A DNA stretch of 64,000 nt from Stappia stellulata DSM 5886. Lineage in GTDB: Bacteria > Pseudomonadota > Alphaproteobacteria > Rhizobiales > Stappiaceae. Both the position numbers and the translations under genes were made by a program. The stretch spans positions 62,001-126,000 of the forward strand of contig NZ_KE384082.1 in the NCBI RefSeq assembly GCF_000423705.1. Direction: 5' to 3'. The notes under the pieces were generated by a model that saw only the letters and a list, made by a program, of their open reading frames with translations, was not told the DNA's origin and searched no databases. Shown piece after piece: positions 1 through 64,000 of the stretch. Position 1 is the first letter of the stretch, and every line of letters starts with the position of its first letter.

Positions 1-193
1 AGAGAAGCGCCAGGTTGCGCAGGAGCGCGTCGCCCGCCTGCGCCAGACCGGCCGAGGGGCCGCCCCGCACGACAAGGCCTGCAAACAGGAACACCATGCC
101 AAGCACGGGACCCGGCACCGGCAGGCCGGTGGCGACGACAATCGCCTCTCCGGCAAGCTGACAGCACAGGATGATCGTCAATGCACCAAGCAT
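1..193 (-). CDS. CidA/LrgA family holin-like membrane protein (C-terminus outside window)
   Basis: The reverse strand reads from an ATG at 193 off the left edge and gives 64 residues. They contain a conserved LPVPGPVLGM stretch (about residues 24-33) followed by a hydrophobic segment and a VVRGGP turn, which is the pattern of the LrgA/CidA family (small membrane proteins linked to murein hydrolase export and overflow metabolism). A GGGGG run just upstream of the ATG could serve as the ribosome site; an AGGAGG further upstream is not followed by a standard start codon, so the start is uncertain. The partner LrgB would be expected beyond the left edge. The family call rests on motif recognition. 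Confidence 0.75.
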   Translation of the reverse strand, partial: MLGALTIILCCQLAGEAIVVATGLPVPGPVLGMVFLFAGLVVRGGPSAGLAQAGDALLRNLALL

Positions 194-286
194 GAGGCCC
201 CCGGATCTTTCGATGTATTCGCGATCCGACAGTGCCTCCTGCTGCAATCGGCGGCAAGCCGGGCGTTTTTTTCGGGATGCGGCCTT

Positions 287-330
287 TCCAAAAAACGAAA
301 GCCCCCGAGAGACAGGCTCCCGGGGGCTTC
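287..330 (-). terminator. Rho-independent terminator of the yeeE pair
   Basis: A GC-rich hairpin pairs AAGCCCCCG (299-307) with CGGGGGCTT (321-329). Read on the minus strand it is followed by a T-rich run (complement of the A-run at 289-300). It lies 32 bases past the stop of the minus-strand gene ending at 362. Confidence 0.85.
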
Positions 331-361
331 GCTTTCCAGGCGGATCAGGCCTGAAAACGTC

Positions 362-979
362 CTATTCCGCCGGCGCGGGGCGCGCACCGCCATCGGAACA
401 GGCCGGATCGCCAAGCATGGTTTCCGCCTGCGCGAGGTCATCCTTGGACGGAACGAACCGCTCCAGAACCACCAGAAAAGCGGCAAGCACGGCGGCGAAG
501 ATCAGCGCCAGGGCCCAGAACGGCACGGCAAACACATCCGCGAAGGTGATCTTGCCGAAATCGCCCCAGCCGAGAGCCGCATCGATAGGCCCCTTGGCGT
601 AACCGTAGAAGATCGCGCCGCCGATCCCGCCGGCAATGATCGCCCAGGCGTCCCGGTAGCCGGCCCCCGCCTGGGCAAGTGCGGTTCCGGGGCATGCGCC
701 GGCAAGCGCGATGCCCACACCGAGGATCAGGCCGCCGATCAGAACCGGACCGACCGCAAAGGCCTTGGGATGAAGTGCGACGCCGAAGACGCCGTTCAAG
801 ACGGCAAGCGCGACGAGACCGGTGATGGTGGCCGCGAGAAACATCTTCAGCATGGTGAAATTGCGAAACTGGAACTGGCCGACAAGGACGCCGGGCTCCA
901 TGACACGGCTTTTCTCAAGCGCGGCACCGAAGACCACGCCCATGGCCAGTCCGAGAACGATGAGCCAGAGTAACGACAT
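362..979 (-). CDS. YeeE/YedE family sulfur transporter, second half (PmpB-like)
   Basis: This 205-residue, strongly hydrophobic protein has several membrane segments and the motif AGACPG with Cys96, the type of conserved cysteine that relays thiosulfate or related sulfur species in YeeE/YedE transporters. Full-length YeeE proteins are about 350-400 residues with two such halves; here each half is a separate gene, as in the PmpA/PmpB pair of BigR-controlled operons. The start codon lies 11 bases downstream of the stop of the first half, so the two are almost certainly co-transcribed. The C-terminal tail after the last helix is charged and probably cytoplasmic. The substrate is inferred from the family. 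Confidence 0.88.
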   Translation of the reverse strand: MSLLWLIVLGLAMGVVFGAALEKSRVMEPGVLVGQFQFRNFTMLKMFLAATITGLVALAVLNGVFGVALHPKAFAVGPVLIGGLILGVGIALAGACPGTALAQAGAGYRDAWAIIAGGIGGAIFYGYAKGPIDAALGWGDFGKITFADVFAVPFWALALIFAAVLAAFLVVLERFVPSKDDLAQAETMLGDPACSDGGARPAPAE

Positions 980-990
980 GACCGGGTCTC

Positions 991-1506
991 CTAGACTTTC
1001 TTGAACATGGCGGCGGTGAGAATGCCGCCGGCGAACATTGCGACAACGGCAACGGTGGATCCGACGGCGAGCTGCGCCATGCCGGATATGCCGTGGCCCG
1101 ACGTGCAGCCGCCGGCGATCCGCGCCCCGAGCAGCAGGACGAAACCGCCGGCAAAGCCCATGGCCATGCGCCCCCACAGGCTGGAGACGCCGGTCATGCG
1201 GGTCCAGGCGGGCGAGAAGCTGGCGCGGCGCGACCCCGACAGGGTGGCCGACAAAAACGCGCCAAGCGCGATGCCGATGACCAGCGCCGACTGCCAGAAG
1301 TATTTGCCGGCCGTCATGTATTTGGCGAAATAGTCGATCTGCGCCGCGGCCGGATCGACGAGGCTCGCGACGAAACCGCCGGCCGTGACGAAGGAAGACG
1401 AGGCGCCGAGCGCGGTATCGACCAGCAGGAAGGCCGGGATCTGGAGAAGGCCGATCACCACGCCAGCGGCGTAGGGCGACCAGTTTCTGTCGGTGAGTGA
1501 CAACAT
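991..1506 (-). CDS. YeeE/YedE family sulfur transporter, first half (PmpA-like)
   Basis: This 171-residue membrane protein has the motif GARIAGGCTSGHGISG, with Cys134 in the position that carries sulfur through the YeeE/YedE channel. It forms a pair with the downstream 205-residue protein, and together they equal one classical two-half transporter. The ATG at 1506 is preceded by GGGAG six bases upstream. An ATTC-N8-GAAT palindrome begins 33 bases upstream of the start, so the operon is probably repressed by a BigR/SqrR-type ArsR regulator that reacts to persulfides; no such regulator is encoded in the window. The pair probably moves thiosulfate or persulfide-type sulfur across the inner membrane. 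Confidence 0.88.
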   Translation of the reverse strand: MLSLTDRNWSPYAAGVVIGLLQIPAFLLVDTALGASSSFVTAGGFVASLVDPAAAQIDYFAKYMTAGKYFWQSALVIGIALGAFLSATLSGSRRASFSPAWTRMTGVSSLWGRMAMGFAGGFVLLLGARIAGGCTSGHGISGMAQLAVGSTVAVVAMFAGGILTAAMFKKV

Positions 1507-1538
1507 GATGAACTCCCAAGCGGGTGTGGTTCATCAAC

Positions 1539-1560
1539 AATATTCTAATGTGCGAATATT
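1539..1560. promoter_or_regulatory. BigR/SqrR-type operator upstream of the yeeE pair
   Basis: AATATTC (1539-1545) and GAATATT (1554-1560) form a perfect 7-base inverted repeat with an 8-base spacer, so the core is ATTC-N8-GAAT. That core matches the consensus I recall for SqrR, a persulfide-responsive ArsR-family repressor. The site sits at promoter distance from the yeeE start at 1506. Near-identical arms recur at 28354-28375. Confidence 0.7.
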
Positions 1561-1608
1561 TGAATACGCAAGATCGCTTAGACGTGGGGGCGCCCTGTCC
1601 CGCCGTCC

Positions 1609-2127
1609 TCAGTTGATGGCGACAACGGGTGTGCGCTTGCGCACGCGGGCGAAGAGATCGGCAATATCGCGGTTTTGCATCCGGATGCAGCCGTAGGACA
1701 CCGCCCGGCCGATGGAGCCGGGACGATTGGTGCCGTGGATGGCATACTCGCCTCCGGCGAGCGTCATTGCCGCCACCCCCATGGGATTGTTGGGCGCGCC
1801 GCCGGCGATCACGGCCGGCAGATGCGGCAGGTCGCGTTTCACCTCCGCCGGCGGGGACCAGGCCGGGCGCACATGCATGCCCTTGATATAGGTGCGGCCG
1901 ACCCAGACCTTGCCGCGCTTGCCCACGGCGACCGGATAGCGCAGCGCCACCCCGCCGCGCTGCACGAGATAAAGCCGGCGTTCGCGGTTCTTGACGACAA
2001 TGGTGCCCGGTGCGAAGCGGGTGTCGGTAAAAGCCACAACCTCGGGTGCGGCAAAGACGGGGGCAGTCCACAAAATCACGCCGACCACCGTGTACGCGGC
2101 AACCAGAACCCAAATCATCTTGCGCAT
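1609..2127 (-). CDS. L,D-transpeptidase (YkuD domain), secreted
   Basis: This 172-residue protein has an N-terminal hydrophobic signal segment ending near VFAAPE and a YkuD catalytic motif, HGTNRPGSIG followed by SYGCIRM, with His131 and the nucleophile Cys147. Such enzymes act in the periplasm on peptidoglycan, making 3-3 crosslinks or attaching proteins. It is a minimal version with one catalytic domain and no visible peptidoglycan-binding domain. GAGAGG lies at suitable distance upstream of the ATG. It lies 48 bases beyond the sulfur operator, but the operator faces the yeeE pair and no functional link is implied. Confidence 0.92.
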   Translation of the reverse strand: MRKMIWVLVAAYTVVGVILWTAPVFAAPEVVAFTDTRFAPGTIVVKNRERRLYLVQRGGVALRYPVAVGKRGKVWVGRTYIKGMHVRPAWSPPAEVKRDLPHLPAVIAGGAPNNPMGVAAMTLAGGEYAIHGTNRPGSIGRAVSYGCIRMQNRDIADLFARVRKRTPVVAIN

Positions 2128-2353
2128 GGCAACACCTCTCGGAGCGTTACCAAAGAGTTTACGCGACCGAAGACAGCGAATGAATGCCCACAGGGTCCCG
2201 AAGTGATTCTATGGTTAGCGACCATGGTTACCGGCCGAAAACGCATGATCCGGTCCTTCGACTGAACCGTGAAGACCGGGAAACGTATTTGTAAGGGGAG
2301 CGCAATAGGCTACCTGTGGACGGGAGACACGGCGAAACGCCGGAGAGGACGAC

Positions 2354-2893
2354 ATGACACACAGTCCTGCAAGCGACAGGAACACAGGATCCGAATCGCC
2401 GCCGCGCGGGCGTCCGGTCGAGGCCGACGCCTTCCGCGAAGCCATGAGCCGGCTCGGCTCCGCCGTCCATATCGCAACGACCGCGGGCTCGTCCGGGCGC
2501 GCCGGGACCACCGTTTCGGCCGTCACCTCCGTCTCCGACACACCGCCCACGGTGCTTGTCTGCGTCAACCGCCAGGCGCGCATCAACGCCGCGATCAAGG
2601 AGAGCGGCGTTTTCGCCATCAACACGCTGCCCGCCCACGCCGAAGACCTCTCCAACGCTTTCGCCGGCAAGGGTGACCTTCCCGCCGAGGAGCGCTTCCG
2701 GCTCGCGGCCTGGGAAACGCTGGCGACCGGCGCGCCGGTGCTCTGCGCCGCAAGGGTCGCGCTCGACTGCCGGGTGACGGAAATCTCCGAGGTCGGCACC
2801 CATTCCGTCATCTTCGGCGAGATCGTCGCCCTGTCGCTCGGCGAGCGCGGTCCGGCGCTCATCTATCTCGACCGCACCTACCACCGCATCTGA
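2354..2893 (+). CDS. Flavin reductase family protein (HpaC/RutF-like)
   Basis: The 179-residue product matches the split-barrel flavin reductases that supply reduced FMN/FAD to two-component monooxygenases. Typical features are FREAMSRLGSAV at the start of the domain (about residue 28), the segment TTVSAVTSVSDTPPTVLVCVN, and the ALIYLDRTYHRI ending. It most resembles RutF, but none of the other rut pyrimidine genes is present, so the partner oxygenase is unknown. GAGAGGA precedes the ATG. The P1-family peptidase gene starts 18 bases downstream and is probably co-transcribed. Confidence 0.85.
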   Translation: MTHSPASDRNTGSESPPRGRPVEADAFREAMSRLGSAVHIATTAGSSGRAGTTVSAVTSVSDTPPTVLVCVNRQARINAAIKESGVFAINTLPAHAEDLSNAFAGKGDLPAEERFRLAAWETLATGAPVLCAARVALDCRVTEISEVGTHSVIFGEIVALSLGERGPALIYLDRTYHRI

Positions 2894-2911
2894 CGCAAGC
2901 CGCACGCCCCG

Positions 2912-3913
2912 ATGTCCGACACCCTCAATCTTCTCACCGACGTGCCGGGCCTCAAGGTCGGCAATGCGCAGGACGCCCGACTGAAATCCGGTGTCACCGT
3001 CTGCCTGCCGGACGAACCGGCGACCGCCTCCGTCGCGATCCATGGCGGCGCGCCCGGCACCCGCGAGGCAGCGCTGCTCGATCCCCGCTTCACGGTGGAA
3101 AAGGTCGACGCGCTGGTGCTTTCCGGCGGCTCCGCCTTCGGTCTCGATGCCGGCTCCGGCGTGCAAATGGAACTGGCCAAGATGGGCCGGGGCTTTGCCG
3201 TCGGCGACGTGCGCGTTCCCATCGTGCCGAGCGCCATCCTCTTCGATCTGGCAAACGGCGGGGACAAGGCCTGGGGCGACGACAACCCCTATGGCGCGCT
3301 CGGCCGTCAGGCGGTGCGCGCCGCCGCGAAAAGCTTCGAGATCGGCACTGTCGGAGCCGGTACCGGTGCGACGACGGCGACCCTCAAGGGCGGTCTCGGC
3401 TCCGCCTCCATGCGGCTTGAAAACGGCGCGACCGTCGCAGCCCTTGTCGCGGTCAACGCCCTCGGCTCCGCGACCATGGGCGACACCCCGCATTTCTGGG
3501 CGGCCCCCTTCGAGCGCGACGCGGAATTCGGCGGCCTCGGCCTGCCCTCTTACGCAAGCGGGCGGTTCGACGTCCCGCGCACCAAGCTCGACGGCCTGCG
3601 CGAGGGCGCCAACACCACCATTGCAATCGTCGCGACCGACATGGCGATGACCAAGGCGGAGCTGCAACGGCTCGCGGTGATGGCGCATGACGGCTTCGCC
3701 CGGGCGCTGTGGCCGGCGCATACCGCGCTTGACGGCGATCTGGTGTTCGCACTCTCCACCGCGCGCCTGCCGCAAACCGACCCGCTCAGCGACGGCATCG
3801 CCGCCGGTGCGGCGGCGGCCGCCGTCATGAGCCGGGCAATCGCGCGCGGCATCCATGCCGCCTCAAGCGCGCCGGGAGACACGCTCCCGACGTGGGGCTC
3901 GCGCTTCGGCTGA
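2912..3913 (+). CDS. P1 family (S58) self-cleaving peptidase/amidohydrolase, DmpA/NylC-like
   Basis: The 333-residue protein begins with VPGLKVGNAQD, the hallmark of the P1/DmpA fold, and has the glycine-rich SGGSAFGLDA segment. The autoprocessing site is visible as GANTTIAIVATD: cleavage between Asn234 and Thr235 would free a catalytic N-terminal threonine, as in NylC. Members act as aminopeptidases on small or D-amino-acid peptides or as oligoamide hydrolases; the substrate here is unknown. The length matches the family. It follows the flavin reductase gene closely on the same strand, and it converges with the large oxidoreductase gene, ending 11 bases from it. Confidence 0.88.
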   Translation: MSDTLNLLTDVPGLKVGNAQDARLKSGVTVCLPDEPATASVAIHGGAPGTREAALLDPRFTVEKVDALVLSGGSAFGLDAGSGVQMELAKMGRGFAVGDVRVPIVPSAILFDLANGGDKAWGDDNPYGALGRQAVRAAAKSFEIGTVGAGTGATTATLKGGLGSASMRLENGATVAALVAVNALGSATMGDTPHFWAAPFERDAEFGGLGLPSYASGRFDVPRTKLDGLREGANTTIAIVATDMAMTKAELQRLAVMAHDGFARALWPAHTALDGDLVFALSTARLPQTDPLSDGIAAGAAAAAVMSRAIARGIHAASSAPGDTLPTWGSRFG

Positions 3914-3924
3914 GTGCGACGCGC

Positions 3925-6900
3925 CTATTCCGCAGCTTCCATCACCGGACCTTCCGGTGTTTCCTCGCCAAGCTTGCCAAGCAACTGCGCGCGCTTGGCC
4001 GCCGCCTTTTCAAGGTTCGCCGCCTTCACCGGACCGAAGCCGCGCACCAGATCCGGCACCCGCGCGATCTCGACCAGCAGCCCGTAATTCGTCGTCCCGA
4101 CGTGTTTCGCGATCATCGACAGATCGGCCAGATAGCTTGAAACAAGCGCCCGTTCGGCCCGCCGTTCCGCCGTCCGCCCGAAGATGTCGAACGCCCCGCC
4201 GCGCAGGCCCTTCAGCCGCGCAAGCAGACCGAAGGCTGCAAAGATCCACGGACCGAAGGCGATCTTCTTCGGCCGGCCGGTCTTGGGGTCGGCTTCGCGG
4301 GAGATCAGCGGCGGCGCCAGCATGACCTTCAGCTTGCGCGGATCGGCGAATTGCGCCGCGAGCTTCGCCTTGAACGCGGGATCGGAATAAAGCCGCGCCA
4401 CCTCGTATTCGTCCTTGTAGGCCATGACCTTGTAGAGCATGTCGGCGGCGGTGCGCGTCAGACGCATGGTGCCGGCACCCTTCGCCTCGTCCGCCGTCCG
4501 CACCGCGTCAATGGCGGCAAGGAAGGTCTGCGCATAGGCCTCGTCCTGATAGGCGGTCAGTTCGCGGGCCAGAAACGCGATCCGCTCGCCAAGGTCCATA
4601 TCGTCGCCACCCGCGTTCTCGTCCGAAGACGGAAGTGCTGAGAGCAGCGCCTCGGGCGTGTCAGCCAGCACCCGTCCGGCGCGGAAGGCCGCGAGGTTCT
4701 TGTCGACCGCCGCGCCGTTCAGCCGGATCGCGGCTTCCAGCGCATCGGTGGAAATCGGCAGGCGTCCCGCCTGATGCGCCATGCCGACAAGCATCATGTT
4801 GGCGAAGATCGCATCGCCCAGCACCGCCTCGGCAACGCCGGCAACATCATGCGCATGAAACAGCGGACAGGCCTCCTCCAGCGTCTTGCGCATGCGCGCC
4901 TCATCGAAGGAGAGCGTCTGCTTCATGACGAATTCCGCCGTCGGCGCGACCCGCGAATTGGCGAAGCCGGCGGTCTTCTGGCGGTCGATCAGCGCAAGCT
5001 GTTCGGCATTGGTCGCAACCACCATGTCGGAGGCGATCAGCACATCGAGACTGGCGGTCGGGATGCGCGGTCCCTCGATGCTGCGTTCCGCCTGCGCGAA
5101 GCGGATATGCGACGTCACGGGACCGCCCTTTTGCGCAAGTCCGGTCATGTCGAGCGTCGAGGCCTGCTTGCCGTCCATATGCGCGGCCATTGCCAGAACG
5201 GCGGCGGTCGTGGTCACGCCGGCCCCGCCGATACCGCCGATCAGCACATTCAGCGTCGTCCCGAGATCCGCGACAGAGGCAGGGCCCAGCCTGGCGACCA
5301 GCGCGTCGATATCGATGCCCTTGCCGTCCGCCTTGCGCAGCTCCGCGCCTTCCACGAAGACGAAGGACGGGCAAAAGCCCTTCACACAGGAAAAATCCTT
5401 GTTGCAGGACGACTGGTTGATGCGCCGCTTTTCGCCGAAGGGCGTTGCGGCGGGTTCCACCGAAAGACAGTTGGACTGAACCGAGCAGTCGCCGCAGCCC
5501 TCGCAAACACGGTCGTTGATGAAGAGGCGCCGGTCCGGATCGGGAAAGCTGCCACGCTTGCGGCGGCGGCGCTTTTCAGCCGCACAGGTCTGATCGAAAA
5601 TCAGCGCGGTCACGCCCGAAATCGCCTGAAGCTCGGTCTGGACCTCCATGAGGTCATCCCGGTGGCGCACGTCGGTGCCCGGTGCCAGATCTGAGCGCCC
5701 GAGATAGGCGTCCGGCTCCTCGGTGACGACGACAACCCGCTCGACGCCCTCCGCTTCGAGCTGACGCGTGATCTGGGGAACGGTAAGCAGCCCGTCGACA
5801 GGCTGGCCACCGGTCATCGCCACCGCATCGTTGAAGAGGATCTTGTAGGTGATCGAGATCTTCGAGGCGACGGCCTGCCGGATCGCCAGGATCGCCGAGT
5901 GGAAATAGGTGCCGTCGCCGACATTGGCGAAGACATGGGTGTCATTGGCAAACGGCGATTGCCCGACCCAGAGCACGCCCTCGCCGCCCATGGCGATCTG
6001 GCCGTCGGTGGTTCGTCCCGCGACCTCGGTCATCGCATGGCAGCCGATGCCGGGCAGCGCCCTGGCGCCCTCCGGCACGACGGTGGAGGTGGAATGGGGG
6101 CAACCCGAGCAGAAATAGGGCACGCGCTGGGCGCGTTCCGCATGGCCCTGCGACCACATCACCTGCCGGTTCATCCGGTCGGCGACGGCATGCATCTCCT
6201 CGCTGACGAGATCGGACGGCAGGAAGGCGAGAAGTGCTGGGATGATTTCCGCGACAGCCAGTTCCAGCACGTCGGAGAGAAGCGGCGAGCCGTCCGGGCG
6301 TTTCTTGCCCCAGATCCGCGGGCGGGCCTGTTCCGGCCAGCCATAGGCGATTTCCTTGATCTGCGGTTCCAGGAACGCCCGCTTGTGTTCCACCACCAAA
6401 AGCCGTTCCAGCCCCCGGGCGAAACCGGCGAGCCCCTGCGGCTCCAGCGGCCAGGGCATCGCCACCTTGTAGATCGCCAGACCGATGTCGCGGGCGCGGG
6501 CCTCGTCGATCCCGATCATGTCGAAGGCCTGGCGCAGGTCACGGTAGGCCTTGCCCGTGGCGACGATGCCGATGCGCGGCTTGCGTGCGCCGAAGGCGAC
6601 CCGGTCCAGCCCGTTCGCCCGCACATAGGCCTGGGCGGCGGGAACGCGAATGTCGCGCAGGAGCCGTTCGGTCTCCAGCCGGTTGCCGAGAAGCAGCACA
6701 CGATTCAACTCGTCGTCCGCGCGCGGATCCTGCGACTTCGGCAAGACGAAGGACAGACGGCCCGGATCGACCGAGATCGTCGCCGAGGCATCCATCGTGT
6801 CGGCCAGACAGATCATCGCGCTCCAAAGCCCGGAAAACCGCGACATGGCGATGCCGTGCAAGCCGTAGTCGAGCACTTCCTGAATGTCGGACGGGTTGAG

Positions 6901-7419
6901 CACGGGCATTTCCACATGCTCGAAGAAGAACTCCGACTGCGCGGGCAGGATCGAGGACTTGGCGAGATGATCGTCGCCTGCGAGCGCCAGCACCCCGCCA
7001 TGCGCCGCCGTGCCGCTTGCGTTCGCCTGACGCAACACGTCGCCAGCCCGGTCGACACCGGGTGCCTTGCCGTACCAGATGCCGAAAACGCCGTCGTAAT
7101 CGCTGCCCTTGCCGTGATGAGCGACCTTCTGGGACCCCCAGACCGCCGTCGCGCCAAGCTCCTCGTTCACGCCGGGCTTGAACACGATGTTCGAGGCTTG
7201 CGTGTGGCGCCGGGCGCGCATCAGCTCGGTATCGTAGCCGGCCAGCGGCGACCCGCGATAACCGGAAACGAAGCCTCCGGTCTTCAGCCCGGCTGCCGCA
7301 TCCATGCGCGCCTGATCGAGCGGAAGCCGCACCAGCGCCTGGATTCCGGTCAGATAGACCCGCCCGAGGGGAGCGCTGTATTTGTCGTCGAGAGAGATGT
7401 GTCTGGCGATAACGTTCAT
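3925..7419 (-). CDS. Indolepyruvate ferredoxin oxidoreductase, fused alpha-beta-gamma form
   Basis: This 1164-residue protein oxidatively decarboxylates aryl-pyruvates (from Trp, Phe or Tyr transamination) to acyl-CoA with electrons passed to ferredoxin. The N-terminal pyruvate-oxidoreductase domain begins with GFVSGYRGSPL. A TPP-binding region lies near residue 436 (CPHSTSTVVPEG, IGCHAMTEVAGR). Cysteine clusters CEGCGDC (about residue 638) and CNKDFSCVKGFCP (about 670) bind 4Fe-4S. The gamma domain starts near residue 723 (GGIGGAGVTTTAAVLA). GGAGG seven bases before the ATG at 7419 fixes the start; an in-frame extension of 32 residues is less likely. An Lrp regulator is divergent from it. 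Confidence 0.92.
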   Translation of the reverse strand: MNVIARHISLDDKYSAPLGRVYLTGIQALVRLPLDQARMDAAAGLKTGGFVSGYRGSPLAGYDTELMRARRHTQASNIVFKPGVNEELGATAVWGSQKVAHHGKGSDYDGVFGIWYGKAPGVDRAGDVLRQANASGTAAHGGVLALAGDDHLAKSSILPAQSEFFFEHVEMPVLNPSDIQEVLDYGLHGIAMSRFSGLWSAMICLADTMDASATISVDPGRLSFVLPKSQDPRADDELNRVLLLGNRLETERLLRDIRVPAAQAYVRANGLDRVAFGARKPRIGIVATGKAYRDLRQAFDMIGIDEARARDIGLAIYKVAMPWPLEPQGLAGFARGLERLLVVEHKRAFLEPQIKEIAYGWPEQARPRIWGKKRPDGSPLLSDVLELAVAEIIPALLAFLPSDLVSEEMHAVADRMNRQVMWSQGHAERAQRVPYFCSGCPHSTSTVVPEGARALPGIGCHAMTEVAGRTTDGQIAMGGEGVLWVGQSPFANDTHVFANVGDGTYFHSAILAIRQAVASKISITYKILFNDAVAMTGGQPVDGLLTVPQITRQLEAEGVERVVVVTEEPDAYLGRSDLAPGTDVRHRDDLMEVQTELQAISGVTALIFDQTCAAEKRRRRKRGSFPDPDRRLFINDRVCEGCGDCSVQSNCLSVEPAATPFGEKRRINQSSCNKDFSCVKGFCPSFVFVEGAELRKADGKGIDIDALVARLGPASVADLGTTLNVLIGGIGGAGVTTTAAVLAMAAHMDGKQASTLDMTGLAQKGGPVTSHIRFAQAERSIEGPRIPTASLDVLIASDMVVATNAEQLALIDRQKTAGFANSRVAPTAEFVMKQTLSFDEARMRKTLEEACPLFHAHDVAGVAEAVLGDAIFANMMLVGMAHQAGRLPISTDALEAAIRLNGAAVDKNLAAFRAGRVLADTPEALLSALPSSDENAGGDDMDLGERIAFLARELTAYQDEAYAQTFLAAIDAVRTADEAKGAGTMRLTRTAADMLYKVMAYKDEYEVARLYSDPAFKAKLAAQFADPRKLKVMLAPPLISREADPKTGRPKKIAFGPWIFAAFGLLARLKGLRGGAFDIFGRTAERRAERALVSSYLADLSMIAKHVGTTNYGLLVEIARVPDLVRGFGPVKAANLEKAAAKRAQLLGKLGEETPEGPVMEAAE

Positions 7420-7577
7420 GGGACGGCCTCCGCTTCCCTGGGGCGCGGGCCGGATGTCGGCCGCACGCGCCCCGATGTTCTCATGCCGTCCAATATCGTC
7501 CTTTTTGTCGTCCAAATTTGTGCTAACCTGCCTATAAATTCCGCATTACGGGCAATATTGTTCCTCAAGAGAGCAGA

Positions 7578-8057
7578 ATGAGCGAAAAAAATCTTCTCGA
7601 TCCGTCAGACATCCGGGTTCTGCAAATCCTCCAGCGCGACGCATCGCTGTCCATTGCCGAAATCGCGCGCGAGGCCGGCATGAGCCAGACGCCCTGCTGG
7701 CGGCGCATCAAGAAGCTGAAGGAAAACGGCATCATTCGTCAGGTCGTCGCGGTGGTCGACCGCGAGGCGGTGGGCCTGGGTTTCGTCGCCTATGCCTTCG
7801 TCAAGCTGGGCGTGCCCAGTCGCGACAACATGGAGACCTTCGACAAGCTGGTCGACCGCTGGCCCGAGGTGGTGATCTGCGAGAGAATCACCGGCGCGGT
7901 CGACTATCTGATCAAGGTGGTCGCAACCGACATAAAGGCCTATGACGATTTTCTCAGGCTGAAGCTCCTGGACAATACGCTGGTCTCCGACGTGCAGTCG
8001 CGCATCGTGGTGCATACCGTCAAACACACGGTGGCGCTGCCGATTCGCGAAACCTGA
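7578..8057 (+). CDS. Lrp/AsnC family transcriptional regulator
   Basis: The 159-residue protein has an N-terminal winged helix-turn-helix (DIRVLQILQRDASLSIAEIA, then MSQTPCWRRIKKLKENGII) and a C-terminal AsnC/RAM effector domain (FVKLGVPSRDNMETF; CERITGAVDYLIKVV). Lrp-type proteins sense amino acids and form octamers. It is transcribed divergently from the indolepyruvate oxidoreductase gene, with a 158-base AT-rich promoter region between them, so it probably controls that catabolic enzyme in response to an aromatic amino acid or its keto acid. That regulatory link is inferred from position only. Confidence 0.95.
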   Translation: MSEKNLLDPSDIRVLQILQRDASLSIAEIAREAGMSQTPCWRRIKKLKENGIIRQVVAVVDREAVGLGFVAYAFVKLGVPSRDNMETFDKLVDRWPEVVICERITGAVDYLIKVVATDIKAYDDFLRLKLLDNTLVSDVQSRIVVHTVKHTVALPIRET

Positions 8058-8080
8058 CCGTCCTCGCGCACCCGGCGGTT

Positions 8081-9331
8081 TCAGTCGGAAAGAAACCGCG
8101 TCGGAGAATAGGGGGCGGGATCTGCGAAGGGACGCTCGCCGGTCATCGTCTCGGCGAGCAGGCGGCCCATCGCCGCCCCGAGACCGAAGCTCGAGCGTTC
8201 GTTGCCCAGCGCCAACCAGAGACCGGAAAGCGCCGGCACCTGCCCCATCACCGGCAGGCCGTCGGGCATGCAAAGCCGCACGCCGGGGATCGGCACGTCC
8301 TCCACCTGTGCGCCGACCGGCATCAGGGCGCGCGCCGCGGCGGTCGCGCGCTGCAAGGCGGTTTCGCGCGCCGGGCGGTCCGGACGGATCAACTCGTGGC
8401 CGCCGACGAGCCGCAGTCCGCGTTCCATCGGCGTCAGCGTGTAGCCATTGTCGATGTCGGTGATCGGCCGCGACAGCGTCACGCCGGACACGGCCCGGAA
8501 ATGCCGGTGGTAGCCGCGCATCGTCGCGACCGGGAGACCGACCCCGAGCCGCACCAAGACGCCCGGCGCGCCGGCGCCCAGCGCGATCACGGCGCGCGTG
8601 CCCTGTGCCTCGCCCCGGCTGGTGCGAACCGACCAACCGTCGCGGACCGCGACCAGCGTCTCCGCCTTGCCCATCTCCGTCTCGCCGCCACGCTCGCGAA
8701 ACAGCCGCGCATAGGCCTTGGTCACGCCGCCTGGCGAGGACACCGACTGCGTATCGGGCCAGTAAAGCCCCGCATGGTCGAAGGAGACGAGATGCGGCTC
8801 CAGCCGGACGAGGTCCGCCGCCGAGAGATCCGTGTAGGAAACGCCGAAGATCCGGGCAAAATGCCGATCCTGCTCGCTGGCCTCATAGGAGGTCTGGTGC
8901 CGGTAGATCTTGATCCAGCCCGTGCGGCGGAAGAAGCGCAGCGCACTTGCCGCGCGCGCAAGCGCCAGATGCTCGCCCGCCGCGATCGCCTGGAGCGGCG
9001 CGATGGCGCGTCCGACCCGGGCGGCCGCGCCGGTCTGCACCGCCACATGCGCCGCGCGAAGAAACGGCAGGGCCCCCGGCAGGCTGCGAAGGTCGACGCG
9101 GATCCGGCCGCCCGGGCGCATTACCCGCGCAAGCATCTCGCCCGTTGTCGCGGGCCAGTCGACGGGACTAAAACCATCGCGCGCGAGAATGCCCGCGTTG
9201 GCTCTCGATGCCTCGTCGCCGGGCGCGGCGCGATCCACGAGCAAAACCCGCATGCCGCGCGCCTGCAAATGCAGGGCGGCGCAGACACCGCTGATTCCCC
9301 CTCCCAGAACAATGACATCGTGGTTCCGCAT
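8081..9331 (-). CDS. FAD-dependent amino-acid oxidase/dehydrogenase (DadA-like)
   Basis: This 416-residue protein starts with a Rossmann dinucleotide fold (VIVLGGGISG, residues 7-16) followed by the helix and acidic strand end VLLVDR. The C-terminal LWLALGNERSSFGLGAAMG segment is the FAD-closing region of D-amino-acid oxidase family proteins. Members oxidise D-amino acids, hydroxyproline or N-methyl glycines to imines. I chose the ATG at 9331; a GTG at 9346 would add five residues. It converges with the Lrp gene, ending 23 bases from it, which makes a role in amino-acid use plausible. The exact substrate cannot be read from the sequence. Confidence 0.85.
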   Translation of the reverse strand: MRNHDVIVLGGGISGVCAALHLQARGMRVLLVDRAAPGDEASRANAGILARDGFSPVDWPATTGEMLARVMRPGGRIRVDLRSLPGALPFLRAAHVAVQTGAAARVGRAIAPLQAIAAGEHLALARAASALRFFRRTGWIKIYRHQTSYEASEQDRHFARIFGVSYTDLSAADLVRLEPHLVSFDHAGLYWPDTQSVSSPGGVTKAYARLFRERGGETEMGKAETLVAVRDGWSVRTSRGEAQGTRAVIALGAGAPGVLVRLGVGLPVATMRGYHRHFRAVSGVTLSRPITDIDNGYTLTPMERGLRLVGGHELIRPDRPARETALQRATAAARALMPVGAQVEDVPIPGVRLCMPDGLPVMGQVPALSGLWLALGNERSSFGLGAAMGRLLAETMTGERPFADPAPYSPTRFLSD

Positions 9332-9467
9332 TGTGCCTATCCACACCGTTCACAGGATGCTTGCAAGGGGAAGTCGCCCGCGTCGATACTGAAGCCGCAT
9401 TTTTTTGATCTCCAGCATCCCGCTCCCCGTTCAGGACGCGGCACAGCCAACCCCACGGAGTTCACCC

Positions 9468-10466
9468 ATGCAGGCGCTGTTCCTGCCTCTGCGCCTTGTC
9501 GCCTGGCTCGGGCGGCAAGGGACCCGCGCCGTCGCGGTAAGCGCGCTTCTCGGCCTGTTTCTGCCCCAGCTCTCCGCGCTGTTCCGGCCGGTCGTGGAAG
9601 AGGCGATCTTCGTTCTTCTGGTGCTTGCCTTCCTGCGGGTCGATCCGGCGGCGGTGATCGCCCATGTGAAAAAGCCGCGCCTCGTGGCACTGGCAAGCCT
9701 GTGGATGCTCGTGATCGTGCCGGGCGCGACCGCGCTGGCGCTCTCCGCCAGCGGGCTATTGGACGACAATCCCGATCTGGCGCTCGCCGCCTTCATCGTG
9801 ACGGCCGCGCCGCCGATCATGTCCGCCCCCGCCTTCATCGCGCTGATCGGGCTGGACGGCGCCCTGTCGCTCGCGCTCGTGTGCATCACCATGCTGCTGA
9901 CGCCCCTCACAGCCCCCCTGATCGGCGGCGCGCTGATCGGCGACACGCTTCCCATCGACGCGCCGGCGCTCGCCCTTCGCCTTGCCTTGCTGCTCGCCGC
10001 CTCCGCGGGCTGTGCCTGGATCCTCCGGCGTCTCTTCGGCACCGTGCGCGTTGCAGCCGCCCGCCAGCACATCGACGGGCTGAACGTGCTGGTCCTCTTC
10101 GTCTTCGCGGTCGCCGTGATGGACGGGGTCGCCGCGCATTTCGCCGAAACGCCCCTTTTGACGCTCGGCGTCGGCGCTCTGACCTTTGGCGTTGCAACCT
10201 TTCAGATGGGGCTGACATGGCTGGTGTTTTCGGCCGTTCGCAAGGACCACGCCTTCGTGCTCGCGCATGCGGCCGGCAACCGCAACATGGGACTGCTGGT
10301 GGCCGCGCTCGGCGGCAGCCTGCCGGATCTTGCCTGGCTCTACTTCGGCCTCGGCCAGTTGCCGATCTATCTCCTGCCATGGATTCTGGGACCGCTGGCG
10401 CGGCGCGCGGCGGCAAAAGCGCCCAGTCGTGACGGCGGTCACGGTGTCGACCGGATTTCCCGCTAG
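9468..10466 (+). CDS. Bile acid:sodium symporter-like (BASS superfamily) membrane transporter
   Basis: The 332-residue product has about ten hydrophobic segments with short loops. Two regions look like the crossed helices of the BASS fold: AAPPIMSAPAFIALIGL with paired prolines in the middle, and AHAAGNRNMGLLVAALGG near the C-terminus. Relatives move organic anions, bile acids or metabolites with sodium. GGAG lies seven bases before the ATG at 9468; an in-frame upstream ATG at 9405 has no good ribosome site. The gene is divergent from the FAD-dependent oxidase. The family assignment is by pattern and the substrate is unknown. Confidence 0.68.
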   Translation: MQALFLPLRLVAWLGRQGTRAVAVSALLGLFLPQLSALFRPVVEEAIFVLLVLAFLRVDPAAVIAHVKKPRLVALASLWMLVIVPGATALALSASGLLDDNPDLALAAFIVTAAPPIMSAPAFIALIGLDGALSLALVCITMLLTPLTAPLIGGALIGDTLPIDAPALALRLALLLAASAGCAWILRRLFGTVRVAAARQHIDGLNVLVLFVFAVAVMDGVAAHFAETPLLTLGVGALTFGVATFQMGLTWLVFSAVRKDHAFVLAHAAGNRNMGLLVAALGGSLPDLAWLYFGLGQLPIYLLPWILGPLARRAAAKAPSRDGGHGVDRISR

Positions 10467-10517
10467 CAAGGAAGACAGACGGCGGGACCACCCGCTCATG
10501 CAAGGGAAACACTGCAA

Positions 10518-11297
10518 ATGTACAATACAAGAGCTCAACGGTCGCGGGGGCGTCGCCTTGCCGGCAGCCTGGCATTTCTGGCCGGGCTTGCCATCGCCGC
10601 CCTGCCCATCTCCGCAACGGCCGGCGACTTCGCGGAGGTCGAGGTTCTCGGCTTCTCCAAGTCCGGAAGTCACTTCGCCTTCGAGGAGTTCGGCATCCAG
10701 GACGGCTCGGGCTTTCCTTATTCCAACATTTATCTGATCGACGTCGCCGACGACAGCTGGGTTTCCGGCACGCCGCAGCGCCGGCTGGACGAGGTGGACG
10801 ACAGCCAGCCGCTCGACTTCGCCGAGGAACTCGCCCGCACCCGCGCCGCGAACCGGGACGTCGCAAACGACGTGCTCGGGCAAACCGGGATCGCCGGCTT
10901 CGGCCAGACGGTCGGCCACAATCCCCCGACCGAACGCACCAGCGATCCGCATCTGATGATCGCCACGACCAATCTCAGCGCGCCAACGATCGGCGGCCCG
11001 GTCACGCTGGCCCTTCAGGAAATCCCTGTCGCCAAGCCGGGCAACTGTCCCGACGGCTTCGGCACGATCCAGGGCATGAAGCTGACGCTGACCCACGAGG
11101 GCGAGACGCGGGTGCTGGCCGACGACAGCCATATTCCCAAGAGCCGGGGCTGCCCGCTGCGCTACCGGATCGAACGGTTCGTCACCCATACGCCGGTGTT
11201 TTCCGGGCCGACGTATTTCGCCGTGCTCGTCCTGATGGAAAAGATCGGTTTCGAAGGGCCAGACGGGCGGTTTCTCGCGATCACCGGCAAGCTTTGA
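10518..11297 (+). CDS. DUF2259 family predicted secreted protein
   Basis: This 259-residue protein has a signal peptide: a basic start, a long hydrophobic core and an ATAGDF cleavage region around residue 35. The mature part begins AEVEVLGFSKSGSHFAFEEFGIQDGSG, typical of the alphaproteobacterial family DUF2259 (COG5497), whose function is unknown. Two late cysteines (NCPDGFG, RGCPLRY) could form a periplasmic disulfide. AAGGGAAA lies upstream of the ATG. The gene follows the BASS-like transporter after 51 bases and may share its transcript. Confidence 0.8.
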   Translation: MYNTRAQRSRGRRLAGSLAFLAGLAIAALPISATAGDFAEVEVLGFSKSGSHFAFEEFGIQDGSGFPYSNIYLIDVADDSWVSGTPQRRLDEVDDSQPLDFAEELARTRAANRDVANDVLGQTGIAGFGQTVGHNPPTERTSDPHLMIATTNLSAPTIGGPVTLALQEIPVAKPGNCPDGFGTIQGMKLTLTHEGETRVLADDSHIPKSRGCPLRYRIERFVTHTPVFSGPTYFAVLVLMEKIGFEGPDGRFLAITGKL

Positions 11298-11302
11298 TCG
11301 TT

Positions 11303-11338
11303 CCCGCCCCGCGCGTCGCGCTTGTCGCCCGGGGCGGG
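11303..11338 (+). terminator. Strong hairpin after the DUF2259 gene
   Basis: CCCGCCCC (11303-11310) pairs with GGGGCGGG (11331-11338). There is no T-run after it, so it may be a weak or factor-dependent terminator. Confidence 0.4.
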
Positions 11339-11389
11339 CTGTGCTAGCGGCGAGCGGACTTGTCCAACCCACCGGAGCCGCCTGCCGCC

Positions 11390-12067
11390 ATGTCCCTCCC
11401 CCTCGTGATCGCCCCCTCCATGCTCGCCTCCGATTTTTCCGCCTTTGGACGGGAAGTTCGCGACGTGGCGGACGCCGGCGCCGACTGGATCCATCTGGAT
11501 GTAATGGACGGGCATTTCGTGCCCAACATCAGCTTCGGACCGGATGTGATCGCCGCCATGCGCAAGCACACCGACAAGATCTTCGACACGCATTTGATGA
11601 TCGCCCCCTGCGATGCCTACCTCGAGGCCTTCGCCAAGGCCGGGTCCGACATCATCACCGTTCACGCGGAAGCCGGCCCCCATCTCGACCGCTCGCTGCA
11701 GGCGATCCGCGCACTCGGCAAGAAGGCCGGCGTCTCGCTCAATCCGGCGACGCCGGAAAGCGTGCTGGAATACGTCCTCGACCGGCTCGACCTGATCCTT
11801 GTCATGAGCGTCAATCCCGGGTTTGGCGGCCAGTCGTTCATTCCCGCGATGGTCGACAAGGTCGCCCGCATCAAGGCGATGATCGGCGACCGCCCGATCC
11901 ACCTGGAAGTCGACGGCGGCGTGACGGCTGAAACCGCACCGCTGGTCGCCAGGGCCGGCGCCAATGCACTGGTCGCCGGCTCCGCCGTCTTCAAGGGCGA
12001 CGGCGTCGACGGCTACCGCGCCAACATTTCCGCAATCCGCGACGCCGCTGCCCGCGCGGCGTCCTGA
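11390..12067 (+). CDS. rpe: Ribulose-phosphate 3-epimerase
   Basis: This 225-residue TIM-barrel enzyme interconverts ribulose 5-phosphate and xylulose 5-phosphate in the pentose phosphate pathway and Calvin cycle. It begins with [10 protein letters not shown] and has the metal-binding and catalytic segments [29 protein letters not shown] and EVDGGV. I chose the ATG at 11390, which matches the usual start; an in-frame TTG at 11360 would add ten residues. Length is normal for the family. A small membrane protein gene follows after 23 bases and then purB. Confidence 0.97.
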
Positions 12068-12090
12068 ACCGGAAGAGGACAGGCCCCGCC

Positions 12091-12558
12091 TTGCGCCCGC
12101 TGATCTTCGCCCTCTTCTGGTCCGCCACGGTCTCGGCATGTGTTGCCATGCTGACGCTCGGGCGCGGCGAGGCCGTGAGCGGCCGCCTGATCGCGGTCTT
12201 CCTCGTCTTCGCCGCCGGCAGTTTCCTGGGCGCCTGGCTTGCCTGGGGAATGGCACGCCTGCTGACCTGGCGTCGCAGGCGGCGCACCGCGCGCTTCGCC
12301 GCGATGGTGGTGTGTCTCTCGCTGGGCACAGCCGGGCTGACGGCGTTCTTCTTTTTCCTGCAGCTGCGCGGCTATTATGCCGACTGGCACACACACGAGC
12401 TTTCCTACCGCATGTTCTGGGAACAGGTGTTCACCGGCGCGACCACGGCCTATATCTTCGTGGTGATGGGCGCGCGGGTTCTGCTTCCCTTCATGCTTCT
12501 CCCGCTTTTTGCAGCCGCCTGGTATTTCGCCCGCATTGAGCCGGGCCGCCGCGTCTGA
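12091..12558 (+). CDS. Hypothetical four-helix membrane protein
   Basis: The 155-residue product starts at a TTG with GAGGAC upstream and has four hydrophobic segments, at about residues 5-25, 33-53, 69-92 and 120-145. A strongly basic loop (RRRRRTAR) after the second helix should be cytoplasmic. I do not recognise a family. It lies between rpe and purB on the same strand with short gaps (23 and 42 bases), so it may be part of one transcript with them. No catalytic motif is visible. Confidence 0.65.
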   Translation: MRPLIFALFWSATVSACVAMLTLGRGEAVSGRLIAVFLVFAAGSFLGAWLAWGMARLLTWRRRRRTARFAAMVVCLSLGTAGLTAFFFFLQLRGYYADWHTHELSYRMFWEQVFTGATTAYIFVVMGARVLLPFMLLPLFAAAWYFARIEPGRRV

Positions 12559-12600
12559 TATGGCACCTTTCACTCATTCCCCCCCTGACGAGGACACCGC

Positions 12601-13929
12601 ATGATCCCGCGCTATTCGCGGCCCGAGATGGTCGCCATCTGGTCGCCCGAGACCAAGTTCCGCATTTGGTTCGAAATCGAGGCGCATGCCTGCGACGCCC
12701 TCGCCAAACTGGGGGTCATCCCGGAAGCAGCCGCGAAAACCATCTGGGAAAAGGGCGGCGCGGCCACCTTCGACGTGGCACGGATCGACGAGATCGAGCG
12801 CGAGACCAAGCACGACGTCATCGCCTTCCTGACGCATCTGGCGGAAATCGTCGGCCCCGACGCCCGCTTCGTGCATCAGGGCATGACGTCGTCGGACGTC
12901 CTCGACACCTGTGTGAGCGTGCAGCTCACACGCGCCGCCGACCTGCTTCTGGCCGACCTCGATGCGTTGCTCGCCGCACTGAAGCGCCGCGCCCTTGAGC
13001 ACAAGGACACGGTCTGCATCGGCCGCTCGCACGGCATCCATGCCGAGCCGGTGACCTTCGGCCTGAAGATGGCCGAGGCCTATGCGGAATTCGACCGCTG
13101 CCGCACCCGGCTTCTGGCGGCGCGCGCCGAGATCGCAACTTGCGCAATTTCCGGTGCTGTCGGCACCTTCGCCAATATCGATCCGCGGGTCGAGGAACAT
13201 GTCGCCGAGGCCATGGGCCTTGCCGTGGAGCCCGTTTCCACGCAGGTGATCCCGCGCGACCGTCACGCGATGTTCTTCGCCACCCTTGGCGTGATCGCCT
13301 CCTCGATCGAGCGCGTGGCGACCGAAGTCCGTCACCTGCAGCGCACCGAAGTGCTGGAAGCGGAAGAGTATTTCTCGCCGGGGCAGAAGGGCTCCAGCGC
13401 CATGCCGCACAAGCGCAATCCGGTGCTGACGGAAAACCTGACGGGTCTCGCCCGCATGGTGCGCGCCTACGCGATGCCGGCAATGGAAAACGTGGCGCTC
13501 TGGCACGAACGCGACATCTCGCACTCGTCGGTCGAGCGCATGATCGGCCCGGACGCGACCGTGACGCTCGATTTCGCGCTCGCACGCCTCACCAACGTCA
13601 TCGACAAGCTGATGGTCTATCCCGAGCGCATGCTCGCCAACATGAACCGCCTGGGCGGCCTGGTGCATTCGCAGCGCATCCTGCTGGCGCTCACCCAGGC
13701 CGGCGTCAGCCGCGAGGATTCCTATCGCCTCGTGCAACGCAACGCCATGAAGGTGTGGGACAGCTACCAGACGCAAGGGTCTTCCGACGTCGACTTCCTT
13801 GAGGAACTCTTGAAGGATGCCGACGTGCGCGCAGCACTTTCGGAAGAGGAAATCCGCAGCCGTTTCGATCTCGGTTATCACACCAAGTCGGTCGAAACGA
13901 TCTTCGCGCGGGTGTTCGGGGCAAGCTGA
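12601..13929 (+). CDS. purB: Adenylosuccinate lyase
   Basis: This 442-residue enzyme performs two steps of purine synthesis: fumarate release from SAICAR and from adenylosuccinate. The family signature GSSAMPHKRNP lies at about residues 263-273, and the upstream TSSDVLDT and GRSHGIHAEP segments hold the substrate-binding residues and catalytic histidine. The flexible signature loop is intact. The start ATG at 12601 has GAGGA nine bases before it. The other purine genes of this window (purC, purS, purQ, purL) lie 4-11 kb downstream on the same strand, separated by unrelated genes. Confidence 0.98.
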   Translation: MIPRYSRPEMVAIWSPETKFRIWFEIEAHACDALAKLGVIPEAAAKTIWEKGGAATFDVARIDEIERETKHDVIAFLTHLAEIVGPDARFVHQGMTSSDVLDTCVSVQLTRAADLLLADLDALLAALKRRALEHKDTVCIGRSHGIHAEPVTFGLKMAEAYAEFDRCRTRLLAARAEIATCAISGAVGTFANIDPRVEEHVAEAMGLAVEPVSTQVIPRDRHAMFFATLGVIASSIERVATEVRHLQRTEVLEAEEYFSPGQKGSSAMPHKRNPVLTENLTGLARMVRAYAMPAMENVALWHERDISHSSVERMIGPDATVTLDFALARLTNVIDKLMVYPERMLANMNRLGGLVHSQRILLALTQAGVSREDSYRLVQRNAMKVWDSYQTQGSSDVDFLEELLKDADVRAALSEEEIRSRFDLGYHTKSVETIFARVFGAS

Positions 13930-13937
13930 GACAAAAG

Positions 13938-13984
13938 GCAAGTCCCCGGCGAACGGACGCAAGTGTTGCGTCCCGGGGACTTGC
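13938..13984 (+). terminator. Nested hairpin after purB
   Basis: GCAAGTCCCCGG (13938-13949) pairs perfectly with CCGGGGACTTGC (13973-13984). Between the arms lies a second perfect stem, GGACGCAA/TTGCGTCC (13955-13962 and 13966-13973). A short T-rich stretch (CTATTTT) follows. It is probably the purB terminator, but the double-stem form is unusual. Confidence 0.6.
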
Positions 13985-14053
13985 AACCTATTTTCCCGGT
14001 GTCCGGTTCGCAAAACGAACCTTAACCAAGCGACGGGTATCGTGTTCGTCGAT

Positions 14054-14278
14054 ATGACAAAGACACCTGATCCTTTCAGTTTCGAAGAGCTTGGCAAGGT
14101 CGCTCGCCGTGCAACGGACGCCGTTCGCAAGGACGCGGAGAGCAGAAAAACCCGGCTTCCCGTCCTGGTCGACGGTCGCGTTGTCGAGATCGACCCCGAG
14201 GCGGACATGAGCAAGGGAACGGCTCCCGACGTGGCTCGTCGTATCGGGAAGAAGCTGAAGCTTCCGGATGCCGGCTGA
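14054..14278 (+). CDS. Probable antitoxin of a zeta-type toxin
   Basis: The 74-residue charged protein (MTKTPDPFSFEELGKVARRA at its start) has no recognisable domain. Its last 11 bases overlap the start of the zeta-toxin-like gene, the usual antitoxin-first arrangement. A short helical N-terminus is followed by LPVLVDGRVVEIDPEADM, which could be the toxin-binding part. It does not resemble the epsilon antitoxin. A GTG four codons earlier is an alternative start; neither has a strong ribosome site. The role is inferred from position, size and overlap. Confidence 0.6.
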   Translation: MTKTPDPFSFEELGKVARRATDAVRKDAESRKTRLPVLVDGRVVEIDPEADMSKGTAPDVARRIGKKLKLPDAG

Positions 14279-14906
14279 CCCTGTCCGGCCGGTTCTGACG
14301 ATTTTTGCCGGTCCAAACGGGTCAGGGAAAACCACGCTCCGCAATCAGTTCGTCAAGGATGGGTATGATCTGGGCGCCTATGTGAATGCGGACGACATCC
14401 TGGCACGGGGCTCCAGTGAGGTGCCGGCGTCCACAAGCCGCCCGGATCGGGAGGCATGGGCATTCAACGAGGCGGAGCGCCAACGACAGGCGCTTCTTGA
14501 GGGCGGCGAAGCCTTTTCTTTCGAGACGGTGTTTTCCCACGAAAGCAAGCTCGACTTCATGCGCAAGGCGCGAGAGGCGGGTTACTTCATTCGCCTGCTC
14601 TTCGTTGCGACCGACAGTCCGGCCCTGAACGTGGCGCGTGTTTCAAAGCGCGTCAGGGATGGCGGGCACGACGTCGAGACACGCAAGGTGGTGGCACGAT
14701 ACAAGCGGACATTGACGCTGTTGCCCCTGGCGATAGAACAGGCCGATCACGCGGTCCTTTTCGACAATTCCGGCACCACGATGCGAGCGGTCGTGGCGCT
14801 GATGCGCTCCGCCGACTTCCCTGCAAGCTTCCACGTCCAGACCCCCATTCCCGAATGGATCGACGAGGCGATGAACACATACAGGTCCAGGAAGAAAAAG
14901 ACATGA
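14268..14906 (+). CDS. Zeta-toxin family kinase-like protein
   Basis: This 212-residue P-loop protein has Walker A GPNGSGKTT (residues 15-23), an early NADDIL segment with the likely catalytic Asp, and the RVSKRVRDGGHDV segment whose RxxxR and GGH are typical of short zeta toxins. Zeta toxins phosphorylate UDP-N-acetylglucosamine or related nucleotides and block wall synthesis. It overlaps the upstream small gene by 11 bases and the downstream hydrolase gene by 4 (ATGA), so all three are translationally coupled. No inactivating change is visible. The cellular target cannot be read from sequence. Confidence 0.85.
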   Translation: MPADPVRPVLTIFAGPNGSGKTTLRNQFVKDGYDLGAYVNADDILARGSSEVPASTSRPDREAWAFNEAERQRQALLEGGEAFSFETVFSHESKLDFMRKAREAGYFIRLLFVATDSPALNVARVSKRVRDGGHDVETRKVVARYKRTLTLLPLAIEQADHAVLFDNSGTTMRAVVALMRSADFPASFHVQTPIPEWIDEAMNTYRSRKKKT

Positions 14907-15457
14907 AGATCTCCGAGGCAGACATCCTTCTCATTCCCGGCTACGGCGACACGCCGGCCGGGCACTGGATGCACCGATGGGCGGAGAAGATGCCGACGGC
15001 ACGGTTCGTGGATCTCGGCAACCCGCATCGTCCGGCGAGGAAGACCCGGGTCGAGGCCGTGACAAAGGCCGTTCAGGACGCCGAACGGCCGGTCGTGCTC
15101 GTCGCGCATTCGCTCGGCGCCAACACTGTCGTGCACGCGGCCCACGCGCTGCCCAAGGACGCGGTCAAGGCCGCCTTCCTGGTCGCGCCGACCGATCTGT
15201 CGCGAGACACGCCAAAGCCCGCCTTCGAAGTCGCGGATTTCCTGCCGTTGCCCAAGGGACCGCTGCCGTTTCCCGCAAGAATCGTCGCCAGCCGAACGGA
15301 CCCCCATTGCGCCTTCGAGACGGCGAAGGACTGGACGCAGGACTGGGGCGCGCATTTCCAGGACGCGGGAGATGCCGGCCATATCAATCTGGAAAGCGGG
15401 CATGGCCCCTGGCCGGAAGGCCTGATGTCCTTCGCCTATCTGATGAAGACGCTTTAG
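14903..15457 (+). CDS. RBBP9/YdeN family alpha/beta hydrolase
   Basis: The 184-residue serine hydrolase has a nucleophile elbow VAHSLGAN (Ser70), an early LIPGYGDTPAGHWM loop that is diagnostic of the RBBP9/YdeN family, and a C-terminal GHINLESGHGPWPEG stretch with the catalytic histidine. The start overlaps the zeta-toxin stop as ATGA. Family members in bacteria have poorly known substrates (small esters or acyl compounds). Its coupling to a toxin gene is unusual and could be chance or a third component of the module. Confidence 0.88.
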   Translation: MKISEADILLIPGYGDTPAGHWMHRWAEKMPTARFVDLGNPHRPARKTRVEAVTKAVQDAERPVVLVAHSLGANTVVHAAHALPKDAVKAAFLVAPTDLSRDTPKPAFEVADFLPLPKGPLPFPARIVASRTDPHCAFETAKDWTQDWGAHFQDAGDAGHINLESGHGPWPEGLMSFAYLMKTL

Positions 15458-15495
15458 GGCCCGGCCCGCACCGACATGCGCCGAATGCGAAAAGC

Positions 15496-15518
15496 GGCCG
15501 GTTCCAGAAAAACCGGCC
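15496..15518. terminator. Hairpin between convergent genes
   Basis: GGCCGGTT (15496-15503) pairs with AACCGGCC (15511-15518). It sits between the hydrolase gene and the convergent small membrane gene. The T-run is poor. Confidence 0.45.
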
Positions 15519-15588
15519 TCCCGATTTCATCTCCAGCCGCATCGGTCACGCCGGACCCGGCCGCATGTGTCGGGCAACGCTCCCGGCG

Positions 15589-15804
15589 TCAGACGGACCG
15601 TGCGTCCCGCTCGACAAGCCCGGAGATCCGGCGCGCCACGAAGTAGCTCGCCGGCACAGCCAGCACCAACCCGACTGCGGCAAAGGCTGCCAGAAGCCAG
15701 GGATCATAGTCATTGAGACCGAAGAAGGTCATCGGCATCAGTGCGAAAATCCCGGCAAAGGTCGGGGCGACAACAATCAACAGCAAGGCTGTCAGCTTCC
15801 ACAT
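15589..15804 (-). CDS. Small two-helix membrane protein
   Basis: The ATG at 15804 has GGAG eight bases upstream and opens a 71-residue protein. It has two hydrophobic segments (about residues 3-22 and 30-52) and a charged basic C-terminus (RRISGLVERDARSV) that should be cytoplasmic. An extension of 28 residues to 15888 is possible but lacks hydrophobic or family support. I do not recognise the family. Confidence 0.6.
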   Translation of the reverse strand: MWKLTALLLIVVAPTFAGIFALMPMTFFGLNDYDPWLLAAFAAVGLVLAVPASYFVARRISGLVERDARSV

Positions 15805-15984
15805 GGCGTGCACTCCAGGGCATGGCACGGCGATGCAGGCAGCGCGGCGCGCGGGCGCGCGACAACCGCATCGTTCGACGGCCATCAATATAGCGTGCTT
15901 TTGCTCGGATAAAACGTGACACGCCGTCTCAACGCGTTTTCCCGTTCGGGGAAACCGCGTATGCCCGAGCTTGCCGCAGAAATG

Positions 15985-16755
15985 TCAGTCCAGCTTGCCG
16001 GCCATGTCGGAGGCGGCATCCATGAACAGCCCCATGTCGATGCCGAGCGCGATGAAACGAAAGCCCATCTCCTTGCCGCGCTTTGCGTCTTCCACGGAGT
16101 TGGTGAAGATGCCGGCGAGCTTGCCGGCGGCCCGCGCCTTTGCGGCAACATCGGCCGCAAGCGTTTGAACCCGCTCGCTTGAGGGATTGAGGTCCGCGCC
16201 ATCCGAAAGCGTCAGCGACATGTCGCCCGGTCCGACGAACACACCGTCGAGACCGTCGACCGCGAGGATCTCGTCCAGCGCCTCGAGCGCGGCCGGCGTT
16301 TCGATCATCGCGAAGGCAATGGTCTCGCGGTTGGCGCGTTCCAGATAGTCCGCCGGTGAGACGCCCTGCAGCATCGCGGCGCGATGCGGCCCCCAGCTGC
16401 GGGCGCCGAGTGGCGGATACTTCGCCGCGGCCACCAGCGCCAGCGCATCTTCCGGCGTGTTCACCATAGGCATGATCGCGGCTTCCGCGCCCAGATCGAA
16501 CAAGCGGCTGACGGTGGCAAAATCGTCGACCGGAGGACGCACGACGGCATGCGCGCCGCCCAGACGCGCAGCGGCAATGCCGTCGCGCACCGAGGCGATG
16601 TCATGGGCGCCATGCTGCATGTCCAGCGTAACTGCGGGATAGCCGGAGCGCCCGAGCAATTCCGCAAGCACCGGAACGGCAAGCGTCGACCATGCCGTGA
16701 CGATGGTTTCGTCCGCGCGCAGACGCGCGGCAAGTGAAACGGACGTGTCAGTCAT
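15985..16755 (-). CDS. HpcH/HpaI family aldolase
   Basis: This 256-residue TIM-barrel aldolase belongs to the class II, divalent-metal HpaI/GarL group that cleaves 4-hydroxy-2-oxo acids to pyruvate (or a related keto acid) plus an aldehyde. Visible family segments are LDMQHGAHD, VRPPVDDF, AMIETPAALE (metal-binding Glu) and VGPGDMSLTL (metal-binding Asp). AGGTT-type ribosome signal precedes the ATG. The sugar-acid or aromatic substrate is not determined by its neighbours, which are a small membrane protein and an ATPase regulator. Confidence 0.92.
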   Translation of the reverse strand: MTDTSVSLAARLRADETIVTAWSTLAVPVLAELLGRSGYPAVTLDMQHGAHDIASVRDGIAAARLGGAHAVVRPPVDDFATVSRLFDLGAEAAIMPMVNTPEDALALVAAAKYPPLGARSWGPHRAAMLQGVSPADYLERANRETIAFAMIETPAALEALDEILAVDGLDGVFVGPGDMSLTLSDGADLNPSSERVQTLAADVAAKARAAGKLAGIFTNSVEDAKRGKEMGFRFIALGIDMGLFMDAASDMAGKLD

Positions 16756-16928
16756 GCAAGAACCTCATTGACGCGGCGGGGGAACTGCGAGCCTGAGTCC
16801 GCCCGGCCCGAAGGCAGCGCATCGGGCCAGCGGGCGAACGCAGAAACGCACCGCACACTCGCACGATCCGGACATTTCGTCACCATCACCGGCCGGGGAC
16901 ACTCGCCCCCGAGCTCTGGTCCGCCGGC

Positions 16929-17252
16929 TCAGCCTTCGGACTGGATCTGTGCGGCAGCGGTGTGGAGCAATTCGTCCATGGTGCGGCGAATCTGGTGATC
17001 GGACTGGTCCACGCCGGCATCGTCGAAATCCTTGCGGATCTTGCGGAACACGTCCTCTTCGCCCGGCTCCTCGAAATCGGCACGCACGACTTCCTTGGCG
17101 TAATCCTGCGCCTTGTCGGAATCCAGACCCAGCTTTTCCGCGGCCCAAAGACCGAGCAGCTTGTTGCGGCGGGCGACAGCCTTGAACCGCAGCTCCTCGT
17201 CGTGGGCGAACTTGTTTTCAAACGCGTCCTCGCGACGGTCGAACGTGCTCAT
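16929..17252 (-). CDS. DUF1476 protein, F1F0-ATPase zeta-type inhibitor
   Basis: The 107-residue charged helical protein begins MSTFDRREDAFENKFAHDEE, the signature of DUF1476, identified in Paracoccus as the zeta subunit that binds F1-ATPase and blocks ATP hydrolysis when the proton gradient falls. The N-terminal inhibitory region is intact, and the C-terminal four-helix region (LDSDKAQDYAKEVVRADF) is present. A GGAGA ribosome site lies before the ATG. It is divergent from purC, a synteny I associate with alphaproteobacteria. Confidence 0.92.
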   Translation of the reverse strand: MSTFDRREDAFENKFAHDEELRFKAVARRNKLLGLWAAEKLGLDSDKAQDYAKEVVRADFEEPGEEDVFRKIRKDFDDAGVDQSDHQIRRTMDELLHTAAAQIQSEG

Positions 17253-17641
17253 GCGTGTGTCTCCTGCCTCGTCATCGGGTCCGCGGGCTTGGCACCCGGC
17301 CGTGAACCCCGGAACTCATGTAGGGATTCGTTGCGTCATTGCATATCCCCGCTGCAAGGCCAAATCAACGCGTGATCGCCCCCGCGCCCCGCGCCGCGGA
17401 AAACCCGCCTCAAACAGCCCCGAAATCTCTTCCTCCGCTCGATTGTACTTTATCGGACGATCGTGTAGTTTCCGCGCCATCGAGCGGGGGAACCACACCC
17501 AACTGCCGGTCCATCGCCAATCCTCCACGACCGTCAGGTGCTGTCGCGCCTCCGGACCGGGCCGGATGAAAGCGCGGGGCCGCAGGTTACCGGAGCGCTT
17601 CCGCAAGCATGGATTTTCTCTCACGAACACGGTACGTGCCT
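17253..17641. other. Divergent intergenic region, DUF1476 / purC
   Basis: This 389-base gap must carry the promoters of both genes. I see no RNA gene, clear operator palindrome or convincing ORF; open frames across it lack a ribosome site and recognisable protein features. The stretch TTGTACTTTATCGGACGATC around 17443-17462 is the most AT-rich part and the best place for a purC promoter. Confidence 0.4.
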
Positions 17642-18406
17642 ATGAACCGCCGCCGGCGCATTTATGAGGGCAAGGGCAAGATCCTCTATGAGGGTCCCGA
17701 GCCCGGAACGCTCATCCAGCACTTCAAGGATGATGCGACCGCCTTCAACAACAAAAAGCATGAGATTGTCGATGGCAAGGGAGTCCTGAACAACAGGATC
17801 TCCGAGTTCATCTTCAACCACCTCAACGAAATCGGCATCCCGACGCATTTCCTGCGCCGGATGAACATGCGCGAGCAGCTTATCCGCGAGGTCGAGATGA
17901 TCCCGCTGGAAGTCGTTGTCCGCAACGTCGCAGCCGGCTCGCTGTCCAAGCGCCTCGGCCTCGACGAGGGCACGCCGCTGCCGCGTTCGATCATCGAGTT
18001 CTATTACAAGAACGACGCGCTCGACGATCCCATGGTCTCCGAGGAGCACATCACCGCCTTCGGCTGGTGCGCGCCCCAGGAGATGGACGACATCATGGCG
18101 CTCGCGATCCGCGTCAACGACTTCCTGTCCGGCCTGTTCCTCGGCGCCGGCATTCGTCTTGTCGATTTCAAGATCGAGTGCGGCCGCCTCTGGGAAGGCG
18201 ACATGATGCGCATCGTCGTCGCCGACGAGATCTCCCCCGACAGCTGCCGTCTGTGGGACATCCAGTCGAACGAGAAGATGGACAAGGACCGCTTCCGCCG
18301 CGATCTCGGCGGAATGCTGGAAGCCTATCAGGAAGTCGCGCGCCGTCTGGGCATCATCAACGACAGCGAGCGCCCCATCGGCGGCGGTCCGGTGCTGGTG
18401 AAGTAG
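17642..18406 (+). CDS. purC: Phosphoribosylaminoimidazole-succinocarboxamide synthase
   Basis: This 254-residue enzyme joins CAIR and aspartate with ATP to make SAICAR, the substrate of PurB. The N-terminus [20 protein letters not shown] holds the nucleotide-binding region. Family segments [12 protein letters not shown] and [11 protein letters not shown] are intact. I chose the ATG at 17642, which matches related proteins; an upstream in-frame ATG at 17609 would add 11 residues. A strong terminator follows, so purC is probably transcribed separately from purSQ. Confidence 0.97.
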
Positions 18407-18454
18407 ACGCCACCGGCGAACGCACGACGGCAACGCGACCCGAGCGTGCCGCAT

Positions 18455-18496
18455 CCAACAAGACCCCGACGCTCCGGCGCCGGGGTTTTTTGTTGG
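18455..18496 (+). terminator. Rho-independent terminator of purC
   Basis: CCCCG-A-CGC pairs with GCG-C-CGGGG across a short loop, and a T6 run follows. Outer CCAACAA and TTGTTGG also pair, so the hairpin can extend in both directions. Confidence 0.88.
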
Positions 18497-18671
18497 AACA
18501 GCCGGCAAGATCCCCGCCCCCGCCTTGCAGCACCCTGCAATGCGCAAAAGAGGCTTTCATCCGCGCGGGCGGCGCGCTAGAAGCGGCGCGAGAGGGGCGC
18601 GCCTCGTGACGCGGCCCGAAGACAGGCGCGCCGGCACGCTCCGGCGCGGGCAGCGATTGCGGAGACCCCCG

Positions 18672-18911
18672 ATGAAAGCACGCGTGACCGTCACCCTGAA
18701 ATCCGGAGTTCTCGACCCGCAGGGCAAGGCGATCGAGGGCGGTCTGGCCGCGCTCGGCTTCGCCGGCGTCGACAGCGTGCGTCAGGGCAAGGTGTTCGAC
18801 GTCGAGCTGGCCACCGCGAATGCGGACACCGCGAAGGCGGAGCTCGCCGAGATGTGCGAGAAGCTCCTCGCCAACACGGTGATCGAGAACTACGCCATCG
18901 AGATCCTCTGA
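18672..18911 (+). CDS. purS: Phosphoribosylformylglycinamidine synthase subunit PurS
   Basis: The 79-residue protein begins MKARVTVTLKSGVLDPQGKA and ends with IENYAIEI, the standard PurS form. PurS bridges PurQ and PurL in the FGAM synthase complex, step four of purine synthesis. GGAG lies eight bases before the ATG. The following tiny membrane protein gene and purQ are on the same transcript with gaps of 35 and 20 bases. Confidence 0.96.
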   Translation: MKARVTVTLKSGVLDPQGKAIEGGLAALGFAGVDSVRQGKVFDVELATANADTAKAELAEMCEKLLANTVIENYAIEIL

Positions 18912-18946
18912 CAGGTCGGGACCGGCGGAGCTGAAGAGCGGCTGAC

Positions 18947-19054
18947 ATGAACGACGACAGTGCCAAGGCGATCCGCTTCCTGTTGATCAAGGCCGCCATA
19001 TTCATCGTACTTCCCGCCGGCCTTGCATTGCTTGCCGCGCTCTTTCTGGTCTGA
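18947..19054 (+). CDS. FGAM-synthase-associated small membrane protein
   Basis: This 35-residue reading frame lies between purS and purQ. It begins [20 protein letters not shown] and continues as a single hydrophobic helix ending ALFLV. A short charged head plus one transmembrane helix is the form of the small membrane protein that many Hyphomicrobiales carry at exactly this position and that reference annotation names for its association with phosphoribosylformylglycinamidine synthase. GAAGAG precedes the ATG. The function is unknown; tethering the purine complex to the membrane is a guess. Confidence 0.78.
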
Positions 19055-19074
19055 GCTCCAAGGGACACATGCCC

Positions 19075-19746
19075 ATGAAATCCGCCGTCATCACCTTCCC
19101 CGGATCGAATCGCGAGCGCGACATGATGTACGCGCTGGAGCTGACGAGCGGCATTGCGCCGGTCTCCGTCTGGCACGCGGACACCACGCTGCCCGATGTC
19201 GATCTCGTCGTGCTGCCGGGCGGCTTTTCCTATGGCGACTACCTGCGCTCCGGCGCGATCGCCGCCCGCGCGCCGATCATGGATGCGGTGCGCGACTTCG
19301 CCGAAAAGGGCCGGCTGGTGCTCGGCGTGTGCAACGGCTTCCAGATGCTGACCGAGACGGGCCTTCTGCCCGGCGCCTTGATGCGCAACGCCGGCCTCAC
19401 CTTCGTCTGCCGCGAGGTGATGCTGGAGACCGCCTCCACCGCCAACCGGTTCACCGACGGCATGGCCAGGGGCGCCGTGTGGCGCTGCCCGGTCGCCCAT
19501 CACGACGGCAATTATTTTGCCGATACCGACACAATCCAGGCGCTCGAGGACGAGGACCGCGTGGCCTTCCGCTATGCACGCGGCACCAATCCGAACGGCT
19601 CGATCAACGACATCGCCGGCATCACCAACAAGCGTGGCAACGTGCTTGGCATGATGCCGCATCCGGAAAACCTCGTGGATCCGCTGCAGGGCGGCATCGA
19701 CGGGCGCGCCTTCTTCGAAAGCGCGCTTGGCACAGTCGCGGCCTGA
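19075..19746 (+). CDS. purQ: Phosphoribosylformylglycinamidine synthase subunit PurQ
   Basis: This 223-residue class I glutamine amidotransferase supplies ammonia to PurL. The nucleophile lies in [10 protein letters not shown], the oxyanion strand in [15 protein letters not shown], and the His-Glu pair in [10 protein letters not shown] chose the ATG at 19075, nine bases after AGGGA; the ATG at 19069 is too close. The small DUF2164 gene follows after 11 bases. Confidence 0.97.
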
Positions 19747-19757
19747 GCGCGCCGTCG

Positions 19758-20018
19758 ATGAGCAAGCCCCTCTTCGACACTGCGGAAACCGCCGTTCTCG
19801 TCGCCCGGCTGCGCGATTTGATCAGCGAGGAAGTCGAGATCGAGATCGGCGGGCTTTCGGCGGAAACACTCTTTTCCCAGCTGTCGCGCGAAATCGGATC
19901 GGCTTTCTACAATCGGGGCCTGAATGACGCCCGTGCGGCAATCTCCGCGCGGATGGACGAGGTCGCCGAGGTGGTCTACGCGCTCGAACGCCCCTCCGCG
20001 ATCGACCGGGTCCGCTGA
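19758..20018 (+). CDS. DUF2164 family protein
   Basis: The 86-residue protein has the segment EEVEIEIGGLSAETLFSQLSREIGSAFYNRGLNDARAAI, with the conserved acidic start and the YNxGxxDA motif of DUF2164. The function of the family is unknown. It starts 11 bases after purQ and is probably on the purSQ transcript. A convergent lipid-kinase gene lies on the other side. Confidence 0.85.
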   Translation: MSKPLFDTAETAVLVARLRDLISEEVEIEIGGLSAETLFSQLSREIGSAFYNRGLNDARAAISARMDEVAEVVYALERPSAIDRVR

Positions 20019-20117
20019 GCCGCAAGCCCGGACGGACGAACATCCCCCTCGAGGCGGGGCGCGAACACACTGGCGCGCTCTGACATCCTGTTTCCGGCGC
20101 ATTCGGCTGAAGCGCCG

Positions 20118-21044
20118 TCAGGTCAGCAGCCCCTCCGGCGCGGCTCCCGTCACGAAACGGATTGCGCCGGGAAGCACCTCGACCTTGAGCCTGTCCGCCG
20201 ACATCGGCTCCCCGTCGAGGTTCAGCGACAGTTGCGCATCGCTTTCCACCGTCAGGGAGGAAAACCGCGCGGTCTCGGCGTAGCTTTCCAGCGGCGCTTC
20301 CGTCTCGCTCAACATCCGCGACAGCAGTCCGAGAACATGGTCTGCATCGGGCTGGGGAAACAGTGACAGGTCGAGCAGCCCGTCGTCGAGCCGTGCCTCG
20401 GGACACAGCGCAACGCCGCCTCCCGCCAGTCGCCCGTTTCCGATCGCCATTGCCAGGAAGTCTCCCTCCCAGGAAAAACCGTCGGCGGAAAACCGCGCTT
20501 TCGACGGGGAGAGGCGACCGATATGGCTGGCGCCGGCAACCAGATAGGCGGCTCCGCCAAGCAGGCGCTTGGCACGCGGATCGGCTTCACGCGTGATCTG
20601 GGTGACCGTGCCCCCGGTGGCAAGGTTGATGAAAACCCTCTCGTTGACACGCGCGGCATCGATCGTGCGGATTTCGCCCTCGGCGCAAATCGCCAGGGCA
20701 GCCGCGGGATCCTCCGCCGGAAGCGCCAGTCCGGCGGCGAAGTCGTTCGCCGTGCCCAGCGGCAGCACGCCGACCGCAACGTCATCCGGCCCCGCGTCGG
20801 CCGCAAGCAAGGCGGCAACGACCTGGTTGAGCGTGCCGTCGCCGCCACCGGCCACGATCACGTCGGGACGCGGCTGCGCGCAAAGCGCCTCCCCGACGAA
20901 ACGCGCAACGTCCTGCGGCTCGTATGTGACCCGGACGAGCACCTCGTGTCCGGCATCGCGCACGCGCGCGACCGCCAGTCTCACATCTTCCCTCGGAGCG
21001 GATTTTCCGTTCAAAATCAAAAACAGCCGTCGTTTCGTCGCCAA
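20118..21044 (-). CDS. Diacylglycerol kinase-like lipid kinase (YegS type)
   Basis: The 308-residue product has the catalytic [10 protein letters not shown] motif near residue 70 and the PLGTANDFA segment, both diagnostic of the DAGK catalytic fold. The C-terminal beta-sandwich carries [14 protein letters not shown] chose a TTG at 21044 because AGGAGG lies eight bases upstream and the protein then begins [12 protein letters not shown]; longer frames to a GTG at 21122 lack a site. The lipid substrate is unknown. It is divergent from purL. Confidence 0.9.
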
Positions 21045-21170
21045 GCGTTCTGCCTCCTGCGCGCGTCTGTCGCGACCATGGTGGGCGGTCGCGCGAATGT
21101 CTACAATTCCCTTTGCGGTCACGGTTTGCTAAAGGGGCGCAATCTTCCGCTTCCAAGGTCCGCACCGCTC

Positions 21171-23369
21171 ATGATTCCCAACGACATCGCCATCACCCCG
21201 GAACTCATCGAGGCGCACGGCCTCAAGCCCGACGAATACGAGCGCATTCTCGCGCTGATCGGCCGGACGCCGACCTTCACCGAACTCGGCATCTTCTCGG
21301 CGATGTGGAACGAGCATTGTTCCTACAAGTCGTCGAAGAAATGGCTGAAGACGCTGCCGACGACGGGACCGAGGGTCATTCTCGGCCCGGGCGAGAACGC
21401 GGGCGTGGTCGACATCGGCGACGGCGAGGCCGTCGTCTTCAAGATGGAAAGCCACAACCACCCCTCCTACATCGAACCCTATCAGGGCGCGGCGACCGGC
21501 GTCGGCGGCATCCTGCGGGATGTTTTCACCATGGGCGCGCGCCCCATCGCGGCGATGAACGCGCTGCGCTTCGGCGCGCCGGACCATTCGCGCACCCGCC
21601 ATCTCGTCTCCGGTGTCGTTGCAGGCGTGGGCGGCTACGGCAACTCCTTCGGTGTTCCAACGGTTGGCGGCGAGGTCGAGTTCCATGCCCGCTACAACGG
21701 CAACTGCCTGGTCAACGCCTTTGCCGCCGGACTTCTGCGCACCGACGGCATCTTCCTGTCCAAGGCGGAGGGCGTGGGTCTTCCGGTCGTTTACCTCGGC
21801 GCCAAGACCGGCCGCGACGGCGTCGGCGGCGCCACGATGGCCTCGGCCGAGTTCGACGAGACCATCGAGGAAAAGCGCCCGACCGTTCAGGTGGGCGATC
21901 CCTTCACCGAGAAATGCCTGCTGGAAGCCTGCCTTGAGCTGATGAAGACCGGCGCCGTCGTCGCCATTCAGGACATGGGCGCGGCCGGCCTCACCTGCTC
22001 CGCCGTCGAAATGGGCGCGAAGGGCAATCTTGGCGTGACGCTGGAACTCGACCAGGTGCCGGTGCGCGAGGAACGCATGAGCGCCTACGAGATGATGCTC
22101 TCGGAAAGCCAGGAGCGCATGCTCATGGTGCTGCGCCCCGACAAGGAGGCCGAGGCCAAGGAGATCTTCCGCAAGTGGGGCCTCGACTTTGCCATCGTCG
22201 GCGTGACCACGGACACATTGCGCTTCATCGTCAACCACCAGGGCGAGACCGTCGCGGACCTGCCGATCAAGGAGCTTGGCGACGAGGCGCCGGAATACGA
22301 CCGTCCGTGGTCGCCGAGCCCGAAGCTGGAGACGCTTCCCGCATCGCGCATCGCCGAACCCGACGACTATGCGGCCGCGCTCTCGACGCTTGTCGGCAAT
22401 GCCAACGGCGGGTCGCGGCGCTGGGTCTACGAGCAGTACGACACGCTGGTCCAGGGCAACACCGTCGCCTCGCCGGGCGGCGATGCAGGCATCGTGCGCG
22501 TCGGTGACGCCGGCAAGGCGCTCGCCTTCTCCGTCGACGTGACCCCGCGCTACGTCGGGGCCGACCCCTTCGAGGGCGGCAAGCAGGCGGTGGCGGAGTG
22601 CTGGCGCAACCTGACGGCCGTCGGCGCGGAACCGCTGGCCTCCACCGACAATCTGAATTTCGGGAACCCGGAACGCCCCGAAATCATGGGTCAGCTGGTC
22701 GAGGCGATCAAGGGCATCGGCGCCGCCTGCGAGGCGCTGGAAATGCCCATCGTCTCCGGCAATGTCTCGCTCTACAACGAGACCAGCGGCGAGGCGATTC
22801 TGCCGACCCCCGCCATTGGCGGCGTCGGCCTTCTCGACGACGTCAATGCGCGCGCCAGCCTTGCCTTTGCCAATGACGGCGACATCATCGCCCTCATTGG
22901 CGGCCATGGCACGCATCTGGGGCAAAGCACCTATCAGCGCGACATCCTGGGCCGTGAAGAAGGCGCTCCGCCGCCGGTCGATCTTGCGGCCGAGAAACGG
23001 CGTGGCGATTTCGTGCGCAGCCTCATTCGCGCCGGACGCGTGACGGCGGTGCATGACCTGTCCGACGGCGGCCTCGGTGTCGCGCTTGCGGAAATGGCGA
23101 TCGCCGGCGCCCGTGGCTGCACGGTCGAGGTCCCCGCCCCGGCGCATGCGACCCTCTTCGGGGAGGACCAGGGCCGCTATGTGCTGACCATCGCCCCCGA
23201 CAGGGTCGCAGGCGTTCTGGAGGATGCGCTCGACGCAGGCCTAGAGGTCGCGGAGATCGGTAAAGTCGGCGGCGAGAGTTTGACGGTGGAGGACATTCTC
23301 ACCATATCCGTTGCAAAGCTTGACGAGAGCCACGAAAATTGGTTCCCGAACTACATGGCCGGCGCATAA
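21171..23369 (+). CDS. purL: Phosphoribosylformylglycinamidine synthase subunit PurL
   Basis: This 732-residue small-type PurL performs the ATP-dependent amidation of FGAR with PurS and PurQ. The N-terminal region contains [19 protein letters not shown] and the P-loop-like [21 protein letters not shown] lies near residue 200-220; a second AIRS-like half follows with GGVGLLDD. Length is normal for the small form. The ATG at 21171 matches the usual start. It has its own upstream region, separate from purSQ, and is followed by bolA and grxD after 73 and 369 bases. Confidence 0.98.
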
Positions 23370-23442
23370 CCGCGTCGCGCGGTGTGAATTCCAGGCCGCC
23401 CGTCCGCGCAATCGGCAGGTGGCCACTAGAAAGGACGAACAT

Positions 23443-23676
23443 ATGGCAATGCAGGCGCGCGAGATCGAGGCCCTGATCAAGGAAGCCCTGCCGGACGCGA
23501 AGGTGGAAATTCGCGACCTCGCCGGCGACGGCGACCACTATGCGGCTGTTGTTGTGGCCGACGCCTTTCGCGGCAAGACACGGGTGCAACAGCACCAGAT
23601 GGTCTATCAGGCGCTGAAGGGCAACATGGGCGGCGAACTTCACGCGCTGGCACTGCAAACGAGCGCCCCGGACTGA
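23443..23676 (+). CDS. BolA family protein
   Basis: The 77-residue protein begins [20 protein letters not shown] and has the class II KH-like strand pattern of BolA, with [21 protein letters not shown]. The conserved C-terminal histidine is present. BolA proteins pair with CGFS glutaredoxins to handle 2Fe-2S clusters, and grxD is next door 62 bases downstream. AAGGA precedes the ATG. Confidence 0.93.
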
Positions 23677-23738
23677 AATCATCACGAAGCCGACCCCGGT
23701 CGCTGGACCTTGACCCCGGCAGAACGAAAGGACGCAGT

Positions 23739-24071
23739 ATGAGCATCAAAGAATGGATCAAGAACGAGGTCGACACCAATGACGTCGTTCTCTTCATGAA
23801 GGGCACCCCGGCCTTCCCGCAGTGCGGGTTTTCCGGCCAGGTCGTCCAGATCCTCGACTACATCGGCGCCCCCTACAAGGGCATCAACGTGCTGGACGAC
23901 GATGACCTGCGCCAGGGCATCAAGGAGTTTTCCGACTGGCCGACCATCCCCCAGCTCTATGTGAAGGGCGAGTTCGTCGGCGGCTGCGACATCATTCGCG
24001 AGATGTTCCAGAGCCAGGAACTCCAGAGCCACATGACCGACAAGGGCATCTCGACGCGTCAGTCCGCGTAA
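23739..24071 (+). CDS. grxD: Grx4-type monothiol glutaredoxin
   Basis: This 110-residue glutaredoxin has the monothiol CGFS site at residues 29-32 (FPQCGFSGQ), followed by the glutathione-binding [19 protein letters not shown] segment. It carries and transfers 2Fe-2S clusters and partners BolA, encoded just upstream. Together they form an iron-sulfur/iron-sensing pair behind purL, an arrangement I associate with rhizobial genomes. AAAGGA lies before the ATG. A strong terminator closes the block. Confidence 0.96.
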
Positions 24072-24079
24072 TTCAAAAG

Positions 24080-24094
24080 TTAATAAATGGTTAA
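24080..24094. promoter_or_regulatory. CtrA-type site TTAA-N7-TTAA
   Basis: TTAATAAATGGTTAA reads on the minus strand as TTAACCAT followed by a second TTAA, an exact full CtrA motif. It sits between the grxD stop and its terminator and 176 bases before the start of a small secreted protein gene. The local sequence is AT-rich, so a chance match is possible. Confidence 0.45.
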
Positions 24095-24095
24095 T

Positions 24096-24128
24096 AAAAG
24101 GCGGATCCAAGTTGATCCGCCTTTTTTT
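24096..24128 (+). terminator. Rho-independent terminator after grxD
   Basis: GGCGGATC (24100-24107) pairs with GATCCGCC (24114-24121), followed by a T7 run. The A-run before the stem lets it work in both directions. Confidence 0.93.
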
Positions 24129-24269
24129 GTCAAGATTTATAGACTAGGCAAATTTTGCCGAATCACCCTAAGCTGAACGTCAGATGAATGCGCGCTTCAG
24201 GTCTTGATCACTTGGACCGTGTCATGTCTCGGTCGTCTTAGGGCTTATCGGCACCGGAAGGATCAGACC

Positions 24270-24548
24270 ATGCGTATCGCGAAACTTGCAGGCCTCGGCC
24301 TCGCGCTCAGTTTGGGTTTCGGCCTCGCGACATTCGCTCAGGAAAGCGACAGCAACCTGCGCCGCATCGCCTGTGTCGAGCTGATGGTCTTCGCCCCTGC
24401 CAACGGGGTAAGCGACGCGGACACCTGCCGCGCCCATGGCGGGCTGGCCGCCGAGGGCGCTCATGCCGCCAATTCCGCCCTGGTCATCCTCGTTCGCAAT
24501 CAGCCGGCGGGCGCCTCCCTCGGCCTGATCCCCGGCAAGGGCTCGTAA
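24270..24548 (+). CDS. Small secreted protein of unknown function
   Basis: The 92-residue product has a clear signal peptide (MRIAKLAGLGLALSLGFG, cleavage near TFAQES at about residue 22). The mature part of about 70 residues has two cysteines (RRIACVE and DTCRAHG) that could form a disulfide. AAGGA lies before the ATG. I recognise no family. It is flanked by terminators on both sides, so it is a single transcription unit; a CtrA-type site lies upstream. Confidence 0.72.
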   Translation: MRIAKLAGLGLALSLGFGLATFAQESDSNLRRIACVELMVFAPANGVSDADTCRAHGGLAAEGAHAANSALVILVRNQPAGASLGLIPGKGS

Positions 24549-24636
24549 GCAGCCTGTCCTGACCGGCCGATCCTGACTTTCCCGGTGCGACGCCTGCTTC
24601 CCCGCGAGACGTCGCCCTCCTGCCCTGCCCGTATCC

Positions 24637-24666
24637 ACGGCCCGGCCCAGCACGCCGGGCCGTTTC
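24637..24666. terminator. Bidirectional terminator between convergent genes
   Basis: ACGGCCCGGC (24637-24646) pairs perfectly with GCCGGGCCGT (24654-24663), with a short T-run after it. It separates the small secreted protein gene from the Hsp70-like gene. Confidence 0.75.
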
Positions 24667-24678
24667 CGTATCTCCGGC

Positions 24679-25947
24679 CTACATCGGCCCGTATTTACGT
24701 GCGGCATCGAGCGCAAGTCCCGTTCCCACGCTTCCAAACACATCGCCCTGCACAACGGCCGCCTGCGGAAACAGGCCGGTCAGACGCGCACGCACGAAGG
24801 GGATCGAGGCCGAGCCGCCGGTGACGAACACGGAGGAAATCGCCTCCGCCCCCACGCCGGCCTGATCCAGACAGTCTGAAAGCGCCCCGGCAATTCCCTC
24901 GACCGACTGTTCGATTGCCGCGATAAGCTCCGCGCGCGCCACCTCCAGATCGAGATCCAGATCCGACAGCGGGAACCGCAGGTGGTGAAGCTCCCGCGAC
25001 GACAGCGCGATCTTCGCGCCCTCGACCTCTCCGGCGAGCGCATGGCCCTGGCGTTCGTCGACCACCGCCATCAGCCGGTCGACGAGGTCGGGACGGGCGG
25101 CGTCCTGGCGGAGCGCCTTGAGCTTTGTGTCGATCTGCGGCGCATAGAGAAAGTTGATGCGGTGCCATGTGGCCAGTTCGAAATAGGCCCAGTTCGGCAG
25201 ATCGCGCCGCCCGTCGCGCGCAAGCGTGCGGTAGCCGAGCTCCGGCATCACGGTCCGCAGGCTGAGCAGGCGGTCGAAATCGGTTCCGCCGATGTGAATG
25301 CCGGTGCTGGCGAGAATATCGGCACGCCGGTCCTGCGCCTGCCGGCGCTCCGGCGACACCCGCACGATGGCGAAATCCGAGGTGCCACCGCCGAGATCGA
25401 CGATCACGGCAAGCTCCTCGCGCTGCACCGACCGCTCGTGATCGAGCGCAGCCGCAATCGGCTCGAACTGAAAGGCGATCTCGGAAAACCCCGCATCGCG
25501 GGCAATGGCCTCAAGCTCGCCCTGCGCTCGGGCGTCGGCGTCCTCATTGCCGTCGACGAAATGCACGGGGCGCCCGAGCACGACCGCATCGAAGGCGCGG
25601 CCGGCGGCGGTTTCCGCGCGCATCTTCACCTGCTTCAGATACAGCCCGATGATCTCGGAAAACGTCCAGCGACGTGTCTTGATTGTCGTCTTTTCCGCCA
25701 TCGTCCTGGATCCGAGCACGCTCTTGAGCGAGCGCATCAGCCGCCCCTCCACGCCCTCGACATAGGCATTGACCGCAGCGCGACCGAAACGGATATCCGG
25801 ATCCTCGAACGAAAAGAACAGCGTGCTCGGCAGCACCGCGCTTTCGCCCTCCAGGGCGAGGAGCCTCGCCGCACCGTCGGGCGCGAGAATCGCGGCGGTG
25901 GAGTTGGATGTACCGAAGTCGATGCCGCAGGGCACGTGTGTGGTCAT
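24679..25947 (-). CDS. Hsp70 family protein, YegD-like
   Basis: This 422-residue actin-fold ATPase begins with the phosphate-1 loop CGIDFGTSNSTAAIL and has a phosphate-2 loop VDLGGGTSDFAIVRV and an adenosine loop VFVTGGSASIPFVR. It stops after the nucleotide-binding domain and lacks the substrate-binding beta domain of DnaK, as does E. coli YegD. I chose the ATG at 25947; a start at 25986 adds 13 unlikely residues. Its clients are unknown. The ttcA gene lies upstream on the same strand with a gap of about 100 bases. Confidence 0.92.
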   Translation of the reverse strand: MTTHVPCGIDFGTSNSTAAILAPDGAARLLALEGESAVLPSTLFFSFEDPDIRFGRAAVNAYVEGVEGRLMRSLKSVLGSRTMAEKTTIKTRRWTFSEIIGLYLKQVKMRAETAAGRAFDAVVLGRPVHFVDGNEDADARAQGELEAIARDAGFSEIAFQFEPIAAALDHERSVQREELAVIVDLGGGTSDFAIVRVSPERRQAQDRRADILASTGIHIGGTDFDRLLSLRTVMPELGYRTLARDGRRDLPNWAYFELATWHRINFLYAPQIDTKLKALRQDAARPDLVDRLMAVVDERQGHALAGEVEGAKIALSSRELHHLRFPLSDLDLDLEVARAELIAAIEQSVEGIAGALSDCLDQAGVGAEAISSVFVTGGSASIPFVRARLTGLFPQAAVVQGDVFGSVGTGLALDAARKYGPM

Positions 25948-26050
25948 TGTCAGGGTCCGAAAAAGCAGGGCCGCCGGATGCGGCACGGGAAAGACAAAGC
26001 CGGGAAAGGCGCACCCTTCCCGGCTTGAACGATGGATCTGGATGCGGGGG

Positions 26051-26992
26051 TTATTCGGCGGCGAACAACCGCCCGGTCATGGCAAGGGCGGCCCCGCAGG
26101 GTTCGCTGTCCTCACGCGCGTCGGCACCTGCATGCGACGACGCCATCAGGCCGGCGAAGTCGAACAGCGCGGGGTCGTGGAGGTGAGACGCCCGCACATT
26201 GGCGAGCGCTCGCGCCATCACGGACAGACGACCCGGCGTCGCGCGTTCCCACTCCGCCATCATCGCCTTCACCTGCGCCCGCTGCAGGCCGTCCTGGCTG
26301 CCGCACAGATCGCAGGGGATGATCGGAAATTCCATCGCCTTCGCATAGCGGGCAATGTCGTCTTCCGAGGAGGAGATCAGCGGCCGCAGCACCAGCAGGT
26401 CGCCATCGTCGTTGAGAAGCTTCGCCGGCATGGAGGACAGCCGTCCGCCGAAAAAGAGGTTCATGAAGAAGGTTTCCAGCGCATCCTCGCGGTGGTGGCC
26501 GAGCACGATGGCCGAGCAACCCTCCTCGCGGGCGATGCGGTAGAGATGCCCGCGCCTGAGCCGCGAGCAGAGCGAGCAATAGGTCTTTCCCTCCGGCACC
26601 TTGTCCACGACGATGGAATAGGTGTCCTGGCGAACGATCCTGTGGGCAATGTCGTGCTGTTCCAGAAACTCCGGCAGGATATGCGCGGGAAAGCCCGGCT
26701 GGCCCTGATCGAGATTGCAGGCCAGAAGATCGACCGGCAGCATGCCCCGCCATTTGAGATCGAGCAGCACGGCCAGCAGCGTGTAGCTGTCCTTGCCGCC
26801 CGACAGGCAGACAAGCCAGCGCGGGCGCTTGCCGGAGGCTTCCACCATGGCGTTGCGCGAAATGGTGTCGCGCACCTCGCGCAACAGGCGCTTCCTGAGC
26901 TTCTTGAAGGCCACGGAGGCCGGCGCGTCGCGAAACAGGGGCGGACAGGCCGTCGCCTCGGTCGCGTCAACAGGCTGCGTGGAATCGCTCAT
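26051..26992 (-). CDS. ttcA: tRNA 2-thiocytidine(32) synthetase TtcA
   Basis: This 313-residue enzyme thiolates C32 of tRNA. The PP-loop SGGKDS lies at residues 64-69. The pair [11 protein letters not shown] supplies the CxxC of the 4Fe-4S site, and a further cysteine pair lies in PCDLCGSQ. The RHHRxD-like region is present as [11 protein letters not shown]. The start at 26992 fits the family; upstream in-frame extension runs through promoter sequence. A divergent small lipoprotein gene lies beyond. Confidence 0.93.
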
Positions 26993-27150
26993 GGTGTCAT
27001 CTGCCGGGGATTGGATGTATCGGGGGCGGACAATGCCGAGATTTGGCCGCGATGGCAACATCGTCGACGACCATTGCACGAACGGGCGCGATCCCTCAGG
27101 CTGCGCCCGAACACTCCCGCGAACATCGCACGGCCCGGAAAGGCGACCCC

Positions 27151-27345
27151 TTGCCCGCACCCTTACGCGTCACATCCCTGACGGCCCTCGCCCTGGCGCT
27201 CCTTGCCGGGGGCTGCTCCTCCTCCGCCTCCATCGGCTCGGCCGTGATCACATCCGACGGACGGGGCGCGGCGACGATCGACACGCAGACGCTGACGATC
27301 GGCACCCCGGACACATCGGATGTCCCGCCCCCGCCCGACCGCTGA
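27151..27345 (+). CDS. Very small lipoprotein
   Basis: A TTG at 27151, with GGAAAGG eight bases upstream, opens a 64-residue protein. It has a hydrophobic signal and the lipobox LLAGGC, so the mature lipoprotein would be about 44 residues, rich in Ser and Thr and ending in a PPPPDR run. No family is recognised. It converges with the metallo-beta-lactamase-fold gene, ending 15 bases from it. The signal and ribosome site support a real gene. Confidence 0.6.
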
Positions 27346-27359
27346 GCGGACGTGGACAG

Positions 27360-28328
27360 TCAGCCCTCCGCGACGTAGCGCCAGGCGCCGTCCTTTGCCT
27401 CGGCACGCCCGACGCCGGGCCACGGAAGGTGGTAGCCGACGAGCAGAAGGCCGTCCGTTGCCGCGCGATCAAGCAGCGTGCGGCGCGTCTTCACGGCAAG
27501 CTCGGGGATCTGGTCGGTGGTCGGCTGCCAGTCGGGCTTCTCGAAGGAGACCGACGGGTGGGTCAGCGCATCGCCGGTCACCAACAGCTGCTGGCCCCCA
27601 TCCTCGATCAGGACGGACATGTGCCCGGGCGTATGCCCCGGCGTCTCGATCATCGTGATGCCGGAGACAACCGCATGATCGGCGCCGACCCGCTCGAGCT
27701 TTTCCGCGACCGCGCCGAGGTTGCGCTGCGCGCCGAGCGCGAAGGAATGCAGCTCTTCCGGGTTGTCGGCGAGGAAATCCGGGTTCATCCAGAAATCCCA
27801 CTCCGCCGATCCCATCAGGTAGCTGGCATTGGGAAAGCGCTCGCTCTCGTCGAAATCGTCAATCACGCCCCAGACGTGATCGGGATGGCCGTGGGTCAGC
27901 ACGACATGGGTGACACTGTCGCGGTCGAGACCGGCCGCGTCGAAACTGTCGGCCAGAAGCCCGGCGTCCTGAAAGAAATTCAGCCCGGCTCCGGTGTCGA
28001 TCAGCACCAGCGCATCGCCCTTGCGCACCAGCGCGATGTTGAGCGCGCTGGCACGGACCTCGCCGTCATGACCGTTCGCGGTGAGAAACGCCGCCCGCTC
28101 CGCGTCGCTGACATTGGAGGCAAGCGTCGAGGCGGGAAGCGTCAGACCGCCGTCGGTCAGGATCGTGATTTCGCTGTCGCCCAGGGTCAGGCTGTGGGCC
28201 GCCTCGGCAGCACGAGCAGGCGCGCGTGCGGCAAGCAGCCCCGCGCCTGCTCCGGTCGTCGCCAGACCGCGCGCCACGAAGGGAGCGCCAAGCCCCCCGG
28301 CCAGAACACCTCGTCTCGAAATGGACAT
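27360..28328 (-). CDS. Tat-exported metallo-beta-lactamase-fold hydrolase
   Basis: The 322-residue protein begins MSISRRGVLAGGLGAPFVAR, a twin-arginine signal, with cleavage near ARAAEAAH. The metal site is HGHPDH at residues 146-151, with further ligands in GHTPGH and VTGDALTH. It therefore acts in the periplasm, already folded with metal. A strong AGGGGAGG ribosome site lies before the ATG. A perfect palindrome of BigR/SqrR type begins 26 bases upstream of the start, which suggests control by reactive sulfur; the fold is shared with persulfide dioxygenases, but the mechanism is not shown. Confidence 0.9.
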   Translation of the reverse strand: MSISRRGVLAGGLGAPFVARGLATTGAGAGLLAARAPARAAEAAHSLTLGDSEITILTDGGLTLPASTLASNVSDAERAAFLTANGHDGEVRASALNIALVRKGDALVLIDTGAGLNFFQDAGLLADSFDAAGLDRDSVTHVVLTHGHPDHVWGVIDDFDESERFPNASYLMGSAEWDFWMNPDFLADNPEELHSFALGAQRNLGAVAEKLERVGADHAVVSGITMIETPGHTPGHMSVLIEDGGQQLLVTGDALTHPSVSFEKPDWQPTTDQIPELAVKTRRTLLDRAATDGLLLVGYHLPWPGVGRAEAKDGAWRYVAEG

Positions 28329-28353
28329 GTTGTTTCCTCCCCTTTTCCGGCAT

Positions 28354-28375
28354 CATATTCGATCGGGCGAATATG
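28354..28375. promoter_or_regulatory. BigR/SqrR-type operator upstream of the Tat hydrolase
   Basis: CATATTCG (28354-28361) and CGAATATG (28368-28375) form a perfect 8-base inverted repeat with 6-base spacer; the core is ATTC-N8-GAAT. It begins 26 bases before the minus-strand ATG at 28328. The arms match those of the box at 1539-1560 (ATATTC and GAATAT). Confidence 0.7.
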
Positions 28376-28415
28376 AAAAGCCTTGTCTCGGGGTGCGGGA
28401 AAAACAAGGGGCGAA

Positions 28416-28445
28416 ACGAAAAAGGGCGCGCCTTGCGGCGCGCCC
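28416..28445 (-). terminator. Rho-independent terminator of rpsD
   Basis: GGGCGCGCC (28424-28432) pairs with GGCGCGCCC (28437-28445); read on the minus strand it is followed by a T-run (complement of 28418-28423). It lies 35 bases past the rpsD stop. Confidence 0.9.
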
Positions 28446-28479
28446 CCTTCCAAAGCCTGGCGGACTTGAAGTCCGAAAA

Positions 28480-29097
28480 TCAGCGCGAGTAGAACTCGAC
28501 GATGAGGTTCGGTTCCATCTGCACCGGATAGGGCACGTCGGCAAGCGTCGGGACCCGTGTGAAGGTCGCCGTCATCTTGCTGTGGTCGGCGGTGACGTAA
28601 TCCGGCACATCGCGCTCGGCGAGCTGCGTCGCCTCGATCACGGCCGCGAGCTGACGGGACTTTTCACGAACCTCGATCACATCGCCCGGCTTGCAACGGT
28701 AGCTGGTGATGTTCACGCGACGGCCGTTGACCTTGACGTGGCCGTGGTTCACGAACTGGCGCGCGGCAAAGACCGTCGGCACGAACTTCGCGCGATACAC
28801 GACCGCGTCGAGACGGCGCTCCAGAAGACCGATCAGGTTTTCCGAGGTGTCGCCCTTGAGGCGGGAAGCCTCGACGTAAATCTTGTGGAACTGCTTTTCG
28901 GAAATGTTTCCGTAGTAGCCCTTGAGCTTCTGCTTGGCACGCAGCTGGACACCGAAGTCCGAGAGCTTGCCCTTGCGGCGCTGACCGTGCTGACCCGGGC
29001 CGTACTCACGGCGGTTTGCCGGAGACTTGGGACGACCCCAGATGTTCTCGCCCATGCGGCGATCGAGTTTGTGCTTTACGCTGTGGCGCTTCGACAT
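28480..29097 (-). CDS. rpsD: 30S ribosomal protein S4
   Basis: This 205-residue primary 16S rRNA-binding protein begins [20 protein letters not shown] and has the S4 RNA-binding domain ([20 protein letters not shown], then [13 protein letters not shown]). AAGGA lies seven bases before the ATG at 29097. It stands alone, as usual in alphaproteobacteria, where rpsD is outside the large ribosomal operons. murI lies upstream on the same strand. Confidence 0.98.
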
Positions 29098-29354
29098 TCG
29101 CGGTTCCTTCGCATTCGTCTGTTTTTCAAGGAAACACGCCCTCCTCTCCTCGTCATCTCCATGAACCCACGGGGAAATCGAGGCGACAGGACCCCAAGCC
29201 AAACAGCGCCGGCATGGGCATCCACGGGTGCGTGAAAAACAAGGCGGGCCACAGGGACCCGCCAAGTCGCAGGATCCCTAGCCGACCCCCGCCCGCTTGT
29301 CAAACGGAACCCGCCGCACGAACCGCGCAAAACCGCCGTTTGCCGGCGCGAGGT

Positions 29355-30158
29355 TCAGCTTGCGACCGCGAGAAGCCGCAACAGCGGTCCGAGATCCGCC
29401 CCCGATGTCGCAATCACCCGGTCGGGCGGGCGCTGTGCTTCGGCCCCGGGCGCCGGCCCGCTCACCGAATCCCCAAGCACGACGGCGAGGCGCCGCGCAA
29501 TCGCCGGCGCCGGATCGAGCCAGTCGACGTCCCACGGCGCGACCAGGCGCAGCTGCGGCAAAAGCAGCGGATAATGCGTACAGGCCAGCACCACGACATC
29601 GGTGCGCGCGCCATTCTTCGTCACGAAGCATGGCGCGATTTCCTGCGCCAGAACCTGCGCATCGATCTCCTTTCCGGCGATTGCCCCCTCCGCCAGCCGG
29701 GCAAGCCCGCGCGCACCGACAAGCGTGATCGCGGTGTCGGGTGCGAAACGGCGAATCAGATCGAACGTATAGTCGCGAACGACGGTCGCCGGGGTCGCCA
29801 GCACCGTGACCAGCCCGCTGCACGAGAGCTCTGCCGCCGGCTTGATGGCCGGCACGGTGCCCACCACCGGAATGGAAAGCCGCGCGCGCAAGGGCGCCAG
29901 CACCAGGGTGGACGCGGTATTGCAGGCGATGACGACAGCGCAGGGCCGCAGCTCGTCGACAAGACGCGTCAGAAGCGCCACGCAATGGGCGGTCAGCGCC
30001 TCTTCGGGCCAGTCGCCATAGGGAAAGCCGGCATCGTCTGCGACGTAACACAGGGGAAGCTGCGGCAGCAGATGACGGATCCGGCGCGCGACGCTCATGC
30101 CGCCGGCCCCGCTGTCGAAGACGAGAACCGGTGAGGCGAGCGGCGCGGGCGCGCTCAT
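29355..30158 (-). CDS. murI: Glutamate racemase
   Basis: This 267-residue enzyme converts L- to D-glutamate for peptidoglycan. The N-terminal VLVFDSGAGGMSVARRI is typical, and the two catalytic cysteines lie in VIACNTAST and VLACTHYPLLLPQ. Length is normal. Its start overlaps the stop of the upstream TrmJ-like gene by four bases, so they are translationally coupled. It precedes rpsD with a gap of 257 bases. Confidence 0.95.
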   Translation of the reverse strand: MSAPAPLASPVLVFDSGAGGMSVARRIRHLLPQLPLCYVADDAGFPYGDWPEEALTAHCVALLTRLVDELRPCAVVIACNTASTLVLAPLRARLSIPVVGTVPAIKPAAELSCSGLVTVLATPATVVRDYTFDLIRRFAPDTAITLVGARGLARLAEGAIAGKEIDAQVLAQEIAPCFVTKNGARTDVVVLACTHYPLLLPQLRLVAPWDVDWLDPAPAIARRLAVVLGDSVSGPAPGAEAQRPPDRVIATSGADLGPLLRLLAVAS

Positions 30159-31000
30159 TGTTCGCTGTCGGCGGCCGGGCCGTCGCTTTTGTCCCCGCGC
30201 GGCTCCTCGCGCGGCCCCTCGCGCGGACGCGTCGGCCGTCGCTCGAGCGCCGCGATCACGCCGCGAAGCGTCTTGACCTCCTGATCCGTCAGCGTCGCCT
30301 TTTGCAGGATGTTGCGCAGGTTACGCACCATGGAGGGGCGTTTTTCCGGCGGCCGGAAAAAGGTGACCCCGTCGAGCGCGCTTTCCAGATGCTCGAACAG
30401 CCGGACCAGGTCTTCCTTGCGCGCGGGCGGGTTCGTCACCTCGTCCAGGCGGAAGGGAAGCGCCCCGCGATTGGCCTTCACCCGCCACTCGTAGGCACAC
30501 ACGAGCACGGCCTGCGCGATGTTGAGCGATGCGAAATCCGGATCGACGGGCAGCGTGACGATCTCGTCGGCAAGCGCCACCTCGTCGTTGTTGAGGCCCC
30601 AGCGTTCCCGCCCGAACAGATAGCCGACGCTTGCGCCCTTTGCTGCCAGTTGCGTGGCCGCCTCCGCCGCCTCGTCGGGCCCGCGCACGGGCTTTGGCAC
30701 CTCGCGCGAGCGCGCCGTCGTCGCATAGACGAAGCTCAGGTCGGCAATGGCCTCCTCGACGCTGGAAAACACCTGCACACGGTCAATCACATGATCCGCG
30801 CGGCTGGCCGCCGCACGGGCCCGCTCGCTCGGCCAGCCGTCGCGCGGATTGACGATCCGCAGATCGACAAGCCCGAAGTTCGCCATGGCGCGGGCGGCCG
30901 TGCCGATGTTCTCGCCCAGCTGCGGCTCGCACAGGATGACGCAGGGCGGTGTCAGGTCGACGGACCGTGCCGACGGATCGATGGATGCGTTTCGTGTCAT
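30155..31000 (-). CDS. TrmJ-like SPOUT RNA methyltransferase
   Basis: This 281-residue protein belongs to the SpoU/TrmJ group that methylates ribose 2'-OH, in TrmJ at tRNA position 32. Visible are the N-terminal CVILCEPQLGENIGTAARAMANFGL (cofactor-fold motif 1, with the catalytic Arg) and the C-terminal knot segments VGYLFGRERWGLNNDEV and LNIAQAVLVCAYEW. I used the ATG at 31000; one at 31018 is equally unsupported by a ribosome site. The C-terminal extension is acidic and proline-rich. It overlaps murI by four bases. Confidence 0.9.
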   Translation of the reverse strand: MTRNASIDPSARSVDLTPPCVILCEPQLGENIGTAARAMANFGLVDLRIVNPRDGWPSERARAAASRADHVIDRVQVFSSVEEAIADLSFVYATTARSREVPKPVRGPDEAAEAATQLAAKGASVGYLFGRERWGLNNDEVALADEIVTLPVDPDFASLNIAQAVLVCAYEWRVKANRGALPFRLDEVTNPPARKEDLVRLFEHLESALDGVTFFRPPEKRPSMVRNLRNILQKATLTDQEVKTLRGVIAALERRPTRPREGPREEPRGDKSDGPAADSEQ

Positions 31001-31150
31001 GGCGCGCAAATAGCCCATCGCGGGGGACTTTTCCAGTGTTCACGCGAAGGGTGCGATCGGCGGCAATCCCGCATCGCCCCGACTGCAAAGCGGCGTTATA
31101 CTCGCAACATTGAAAACAGTCTCCAATACGCAAATACAAGGAAGTCCGGC

Positions 31151-31735
31151 ATGAGCCAGCCGCAAACACAAACCGCAACACACAAGCCGCCGATTACCGA
31201 AGTCGTGCGCAACAAGTGGGGCTGGTTCCTCGCGCTCGGGGTTGCCCTGGTGATCGGCGGCTTCGCCATGATCACCGTTCCCCTGGCAAGCTCCATCGCG
31301 GTGACGCTCGTCATCGCCATCGTCTTTGCCGTCGGCGGCCTGTTGCAGATCTGGCATGCCTTTTCGGTCAAGAACTGGAGCGGCTTCCTGTGGGACATTC
31401 TCACCGGCATCATCGCACTGGTGGGCGGCGCCGCCGTCTACTTCAATCCGGTGATCGGCACCTTTGCGCTGACGCTTGTCGTCGCGGTGATTCTGCTGGC
31501 GCAGGGCGTCACGCAGATTCTGCTCGGCTTCAAGGTGCGCCCGCATGACGGCTGGGGCTGGCTGGCGGGCGCCGGCGTGCTTTCCATCATCGCCGGCCTG
31601 TTGATCTGGTTCGAGTTCCCCACCTCCGCCTTGTGGGTCCTCGGCCTGTTCGGCGGCGTCGCGGTGCTGATGAACGGCTGGAGCTATATCGCGATCGCGT
31701 TGATCGCCCGCAAGGCCGGCACCGGCTCCGCGTGA
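31151..31735 (+). CDS. HdeD family membrane protein
   Basis: The 194-residue protein has six hydrophobic segments and the repeated glycine-rich pattern of DUF308/HdeD (for example ALVIGGFAMITVPLASS and GVLSIIAGLLIWFEFP). HdeD in E. coli is linked to acid and stress resistance at high density. The N-terminus of about 25 residues is polar and threonine-rich. AAGGA lies before the ATG. It is divergent from the TrmJ-like gene and convergent with the sensor kinase gene. Confidence 0.88.
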   Translation: MSQPQTQTATHKPPITEVVRNKWGWFLALGVALVIGGFAMITVPLASSIAVTLVIAIVFAVGGLLQIWHAFSVKNWSGFLWDILTGIIALVGGAAVYFNPVIGTFALTLVVAVILLAQGVTQILLGFKVRPHDGWGWLAGAGVLSIIAGLLIWFEFPTSALWVLGLFGGVAVLMNGWSYIAIALIARKAGTGSA

Positions 31736-31745
31736 TCTGAAAACG

Positions 31746-31773
31746 CGACGGCCGCTACTCGGCGGCCGTCGCA
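31746..31773. terminator. Hairpin at the end of the sensor kinase gene
   Basis: GCGACGGCCGC (31746-31756) pairs perfectly with GCGGCCGTCGC (31763-31773). The stem overlaps the last codons of the minus-strand kinase gene and follows the HdeD gene by 10 bases. No T-run is present, so termination is uncertain. Confidence 0.5.
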
Positions 31774-33182
31774 ACCGACCCGGAATCGCCGGCGGCGCCG
31801 GGGCCGAAATCGATGTAGAAATCGGCCCCCTCGCCCGGCGCGCTCGTTGCCCCCAACTCCCAGCCGTGTCTTTGCGCGATGGCCGAGCAGATCGCCAGTC
31901 CCATGCCCGTTCCGGCGTATTTCTCACGCCCGTGCAGACGACGAAACGGCTCGAAGACCTGCGCCTGATGGCGCATGTCGAAGCCGATGCCGTTGTCACG
32001 CACATGAATGCGGCGCGGCCGTCCGTCCGCATCGCGCGTGACGCGGACCTTCACCTCCGGCGGGTTGTCTTCGCGGTGAAACTTGACCGCATTGGCGATC
32101 AGGTTCTGGAAAAGCTGCTCCAGGAAAACGGGATCGCCCTCCAGCTCGGTCTCGCCGCCGGTCACGATGATGTCCGCCGAACTGTCGCGAATCTGCTCCG
32201 AAAGACTGTCACTGACCCGCGCGATCAGCGTGTCGAGGGACAACCGCTCCCGGTCGAGCGTCCGGTCGGACGCGGCGGAATAATTCAGGAGGTTGGAGAT
32301 CAGCGTCTTGGCCCGTCCGGCGGAGGCGCGCATGACGTTGGCGGCATAGTCGATCGTCTCGCTGTCGCGGTTTGCGATCCCTTCCAGCAGCAAGTCGCTG
32401 AACACGCCGATCTTGCGCACCGGCTCCTTGAGGTCGTGCGAGGCGAGGTTGTTGAACTGGGTCAACCGTTCGTTCGCGGAGCGCAAATCCGCATTCGCCC
32501 GCGCCAGTTCCTCGGTTCGCTCGGCGACACGCCGCTCAAGCTGTCCGCGCAGGCGCATCAGCTGACTGCGGTCGCGCAAAAGCAGCCCGCCCATCGACAG
32601 CCCCGCGACCAGCAGACCGATGATCAGGAACAGCACCGTGTCGACGGTGTCGCTGAGAATGTCGCGCTGACGGGCGGCGGCCTCGCGCTGCAAACGATAG
32701 ACGCTGGAGCGAAAGGCATCGAGCGTCGGCTGCAGCTCGCCGAGCTCTTTGCGCATCAACGCCGCCGCCGCAAGATCCCCGTTCGCCATGTTCGCCAGAT
32801 GGGTATCCGCTCCGCGCACCACGCGCGTCAGGTCGGGCATCAGCGACGCGGAGCCGTCCACCCGGGCCAACTCGCGCCCGACCGCGCCCTCGCCCAGGCG
32901 GATCGCCCGGCTCCACAGGATATCGAAGCGCGACACCACCGGCTGGCGCAGGTCCTCGCGCCCCTCGTTGAGAATCAGTGTGTCGAGGGCATGCAGGACG
33001 TCCTTGTATTCGACGACCAATTGCGCGGAGAACCAGATAAGGCTTTGCCGGTATTCTGCCCGGTCCTCGTTGTTCTGCGTGCTCAAGGTGGAGATGACGA
33101 CGAACAGCGACCCGGTGATGATCGCGACGCCCACCAGAAGTGTTACGTAGAGCGTGCGCACCCACCTTGCGCTCAGTTCCAT
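31755..33182 (-). CDS. Membrane sensor histidine kinase
   Basis: This 475-residue kinase has a transmembrane helix at about 10-32, a periplasmic helical sensor of about 150 residues, a second helix at about 182-202, a coiled linker, a dimerisation domain with phospho-acceptor His249 (NNLASHDLKEPVRK) and a C-terminal ATPase domain with NLIANAVKFH, DNGIGFD and GTGMGLAIC boxes. The FNNLASHDLKEP form is shared with phytochrome-like and CHASE-type kinases. No response regulator gene is nearby. A small periplasmic protein gene lies 142 bases upstream on the same strand and may feed it a signal. Confidence 0.92.
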   Translation of the reverse strand: MELSARWVRTLYVTLLVGVAIITGSLFVVISTLSTQNNEDRAEYRQSLIWFSAQLVVEYKDVLHALDTLILNEGREDLRQPVVSRFDILWSRAIRLGEGAVGRELARVDGSASLMPDLTRVVRGADTHLANMANGDLAAAALMRKELGELQPTLDAFRSSVYRLQREAAARQRDILSDTVDTVLFLIIGLLVAGLSMGGLLLRDRSQLMRLRGQLERRVAERTEELARANADLRSANERLTQFNNLASHDLKEPVRKIGVFSDLLLEGIANRDSETIDYAANVMRASAGRAKTLISNLLNYSAASDRTLDRERLSLDTLIARVSDSLSEQIRDSSADIIVTGGETELEGDPVFLEQLFQNLIANAVKFHREDNPPEVKVRVTRDADGRPRRIHVRDNGIGFDMRHQAQVFEPFRRLHGREKYAGTGMGLAICSAIAQRHGWELGATSAPGEGADFYIDFGPGAAGDSGSVATAAE

Positions 33183-33324
33183 CGTGCTGTCTTTCGCCTG
33201 TTTCGCGCCGATGCCTGTCCCGCAGCGATTGCCTCAAGCCGAACGGCGCATCCTGGGGTGGAATTCTACAGCCACCACGCCCGGGAGGAAAGCAGGAAGC
33301 AGTCCCGTCCGTATTGACCCGCCC

Positions 33325-33858
33325 CTATTGCGACGCCTGCCCGACCACGGTCATGCCGTTCATTTGCCAGATCGCCCGCGAGTAATAGACCTCGGACCTC
33401 AGTTCCTCGCGCTCCGACCAGGGGTAGATCACGCGAACCGGTCCACGCTGGCGCAGGCCGATGGGCTCGCCGTTCACACGCACCGCCAGGATGACATCGT
33501 AGTCACGGGTGTCGGAGACTGGAAACACCACGCGGTAATTGTTGAGCGCCACGGCAACGATGCTGTCGCCCTTCGCTCCGACATGGGCGAGAACATCGCG
33601 GATCAACGGTCCCGTGTAGGTCGTCAGTTCGTCGTTCCAGGGCGTGACAGTGACAACGTCGTGCATCCCGATCGCTTCCAGGTCCGCGCGGGTGAGTTGC
33701 AGGGGGACGGCACTGTCGATATTGCCGTCGATCCGAAAAACCGCCGATGTCTCCGCGGCCGCGCCCGCCATGCCGGCCACCGCGCCAAACAGGGCGACCA
33801 CCGCGCCAAGCGCCAGCGCACGCAGTCGTGCGGTTGTCTTTCCGGTTCTCCGTCCCAT
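33325..33858 (-). CDS. Periplasmic protein with sulfite-oxidase-like fold
   Basis: The 177-residue protein has a signal peptide (basic start, hydrophobic core, cleavage near GAAAETS at about residue 35). The mature part contains PLQLTRADLEAIGMHDVVTVTPW, TYTGPLIRDVLAHVG and GPVRVIYPW, which match the core of molybdopterin-binding oxidoreductases of the SUOX type. The cysteine that would bind molybdenum is absent, so it is probably a ligand-binding relative with no redox activity. It lies upstream of the sensor kinase on the same strand, which suggests a sensory accessory role. Confidence 0.7.
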   Translation of the reverse strand: MGRRTGKTTARLRALALGAVVALFGAVAGMAGAAAETSAVFRIDGNIDSAVPLQLTRADLEAIGMHDVVTVTPWNDELTTYTGPLIRDVLAHVGAKGDSIVAVALNNYRVVFPVSDTRDYDVILAVRVNGEPIGLRQRGPVRVIYPWSEREELRSEVYYSRAIWQMNGMTVVGQASQ

Positions 33859-34151
33859 ACCCTGTCACGCTCCCCTGTTCCGGCGCGGTCCAAAATGCCG
33901 CCGCCCGGTTTTTATGAACCGAACACCCCTTGTGACTTCCAACAGGGTGCGCCGAGCTTGCCCGTCTCGCAACCTGCATTTTGCCCTCGTCGTTTCGTAT
34001 GATTGACGAACGCCTAGCTTTGCGTTTCGCCGCCCCTTTGCTATAGGGGCCGCGCGGCTGTTGCGGCGGCCTTCAGGGGCCGGCGACAATTGGCCCGAGG
34101 TTTCCGGCGCGGGACGCGCATAGCCACCCAAGACACGAGGTCATCTGCACC

Positions 34152-35366
34152 ATGGCGAAGATTAAGGTTGTCAATCCGGTTGTCGAACTCGACGGCGACG
34201 AGATGACCCGGATCATCTGGGAATTTATCAAGAACAAGCTGATCCACCCCTACCTCGACATTGACCTGAAGTACTACGACCTCAGCATCGAGAAGCGTGA
34301 CGAAACCGACGACCAGATCACGGTCGACGCAGCGAACGCGATCAAGGAACACGGCGTTGGCGTCAAATGCGCCACGATCACGCCGGACGAGGCCCGCGTC
34401 GAGGAGTTCGACCTCAAGCGCATGTACCGGTCTCCGAACGGCACGATCCGCAACATTCTCGGCGGCGTCATCTTCCGCGAACCGATCATCATGAACAACG
34501 TGCCGCGTCTCGTGCCGGGCTGGACCCAGCCGATCATCGTCGGCCGTCACGCGTTCGGCGACCAGTATCGCGCCACGGACTTCCGCTTCCCCGGCAAGGG
34601 CAAGCTGACGGTGAAATTCGTCGGCGAGGACGGAACCGAGATCGAGCACGAGGTCTTCGACGCGCCGTCCTCCGGCGTCGCGATGGCAATGTACAACCTC
34701 GACGATTCGATCCGCGATTTCGCCCGCGCGTCGATGAACTACGCGCTGCAGCGCGGCGTTCCCTGCTACCTGTCGACCAAGAACACCATCCTCAAGGCCT
34801 ATGACGGGCGCTTCAAGGACCTGTTCCAGGAAGTCTTCGACACCGAGTTCAAGGCGGCCTTCGAGGAAAAGAAGATCACCTACGAGCACCGCCTGATCGA
34901 CGACATGGTCGCGGCGGCGCTGAAGTGGTCGGGCGGCTACGTCTGGGCCTGCAAGAACTACGACGGCGACGTCCAGTCCGACATCGTGGCCCAGGGCTTC
35001 GGCTCGCTCGGCCTGATGACCTCGGTGCTGATGACCCCGGACGGAAAGACGGTGGAAGCGGAAGCCGCCCACGGCACCGTCACCCGCCACTACCGCCAGC
35101 ACCAGCGCGGCGAGGAGACCTCGACCAACCCGATCGCCTCGATCTTTGCCTGGACCCGTGGCCTTGCCCACCGCGCCAAGCTCGACGGCAACGACGATCT
35201 GGCCAAGTTCGCCGACACGCTGGAAAAGGTGTGCATCGACACGGTGGAATCCGGTCACATGACCAAGGATCTGGCGCTGCTCGTCGGCCCGGACCAGAAG
35301 TGGCTCACCACCAACGGTTTCCTCGACAAGATCGACGAGAACCTGCAGGCGGCAATGAACGGCTGA
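34152..35366 (+). CDS. icd: NADP-dependent isocitrate dehydrogenase
   Basis: This 404-residue enzyme oxidises isocitrate to 2-oxoglutarate in the TCA cycle. It is of the eukaryote-like homodimeric class: [20 protein letters not shown] at the start, the substrate site [12 protein letters not shown] and the metal-binding [28 protein letters not shown]. The NADP-binding [17 protein letters not shown] segment is present. The 3' end is followed by a textbook terminator. Confidence 0.98.
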
Positions 35367-35390
35367 GCCGCATCGGCTTCGCTGAAACGG

Positions 35391-35423
35391 AAAAAGGGCG
35401 CCTTTCGGGGCGCCCTTTTTTTT
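35391..35423 (+). terminator. Rho-independent terminator after icd
   Basis: AAAAAGGGCGCC and GGCGCCCTTTTT form a stem with a small loop, followed by a T-run. It separates icd from the convergent chemotaxis gene. Confidence 0.93.
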
Positions 35424-35479
35424 CGGTTGAGACCGTGCCCGCGACCGTTTTCGCGGCACGGTCATGTCGGTGCGCCCGC

Positions 35480-37132
35480 TCAGGCCGCCCGTACGTCGGC
35501 GAGGAAGCGCTCCACGCGGGACTTGAGGGACTCGGCCCGCTGGCTGAGGTCCGCCGCCACACCGGTCACCTGCGTCGCCGCGGCACCGGTTTCGCTGGCC
35601 GAGTTCGTCACCTCGATGATGTTCGACGTGACTTCCCGGGTGCCCTCGGAGGCCTGTTCGACATTGCGGGCGATTTCGCTCGTTGCCGCCGTCTGTTCCT
35701 CGACCGCGGACGCGATGCTGGAAGCGATCTCGTTCACCTCGCCAACGGTCACGCCGAACATCTGGATCGCCGACACGGCTTCTGCCGTCTCCACCTGGAT
35801 GCTGGCAATCTGCTGGCTGATCTCCTCCGTCGCCTGAGCCGTCTGGGTGGCGAGCGCCTTCACTTCCGATGCAACGACCGCAAAGCCCTTGCCGGCCTCG
35901 CCCGCGCGCGCCGCCTCGATGGTGGCGTTCAACGCAAGCAGGTTGGTCTGCTGGGCAATGGCGGAAATGAGGTTCACCACTTCGCCGATCTTCTGGGCGG
36001 ACGACGCCAGCCCCTGGACCTGACCGTCGGTGCGATTCGCTTCTGTCACCGCCCGGCCGGCAATGGCGGAGGACTGGGACACCTGTCGCGAAATCTCCTG
36101 GATCGAGGAGGAGAGCTCTTCCGTGGCGCTTGCCACGGTCTGCACGTTCGCCGAGGCCTGTTCCGCCGCGCTGGCGACGGAGGTTGCACGATGGTTGGTG
36201 TCGCTGGCGATGCCGGACATGGAATGCGCGGTGCTCTGCATTTCCGTGGCGGCGCTTGCGACCACGCCCAACAGCTCGGAGATGTTGGCATCGAAGGACT
36301 GGGTCAGCTCCTCGATATGACGGGCGCGGGCGTCGCGCGCCGTGGCGGCCTCCATCTCACTGGCGGCCAGTTCCTCGGCCTTGATCATGTTTTCCTTGAA
36401 CACGACGACGGCCTTGGCCATTGCCCCGATCTCGTCGCCATGGTCGAGCCCGGGAATGGCGATGGTCTTGTCGCCGCCGGCAAGCGTCCGCATCGCATTG
36501 GTGATGGTGGAAATCGGCCGCGCGATGCCTGTTCCAATGCTCCACGCCGCGGCCAACCCGAGAATAACGCCTGCGGCGGCAACGATCAGCATGATCGTGA
36601 CGGCACGTTCCATCTCCGCCGTCGCCCGCGGGCCGAGCGTATCCTGCAGGGTCTTGGACGCGAGCTTGAACTCCTCGAGTTCAGCGGCGATCTTCGGACC
36701 GATCACGTCGACGGTGCGGGCTGCAACATCGACCCGTCTCTCGCTGACCGCCTTGAGCGCCTGGAAAGCCTCGGTGTAGCTCGCAAGATCGCGCACGGCA
36801 GCGGCGACAAGCCGACCGGTATCGTTGCCGCTCACGATGTCTTCCAGTTCACCGAGAAGAGCGCGCGTCGACTGAAGCCGCGTCTCCACGATGTCGATAT
36901 CGGCCTGCGACCCGGACATGAGGAAATTCTTCACCGCGATGCGGGCTTCGAGCAGGTTGGCCTGAACCCGGCCAGCCTCTGCGGTTTCCCGCGCCGCCTG
37001 GCGATAGACGGCGAAATCGCCATTGCTGCTGACAAGGGCGGCGATCCCGATGGCACTGATCGTCAGCAACAGGACCAGAATAAATCCGAAGCCGCCAAAA
37101 ACCTTCTTCGGGATCGATATTTTCTTGAGCAT
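35480..37132 (-). CDS. Methyl-accepting chemotaxis protein
   Basis: This 550-residue receptor has a membrane helix at 10-32, a periplasmic helical-bundle sensor (about 33-176), a second helix at 177-200, a HAMP linker (SIGTGIARPISTITNAMRTL) and a long signalling domain with the hairpin tip VNLISAIAQQTNLLALNATI, then EAARAGEAGKGFAVVA. No CheR-binding pentapeptide is present at the C-terminus. The ligand is unknown. It converges with icd and is preceded by a 670-base non-coding region. Confidence 0.95.
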   Translation of the reverse strand: MLKKISIPKKVFGGFGFILVLLLTISAIGIAALVSSNGDFAVYRQAARETAEAGRVQANLLEARIAVKNFLMSGSQADIDIVETRLQSTRALLGELEDIVSGNDTGRLVAAAVRDLASYTEAFQALKAVSERRVDVAARTVDVIGPKIAAELEEFKLASKTLQDTLGPRATAEMERAVTIMLIVAAAGVILGLAAAWSIGTGIARPISTITNAMRTLAGGDKTIAIPGLDHGDEIGAMAKAVVVFKENMIKAEELAASEMEAATARDARARHIEELTQSFDANISELLGVVASAATEMQSTAHSMSGIASDTNHRATSVASAAEQASANVQTVASATEELSSSIQEISRQVSQSSAIAGRAVTEANRTDGQVQGLASSAQKIGEVVNLISAIAQQTNLLALNATIEAARAGEAGKGFAVVASEVKALATQTAQATEEISQQIASIQVETAEAVSAIQMFGVTVGEVNEIASSIASAVEEQTAATSEIARNVEQASEGTREVTSNIIEVTNSASETGAAATQVTGVAADLSQRAESLKSRVERFLADVRAA

Positions 37133-37353
37133 CGCATTCGCCTCATACGCAGCTTACAGAGAAAGGCAGTCTCGACCGCAGTTCTCAAAGTCAAATGACC
37201 GCAAAAAACAGTTTCGCGTAGCGGTGTTAGAGTGAAGCCACTGAAGAGCTAGTTAATGACTACAACTGAAACGCCTGCTTGAAACGTCCTGAAATCTTGA
37301 GAACCTCAAAGGAAAGGCAAAATAAATTATCTGTAAAACATAAGGACCCGATC

Positions 37354-37477
37354 CTATCCAACCGCCGGATCACTGCACTCCAGTGCAATTTCCAATGCTG
37401 TTTTGGAAACGAGCGTATATCCACGCCCGGTAATCACCTGAACGACCGTTAACGAGCCTGACGCCCTCCAGGTTTGC
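37354..37477 (-). pseudogene. Possible C-terminal remnant of an OmpR-type winged-helix regulator
   Basis: The minus strand between a stop at 37478-37480 and a stop at 37354-37356 reads about 40 codons including TVVQVITGRGYTLVSK. This is close to the end of OmpR/PhoB-type winged helices, where a strand ends and TVRGRGYRLV leads into the wing. No start codon, upstream domain or ribosome site is present. It may be a decayed regulator or a chance similarity. Confidence 0.28.
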
Positions 37478-37525
37478 TAGGGAACGCGAAAAACCGTTAG
37501 GGCAAAAAATCGCTGTATCTTCCAA

Positions 37526-37543
37526 TGTGCAAATGATTGCACA
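37526..37543. promoter_or_regulatory. Isolated operator-like palindrome
   Basis: TGTGCAA (37526-37532) and TTGCACA (37537-37543) form a perfect inverted repeat around ATGA. It lies in AT-rich non-coding DNA about 260 bases beyond the end of the enoyl-CoA hydratase gene and 390 bases upstream of the chemotaxis gene. The binding protein is not known. Confidence 0.4.
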
Positions 37544-37802
37544 AACGCGCGCCGGTCAACATCCGGGCGAAGTTCGCGTCAGAGTTGAGATGGCGCGAAG
37601 TTTTTGAGCTTTTTCTGAGCGTCCGCAGCTCCAGCTCCTTGTGCGGTCACGGATTTTCCATGGCGACCGGCTGTCGCGCCCGGGCGATTCGGACTCCGGC
37701 ACTGCAACGGCCCGCGTCCCCCTCCAGCCCAGTGCTGCGGCTGCCCTTGCCCGACTTCGGCCAGCGGGCGACTCGATGCGCTCGCGGCCGAAATCAGTCC
37801 CG

Positions 37803-38594
37803 CTACCGTCCGAGGTAAACCGGGGTGCGCCGGGCAATCCAGGCATCCAGCCCTTCCCGCACATCCGCGGTTGCGCACATGCGGGCGAACTGCTCGCGTT
37901 CGATCAGCAGCCCTTCCTCGATCGTCGTGTTAATGCCGCGCGTGACGGCCGTGATGATCCGCGCGGCGGCGAGAGACGAATGCCGCAGGATTCGCTCGGC
38001 GAGGTCGAAGGCCGCCGGAAGCAAGTCCTCGCCGGGCACCACCTTGTTCACCAGGCCCAGTTCCAGGGCACGCTGCGGCCCGAAGGTGTCGCCGGTCAAG
38101 AGCAGTTCGAGCGCCCGTTTCCGCCCGGCCAGACGCGGCAGCCGCTGCGTGCCGCCGAAGGTCGGGGGTATGCCGATGTTGATTTCCGGCTTTGCGAACA
38201 CGGCCTCTTCGGAGGCAATCGCCAGATGCACCGATTCCGTGATCTCGCACCCGCCACCGAAGGCGATGCCATTGACGGCGGCAATCACCGGTTTCGGAAA
38301 CGCCTCGAAGCGGGCCGTCATTCGCTGCCCGCGCCGGCAGAAGTCGCGGACCGCCTCATCCGTGCCGCGTTTGATGCTCTGCGTGAACTCGTGAATGTCG
38401 CCCCCGGCCGAGAACGCCCGCTCCCCCGCTCCCGTCAGGATCACCGCGCCGATCTCATCGTCAGCCTCGATCCGCTCGAGAAGCGAAAGCAGCCGGTCGT
38501 TGGTCGCATAGTCGAGGGCGTTCAGCTTCTCCGGCCGATTGAGCGTCAGAAGCGCGACGCGACCGGTTTTCTCATAAAGGACATTGCTTTGCAT
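37803..38594 (-). CDS. Enoyl-CoA hydratase/isomerase family protein
   Basis: The 263-residue crotonase-fold protein starts with a typical VALLTLNRPEKLNALD segment. The oxyanion hole is formed by AFSAGGDIHEF and by NGIAFGGGCEI; catalytic Glu positions lie in the KPEINIGIPPTFGGTQRL stretch. Members hydrate or isomerise acyl-CoAs in fatty-acid or aromatic degradation. It is divergent from a TetR gene with a palindromic operator between, so it is probably regulated by that protein. Confidence 0.92.
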   Translation of the reverse strand: MQSNVLYEKTGRVALLTLNRPEKLNALDYATNDRLLSLLERIEADDEIGAVILTGAGERAFSAGGDIHEFTQSIKRGTDEAVRDFCRRGQRMTARFEAFPKPVIAAVNGIAFGGGCEITESVHLAIASEEAVFAKPEINIGIPPTFGGTQRLPRLAGRKRALELLLTGDTFGPQRALELGLVNKVVPGEDLLPAAFDLAERILRHSSLAAARIITAVTRGINTTIEEGLLIEREQFARMCATADVREGLDAWIARRTPVYLGR

Positions 38595-38650
38595 GGGTCT
38601 GCCTTTCCGTTTGCATTGACAAAAAGGCTAGTCCCGCCGATACGATAAGC

Positions 38651-38668
38651 ATACTCACTAGTCAGTAT
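38651..38668. promoter_or_regulatory. TetR-type operator between divergent genes
   Basis: ATACTCACTAGTCAGTAT is a palindrome centred on ACTAGT, perfect except for one position per half. It lies 57 bases before the hydratase start and 20 before the TetR start, the expected place for autoregulation and control of the divergent gene. Confidence 0.72.
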
Positions 38669-38688
38669 ACATTGTCGTCGGATACCAG

Positions 38689-39288
38689 ATGAACGCGAGA
38701 TCAAGCAAGGACAAGCCCGCCCGTGAAAAGGTGGTCGATGCCGCGAACAGATTGTTCTACCGGGAGGGCATTCGCGCGGTCAGCGTCGACGCCGTTGCGG
38801 CGGACGCCGGGGTCACCAAGAAAACGCTTTACTACCATTTCAAGAGCAAGGACGACCTGATCGCCGAGTATCTGAGCTCTCGCGACCAGCCGAACCTGAA
38901 GCTCTTCGAGACATGGTTCGACAGCGCGCAAGGCGACGTGGCCGACAAGGTCGAGGCGATCTTCGTGGAACTCGCCAGAGCCGCCCGCCATCCCAAGTGG
39001 AAAGGCTGCGGCTTCTTGCGGACCGCAGCGGAGCTTGCCAACCTGCCGGGCCATCCGGCCATGAAGATCGGCTCGGCCCACAAGAAGGCATTCGAAGGCT
39101 GGCTCGCCACGCAGTTGCGGCAAAACCGGATTGACGATCCGGCAGCGATCGCACGCCAGATCGTTCTCCTGATGGACGGCGCCTTCTCCACAATGCTTGT
39201 TCATCGCGATGCGGCCTATGCCGAGGAAGCGGGCCGCGCGGCAAAATCGATTGTCCGCTCATGCGTTGAGGCTCCTTCGGCCCGGTAG
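38689..39288 (+). CDS. TetR family transcriptional regulator
   Basis: The 199-residue protein has an N-terminal helix-turn-helix: REKVVDAANRLFYREGIRAV, then VAADAGVTKKTLYYHFKSKDDL. The C-terminal effector domain is helical, with GCGFLRTAAELANLPGHPA typical of one TetR subgroup. It is divergent from the enoyl-CoA hydratase and a palindrome lies just before its start, so it probably represses both genes and responds to an acyl-CoA or small lipophilic compound. Confidence 0.95.
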   Translation: MNARSSKDKPAREKVVDAANRLFYREGIRAVSVDAVAADAGVTKKTLYYHFKSKDDLIAEYLSSRDQPNLKLFETWFDSAQGDVADKVEAIFVELARAARHPKWKGCGFLRTAAELANLPGHPAMKIGSAHKKAFEGWLATQLRQNRIDDPAAIARQIVLLMDGAFSTMLVHRDAAYAEEAGRAAKSIVRSCVEAPSAR

Positions 39289-39423
39289 AACGGGTCGGCG
39301 GAGCCTGCGACGGGCTTGGCCCGCCTGCGATGGCGTGCCGACTGGCCCCCGCGGGATTTGGCGGCTAGAGTTCGGCGGTCCGAAGTCAAAAGCCCGTTCT
39401 CAATGTCCGCCGAAAGACGAAAG

Positions 39424-39873
39424 ATGCCGAAAGCCCTGTCCGCCCTCGTGATCCGCGTTTTCGCCACGGTTTCACTTCTCCTGCTGGCCTCATCCGCCTA
39501 CGCGCAATTCGAAAAACCGTACGAACCCGCACGCGGGACGCAGGAGCGCAAGGACCTGATGAATGCCATTCGTCCGCTGGTCGAGGCGCGCGTGTCTCCC
39601 CCCGTCGAATTCGTCATCGACCGTCTGCGCGTTTCGGGAAACTGGGCCTTCGCCATCGTCTCGCCGCAACGGCCCGGCGGCAAGCCGATAGACCTCTCGG
39701 CCACGATGTTTCGCGACCAGGCGGAATACATGGACGGGATCACCACCTATGCCCTGCTGGTTCGGGCCTACGGGCGGTGGAACATCGTCGACCACGCGAT
39801 CGGCCCGACCGATGTTTTCTGGTCAGGCGATCCACTCTACGAGCAGCTCACGCCGGGCCTCGTCCCGCGCTAG
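39424..39873 (+). CDS. Secreted protein of unknown function
   Basis: The 149-residue product has a signal peptide with hydrophobic core VFATVSLLLLASSAYAQ and a cleavage site after AYA near residue 27. The mature part, about 120 residues, contains VEFVIDRLRVSGNWAFAIVS and a C-terminal TYALLVRAYGRWNIVDHAIGPTDVFW stretch; this looks like a small conserved periplasmic fold, but I cannot name the family. The ATG at 39424 has a weak ribosome site; an in-frame ATG at 39403 is possible. It converges with the flippase gene. Confidence 0.7.
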   Translation: MPKALSALVIRVFATVSLLLLASSAYAQFEKPYEPARGTQERKDLMNAIRPLVEARVSPPVEFVIDRLRVSGNWAFAIVSPQRPGGKPIDLSATMFRDQAEYMDGITTYALLVRAYGRWNIVDHAIGPTDVFWSGDPLYEQLTPGLVPR

Positions 39874-39885
39874 CCTCGAGCCGTC

Positions 39886-41232
39886 TCATCGCGGGGGTCC
39901 CGCGCTCCGAGACACGCGAAAGCGCCGTGTCACGAATGTGCTTGCCCGCAGGTCGATGCCGCGCTTGCGCACACACCATTCCAGCGCGATGACGTTCTCG
40001 ATCAGGACGAAGGCGAGGCTCGTCACCGCAACGCCGATGAGACCGAAGAGCTGCCCGGACACCACGAGACAGCCGACATAGGGGACGAACAGCAAGGTGC
40101 GAAAGATCAGATAGTAGCGCTCGCCCCCGGCAAGCAGCAGCATTCCGGTTCCCACGCCGAAGAACGCATGCGCCACGACGCTGGCGGCCATCACCGCCAA
40201 GACGTCGAAATTCCCGGAAAACGACGGGTCGAACAGGACCAGCACATAGGGCGCGATCGCGAGCAGGACGACGCTGCCGAGAAGCGCCAGCGTGAAGGTC
40301 ACGAAGGAATAGGTCACGGCGAGCTGCTGCGCCCCCGCCCTGTCGTTTCGACGCAGCTTTTCCGAAAGCCGGGGCATGCCGAACGTCTCCACCGCCACGC
40401 TCGGCAGATTGAGAAGCATGGTCAGGCGTGTGACCAGGAAGAAGAACGCCGCCGCCTCCAGCCCGATGACAACGCCGATCAGGACCGTCTCCAGATAGGC
40501 GGCTGCGGCCGCGAAGCCCGTATGCGCCCAGAAGAACGCCCCCTCGCGCCGCCACGCCCGAAGCCGGCCGCGAAGCTCCGTTGCCCGCGACAATGTCCAC
40601 ACGCCGGACGACTGGCGAAGAAACACCACGACCTGCACGGCAATGGAGACCAGCAGGGCAAGGCTGACCGCGACGAAGGCCGTCCGCCCGCTCCAGGAGA
40701 TCCCCAGAACCACGCCGGCGACCAGAACCGCGGCGGCGAGCGGTCGCCACAGGTTCTCGCGCGGCACCAGGGCCAGCCAGAAGTTCTCCCGAACCCGGAA
40801 GTAGGCCTGCAGAAGTTCGCTGACGGCATAAATCGCCGCGAAGCCGGCCGTGAGATAGAGCGCGTTGTAGGGGGACGGCAGTTCCGGCGCCGTCATGTAA
40901 AGAACACCACCGAACGCAAGGATCGCCGCCCCGGCCCCACCGACCCAAAGCAGGCTCGCGCGCAGGAGCGCGCGATTGTGCGCGCTGGTGCATGTATCGC
41001 CGCCGCGCAGATGCTTGATCAGGAGCATCGGCCGACCGAGGCCGATGAACAGCCCGAGCGCACTTCCCGCGGAAAAAAGAAACACGTAAAGGCCGTAATC
41101 GGGCAGCGTCAGCACACGGCTTGCGACATAAAGCAGAAGAAAGCTCGACAGCGTGCTCAACCCGCGGCTGAACAGGATTTCGACCAGCCGTCGCGCCTGT
41201 TCGGAGCTTGCGAGTCTCCTGAGAGCCTTCAT
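39886..41232 (-). CDS. Wzx-like polysaccharide flippase
   Basis: This 448-residue protein has about 12-14 membrane segments and the pattern of polysaccharide flippases of the MATE/MOP superfamily: FSRGLSTLSSFLLLYVASRVL near the start and LLNLPSVAVETFGMPRLSEKLR in the middle. It should move lipid-linked sugars across the inner membrane. The ATG at 41232 or a GTG at 41244 may be the start; neither has a strong ribosome site. It is divergent from a JmjC-like gene and a GNAT gene that also fit a surface-glycan role. Confidence 0.82.
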   Translation of the reverse strand: MKALRRLASSEQARRLVEILFSRGLSTLSSFLLLYVASRVLTLPDYGLYVFLFSAGSALGLFIGLGRPMLLIKHLRGGDTCTSAHNRALLRASLLWVGGAGAAILAFGGVLYMTAPELPSPYNALYLTAGFAAIYAVSELLQAYFRVRENFWLALVPRENLWRPLAAAVLVAGVVLGISWSGRTAFVAVSLALLVSIAVQVVVFLRQSSGVWTLSRATELRGRLRAWRREGAFFWAHTGFAAAAAYLETVLIGVVIGLEAAAFFFLVTRLTMLLNLPSVAVETFGMPRLSEKLRRNDRAGAQQLAVTYSFVTFTLALLGSVVLLAIAPYVLVLFDPSFSGNFDVLAVMAASVVAHAFFGVGTGMLLLAGGERYYLIFRTLLFVPYVGCLVVSGQLFGLIGVAVTSLAFVLIENVIALEWCVRKRGIDLRASTFVTRRFRVSRSAGPPR

Positions 41233-41443
41233 CTGTTTGCGCACCGGGTCCGAAGAATTTCGTCGAGACCTACCCGTCTCCGGTTAAGGGGACGTATGCA
41301 TTTGCAATTTTCATAAAAAGGAAAGCACCTAAAGTCCGCATTTACCATCAAACAGATTGCTTTCGCGGGCACCATATCGCGCGATGGTTGTTGACCCCAT
41401 CTTTAGAAATCCACGCAATGCTTCGCGAAAGCACGAGGGATCA

Positions 41444-42322
41444 ATGACCGAAGACACCTGTTGTTTGCCATCGGACATCGCGGAAACCTGGGACAAGGAG
41501 ATCGTCAGGATCCGGCATCGGTTCGCCGAAAGCCCGCTGTTCAGCGACGCAGCGCTTGCCGAACTGGTTGCGAAAAATCCGGACGCCGTGCGCGAGATCG
41601 CAACGATGGACACGGGCCGCGAGGACGCGCGTGAATGGCGCGACAGCGGCCTGTCCGCCGCCGATCCGGCAAGGCTTTTCGACGCGGTCGCAAGTGGCGC
41701 GCTCTGGGTCAACATCGGCCATGTCGGCGCGCGGGATCCGCGCTATCAGGCGCTTCTGGATGACCTGATGGGGGCTGTCGAGGCCGCGGTTCCGGGGTTT
41801 TCCTGCTTCAACCGCCAGCTCGGCATCCTGATTTCCTCCCCCAACGCCCGCGTCTACTATCATGCGGATGTTCCCGGCCAGGGGCTCTTGCACATTCGCG
41901 GCGAGAAGCGCATCTGGCTCTACCCGGGCGCGGAACCCTTCCTGAAACCGGAAGAACTCGAACGCATCATCACAACCGCCGCCGGCGAGGAGATCGCCTA
42001 CGATCCGTCTTTCGACGAAGCGGCCACAGTGATCGATCTGACGCCCGGCGACGGCCTGTTCTGGCCGTTGAACTGGCCGCACCGCGTCGTCAACGGAAAT
42101 TCGCTGAATGTCTCGGCAACCGTTGAGTATCACACACGCACCAGCCGCCGGCATTTCGCGGTGAACTATGCCAATGGCGTGATGCGTCAGGTCTTCGGCA
42201 TGACGCCCAAGTCCCGCGCCATCGACGGACCGGCCTTCTGGACAAAAGCCGCCCTTTCCTACGCCTGGCGCAAGGGCCGGATCGGCGAGCGGTTGCAGTC
42301 GACGACCGACCGGAGCCGCTAG
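41444..42322 (+). CDS. JmjC/cupin-like 2-oxoglutarate oxygenase-like protein
   Basis: The 292-residue protein has a double-stranded-beta-helix core. The metal triad is suggested by VYYHADVPGQG (HxD, about residue 144) and by a distal histidine in WPLNWPHRVVNG (about residue 211); the arrangement GLLHIRGEKRIWLYPG is typical of cupin_8/JmjC proteins. Members hydroxylate proteins, sugars or lipids. GAGGGA precedes the ATG. The GNAT gene starts four bases after its stop, so both are one operon. The substrate is unknown. Confidence 0.72.
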   Translation: MTEDTCCLPSDIAETWDKEIVRIRHRFAESPLFSDAALAELVAKNPDAVREIATMDTGREDAREWRDSGLSAADPARLFDAVASGALWVNIGHVGARDPRYQALLDDLMGAVEAAVPGFSCFNRQLGILISSPNARVYYHADVPGQGLLHIRGEKRIWLYPGAEPFLKPEELERIITTAAGEEIAYDPSFDEAATVIDLTPGDGLFWPLNWPHRVVNGNSLNVSATVEYHTRTSRRHFAVNYANGVMRQVFGMTPKSRAIDGPAFWTKAALSYAWRKGRIGERLQSTTDRSR

Positions 42323-42326
42323 CCCC

Positions 42327-43547
42327 ATGACAGCCACGACACCGCTTCGAAGCGAAACCTTCGCGACCCTTCAGGATCCGCGTCTTGAAGCTCTGTGGAG
42401 CGACCTTGAAGCACGCGGATGCGCGACCGTGTTCCAGAGCCTGGCGTTCCTGCGCTCGCTGGAAGACACGGTTGCGCAAGACCGCGACGGCACGCCGCTC
42501 TACGTCGCCGTGCTCGACCCCTGCGTCGACCGTGCGCTGATGATCGTTCCGCTGACGCGCACGAAGAAACACGGGGTCCGGCGGATCGAGTTCCTCGACC
42601 ATGGCATGGCCGACTACCATTTCCCGGTAATCTGCGCGCAGGCCGCGAGAGACGCCTCGACCTCAAGACAGCTGCGGCAGGCGTTCCTTGCCGCGCTTCC
42701 CCCGCACGACATGCTGCTCGTCGCGAAGCTCATCCGCGAGTTTCGCGGCGTGCCCAATCCGCTGCGGGATGGCGGGCGGACGGTCGAGACCCGCGACGGC
42801 GCCTCGCGCATCGATCTGGCGCCCGAGAGCCTGAAACGGGCGCGCGGCAATCATTCCGTCTACGCCAAGATGGCAAAGCAGCGCGCCAAGCTGGAAAAAC
42901 GACCGGACTTCGAGATCGTGGAAGCGACGACGGCACACGAGATCGACAGCCTCCTGAGCGCGATGGCCGATCAGCGGCTCGCACGGTTCTCCGGATCCGG
43001 AATGAGCGACACCTTGCAGGACCCGGCCATCTTCGCCCATTGCCGGCGTCTCGCCATCGAGGGCTGCGCGACGGGCAAGGTCCTCCTGCTGGGCCTGCGC
43101 GTCGGTTCCGACTGGATCGCGACGAGCTATTGCCTGTGCCACGACGGCGTCATTACCGGCACGCTTTGCTCCATCGGCGACGGTCCCTTCCGCAAGCATT
43201 CTCCCGGCCTGATCGCGACCGTGCTGGAAATCGAATGGGCAGAGCGGAACGGCTTCGCGCTTTATGATTTCGGTGCGGGAAGCTACGACTACAAGGATCG
43301 CTTCGGCGGCCGCCACCGGCCGATCATGGCGTTGGGCAGCAGCCAGACACCGATCGGCGCGCTTGCCTTCGCCGCCTGGCGCGCGCGGCTTTCGCTACGG
43401 TTCTGGTTGACCGAACGCCCCGCGCTGCACCGCTGGCTGCGGCTGCGCAAACGCGCCGTTCTCGACCGGATGGGCCCGCGCGGCGCCAATGCCCCCCGGC
43501 AGGACCCGCGACAGGCTGGCGTCGTCGCGCGGCAGCGGGCGCCCTGA
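42327..43547 (+). CDS. CelD/BcsL-type GNAT acetyltransferase
   Basis: The 406-residue protein has the two-GNAT layout of the CelD/BcsL family: a degenerate N-terminal half (VFQSLAFLRSLEDT) and a C-terminal half with WIATSYCLCHDGVITGTL and the acceptor region GLIATVLEIEWAERNGFALYDFGAGSYDYK. Family members take part in cellulose or exopolysaccharide acylation and in sugar or lipid modification. The C-terminal 70 residues are basic and probably lie at the membrane. It follows the JmjC-like gene by four bases. Confidence 0.82.
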   Translation: MTATTPLRSETFATLQDPRLEALWSDLEARGCATVFQSLAFLRSLEDTVAQDRDGTPLYVAVLDPCVDRALMIVPLTRTKKHGVRRIEFLDHGMADYHFPVICAQAARDASTSRQLRQAFLAALPPHDMLLVAKLIREFRGVPNPLRDGGRTVETRDGASRIDLAPESLKRARGNHSVYAKMAKQRAKLEKRPDFEIVEATTAHEIDSLLSAMADQRLARFSGSGMSDTLQDPAIFAHCRRLAIEGCATGKVLLLGLRVGSDWIATSYCLCHDGVITGTLCSIGDGPFRKHSPGLIATVLEIEWAERNGFALYDFGAGSYDYKDRFGGRHRPIMALGSSQTPIGALAFAAWRARLSLRFWLTERPALHRWLRLRKRAVLDRMGPRGANAPRQDPRQAGVVARQRAP

Positions 43548-43596
43548 AGGCACGCGTGGACGCGCTCCCTGCAGGCCTGCCCCGTGGCAGTGTCGG

Positions 43597-45066
43597 TCAG
43601 TCTTCGGAGCGGCGCGGCGGCTTGCCGTTTTCACCTGGACGGTCCGGATCGGTTCCCGCAGCGCCGGCTTCGGTCCCGGCCTGCGGCTTGGTCTCTTCTT
43701 CAAACAGGTCGCGGCCGGGATCCGATACGGACGGACACTGGTCCTCATCCTGGAATTCTCCGGCATCCGCCGCCCGCGTCAACTCTTCCGGGACGATGTC
43801 GCCGGCAGACGCCATGAGGCGCGAACGCTCCCGCACCTCGTCCAGGATCTTGCGCGCGATCTCCGGCTTGTCGTTCATCAGCCGCTGCAGGTCGTTTGCC
43901 TCCAGAACCATCAGTTGCGTGGCTTCCGCCGCGCTGACGGAGGCCAGTCTCCGCCGTCCGCCAAGAATGGCCATCTCGCCGAAAAAGGCGCCCTCCTCCA
44001 GCCGCGCGCGCGTGCTGCCGAGATCGACGATCACCGCGCCGCGGGCAATGAAATACATGCTGGTCGCCTCTTCGCCCACCCGGGTAATCGGCTGACCGCC
44101 ATCGACGGAAAGCGCTCGCAGAAGCTTTGAGATTTCCGCGATTTCAGAGGCACGCAGATCCTCAAACAGCGGAACGCTGGCGACCATGCCCCAGGTCACG
44201 ACGAAGTCCCTTGCGTGGATTTCCCGCGCAAACGCGGTCGCGATAATGCCGATGGGCAGGGCAAAAAGCCCGTAGCCCATGAGCATCACGAGACCGCCAA
44301 GGAGCTTTCCGGCAACCGTGACCGGAACGACGTCGCCATATCCGACCGTGGTCAGGGTCGCGAGTGCCCACCACATGGCATTCGGGATGGTGCCGAGGGC
44401 GTCCGGCTGGACGGTGCGCTCCACCAGATACATGCCTGTCGCGGCGAGCAGCATGACGCCGAAAATGATGACGAGGCTCGCCCCCAGCGCGTGACGTTCG
44501 CTCATGACGGCATTGGCGAGGGACCGCAGCGCCGGGGAATAGCGCGCAAGCTTGAAGAACCGCAGCAACCGCAGCACGATCAGCGGCTTGAAGTCGCCGG
44601 CCGGCAACAAGAAGCCGAGGAAGAAGGGCAAGACCGCGATCAGGTCGATCAGCGCCTCGCCGCGAACGGCATAGCGCAACCTTGCCTGCAGGGGCTTCAG
44701 CCGGCGAAACGGCGGATGCAGGTCCGCCACCCAAAGACGCAGCACGTATTCCAGAAGGAACACCGCGCCGACAACGAATTCGAAGCTGTCGAGCGTCCCC
44801 TCCCATTGCCGCTCGATCGACGGGACCGTTTCCAGAACGACGAGAATGACAGTGAGAACGATGAATTGAAGGAGCAGCCGATCGACCCACTGCCCCTGCG
44901 GGTCGCCGGACGATCCAAGTTCGAGCAACCGGAAAACCCGTTGCTTGAACGATCTGCCACGCCGCGCGCCCGGCCCCTGCGAGACATCCGCCGAAGGCTC
45001 GGGGTCAGGCTTGCGCCGCCGCTCCGGGACCGGTGTCTCCTCCGGATCTTCGCGGTCGGCGCCCAT
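43597..45066 (-). CDS. Cyclic-nucleotide-gated voltage-type potassium channel
   Basis: This 489-residue channel has six membrane segments (about residues 63-290), an S4-like basic segment (VLRLLRFFKLARYSPALR, about 165-181) and the selectivity filter TVGYGD at residues 240-245. A cyclic-nucleotide-binding domain follows at about 305-420, with the phosphate cassette FFGEMAILGGRRRLAS. The N-terminal 50 residues and C-terminal 60 are polar and low-complexity. GGAGG precedes the ATG. The start lies four bases after the alaS stop, so it is co-transcribed with alaS. It resembles the MlotiK1 type. Confidence 0.93.
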   Translation of the reverse strand: MGADREDPEETPVPERRRKPDPEPSADVSQGPGARRGRSFKQRVFRLLELGSSGDPQGQWVDRLLLQFIVLTVILVVLETVPSIERQWEGTLDSFEFVVGAVFLLEYVLRLWVADLHPPFRRLKPLQARLRYAVRGEALIDLIAVLPFFLGFLLPAGDFKPLIVLRLLRFFKLARYSPALRSLANAVMSERHALGASLVIIFGVMLLAATGMYLVERTVQPDALGTIPNAMWWALATLTTVGYGDVVPVTVAGKLLGGLVMLMGYGLFALPIGIIATAFAREIHARDFVVTWGMVASVPLFEDLRASEIAEISKLLRALSVDGGQPITRVGEEATSMYFIARGAVIVDLGSTRARLEEGAFFGEMAILGGRRRLASVSAAEATQLMVLEANDLQRLMNDKPEIARKILDEVRERSRLMASAGDIVPEELTRAADAGEFQDEDQCPSVSDPGRDLFEEETKPQAGTEAGAAGTDPDRPGENGKPPRRSED

Positions 45067-45070
45067 GGCC

Positions 45071-47746
45071 TCAGGCCTCCGCCAACCGCGCGCCGTCCGC
45101 GAGCGAGGCCATGATGGCCTCCACCGCGGCTTCCGCCTGGGAGGCATCCGATCCGCCGGCCTGCGCCATGTCGGGGCGCCCGCCGCCGCCGCGCCCGCCA
45201 AGCACGGCCGACCCGACACGCACCAGATCCACAGCGCTCAACGTGCCCGTCATGTCGTCGGTCACGCCCACGACAATCGCGGCCTTGTTGTCCTCGCCGC
45301 GGTTGATCAGAACCACGACGCCGGACCCGACCTGGCTCTTGGCCTGATCCGCAAGGCCCTTGAGATCCTTGGGGTTGAGGCCCTCCACGATGCGCGACAG
45401 CACCTTGAAGCCGCCAACCTCGCGCACGCCGGCGTCGCCGCCTTCGCTCCCGCCCATGGCAAGCTTCTTGCGGGTTTCGGCGAGTTCACGCTCCAGGCGC
45501 CGCTTGTCCTCGATCAACGCGGCAACCCGCTCGGTGACATCCGACTGCCCGACCTTCAACGCCCCGGCAATGTCGCGCACCCGTGCGTCCTGGCCGCTCA
45601 GATAGCGGCGCGCGGCCGCACCCGTCAGCGCCTCGACGCGGCGCACGCCGGAGGCAACCGCGCCTTCCGAAACCAGCGTCACAAGTCCGATGTCGCCGGT
45701 CCGCGCCACATGCGTTCCGCCGCAAAGCTCCAGCGAGTAGGTCTTGCCGGCCTTCCCGCCGCGATCCGCGACGCCCATCGACACAACCCGGACCTCTTCG
45801 CCGTATTTCTCGCCGAACAGCGCCATCGCCCCCTGCTCGATCGCCTCGTCCACGCCCATCAGACGCGTTTCGACCGGCGCGTTTTGCAGGACGATCGCAT
45901 TGGAGATCTCCTCGACCTCCCGCAGCTCCTCCGCGGACATCGGCTTGGGATGGGAGAAGTCGAAGCGCAGCCGGTCGGGGCCGACAAGCGAGCCCTTTTG
46001 CGCCACATGCGTTCCAAGCACCTCGCGCAACGCCTCGTGCACGAGATGGGTCGCGGAGTGATTGGCGCGCACGGCCGCTCGGCGCGTGCCGTCGACCTGA
46101 AGCTCCAGCGCCTGGTCGAGCCCGACCGTGCCGGAAATCACCCGCACCTCATGCAGGAACAGGCCGTCGGCCTTCTTCTGCGTGCCGGTCACCTCGATCT
46201 CGACCCCCTCGCCGCGCATGGTGCCCGTGTCGCCGACCTGGCCACCGGACTCGCCATAGAACGGTGTCTGGTTCAAGATCACGATGCCGGTATCACCGGC
46301 CTTCAGCTCCATCGTTTCCGCACCGTCGCGCACGAGCGCCTGAACGACGCCCTCCACGCTTTCGGTATCGTAGCCGAGAAAATCGGTTGCGCCGCAGCGG
46401 TCCTTCAGCGTGAACCAGACGGTATCGGTGGCCGCCTCGCCCGAGCCGGACCACGCGGCCCGCGCTTCCGCGCGCTGGCGCTCCATCGCGGCCTTGAAGC
46501 CGTCCGTATCGACGGAGATGCCGCGCGTGCGCAGGGCGTCCTGCGTCAGATCCAGCGGAAAGCCGTAAGTGTCATAGAGCTTGAAGGCGGTCTCGCCGTC
46601 GAATTCCGCCCCCTCGCCCAGATCGCCGCTGGCGTCGTCCAGCAGGGTCAGGCCGCGCGCAAGCGTCTTGCGAAAGCGGCTTTCCTCAAGCCGCAGCGTC
46701 TCGGTGATCAGCGCTTCGGCGCGCGTCAGTTCGGGATAGGCCCGGCCCATCTCGCGCACCAGCGTCGGCACGAGACGCCACATCAGCGGATCTTCGGCCC
46801 CCAGGAGATGGGCATGGCGCATGGCGCGGCGCATGATGCGGCGAAGCACATAGCCGCGCCCCTCGTTGGAGGGCAATACGCCGTCGGCGATGAGGAAGCT
46901 GGCGGAGCGCAGGTGATCGGCGATCACCCGGTGACTGGAGGCGGCTTTTCCTTCCGCCTCGACGCCGATGGCGTTTTCAGACGCCGAGATCAGCGCCCGG
47001 AACAGGTCGATGTCGTAATTGTCATGCACGCCCTGCAGAACGGCCGCGATGCGCTCCAGCCCCATGCCGGTGTCGATGGACGGACGCGGCAGGTCGACGC
47101 GCTCGTCGGCCAGCTGCTCGTACTGCATGAACACGAGATTCCAGATCTCGATGAAACGGTCGCCGTCTTCATCGGCCGATCCCGGAGGGCCACCCCAGAT
47201 GTGATCGCCGTGGTCGTAGAAAATTTCCGAACACGGGCCGCAGGGGCCGGTGTCGCCCATCGCCCAGAAATTGTCGGAGGTGGTGATGCGGATGATCTTG
47301 TCGTCCGACAGGCCGGCAATGCGCTTCCACAGGTCGTGCGCCTCGTCGTCCTCGGCATAGACCGTGACTGTCAGCCGGTCCTTGGGCAGTCCGAACTCCT
47401 TGGTGATCAGGTTCCAGGCCAGTTCGATGGCCCGATCCTTGAAATAATCCCCAAATGAGAAATTGCCGAGCATCTCGAAGAACGTGTGATGGCGGGCGGT
47501 ATAGCCGACGTTGTCGAGATCATTGTGCTTGCCACCGGCGCGCACGCATTTCTGCGAGCTGGCCGCACGGACGTAGTCGCGCTTTTCCAGACCCGTGAAG
47601 ACGTTCTTGAACGGAACCATGCCGGCGTTGGTGAACATCAGGGTCGGATCGTTGCGCGGAACGAGCGGCCCCGACGCCACGGATTCGTGCCCGTTTCTGG
47701 CAAAGTAGTCGAGAAAGGCCGTCCGGATTTCGTTTACACCGCTCAT
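45071..47746 (-). CDS. alaS: Alanyl-tRNA synthetase
   Basis: This 891-residue enzyme charges tRNA-Ala and also edits mischarged Ser and Gly. The class II catalytic domain starts with [18 protein letters not shown] and contains the motif 1 region [11 protein letters not shown]. The editing domain has the zinc HxxxH ([17 protein letters not shown]) and the later [13 protein letters not shown]. The C-terminal region contains DHHA1-like [15 protein letters not shown]. The ATG at 47746 fits the family; 42 extra codons upstream are unlikely. recA lies upstream on the same strand. Confidence 0.98.
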
Positions 47747-47900
47747 GAAGCTGCCATCCAATGCGCCGGGCGCGCAATCGGGCGGTCCGGGACAGGATCC
47801 GGCCATGGTGCGCGCCGTGTTCTTTCTTGCGCCGCTTTTATCTTTGCACAGTCGACAAGTCCAGCGCGGCAACGGTACGCCGCCGTCGCGCGGCCCAAAC

Positions 47901-47925
47901 GAAAAGGGGCACCCGAAGGTGCCCC
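47901..47925 (-). terminator. Rho-independent terminator of recA
   Basis: GGGGCACC (47906-47913) pairs with GGTGCCCC (47918-47925) around CGAA; on the minus strand a short T-run follows. It separates recA from alaS. Confidence 0.85.
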
Positions 47926-47994
47926 GAAGAAACGTCCATCGAGGAAACGAACGGCATCGGGCAGACCCGCGCCGGCGCGCCCTCGGCCATCGCC

Positions 47995-49071
<1,077 letters not shown>

Positions 49072-49409
49072 GCGTGCGATCCTTATTCCATGCCAGGGCC
49101 GGCGATTCAAACTCAGCTTTTGTACCTCATTTGTTCTTATTCTACAATATCAACTAAACCACTGAAAAAAATAATTAAAAATACAGATGTTCTTTTTCTG
49201 TTTTCAAGCCTCTGGTTGGAACCGTCGGTCCAGGCACGCGCGACCCGGAACGCGACCGCCAGAATCACCCTGGCGATTTCACCGGATCGCAGCCCGCCGC
49301 GCTTTCGCTGGCGGGCGTTCCTGTGGCATGAGGAAAGCGACCGGCGGGTCAGGACGGCTCGCAGTCCCGGCCCGCGCCGGGGCACCTTCGGGGTTCAGGA
49401 TCCGCGCGC
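49072..49409. other. Intergenic region between recA and psuK
   Basis: This 338-base divergent region has a sharply AT-rich section (about 49128-49205) that must hold the recA promoter, next to the LexA-like site at 49122-49136. The half next to psuK is GC-rich and shows no operator or RNA gene I can recognise. Confidence 0.5.
49122..49136. promoter_or_regulatory. LexA/SOS box of recA (one mismatch)
   Basis: GTACCTCATTTGTTC matches the alphaproteobacterial LexA direct repeat GTTC-N7-GTTC except for one base (GTAC in the first half). It lies 51 bases before the recA start in the AT-rich promoter. Autoregulated recA normally has such a site. Confidence 0.6.
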
Positions 49410-50351
49410 ATGACCATTGCCGCCTTTGGCGCCATTCATCTCGATACGCTCGCGCACGCGGACCGCGCAATCCTTCGCGACACGTCGACGCCGGCGCGCC
49501 TGACGACATGCCCGGGAGGGGTGGCCGCGAATGTCGCCCGGGCGCTGGCGCGGCTGTCCCCGCCCTGCGCCCTTGCCGGTGCGGTCGGTCGCGACAGCGA
49601 CGGCGACGCGCTCCTTGCAAGCCTTCGCGCGGAAGGCATCGACGTCTCGAGGGTCCATCGCTCCGATCACCCGACCGGGCGCTATCTCGCCCTGCACGAC
49701 CCCGACGGCGGGCTGGCGGCGGCCGTCGTCGACGGCACCATCACCGATGCGCTGCGACCGGGCGACCTCGACCTCGCCCATCCCGCGCTCGCCGAGGCGG
49801 ACCTCTGGTTCCTCGAGGCGAACCTGCCGCAGCCGGTCCTTGCGCAGATCGCCGCCGCAGCCGGACACCGTCTTCTGGCAGCCGATGCCGTCTCCATCGC
49901 CAAGGCACCGCGCCTCAACGAGGTTCTCGGCAGGCTGGACGTCCTGTTCTGCAACCGCGAGGAAGGCGCGGCCCTGCTCGGCCACGCGCGCGCCGGACCC
50001 GAGACCGCGCCGGAGGAGGATGCGCGGGAGATCGCCTGCGCGCTGGTCGCCCTGGGCGTCGGCGCCTGCCTCGTCAGCGACGGTCCCGCCCCGCTGGCGC
50101 TCGCCACGCCCGATGCTTGCCTGCATCTTGCCGTTGCGCCGGCGCCCGTGCGGGATGTCACGGGCGCCGGCGATGCGCTGATTGCCGGAACGCTTGCGGC
50201 CCGCGCCCGCGGATGGAACGTTGTCGACGCTGCCCGTGCCGGCCTCGCGGCGGCGCGCGTGACGGTGCAGGCACAAGGGGCCGCCCCCGCCACTCTCACC
50301 TGGGACGCCGTCATCCGCGAAAGCGCGACAATCGCCACACCGGTTTCGTAA
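49410..50351 (+). CDS. psuK: PfkB-family pseudouridine kinase
   Basis: This 313-residue ribokinase-fold protein has the two PfkB signatures: GGVAANVARALARL near residue 36 and DVTGAGDALIAGTLA near residue 248. It should phosphorylate pseudouridine to pseudouridine 5'-phosphate, which the next gene product cleaves. The assignment as pseudouridine kinase, not another sugar kinase, rests on its pairing with psuG 138 bases downstream. The ribosome signal before the ATG is weak. Confidence 0.85.
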   Translation: MTIAAFGAIHLDTLAHADRAILRDTSTPARLTTCPGGVAANVARALARLSPPCALAGAVGRDSDGDALLASLRAEGIDVSRVHRSDHPTGRYLALHDPDGGLAAAVVDGTITDALRPGDLDLAHPALAEADLWFLEANLPQPVLAQIAAAAGHRLLAADAVSIAKAPRLNEVLGRLDVLFCNREEGAALLGHARAGPETAPEEDAREIACALVALGVGACLVSDGPAPLALATPDACLHLAVAPAPVRDVTGAGDALIAGTLAARARGWNVVDAARAGLAAARVTVQAQGAAPATLTWDAVIRESATIATPVS

Positions 50352-50489
50352 CGGTCCGGTTACAGGCCGAAAAACCACGGGGCGCGACGACATGCGCCTC
50401 GACGCAGCGCCGCTCCCGCGCTTATAAGGGCGCCGGCGCGCAGCGCGCGGATCCCGCACTTGATCCACGCAACGGAACCCGAGGCATCC

Positions 50490-51461
50490 ATGTCGACCAG
50501 GCTCTCCCCTCTCCCCAATTCGCGGATCGTCCTGAGCACCGAGGTGGCGGATGCCCGCGCCAGCGGACAGGCGGTGGTCGCGCTGGAATCGACCATCATC
50601 ACCCATGGCATGCCCTGGCCGAAGAACGCGGAGACCGCGCGCACCGTGGAGAGCGACATCCGCGCGCAAGGCGCGGTCCCGGCGACCATCGCAGCGCTCG
50701 ACGGAAAACTGCACATCGGGCTTTCCGAGGGCGAGATGGAGCGCCTTGCCGAGGCAAAGGCCGCGATGAAATGCTCGCGCGCCGATCTGGCGTTTGCACT
50801 TGCGACCGGGCGCACCGGGTCCACGACGGTCGCGGCAACGATGATGGCAGCCGATGCCGCCGGCATCGCGGTCTTCGCGACGGGCGGCATCGGCGGGGTG
50901 CACCGGGGTGCGCAGGAAAGCTTCGACATTTCCGCCGACCTTGAGGAACTGGCGCGCACGCCTGTCTGCGTGGTCGCGGCCGGCGCCAAGGCGCTTCTCG
51001 ATCTGCCCAAGACGCTGGAGGTCCTGGAAACCCGGGGCGTTCCGGTCGTCGCCTATGGCACCGACGACTTTCCCGCCTTCTGGTCGCGCGTCAGCGGCCT
51101 GTCCGCGCCCTACCGGATGGACACGCCCGAGGAAATCTCCGCGCTTCTGGCCGTTCGGCGGGGTTTTCCGGGCCACGGCGGCGTGCTGGTGGCCAATCCC
51201 GTGCCCGAGACCGCCGAGATCCCCGCCAGCGAAATGGCCGGTGTCATCGATGCGGCCGTCGCCGAGGCCGCGAAACGCGGCATTTCCGGCAAGGATGTAA
51301 CGCCCTTCGTGCTCGCCCTGATCTACGAGCTGACCGGCGGTCGCAGTCTGGAGACCAACATCGCGCTGGTCCGCAACAACGCGCGGCTGGCCGCGCAAAT
51401 CGCGGTCTGCGACGCGCAGGCGGGCAAGGACGCAACACCTTCCGGATCATCTGGCGCATAA
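50490..51461 (+). CDS. psuG: Pseudouridine-5'-phosphate glycosidase
   Basis: The 323-residue enzyme splits pseudouridine 5'-phosphate to uracil and ribose 5-phosphate. Typical segments are VALESTIITHGMPWPKN, KCSRADLAFALATGRTGSTTV and FATGGIGGVHRGAQESFDIS, with the catalytic lysine and metal-binding residues. GAGG precedes the ATG at 50490. With psuK it forms a complete two-step pathway for recycling RNA-derived pseudouridine. Confidence 0.96.
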   Translation: MSTRLSPLPNSRIVLSTEVADARASGQAVVALESTIITHGMPWPKNAETARTVESDIRAQGAVPATIAALDGKLHIGLSEGEMERLAEAKAAMKCSRADLAFALATGRTGSTTVAATMMAADAAGIAVFATGGIGGVHRGAQESFDISADLEELARTPVCVVAAGAKALLDLPKTLEVLETRGVPVVAYGTDDFPAFWSRVSGLSAPYRMDTPEEISALLAVRRGFPGHGGVLVANPVPETAEIPASEMAGVIDAAVAEAAKRGISGKDVTPFVLALIYELTGGRSLETNIALVRNNARLAAQIAVCDAQAGKDATPSGSSGA

Positions 51462-51649
51462 GGGCCTGAAGCGTGTAACTGTCACAAGGAATGTGCTTAA
51501 CTCGTCGCGCCGTCACGCGTGCCTTCGGAAACCGCGGACGCGACAGGCACAGGAACAACCCGGCGCTCCAGGGCCGGAACTCATATCGGGGCCCTTCCGC
51601 CGCAGCGCCGAGACCGGCGCCGGCGAAAACTGAAGACAGAGGACGCACA

Positions 51650-52867
51650 ATGGCGGAGACAACGGCAATGTCGGAGACCGGAACGGCACCCCAGGCAGCG
51701 GCGGGAACCGCGCTGTCGCCCATGCAGTATCTGGATCGCGCGATGGGCGCCCTGCGGGACATGGGCCTGATGCCCGGAACCACCGCGGAAGCGCCGATCA
51801 ACGCCCTTCTGGAAAAGATCTCCGACCTGTCGCCGGACAAGATCGCGGTGATCACCCGCACGCTCGGACAGGCGCAGACCTTCAACGAAGTGGTGCGCAA
51901 CGAGATCCAGGCGATGTCCATCGGCGAGCGTTACGAGGCAATCACCGAGGCGTTCAACTCGATCCGCGACGACGCCAAGGCCATGGTCGACCAGCTCTCC
52001 GACGGCAAGATCTCCTTCATGGAAGGCCTGTCGAACAAGTGGCGCGACATGACGCGGGGCACGGTTTCCGACCGCTTCGGCAAGATCCGCGACACCTATC
52101 TGGATGTGGCGCGCGACACCAAGGACCAGATCGAGCGCGAACAGCGCATCCTGGAAGCCTACCGCGATTTCCGCGGCGCGCTGAAACAGGCGGAGGTCCT
52201 GGCGCTGGAGGTTCTGCAAACCGCCGAAGCCAAACTCGATACCGCCAAGGCCGACCTTGAAGAGGCCAACAAGACGGTCGAGGCCCATGCCGGCGACGAC
52301 GCGGCCGCCAAGGCGCGCCTGGAGCTTGCCCGCGACGAGAAGATGCGCGTGATGCAGGACGAGGAGAAGCGCTATCAGGTCGCCAAGGACCTCTCCGACA
52401 ACCTGACGATCGGCTACAACACGTCGGAAGTCATCATGGCGCGGCTGATGCAGACCACCAACGCCAAGGAGCGGGTCTATTCGCAGGCGGTGAGCTTCTT
52501 CTCCACCAATGATTCGGTGCTGACGGCGCTGAATGCCTCCTTCACCGGCCTTCAGGGGCTGCATGAATCCACCGAAACCCTGAACGCGATGAAGGACGGC
52601 GTGTCCAAGTCGCTGGAGACACTCGCCGAAATCGGCGACGCGGTCCAGGAAGCCGCCCTCAGGGCCGGCTACGGACCGACCGTTCAGGCGGCGGCCGTCA
52701 AGAAGCTGGTGGATTCGGTGATCAACTTCCAGGTCAACTCGCGCGAGATCATCAGCGAGATGCGCAAGATGTCGACCAAGAATTCCGAGGAAATCCGCGA
52801 TGCGGTCGAGGACGGCAAGCGCCGGCTCGCCAAACTCGCGGCCCAGGGCAACATGATCGGCGCCTGA
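51650..52867 (+). CDS. Long helical protein, distantly TelA-like, first gene of a three-gene operon
   Basis: The 405-residue protein is almost wholly helical, with charged heptad-like stretches (for example EQRILEAYRDFRGALKQAE and AKADLEEANKTVEAH) and no membrane segment or signal. The C-terminal half, with SFFSTNDSVLTALNASFTGL and LNAMKDGVSKSLETLAEI, resembles by eye the layout of TelA-type toxic anion resistance proteins, but the similarity is weak and I do not claim the family. GAGGA lies before the ATG. A membrane protein and a coiled-coil protein follow on the same strand. Confidence 0.7.
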   Translation: MAETTAMSETGTAPQAAAGTALSPMQYLDRAMGALRDMGLMPGTTAEAPINALLEKISDLSPDKIAVITRTLGQAQTFNEVVRNEIQAMSIGERYEAITEAFNSIRDDAKAMVDQLSDGKISFMEGLSNKWRDMTRGTVSDRFGKIRDTYLDVARDTKDQIEREQRILEAYRDFRGALKQAEVLALEVLQTAEAKLDTAKADLEEANKTVEAHAGDDAAAKARLELARDEKMRVMQDEEKRYQVAKDLSDNLTIGYNTSEVIMARLMQTTNAKERVYSQAVSFFSTNDSVLTALNASFTGLQGLHESTETLNAMKDGVSKSLETLAEIGDAVQEAALRAGYGPTVQAAAVKKLVDSVINFQVNSREIISEMRKMSTKNSEEIRDAVEDGKRRLAKLAAQGNMIGA

Positions 52868-53005
52868 GCAAGCCTCCGCGCCGACCACCGAACAGCGGCC
52901 GCGACGGTTCCACCGCCCGGCCGCAACCGTGACGGACCGACCCGCAGGCGGTATGGCCACCGACCGGGCGGGATTGCATGACAGCTGTTGAACGGGAACG
53001 AGTGC

Positions 53006-53944
53006 ATGCCCTCCGACACCGCCGCCAAGAAGGCGCCGCTCGATGAACTGATGATGGCCATGGACGTCGTGGACACGCTGCGCCACGACGAAAGGATCGC
53101 GCTCAAGGAGCTCGACGCCGACCAGCGCGACGAGCAGATGATCGAGCGCCTGCGCGATCTCTACCGAAGCCAGGGCATCGAGGTGCCCGACCGGATCCTG
53201 CAGGAAGGCGTCGAAAGCCTGAAGCAGAACCGTTTTGTCTACACCCCGCCGGCCGCCGGTTTCCAGCGCACGCTGGCGCTGGTCTATGTGACCCGGGCGC
53301 GCTGGGGCAAGGCGCTGTTGATCGCGCTTGTGCTTCTGGTCGCCGCCGTGCTGGCCTGGCGCTTCCTGGTGGTCGCACCGCGCGAACGCGCCGCGGAAGC
53401 CTTGCGCATCGAAATGAGCGAGACGCTTCCGGCGGAGGCGACGGCGCTCCGCACCCGGATTTCCGATCTGGCGGACGTCGAGGCCGCGCGCACGCAGGCG
53501 GAAACACTGGCGGCGATCGCCACATCGGCGGCCGCGGCAGGCGATGCGCAGGCCGCGCGCGGCGCGATCGCGGATCTTCGCGCGCTCGAGGCACGGCTGC
53601 GGGAAACCTATGACGTGCGTATCGTGTCGCGGCCGGGCGTACCGACCGGCGTTACCCGCATCCCCGACGTCAACCGCGCCACGCGCAACTACTACCTTGT
53701 CGTGGAAGCGGTCACGCCCGATGGCAAGGTGCTGCCGCGCGAGATTGTCTCGGAGGAAGACGGCGAAGCGACCACGGTCGACATCTGGGCTCAGCGCGTT
53801 CCCAAACCCACGTTCGACGCCGTGCGTCAGGACAAGGAAGACGACGGCATCGTCCAGAGCGTCGTCCTGGGCACGAAGGCGAGCGGGCGTCTCCAGCCCG
53901 TCTGGAATGCCGCGGTCGAGACCGGGGCGATTACGAAATGGTAG
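53006..53944 (+). CDS. Single-pass membrane protein (DUF6384-like), second gene of the operon
   Basis: The 312-residue protein has a charged N-terminal part of about 100 residues (LDELMMAMDVVDTLRHDER, then DRILQEGVESLKQN), one membrane helix at about 103-123 (ALLIALVLLVAAVLAWRFLV) and a C-terminal part with a coiled segment (EAARTQAETLAAIATSAAAAG) followed by a beta-rich domain (YYLVVEAVTPDGKVLP). It fits the family I know as DUF6384, function unknown. The start at 53006 is preferred to a TTG at 52988. It lies between the two helical genes. Confidence 0.72.
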   Translation: MPSDTAAKKAPLDELMMAMDVVDTLRHDERIALKELDADQRDEQMIERLRDLYRSQGIEVPDRILQEGVESLKQNRFVYTPPAAGFQRTLALVYVTRARWGKALLIALVLLVAAVLAWRFLVVAPRERAAEALRIEMSETLPAEATALRTRISDLADVEAARTQAETLAAIATSAAAAGDAQAARGAIADLRALEARLRETYDVRIVSRPGVPTGVTRIPDVNRATRNYYLVVEAVTPDGKVLPREIVSEEDGEATTVDIWAQRVPKPTFDAVRQDKEDDGIVQSVVLGTKASGRLQPVWNAAVETGAITKW

Positions 53945-53966
53945 CGTTTAGGCGGGAACAGCACAG

Positions 53967-55418
53967 ATGGTGAGTGGACGCCAGACCCTCGGGTCCATCG
54001 AACGCACGCTCAACGACCTGCGTGGCGAAGAATCGCGGCTGAAACGGCGGGTCGAGCAGTCGATGCGCGAGCTCAACGACATGCGTGCGCAGGAACTGGA
54101 AGCCTACCGCGAGCTTGCCCGTTTCCGGGCACGGGACGGGAGCGACCGCGCCTTCGGCCAGCGCATCGACAAGGACGAGGCCAGGGCGCGTCACCATCTG
54201 GAACAGCGCGAACTTGCGCTTTCCGCCCTGCGTGCGGAACGCGAGACGCTCGAAAGCGACATCGCCGATGCCACAGAGGAACGCCGGCGCCTGACCCGCG
54301 AACGCGACGCGGCCAGCGACCGGCTGGACGGCATTCTGGAGGATGTCGACGCGCGGCTCGAGGCCGACCCCGCCTTCCAGGCACAGCAGCAGGCCGTCGA
54401 GGCCGCGCGCGCCATGGCAGCCGCCGCCCGCAACAAGGCGGACCAGGCCAAGGCCGACCGCGCCGAAAAGGGCGCGGACTACGAGAGCGATCCGTTGTTC
54501 CTCTATCTGTGGCAGCGCGGGTTTGCGACACCGGACTATGCCTCGCGCGGGATCGTGCGCATGCTCGACCGCTGGGTCGCGGGGCTGGTGCGCTATTCCG
54601 AGGCGCGTCCGAACTACGCCATGCTGGTGGAGATCCCGGAACGCCTGGACGCCTATGCGGGCGACAGGGAGGCGGAGGTCGAGATCGAAATGACAAGACT
54701 TGGCGCGCTCTCCCGCCAGGCGGCGGCCGAGATCGCGGGCGAGGATCTCGCCGCCACCATCGAGGCGGCCGAGACCGCGATCGAGGATCTGACAGCCCAG
54801 CTGGAGAGGCTTGAAACCGCGCTTCGCGAGCTGGCGCCGCGCGAAGAGCGTCTCCATGCCGGCGAGGACGAGGACTACAAATCCGCCGAAGAAGCGTTGC
54901 TACGCTCGCTGCGCTCCGAGGAACTCGCCACGCTTTGGAAGGAAGCGCGGGCCACGCCCTCGCCGCAGGACGAGCGCATCGTCCGCCGCCTGCAGGATCT
55001 CGACGCCACAATCGCGCGGACGACAGATGAGATCGAGGCGGACCAACGCGATCTGCGCAGCCTCGCCGGGCGCCGCGACGAACTCGCCAAGGTCGCGCGG
55101 CGCTTCCGCTCCAAACGCTACGACACCTGGGATTCCACCTTCGACGACGACAGCCTGACCGGTGTTCTTCTGGGTGAGCTTGCCAAGGGTGCCCTGTCCG
55201 GCGCCGACTACTGGACGCGCGCCGAGAAGTCCCGCCGCCGCCGCAAGCGTCACGGCCGCGATGTCGGTTTTCCCGGCGGCATCGGCCTGCCCGGCTCGAT
55301 GGGCGGAACGTTTCCCGGATCGGACGGCGGTTTCGGCGGCGGCGGTTTCGGCGGCGGCGGCTTCGGCAGCGGAGACAGTTTCGGCGGTGGCGACTTCAAG
55401 ACCGGCGATACGTTCTAA
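53967..55418 (+). CDS. Coiled-coil protein with glycine-rich tail, third gene of the operon
   Basis: The 483-residue protein is a long series of coiled coils (SIERTLNDLRGEESRLKRRV, then LSALRAERETLESDIADATE; and later DLTAQLERLETALRELAPRE). A central block with DPLFLYLWQRGFATPDYASRG is more globular. The C-terminal 61 residues switch to a basic run (RRRRKRHGRD) and a low-complexity Gly/Phe/Asp tail with repeated GGGGF units. No signal or membrane helix is present. It begins 22 bases after the membrane protein gene. No family is recognised. Confidence 0.72.
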   Translation: MVSGRQTLGSIERTLNDLRGEESRLKRRVEQSMRELNDMRAQELEAYRELARFRARDGSDRAFGQRIDKDEARARHHLEQRELALSALRAERETLESDIADATEERRRLTRERDAASDRLDGILEDVDARLEADPAFQAQQQAVEAARAMAAAARNKADQAKADRAEKGADYESDPLFLYLWQRGFATPDYASRGIVRMLDRWVAGLVRYSEARPNYAMLVEIPERLDAYAGDREAEVEIEMTRLGALSRQAAAEIAGEDLAATIEAAETAIEDLTAQLERLETALRELAPREERLHAGEDEDYKSAEEALLRSLRSEELATLWKEARATPSPQDERIVRRLQDLDATIARTTDEIEADQRDLRSLAGRRDELAKVARRFRSKRYDTWDSTFDDDSLTGVLLGELAKGALSGADYWTRAEKSRRRRKRHGRDVGFPGGIGLPGSMGGTFPGSDGGFGGGGFGGGGFGSGDSFGGGDFKTGDTF

Positions 55419-55478
55419 AAACCGCCCCGGACCGCGCCGGGTTCGCCCCTTCTCAGGGGCCAGATTGCGAGCAATGCC

Positions 55479-55985
55479 ATGACGACACCCGAGACCTGCC
55501 AGACCTTCGCCCGATACAACACCTGGATGAACGGCAAACTCTATGCCGCCTGCGCCGATCTCGACGACGCCACGCGCAAGGCCGACCGCGGCGCCTACTT
55601 CAAGTCGCTGCACGGCACGCTGGACCACATTCTGCTGGGCGACCGGATCTGGATGAACCGCTTCACCGGAAATGACTATCCGCGCACCGCCATCGGCACG
55701 CATCTGTTTTCCGACTTCGAGGCGCTTGCCGCCGCGCGCCGCGCCATGGACGCGGAAATCGAGGTCTTCGCGACGGGGCTGACGCCGGACTGGCTGGCGC
55801 GACCGCTCATCTGGACGAGCGGGCTCGACGGCACGACGCGATCACAGCCCGGGTGGCTTCTGGTCTCGCATCTGTTCAATCACCAGACCCATCACAGGGG
55901 CCAGGCAACCACGTTGTTGTCGCAATTGGGCGTTGACATCGGAAGCACCGATTTGCCCTGGTTGCCGCAAGTCGACCACAGCTGA
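55479..55985 (+). CDS. DinB family protein
   Basis: The 168-residue four-helix-bundle protein has the metal-ligand histidines of the DinB/YfiT group: GTLDHILLGDRIWMNRF (about residue 49) and LFNHQTHHRGQATTLL (about residues 135-140). Members are metal-dependent thiol or nucleophile transferases and hydrolases of mostly unknown substrate. The start ATG at 55479 is 60 bases after the three-gene operon and may be a separate unit. Confidence 0.92.
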   Translation: MTTPETCQTFARYNTWMNGKLYAACADLDDATRKADRGAYFKSLHGTLDHILLGDRIWMNRFTGNDYPRTAIGTHLFSDFEALAAARRAMDAEIEVFATGLTPDWLARPLIWTSGLDGTTRSQPGWLLVSHLFNHQTHHRGQATTLLSQLGVDIGSTDLPWLPQVDHS

Positions 55986-56107
55986 GAAAACGGCCGCACA
56001 ATCGGTTTTTTAACCTTGACCTTGCATCCTTGGCCAAGGCCTATTCGCGACATTCGCTCCGGACTGTGCCTCCTCGGGAGGAACATTTTCGCAAGGAACC
56101 GCCTGAA

Positions 56108-56599
56108 ATGCTGATCCGCCTGACCGTTCTGCTTGCCGCTGCCCTGGCTCTTGCCGCCTGCCAGTCCGGACGCAGGAACACCGCGCCGGCCGCACCGCAA
56201 GCCGACGTGCTGACCGTGACCGCCGGCGCCCAGTCGGTCAACGTGCGCGCCGATCCCGAGACGATCCGCCGGAGCATCGTGGCGAGCGCCACCGAGCGCG
56301 GCACGCCGATTGCGCAGAACCAGCCGAACATGGTGGTTCTGGAACGCACGGTAAGGGAAGCCAACCCGGCGCTCGACGCCGAATTCGGCCCCTCCGACAA
56401 TGGCGAACGCAAGTTCCGCATTCGCGTGCGCTTCCAGGGCACACGCTGCGACACGCTCGTGGTGCAGGATGTCTTCGTGGTCAACAACGCCGGCACCGCG
56501 CTGGAGCAGGTCTTCGCCCTGACCCAGCCGCAGTACAATCCGCGCCAGAGCCTCATCGGGCTGAAGGCGAAGTCGGAACGCTCGGGCGGCTGCGCCTGA
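56108..56599 (+). CDS. Lipoprotein of unknown function
   Basis: The 163-residue product has a lipobox (ALALAACQSG, Cys at about residue 18) and so should be anchored to a membrane after export. The mature part has a long polar stretch with conserved-looking SVNVRADPETIRRSIVASATERG and FRIRVRFQGTRCDTLVVQDV; two late cysteines (TRCDTL and GGCA) may pair. AAGGA precedes the ATG. No family is recognised. Confidence 0.72.
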   Translation: MLIRLTVLLAAALALAACQSGRRNTAPAAPQADVLTVTAGAQSVNVRADPETIRRSIVASATERGTPIAQNQPNMVVLERTVREANPALDAEFGPSDNGERKFRIRVRFQGTRCDTLVVQDVFVVNNAGTALEQVFALTQPQYNPRQSLIGLKAKSERSGGCA

Positions 56600-56725
56600 C
56601 GGCAAGGCTCCCGAACCGCCACGATGTGACGGCGTGACGCGAAGGCGATTGCACTGGCGACGGGAGTGCGCTCTTCTCCCGTTTCCCAGGGCGCGGTTCG
56701 CGTCCGCAACCTGCCTGATTCGACC

Positions 56726-57343
56726 ATGCCCTCGATCTACGACCTGAAGAGCCGCTTCCAGGGCCTGCTGCGCCCCACCGTCGCCCGACTGGCGCATGCC
56801 GGCGTCACCGCGAACCAGGTGACGCTTGCCGCCGTCGTTCTGTCGGTTGCCGGCGGCGCGGCGCTCGCGCTCGCTCCCGGACACCCGCTGCCGCTGATCC
56901 TTCTCCCCCTGATTCTGTTCCTGCGCATGGCGCTCAACGCCGTCGACGGGATGCTCGCGCGCGAGCACGACCAGAAATCCAGCCTCGGCGCCGTGCTCAA
57001 CGAGCTTGGCGACGTCGTCTCCGACATCGCGCTCTATCTTCCCTTCGCACTGCTGCCCGGTGTCGCGAGCTGGCTGCCGGTCGCCATCTGCCTGCTTGCC
57101 GTGATCGGCGAGATGACCGGCGTCGTCGGGATCCAGATCGGCGCATCCCGCCGCTATGACGGGCCCATGGGCAAGAGCGACCGCGCGGTGGTGTTCGGCA
57201 CGCTGGGGCTGTTCGTCGGCTTCGCCCTGATCGGTCCGGGCGCGGTCGACATCGTGCTGGGCATCACGGCGCTTCTTGGCGGGGTGACCATCATCAACCG
57301 GGCGCGGCAGGCGCTTGCAGAAACAAAAGAGCCCCGCACATGA
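56726..57343 (+). CDS. CDP-alcohol phosphatidyltransferase (YnbA-like)
   Basis: This 205-residue membrane enzyme has the CDP-alcohol transferase motif in AVDGMLAREHDQKSSLGAV followed by LGDVVSD, with all four acidic residues intact. It should transfer a phosphatidyl group from CDP-diacylglycerol to an unknown alcohol. The gene overlaps the next one by four bases (ATGA), and the following CdsA-like, acyltransferase and membrane genes are on the same transcript. The same pairing occurs in E. coli ynbA-ynbB. Confidence 0.85.
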   Translation: MPSIYDLKSRFQGLLRPTVARLAHAGVTANQVTLAAVVLSVAGGAALALAPGHPLPLILLPLILFLRMALNAVDGMLAREHDQKSSLGAVLNELGDVVSDIALYLPFALLPGVASWLPVAICLLAVIGEMTGVVGIQIGASRRYDGPMGKSDRAVVFGTLGLFVGFALIGPGAVDIVLGITALLGGVTIINRARQALAETKEPRT

Positions 57344-58284
57344 CCCTTTTGCCGATCCACATGGCGATTGCCGGGATCTGGGGACTGCTGATCGTTGCCA
57401 GCCTCATCGTCTTTGCCCTGACCCGGCGTCAGCCCGCAACCGACCATTCCGAACTCGTCCAGCGCACCACGAGCTGGTGGGCCATGATCGCGGTCTTTAC
57501 CGCCGCCTTCCTGCTCAGCCGCACCTTCTCCATCGTGATCTTCGCGCTCGTCAGCTTCCTTGCCTTCAAGGAGTATCTGTCGATGATCCCGACGCGCCGG
57601 GCCGACCGGCGGGTGCTGTTCTTCGCCTATCTGGCGATCCCGGTGCAGTACTATTGGGTCGGAGCCGAATGGTACGGCATGTTCGCGGTGTTCATTCCCG
57701 TCTACATGTTTCTGTTCCTGCCCTTCGTCATGCTCCTGTCCCAGCAAACGGAGGGCTTCCTGAAAGCCGTCGGCACCTTGAACTGGGGGCTGATGCTTTG
57801 CGTCTTCTCCATCAGCCACGCCGCCTTCCTCTTGGTGCTGCCGGTGGACGGACCGGGCTCGATCGGCGGGACGGCCGCCTCCGGAGCGGGCCTGCTGCTG
57901 TTTCTCGTGTTCCTCACGCAATTCAACGACGTCGCGCAATACACCTGGGGCAAGCTCTTCGGGAAGACCAAGATCGTGCCGCAGGTCAGCCCCAAGAAGA
58001 CCTGGGAAGGGTTTTTGGGCGGGATGCTGACGACCACGGTGCTTGCCGTGCTCGTCGCGCCGCTGGTCACCCCGTTCGACGCCCTGCATGCGGGCCTCGC
58101 GGGTGCGATGATCGCGGGCGCGGGCTTCATCGGCGATGTCACCGTGTCGGCGGTCAAACGCGACCTCGGCGTCAAGGACACCGGCGCGCTGATCCCGGGC
58201 CACGGCGGCATCATGGACCGGATCGACAGCCTGACCTTCACGGCGCCGCTGTTCTTTCACTTCACCCGCTATCTCTACACCTGA
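57340..58284 (+). CDS. CdsA-family phosphatidate cytidylyltransferase (YnbB-like)
   Basis: The 314-residue protein has about eight membrane segments and the CdsA signature near the C-terminus, VSPKKTWEGFLGGM and then VKRDLGVKDTGALIPGHGGIMDRIDSLTF. It should make CDP-diacylglycerol, which the upstream transferase consumes. It is probably not the housekeeping CdsA because it is embedded in this four-gene unit. The start overlaps the upstream stop. Confidence 0.88.
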   Translation: MTLLPIHMAIAGIWGLLIVASLIVFALTRRQPATDHSELVQRTTSWWAMIAVFTAAFLLSRTFSIVIFALVSFLAFKEYLSMIPTRRADRRVLFFAYLAIPVQYYWVGAEWYGMFAVFIPVYMFLFLPFVMLLSQQTEGFLKAVGTLNWGLMLCVFSISHAAFLLVLPVDGPGSIGGTAASGAGLLLFLVFLTQFNDVAQYTWGKLFGKTKIVPQVSPKKTWEGFLGGMLTTTVLAVLVAPLVTPFDALHAGLAGAMIAGAGFIGDVTVSAVKRDLGVKDTGALIPGHGGIMDRIDSLTFTAPLFFHFTRYLYT

Positions 58285-58293
58285 GCGGCCATC

Positions 58294-58932
58294 ATGACCC
58301 GCGCCCTCCAGCTTCTGTTCTTCATTCTCGTGCGGATCGTCGTCACCTTCGTTCTCGGGCTGAACGTGCGCCGCCGGGAATTGTTGCCGACAAGCGGCCC
58401 GGCGATCCTCGTAGCCAATCACAACAGCCATCTCGACACGATGGTGATGATGAGCCTGCTGCCGCTCAAGCAGCTCTCTACCCTGCGACCGGTGGCGGCG
58501 GCCGACTATTTCCTCAAGACCCGCGCCATGGCGTGGTTCTCGCTCAACATCCTGCGCATCATTCCGATCGAGCGAAACCGGGGCGCGCGGCGCGCGGATC
58601 CGCTCGCCGCCTGTCACGAAGCGCTGAGAAACGGCGAGATCCTGATCCTCTTTCCCGAAGGCAGCCGGGGCGCACCGGAAGAAATGACGGCGCTGAAAAA
58701 GGGGATCGCCCATCTGGCGGAAAAGAACCCGTCTGTCCCCGTGATCCCGGTCTTCACCCATGGGCTCGGCAAGTCGCTCCCCAAGGGCTCGTTCCTGCTG
58801 GTTCCCTTCTTTTGCGACATCTTCGTCGGCAAGCCGATCTCCTGGCCGGGCGCGCGCGACACATTCATGGCGACCCTGACGGCCCGCTTTGCTGCCCTTT
58901 CGACGGAGAAAGACTTTGCCCCCTGGGAATAG
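58294..58932 (+). CDS. 1-acylglycerol-3-phosphate acyltransferase (PlsC family)
   Basis: This 212-residue protein has the acyltransferase HxxxxD motif in LVANHNSHLDTMVMM (about residue 51) and the substrate-binding FPEGSRGAPE (about residue 125). It should make phosphatidic acid from lysophosphatidic acid, feeding the CdsA-like enzyme encoded upstream. It begins nine bases after that gene. The hydrophobic N-terminal helix anchors it in the membrane. Confidence 0.92.
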   Translation: MTRALQLLFFILVRIVVTFVLGLNVRRRELLPTSGPAILVANHNSHLDTMVMMSLLPLKQLSTLRPVAAADYFLKTRAMAWFSLNILRIIPIERNRGARRADPLAACHEALRNGEILILFPEGSRGAPEEMTALKKGIAHLAEKNPSVPVIPVFTHGLGKSLPKGSFLLVPFFCDIFVGKPISWPGARDTFMATLTARFAALSTEKDFAPWE

Positions 58933-59467
58933 GCGCGCCTTCACGTTCGCCGCCATCTGGGGCTTCGCGGAAGCCACGGTGTTCTTCACCGTTCCGGACG
59001 TGCTGCTGACATTTATCGCGCAGACGTCGCTGCGCCGCGCGCTGCTGGCCAGCCTGTTCACCGCCTTGGCCGCCTGCATCGGCGGAGCGGTGCTCTATGC
59101 GCTGGCGCTTGAGCGTCCCGACCTCGCCCACACGCTTCTGATCACCGTTCCCGGGATTTTCCCGGACCTCATCACCCGCGCGGGCGCCCTTCTGGACAAT
59201 GGACTTCTCCCGGGACTTGTCGAGGGGTCGCTGACCGGCGTGCCCTACAAGATCTTCGCGGTCGAGACCGCGCGGAACGGAACGCCGTTTGCGCTCTTCC
59301 TGCTGGCGAGCCTGCCGGCGCGCCTGCTTCGCCTCACGCTGTCCTGCCTAGCGAGCTGGCTGATCTTCGCCAAGCTGCTGTCGGGCGTCTCGCTGTGGAC
59401 CCGGCGCCTGTTGCTCGCCGCGTTCTGGATCGTCTTCTACGCCGCCTATTACGCAGGTCTGGAGTGA
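58916..59467 (+). CDS. Membrane protein of unknown function, end of the lipid operon
   Basis: A TTG at 58916 with GGAG upstream opens a 183-residue protein with four or five hydrophobic segments; it overlaps the acyltransferase gene by 17 bases. The stretch RRAFTFAAIWGFAEATVFF and the loop LVEGSLTGVPYKIFAVE recall the SNARE-associated/VTT-like group, but I cannot assign the family firmly. Co-translation with the phospholipid genes suggests a role in the same lipid. Confidence 0.65.
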   Translation: MPPGNRRAFTFAAIWGFAEATVFFTVPDVLLTFIAQTSLRRALLASLFTALAACIGGAVLYALALERPDLAHTLLITVPGIFPDLITRAGALLDNGLLPGLVEGSLTGVPYKIFAVETARNGTPFALFLLASLPARLLRLTLSCLASWLIFAKLLSGVSLWTRRLLLAAFWIVFYAAYYAGLE

Positions 59468-59482
59468 CGGGGGCTTCTCCCC

Positions 59483-62026
59483 TCAACTCGCCAGCACGTC
59501 CTTCACGACCGTTGCCAGCTGCTTCAGCGTGAAGGGCTTGGGCAGGAACGAGAACTTCTCGTTTTCCGGCAGGTTCTTCTCGAAGGCGTCTTCCGCGTAG
59601 CCGGACACGAAGATGATCTTCAGGTCCGGCTGGGTCTTGCGCAATTCACGAAGCAACGAAGGCCCGTCCATCTCCGGCATGACCACGTCGGAGACGACCA
59701 GATCGACCTCGCCGCCGGTCTCTTCCATGATCTCCAGCGCCTCGGCGCCGCTTGCCGCCTCATGCACGGTGTAGCCGCGCGACGACAGGGCGCGGGCCGC
59801 AAACGCGCGCACCGCTTCCTCGTCCTCGACGAGGAGAATGGTTGCCGACCCGGTGAGATCGGCGAGCTGCTGCTGCTCGACCGGCTTGACCTCGACCTGT
59901 TCGTTCTCGTCGCGCACGTGGCGGGGGAAGAAGATCCGGAAGGTGGTGCCCTCCCCGATCTCGCTTGTGCAGAAGATGAAGCCGCCCGTCTGCTTGACGA
60001 TGCCATAAACGGTCGACAGGCCGAGCCCCGTCCCCTTGCCCACGTCCTTGGTGGAGAAGAACGGCTCGAAGATCTTTTCCATCACCTCGGGCGTCATGCC
60101 CGTGCCGGTGTCCGACACCTCGATCAGCGTGTATTCGGCGGCGGGCATGCCGCGGGTGTTGTCATAGGTCTCCGACTGGTCCGCATCGACGTTGAGCGTG
60201 CGGATCGTCAACCGGCCCCCGTCGGGCATGGCGTCGCGGGCGTTCACCGCCAGATTGACGATGACCTGCTCAAGCTGGTTCAGGTCGGCCATGACCGGCC
60301 ACAGGTCGCGCCCGTGCACGACATTGAGCTCGACCTTTTCGCCCAGCAGCCGGTCGAGCAGGATCGAGAGATCGGCGAGCACGTCGTTGAGGGCGAGTTC
60401 CTTGGGGCGCAGCGTCTGGCGACGCGAGAAGGCAAGCAGCTGACGCACCAGACCGGCGGCCCGGTTGGCGTTCTGCTTGATGTTCATGATGTCCTGGAAG
60501 GACGGATCGCTCGGCCGGTGGCTGGCAAGCAGCAGATCGGAAAATCCGATGATCGCGGTCAGGACGTTGTTGAAATCATGCGCGACGCCGCCGGCAAGCT
60601 GGCCGATGGCTTGCATCTTCTGCCCCTGCGCGAACTGCGCCTCCAGGACCCGCTGCGCCGTCGTTTCCAGCACATAGACGATGGCGGCGTCGCCGTCGTC
60701 CTCGCCGTCGCGCACGGCCGACACATAGAAAGTGGCGGAGCGGCCGTCCTCGCGCTCGTCGAGACGCACGTCCACAGGCGGGATTTCGCTTTGCCCGTCG
60801 CCGGCCGCGGACAGCGCCACCGCCAGCGCCGGGCGGGCGCTCTCCGCCACCAGGTCGACCAGTTTCGCCGCGCCGTTGCCGCCATCCGCCGCGCCGAAGG
60901 AGCGCACAAAAGGCGCATTGGTCTTGCGGATCGTGCCGTCGCGCGCCACCGAGGCAATCGCAATCGGCGTGTTGTTGAAGAAGCGGGCGAAACGGACCTC
61001 TGACGAGCGAAGCGCTTCCGAGGCATCTTCGCCCTTGGAGCGGTTGAGCACCAGAGAGCGGCTTTCGCCGGCGCGTCCCTTGGCGCCGAAGGGCACACGG
61101 TGGTGGATGCGCACCGGTATGCTGCGCCCGCTGCGCGCGACGAGGTCAAGGTCGAAGATCTCCGTCTTCACCTCGCCCGCCTGCCCGTTCATCGTCAGGA
61201 AGAGTTCCGCACCGTCGCCGCGAATGAAGTCGGCGAGCTTCAGCGCGCCGGCCTTGAAGGTGACGAGATCGTAACCGAGCCAGTCGGCAAGCGTCGCATT
61301 CAGATAAACGAGACGTCCCTCACCGTCGCAGGAGAAGAAACCCGCCGGCGCATGATCGAGGAAGTTGATGACGCGTTGCAGCTCCTGGAAGGAGGTTTCC
61401 TGCTCCGTGCGATCATGGCTGATGTCCGCCACCTGCCAGATCGTGCAGGACCGTGTCTTTTCGCCCTTGCCGCCGAGCGTCAGCGGGCGCACGCGGACCC
61501 GATACCAGCGCGGCGTCCCGTCCGACTGGCCAAGCGGATGGGGGAGACGGATCTCCTCCTCGCCGCCGCGGTTGTCCTCGGCCGCGCGCGCCAGATGGAA
61601 GATCGCGTCGGTCGCGGCCGGATCGAAGGAAAACACCCGTTCCACGCTGCGCACGTCGCTTTCCGCCTCTGCGCCGACGATTTCGGCATAGGCGGCATTG
61701 GCGTAAACGATGCGCCCGTCACGTTCGGTCACCAGCACGCCTTCGTCGAGCGTGTTGAGAAAGGCCGCCGGCACTGGGCTTGGCGTGGCGCGGACCGAGA
61801 AGCGGAGCAGGCCGATCGCCCCGGCAAACAACGAGAAGACCCCCACCACGGCCAGCATGCCGAGAAGCGCCAGCACATAGGGCTCCGCCTGTTCGCGCGA
61901 CATGAACGCGAGACCGGTGGCCGCGGCGACCAGCGCCAGGGCGAGCAGAATGAGAAGGCCGATGTTGCCGGAGCGCTCCGGCCGGTCAATCGCCGGCGAT
62001 CTCGAACTGGAATCCGTCTCGTTCAT
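59483..62026 (-). CDS. cckA: Hybrid histidine kinase CckA
   Basis: This 847-residue kinase controls the CtrA phosphorelay in alphaproteobacteria. Two membrane helices lie at about 20-75, then PAS domains, the phospho-acceptor His in [17 protein letters not shown] (about residue 480), an ATPase domain with [20 protein letters not shown] and a C-terminal receiver whose Asp lies in [16 protein letters not shown] chose the ATG at 62026 over a TTG two codons upstream. It lies next to flhB and fliR, all on the same strand. Confidence 0.93.
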
Positions 62027-62095
62027 CTTCAACCCCGCAAGGCGCTTCCCGCCCGCTCTCCCACATGTGTCCCCGCAGCAAGCGAGACGCCGCGC

Positions 62096-63172
62096 CTATC
62101 CGCGCCACGACCCCCGCTCCCGCATTCGATAAACGAAACCGATCACTTCTGCCACTGCGCGATACTGCTCTTCCGGCACTTCCTGGTCGATGTCTATCGT
62201 TGCGTGAAGCGCGCGGGCCAGCGGCGGGTTCTCGATCACCGGCACCTTGTTGTCCTTGGCGATCTCGCGAATCTTCAGCGCGACCTGGTCGATGCCCTTG
62301 GCAACGCAGATCGGTGCCTGCATGCCCTGCTCGTATCTGAGCGCGACCGCATAGTGCGTCGGGTTGGTGACCACGACCGTCGCGTCCGGAACGGCCGCCA
62401 TCATGCGCTTGCGTGAACGCTCCATACGCAACTGACGGATCTTGCCCTTGACCAGCGGGTCGCCCTCGGTCTGCTTGTATTCCTCCTTGACCTCATGCTG
62501 GGTCATCTTCTGTTTTTCGAACCACTTGTGACGCTGGTACATGTAGTCGACGCCGGCAACCACGGTCATCACCGCCAGGATCGCCGCGATAAGCTGAAGG
62601 ATCAACGCGCGGGTTTCCTCCAGAAGCACGCCGGGCTCGCGAAAGATCATCGTGTCGATTTCCGAACGATGCGGCCAAAGCACGGCGACCATCAGCCCGC
62701 TGACCACGGCGATCTTGACCAGACCCTTGGCGAAGTTGACGAGGCTTTCGGAGGAAAACAGCCGCTTGAATCCGGCGGCCGGGGAAATTTTGTTGAGCTT
62801 GGGCTTCATCCGCTCCGTCGACCAGACCAGACTGTGCTGGATCATGTTGCCGGCAAGCGCGGTGAACAGGAGAACCAGCAGCGGAAGCGCCAGAATCGCC
62901 GCGATGCGCGCACCCGTGCCCTTCCACAGCTCGGTCAGTCCGGGTCCGTCGACGGGTATCTCGTGGGCATGGACGAAATAGCCGCGCAAGGCGTCCTGCA
63001 GCGCGGCGGCGGCCCCCGGCGCCATGATCGCCACGACCAGACCCGTGCCCAGCATGGCGAACCAGGTGGAGACCTCCTGACTCTTGGCGACGTCGCCTTT
63101 CTTGAGGGCGTCATCCAGCTTCTTTTGCGTGGGGTCTTCTGTTTTTTCCGAATCGTCGTTTTGCTCGGCCAT
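62096..63172 (-). CDS. flhB: Flagellar export switch protein FlhB
   Basis: The 358-residue protein has four membrane helices in the N-terminal two-thirds and the self-cleavage motif NPTH in VVTNPTHYAVALRYEQG (about residue 266). It sets the change of export substrate from hook to filament. The N-terminus EKTEDPTQKKLDDALKKGDV is typical. It begins three bases after the fliR stop. Confidence 0.97.
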   Translation of the reverse strand: MAEQNDDSEKTEDPTQKKLDDALKKGDVAKSQEVSTWFAMLGTGLVVAIMAPGAAAALQDALRGYFVHAHEIPVDGPGLTELWKGTGARIAAILALPLLVLLFTALAGNMIQHSLVWSTERMKPKLNKISPAAGFKRLFSSESLVNFAKGLVKIAVVSGLMVAVLWPHRSEIDTMIFREPGVLLEETRALILQLIAAILAVMTVVAGVDYMYQRHKWFEKQKMTQHEVKEEYKQTEGDPLVKGKIRQLRMERSRKRMMAAVPDATVVVTNPTHYAVALRYEQGMQAPICVAKGIDQVALKIREIAKDNKVPVIENPPLARALHATIDIDQEVPEEQYRAVAEVIGFVYRMRERGSWRG

Positions 63173-63175
63173 GCC

Positions 63176-63949
63176 CTACCCCGCGATAAAACGGCCGAGC
63201 GCCGTTTCGAAGTGTCCGAGATACCACATCATCATCGTCACCAGCAGCGCGAAGAGCATCACGCCGCCAATGGCGATATTGAGCGGCATGGCGATGAAAA
63301 AGATCTGCATCTGCGGCATCAGCTTGTTGAGCAGCCCGAGGCCAAAATAAAACACCAGCCCGACCACGATGAAGGGGGCGGACAGACGGATCGCAATCGA
63401 GAAAATGTCGGCGACCAGCATCGTCGCCATTTCCGCGAGATCCCCGACGGGCAGCCCGCTGCCCGGCGGAAACAGCTGGAAACTGTCGTGCATCGCGGCG
63501 ATCACCAGGAAATGCAGGTCGAAGGAGAAGATCAGCGTGATCCCGAGCAGGCTCAGGAACGAGCCGATCACCGCCCCCTGCTGTCCGTCCATGGTCGGGT
63601 CGGTCGCCATGGCGAAGGCGAGACCGGACTGGCTGGCGATGATCATTCCGGCGATCGACAGCGTATAGGTGATGAGGCGCGCGCCGAGGCCGATGAAAAA
63701 GCCGATCACGAACTCCGTCGCGAGCAGCATGATGACGCGGGCCAGCGGCGCGGTCGCATCGACCGCGTAAAGCGGCGCCATCAGCGGATAGAACACCAGC
63801 GTAAGCAGCAGGGCGAGGGCAAGGCGCACGCGCGGCGAGATCGAGCCCTCTCCAAGCGCCGGCATCAGCATCATCATCGTGCCGATGCGCGCAAACAGCA
63901 GCATGAAGAGCAACGCGACCTGCGGCAGCAGCGAGACGTCGAGGGTCAT
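63176..63949 (-). CDS. fliR: Flagellar export protein FliR
   Basis: This 257-residue membrane protein of the flagellar export gate has about six hydrophobic segments and the conserved FFIGLGARLITYTLSIAGMI and LLNKLMPQMQIFFIAMPLNI regions. It forms a complex with FliP and FliQ. It is directly followed by flhB and preceded by the end of a small gene, probably fliQ. Confidence 0.96.
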   Translation of the reverse strand: MTLDVSLLPQVALLFMLLFARIGTMMMLMPALGEGSISPRVRLALALLLTLVFYPLMAPLYAVDATAPLARVIMLLATEFVIGFFIGLGARLITYTLSIAGMIIASQSGLAFAMATDPTMDGQQGAVIGSFLSLLGITLIFSFDLHFLVIAAMHDSFQLFPPGSGLPVGDLAEMATMLVADIFSIAIRLSAPFIVVGLVFYFGLGLLNKLMPQMQIFFIAMPLNIAIGGVMLFALLVTMMMWYLGHFETALGRFIAG

Positions 63950-63955
63950 CGCAGG

Positions 63956-64000
63956 CTATCCGCTGCCGTTGATGATCAGATCGGCAATGCGGGCGGTATA
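63956..64000 (-). CDS. C-terminus of a gene before fliR, probably fliQ
   Basis: The last 14 residues (YTARIADLIINGSG) and the stop at 63956-63958 lie six bases before the fliR start on the same strand. Order fliQ-fliR-flhB is common in alphaproteobacteria, which makes FliQ the best guess. Too little of the protein is inside the window for identification. Confidence 0.5.
   Translation of the reverse strand, partial: YTARIADLIINGSG

Follow-up and report, generated by a model that had tools for sequence, protein, structure and literature searches.

A conserved three-gene module containing a DUF6384 membrane protein in Stappia stellulata and its possible role as a membrane scaffold

The three genes and their products

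The window analysed here is a 64,000-nucleotide stretch of the genome of Stappia stellulata DSM 5886 (contig NZ_KE384082.1, positions 62,001–126,000). Three open reading frames (ORFs), here called g1, g2 and g3, were found on its forward strand at the positions where the initial annotation had reported three co-directional genes (Table 1). The gaps are 138 bases (g1–g2) and 22 bases (g2–g3). The dN/dS values, calculated against three relatives (L022, L023 and L006), were 0.07–0.33, and the three ORFs look like real genes. Identity to the most distant loci compared (L001, L004 and L028–L032) was about 65–70% for g1, 43–52% for g2 and 32–42% for g3.

Table 1. Positions in the window of the three genes and of features within them
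Feature	Position	Strand	Description	Basis
g1	51650-52867	+	405 aa, soluble, predicted all-helical, best conserved of the trio	
g2	53006-53944	+	312 aa, DUF6384 one-pass membrane protein	
g2 transmembrane segment	53309-53377	+	about residues 102-124	hydropathy
g2 C-terminal beta domain	53603-53941	+	residues 200-312, predicted periplasmic	AF2, positive-inside count
g3	53967-55418	+	483 aa, coiled-coil protein, Gly/Phe tail	
g3 conserved core	54414-54656	+	between coiled coils, about residues 150-230 (LFxYLWxRG...LDRWVA...ARPNYAML)	alignments
g3 basic run	55230-55259	+	SRRRRKRHGR	sequence
g3 internal tail-motif copy	55359-55382	+	GFGSGDSF	sequence
g3 terminal tail motif	55392-55415	+	DFKTGDTF, extreme C terminus	pattern counts

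The g2 product, described at first only as DUF6384-like, proved to be a true full-length member of that family (PF19911), with a score of 443 bits against a cut-off of 25 (E = 6.5e-133) over model positions 2–308 of 308. Its only other Pfam matches up to E 10 were COX6C (0.76) and GspL_C (2.4); XpaC, against which a check had been proposed, was not among them. The protein is laid out as an N-terminal region, one transmembrane segment, a helical stalk and a C-terminal β domain ending in T-x-W. Hydropathy analysis agreed with a single-pass membrane protein, since one hydrophobic segment was found in g2 and none in g1 or g3; among 78 g2 proteins, 12 fell below the hydropathy threshold of 1.6. Lys and Arg residues were more numerous on the N side of the membrane segment in 49 of these 78, equal in 26 and fewer in 3, and the predicted topology is N-in/C-out. 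The AF2 block means of the β-domain stretch were 81–95. A PDB structure search with the g2 model gave no match at E≤0.001, and the weaker rows covered mainly the helical stalk (residues 126–202), not the β fold. No solved relative usable for g1, g2 or TelA was found.

The g1 product was initially described as a long helical cytosolic protein with a weak TelA-like layout. The first part is supported by prediction: AF2 folds g1 into a long bundle of helices, although with low confidence (mean pLDDT 62.5), and the highest 19-residue hydropathy is 0.77, far below that of a membrane segment. The second part is taken up below. The g3 sequence does contain the coiled coil, the basic run and the GGGGF tail reported earlier, and the tail is conserved at its end. 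An ending of roughly F-x-T-G-x-x-F-stop was observed in 61 of 69 distinct g3 ORFs, as against 2 of 2952 background ORFs. With a stricter DNA pattern, 19 of 20 matches lay at the g3 place, and a match outside g3 occurred in 1 of 41 genomes. Since there was at most one match per genome, with 19 of the 20 at the g3 place, a general sorting signal was rejected as an explanation of the tail.

Neither g1 nor g3 matched any curated family above the cut-off in Pfam or NCBIfam, which is consistent with the earlier remark that the genes carry no catalytic motif. No enzymatic or toxin domain was found in g1–g3 by profile searches of Pfam, NCBIfam, PADLOC and PHROGs, the PHROGs matches being weak throughout. 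DUF6384 itself is a named family without a function, and its fixed partners fall outside all the curated families found; a literature search turned up no paper mentioning DUF6384. For the set, literature and database searches revealed no described function, as the initial annotation had supposed, and no known pathway that contains it.

Co-inheritance on chromosomes, plasmids and a jumbo phage

We searched 249 genomes of the order at E≤1e-3 and detected g1 in 66, DUF6384 above its cut-off in 65 and g3 in 67. Both g1 and DUF6384 were present in 65 genomes, side by side in every one, and all three genes were present in 64, adjacent in the coordinate lists; in the 65th, g3 was missing at a cut by the contig end. 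The exceptions to the full trio were contig ends (G498, G356), a diverged solo g1 (G447) and two weak coiled-coil matches (G364, G402). Gene order was identical in 32 of 32 loci, the S. stellulata locus included, a set chosen by g2 and in part drawn from one species; across loci the genes are separated by short gaps or overlap. The trio was found in all 14 genomes of the genus searched. The genes are therefore not scattered in relatives, an outcome that would have spoken against the operon as first proposed, but are kept as a three-gene unit. Distances calculated for g1, g2 and g3 are correlated with one another (r 0.88–0.95 over 47 distinct full-length loci of 82), although this correlation is confounded by shared descent. 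The genes flanking the trio differ between families; no conserved fourth gene was seen among 25 trio-bearing loci compared, and no gene was common to the seven downstream genes compared, save in one pair (L155, L159). Judged by gene content, g1–g2–g3 is a near-obligate module. One variant departs from this pattern: L083 has a short DUF6384 β domain with no visible membrane segment, adjoins a g3-like gene and lacks g1, which fits badly with a strictly periplasmic β domain or an always-required g1.

The plasmid search picked out 11 plasmids of 0.3–1.4 Mb, 7 of them from Pseudomonas, and no others were added when a different query was used. Divergent copies of the trio lay in the same order in 9 of the 9 plasmid regions read. 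Models built from the chromosome-side alignments A1–A3 alone detected all three plasmid genes (g3, E≤1.1e-27). A divergent trio in the same order also lies in the 262-kb Yersinia jumbo phage phiR1-37, where the chromosome-side models matched g1 (E = 9.2e-115) and g2 (E = 8.1e-23). The DUF6384 profile matched g2 of phiR1-37 and of the three plasmids scanned (two Pseudomonas, one Rhizobium). The assignment of phage gene g192 as g3 depends mainly on its place and tail: the A3 model missed it, and although a wider model found it at E = 3.9e-11, the composition correction (45.6) exceeded the score (40.1). One jumbo phage apparently carries the complete trio. A scan of IMG/VR with short patterns yielded one relative, on a contig as long as phiR1-37. 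The terms gp190–gp192, g190 and g191 do not occur in the portion consulted of a 2026 phiR1-37 paper (PMC13030884), and a search for "merozoite surface protein 3b" with Pseudomonas found no paper. That the genes are inherited so strictly together, whether in bacteria, on giant plasmids or, it appears, in a jumbo phage, points to a mutual dependence of the three proteins and to a function that benefits viruses and cells alike.

Comparison with TelA, PspA and other systems

TelA/KlaA (PF05816) is a soluble, all-helical protein of about 400 aa, and XpaC, its usual partner, is a membrane protein that adjoins a helical soluble protein, as does g2, although g2 matches DUF6384 and not XpaC. The trio could be a highly diverged TelA-type stress system, in which g1 would be a remote TelA homologue, g2 would take the place of XpaC and the envelope would be guarded against toxic oxyanions or related stress. 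The standard searches argue against it. The PF05816 profile had no match in the S. stellulata genome at E≤0.001, TelA did not appear in the g1 Pfam list up to E 10, and it was not among the best 25 of the 45 families matched by 17 g1 proteins. Default local hhalign gave probabilities of 5.2% (17 g1 rows), 4.8% (15 broad rows) and 5.7% (42 rows). Membership of g1 in the TelA family was rejected on these profile and profile–profile tests; the TelA-like layout did not hold up at this level.

The global comparison was not empty, however. When a profile of 42 g1 sequences was aligned globally with one of 14 TelA sequences, both full lengths were covered with a score of 27.8 (E = 3e-5, probability 47%), albeit with low per-position confidence throughout. 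None of 125 permuted or shuffled TelA decoy profiles reached this score; the best were a circular permutation (23.3) and a block shuffle (19.2), and reversed TelA profiles scored 4.8 or less. The margin over the permutations is modest, and the global alignment of PspA with TelA gave 16.8, so part of the g1–TelA signal may be generic to helices. The result hints at a very distant kinship.

Gene context bears on the same reading. A gene for StiP, described in Pfam as a tellurite-like stress resistance cysteine protease, lies 2.3–2.4 kb from the trio on two Pseudomonas megaplasmids, but on a third plasmid the distance is about 23 kb, and StiP is present on 2566 plasmids. This was the sole link found between the trio and tellurite-type stress genes. 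TelA was detected in 8 of the 249 genomes, one of which (G491) also carries the trio; the two are not strictly exclusive, and eight genomes are too small a sample to support mutual exclusion. Reading six TelA neighbourhoods by eye revealed no copy of the g2 and g3 arrangement. The absence of any TelA match from the S. stellulata genome favours the TelA-type reading and the coexistence in G491 disfavours it; on balance we regard it as rather unlikely.

PspA/IM30 (PF04012) is likewise cytosolic and helical, and it acts at the inner membrane together with a partner in the membrane. The S. stellulata genome contained no PspA-family match at E≤0.001, the family was absent from the g1 Pfam list, and profile comparison with g1 was weak (local E 0.035, global E 0.85). 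PspA occurred in 7 of 41 relatives, including two that bear the trio (G014, G019), so exclusion between PspA and the trio was discarded; the pattern is also confounded by descent.

The large replicons raise the possibility that a coiled coil with a membrane anchor positions DNA, the division machinery or a phage factory. The copies on 0.3–1.4-Mb plasmids and in the jumbo phage would suit such a role, as would the weak coiled-coil matches of g3 to SMC, RacA-type proteins and ZapB, but such matches are typical of any coiled coil. Moreover, most copies found belong to genomes of one order, where about three in four of those sampled lack the trio, and the phiR1-37 record does not place the trio genes among those noted as structural. 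We consider this role improbable. Less probable still is a role in anti-phage defence or in conflicts between elements, for a module that spreads on mobile elements and that a phage has captured. The patchy distribution (66 of 249 genomes), the occurrence on plasmids and in a phage and the variable flanks are in keeping with it, but PADLOC gave no match for g1 or g2 and weak coiled-coil matches only for g3 (best LmuB, 20.9 bits, E = 4.4e-5), no enzymatic or toxin domain was found, and all 14 genomes of the genus that were searched carry the trio. We regard as very improbable a three-part pore system in which g1 would be an α-helical pore protein of the ClyA type. The low-confidence g1 model has a similar long-helix arrangement. 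ClyA-type toxins have a hydrophobic membrane-inserting head; a hydropathy scan of g1 alone showed no strongly hydrophobic segment, and Foldseek gave no match at E≤0.001.

A proposed membrane scaffold

The reading that we put forward, and to which we give an even chance, is that the trio forms one inner-membrane three-protein complex that supports the envelope under stress. In this proposal g2 would be the anchor, with its conserved N-terminal region in the cytosol, a single crossing and a small β domain reaching into the periplasm. The long helical bundle of g1 would be the cytosolic core, assembling on the N-terminal region of g2, and g3 would be a coiled-coil adaptor with a flexible Gly/Ser tail that usually bears one or two copies of F-x-[TS]-[GS]-x-x-F, of which the final one closes the protein. 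We propose that this tail docks onto a partner within the complex, by which the scaffold would be cross-linked. The gene linkage and the conservation of the tail were counted directly. Of the membrane-tethered filament or scaffold in the initial annotation, the membrane-tethered helical make-up is borne out as a prediction (hydropathy, AF2 and the positive-inside count); the helical, membrane and β parts and the topology are all predicted. The physical complex, the binding partners within the trio and the stress role are what we infer.

The function that we consider likeliest for such a scaffold is to brace the membrane or envelope, or to change its shape, during stress, on the model of TelA- or PspA-type scaffolds. 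The trio perhaps has a role in envelope stress, for which the evidence is weak; a specific role against toxic ions is more weakly indicated than a general one. The lack of PspA- and TelA-family matches in the S. stellulata genome favours the scaffold reading, while the co-occurrence of the trio with PspA (G014, G019) or TelA (G491) counts against it, as do the promoter results: an EcfG-type promoter was found upstream of g1 in 0 of 62 loci, and RpoH-like sites in 4 of 62 (6%), compared with 3% of random windows. A bolder and more tentative version of the scaffold proposal is that the trio is an undescribed, self-contained membrane-scaffold machine used alike by cells and a jumbo phage, assembled via a new kind of docking peptide (F-x-[TS]-[GS]-x-x-F) that closes g3 at its C terminus and often recurs further upstream, and without true relatives among known envelope-stress systems.

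The function-free family DUF6384 gains fixed partners and an anatomy, by which three separate hypothetical genes become one testable system, and the conserved g3 tail peptide provides an exact site to test. Should the trio prove to be a scaffold of the TelA kind, it would go some way towards explaining how the inner membrane is protected in genomes that, like that of S. stellulata, lack TelA and PspA.

The three genes and their proteins

The three co-directional open reading frames (ORFs) of the initial annotation, g1, g2 and g3, were present in the window sequence where it had placed them. g1 is a 405-aa protein without a membrane segment, as judged by hydropathy, and its AF2 model predicted long helices. 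g2 (312 aa) matched the Pfam profile of DUF6384 (PF19911) over its full length, which bears out the identity proposed for it. Hydropathy predicted one membrane segment in g2, and the AF2 model gave its beta domain good prediction confidence. A T-x-W motif followed by no more than 9 residues was found at the C-terminus of 71 of 79 distinct g2 ORFs, and 7 of the remaining 8 end in W. Sequence and alignments showed g3 (483 aa) to be a coiled coil with a core that is conserved, a run of basic residues and a Gly/Phe tail. In our literature search, no paper on the DUF6384 family was found, and neither was a description of the trio, including in the available portions of PMC13030884, PMC8628069 and PMC8544880.

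The source of the window is close to Stappia stellulata: identity to strain SN27-3 (L022) was 96%, 90% and 91% in g1, g2 and g3, respectively. The dN/dS ratios of the three genes were 0.07–0.12 in this comparison and 0.10–0.33 against two more distant relatives, and purifying selection thus acts on all three. The genes immediately upstream, identified by Pfam as encoding a PfkB-type kinase and an Indigoidine_A-type protein, presumably form a pseudouridine catabolism pair and are unrelated to the trio.

Coordinates of the trio and of the other features discussed
Feature	Location	Position	Strand
PfkB-type and Indigoidine_A-type genes	window	49410-51461	
g1	window	51650-52867	+
g2	window	53006-53944	+
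g3	window	53967-55418	+
Solo g1-like gene (genome G447)	L082	about 6085-7086	
DUF6384-like domain and g3-like gene (genome G522)	L083	5550-7562	
StiP block	L155	6576-7643	
StiP block	L159	6468-7538	
StiP block	L185	17454-18509	

Co-inheritance on chromosomes, plasmids and a phage

The co-occurrence check proposed in the initial annotation came out in favor of a unit, because the trio stays together across relatives. g1 and g3 adjoined g2 in 32/32 loci fetched by g2 (20, including the own genome, plus 12; some of the 32 are from one species). In two loci of a close relative (L007 and L021), g1 and g2 were intact and g3 lay in two frames, an apparent frameshift that may be a sequencing error. 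Among 249 evenly drawn genomes of the Rhizobiales, g1 was present in 66, DUF6384 above the cut-off in 65 (67 at E≤0.001, G044 and G458 matching at this level but below the cut-off), g3 in 67 (E≤0.001) and the complete trio in 64. By coordinates, g1 and g2 were adjacent in all 65 genomes having both. The exceptions were g2 interrupted by a contig end (G498), a contig beginning within g3 (G356), a solo g1-like gene of 26% identity in a genome that yielded neither g2 nor g3 (G447), and g3 matches that were weak coiled-coil hits (G364 and G402). The trio is rare beyond the order: a class-wide sample of 289 genomes had it in 2, namely the own genome and G151 (two copies), and a phylum-wide sample of 299 likewise in 2, the own genome and a member of its family. 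In the trio-bearing loci compared, flanking genes were common to near relatives only and no conserved fourth gene was seen.

Two copies per genome were observed in G404 (L076 and L077) and G151 (L080 and L081). G522 carries, besides a normal trio, an odd locus that lacks g1. In this locus, a DUF6384-like beta domain of 128 aa, in which no membrane segment is visible, precedes a g3-like gene whose tail repeats GGFQTSGGF.

A divergent branch of the trio was found on plasmids and in a phage. A tblastn search with g1 matched 11 of 72,556 plasmid records at 36–69% identity (Microvirga, Bradyrhizobium, Methylorubrum extorquens AM1, Rhizobium and seven Pseudomonas). Nine of these regions were examined; all kept the g1-g2-g3 order, and models built from the chromosome-side alignments (A1–A3) alone detected each gene in all nine (weakest g3 E 1.1e-27). 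Labels on plasmid g1 homologs, "merozoite surface protein 3b" and "cell surface protein" among them, seem to stem from annotation carry-over and not to reflect function. Among 50,697 phage records, two matched at 41% identity, both of Yersinia phage phiR1-37, where the set is g190-g191-g192. g190 corresponds to g1 (E 9.2e-115) and g191 to g2 (E 8.1e-23; E 4.7e-26 with the DUF6384 profile). g192 shares 12% identity with the window g3 and was missed by the A3 model; a wider g3 model gave E 3.9e-11, but the composition correction exceeded the score, and g192 is called g3 because of its place, make-up and tail. Some neighbors in the phage record are marked as structural proteins; the three genes are not. 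The stretch from membrane segment to beta domain is longer in phage and Pseudomonas g2. Across 47 distinct full-length loci of 82, the distances of the three genes correlated (r 0.88–0.95); the correlation fits joint inheritance, but species descent confounds it.

Comparison with TelA and StiP

A weak TelA-like layout had been attributed to g1. As a TelA member, g1 fails ordinary tests: profile searches gave no PF05816 match, and default hhalign returned a probability near 5%. When all 42 g1 sequences were compared globally with 14 TelA proteins, both full lengths were aligned (E 3e-5, probability 47%, score 27.8) with low per-position confidence. In global mode, reversed profiles scored 4.8 or less, the control PspA versus TelA scored 16.8, and 0/125 permuted or shuffled TelA profiles reached 27.8; the best decoys scored 23.3 (circular permutations, which preserve much of the order) and 19.2 (block shuffles). 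These scores hint at a very distant relationship between g1 and TelA, without implying membership.

On pMPPla107 and pBASL58, a gene for StiP, according to Pfam a tellurite-like stress resistance protease, lies upstream of the trio at a distance of 2.3–2.4 kb; on the FeN3W plasmid the distance is about 23 kb. StiP occurs on 2566 plasmids, and its association with the trio is weak. On Pseudomonas megaplasmids, StiP recurs in a block together with a peptidyl-tRNA hydrolase gene. pMPPla107 (NZ_CP031226.1) also encodes the hypothetical protein SkaA, tied to secreted-inhibitor sensitivity (PMC8628069).

The g3 tail and a proposed role

A similar terminal peptide is conserved on g3 throughout its range: DFKTGDTF in the window, GFSSSDSF in phiR1-37 and, in Pseudomonas, GFSSSDSF, TWDTSDRF or SFSTSDSF. 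The pattern [FWYI]x[TSN][GS]xx[FLIVM]-stop was found in 61/69 distinct g3 ORFs, a set with near-identical species and both pieces of one frameshifted gene, versus 2/2952 other ORFs of the same loci, chance ORFs included. A slightly stricter form occurred once in 36 of the 69 tails, twice in 24, three times in 3 and not in 6; the window g3 has a second, upstream copy, GFGSGDSF. At the DNA level, GFxTGxxF-stop was matched 20 times across 41 genomes. Of these matches, 19 coincide with the g3 place, and the remaining one, in G018, lies elsewhere. The own genome is unmatched because its tail starts with D. A sorting tag common to many proteins is ruled out by this distribution. The tail pattern is confined almost wholly to g3, and the peptide therefore belongs to g3.

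No EcfG-type stress promoter was found upstream of g1 in 62 loci. The co-inheritance of the trio and the g3 tail are established by the data, and helices, membrane segment and topology are predictions; a three-protein complex, its contacts and its role in stress are inferred. In the most likely arrangement, g2 would be the anchor, joining a putative periplasmic beta domain to the cytosolic region; g1 would build a helical core on this anchor, and g3 would cross-link through its tail peptide. Under stress, such a complex would lend support to the inner membrane or change its shape.
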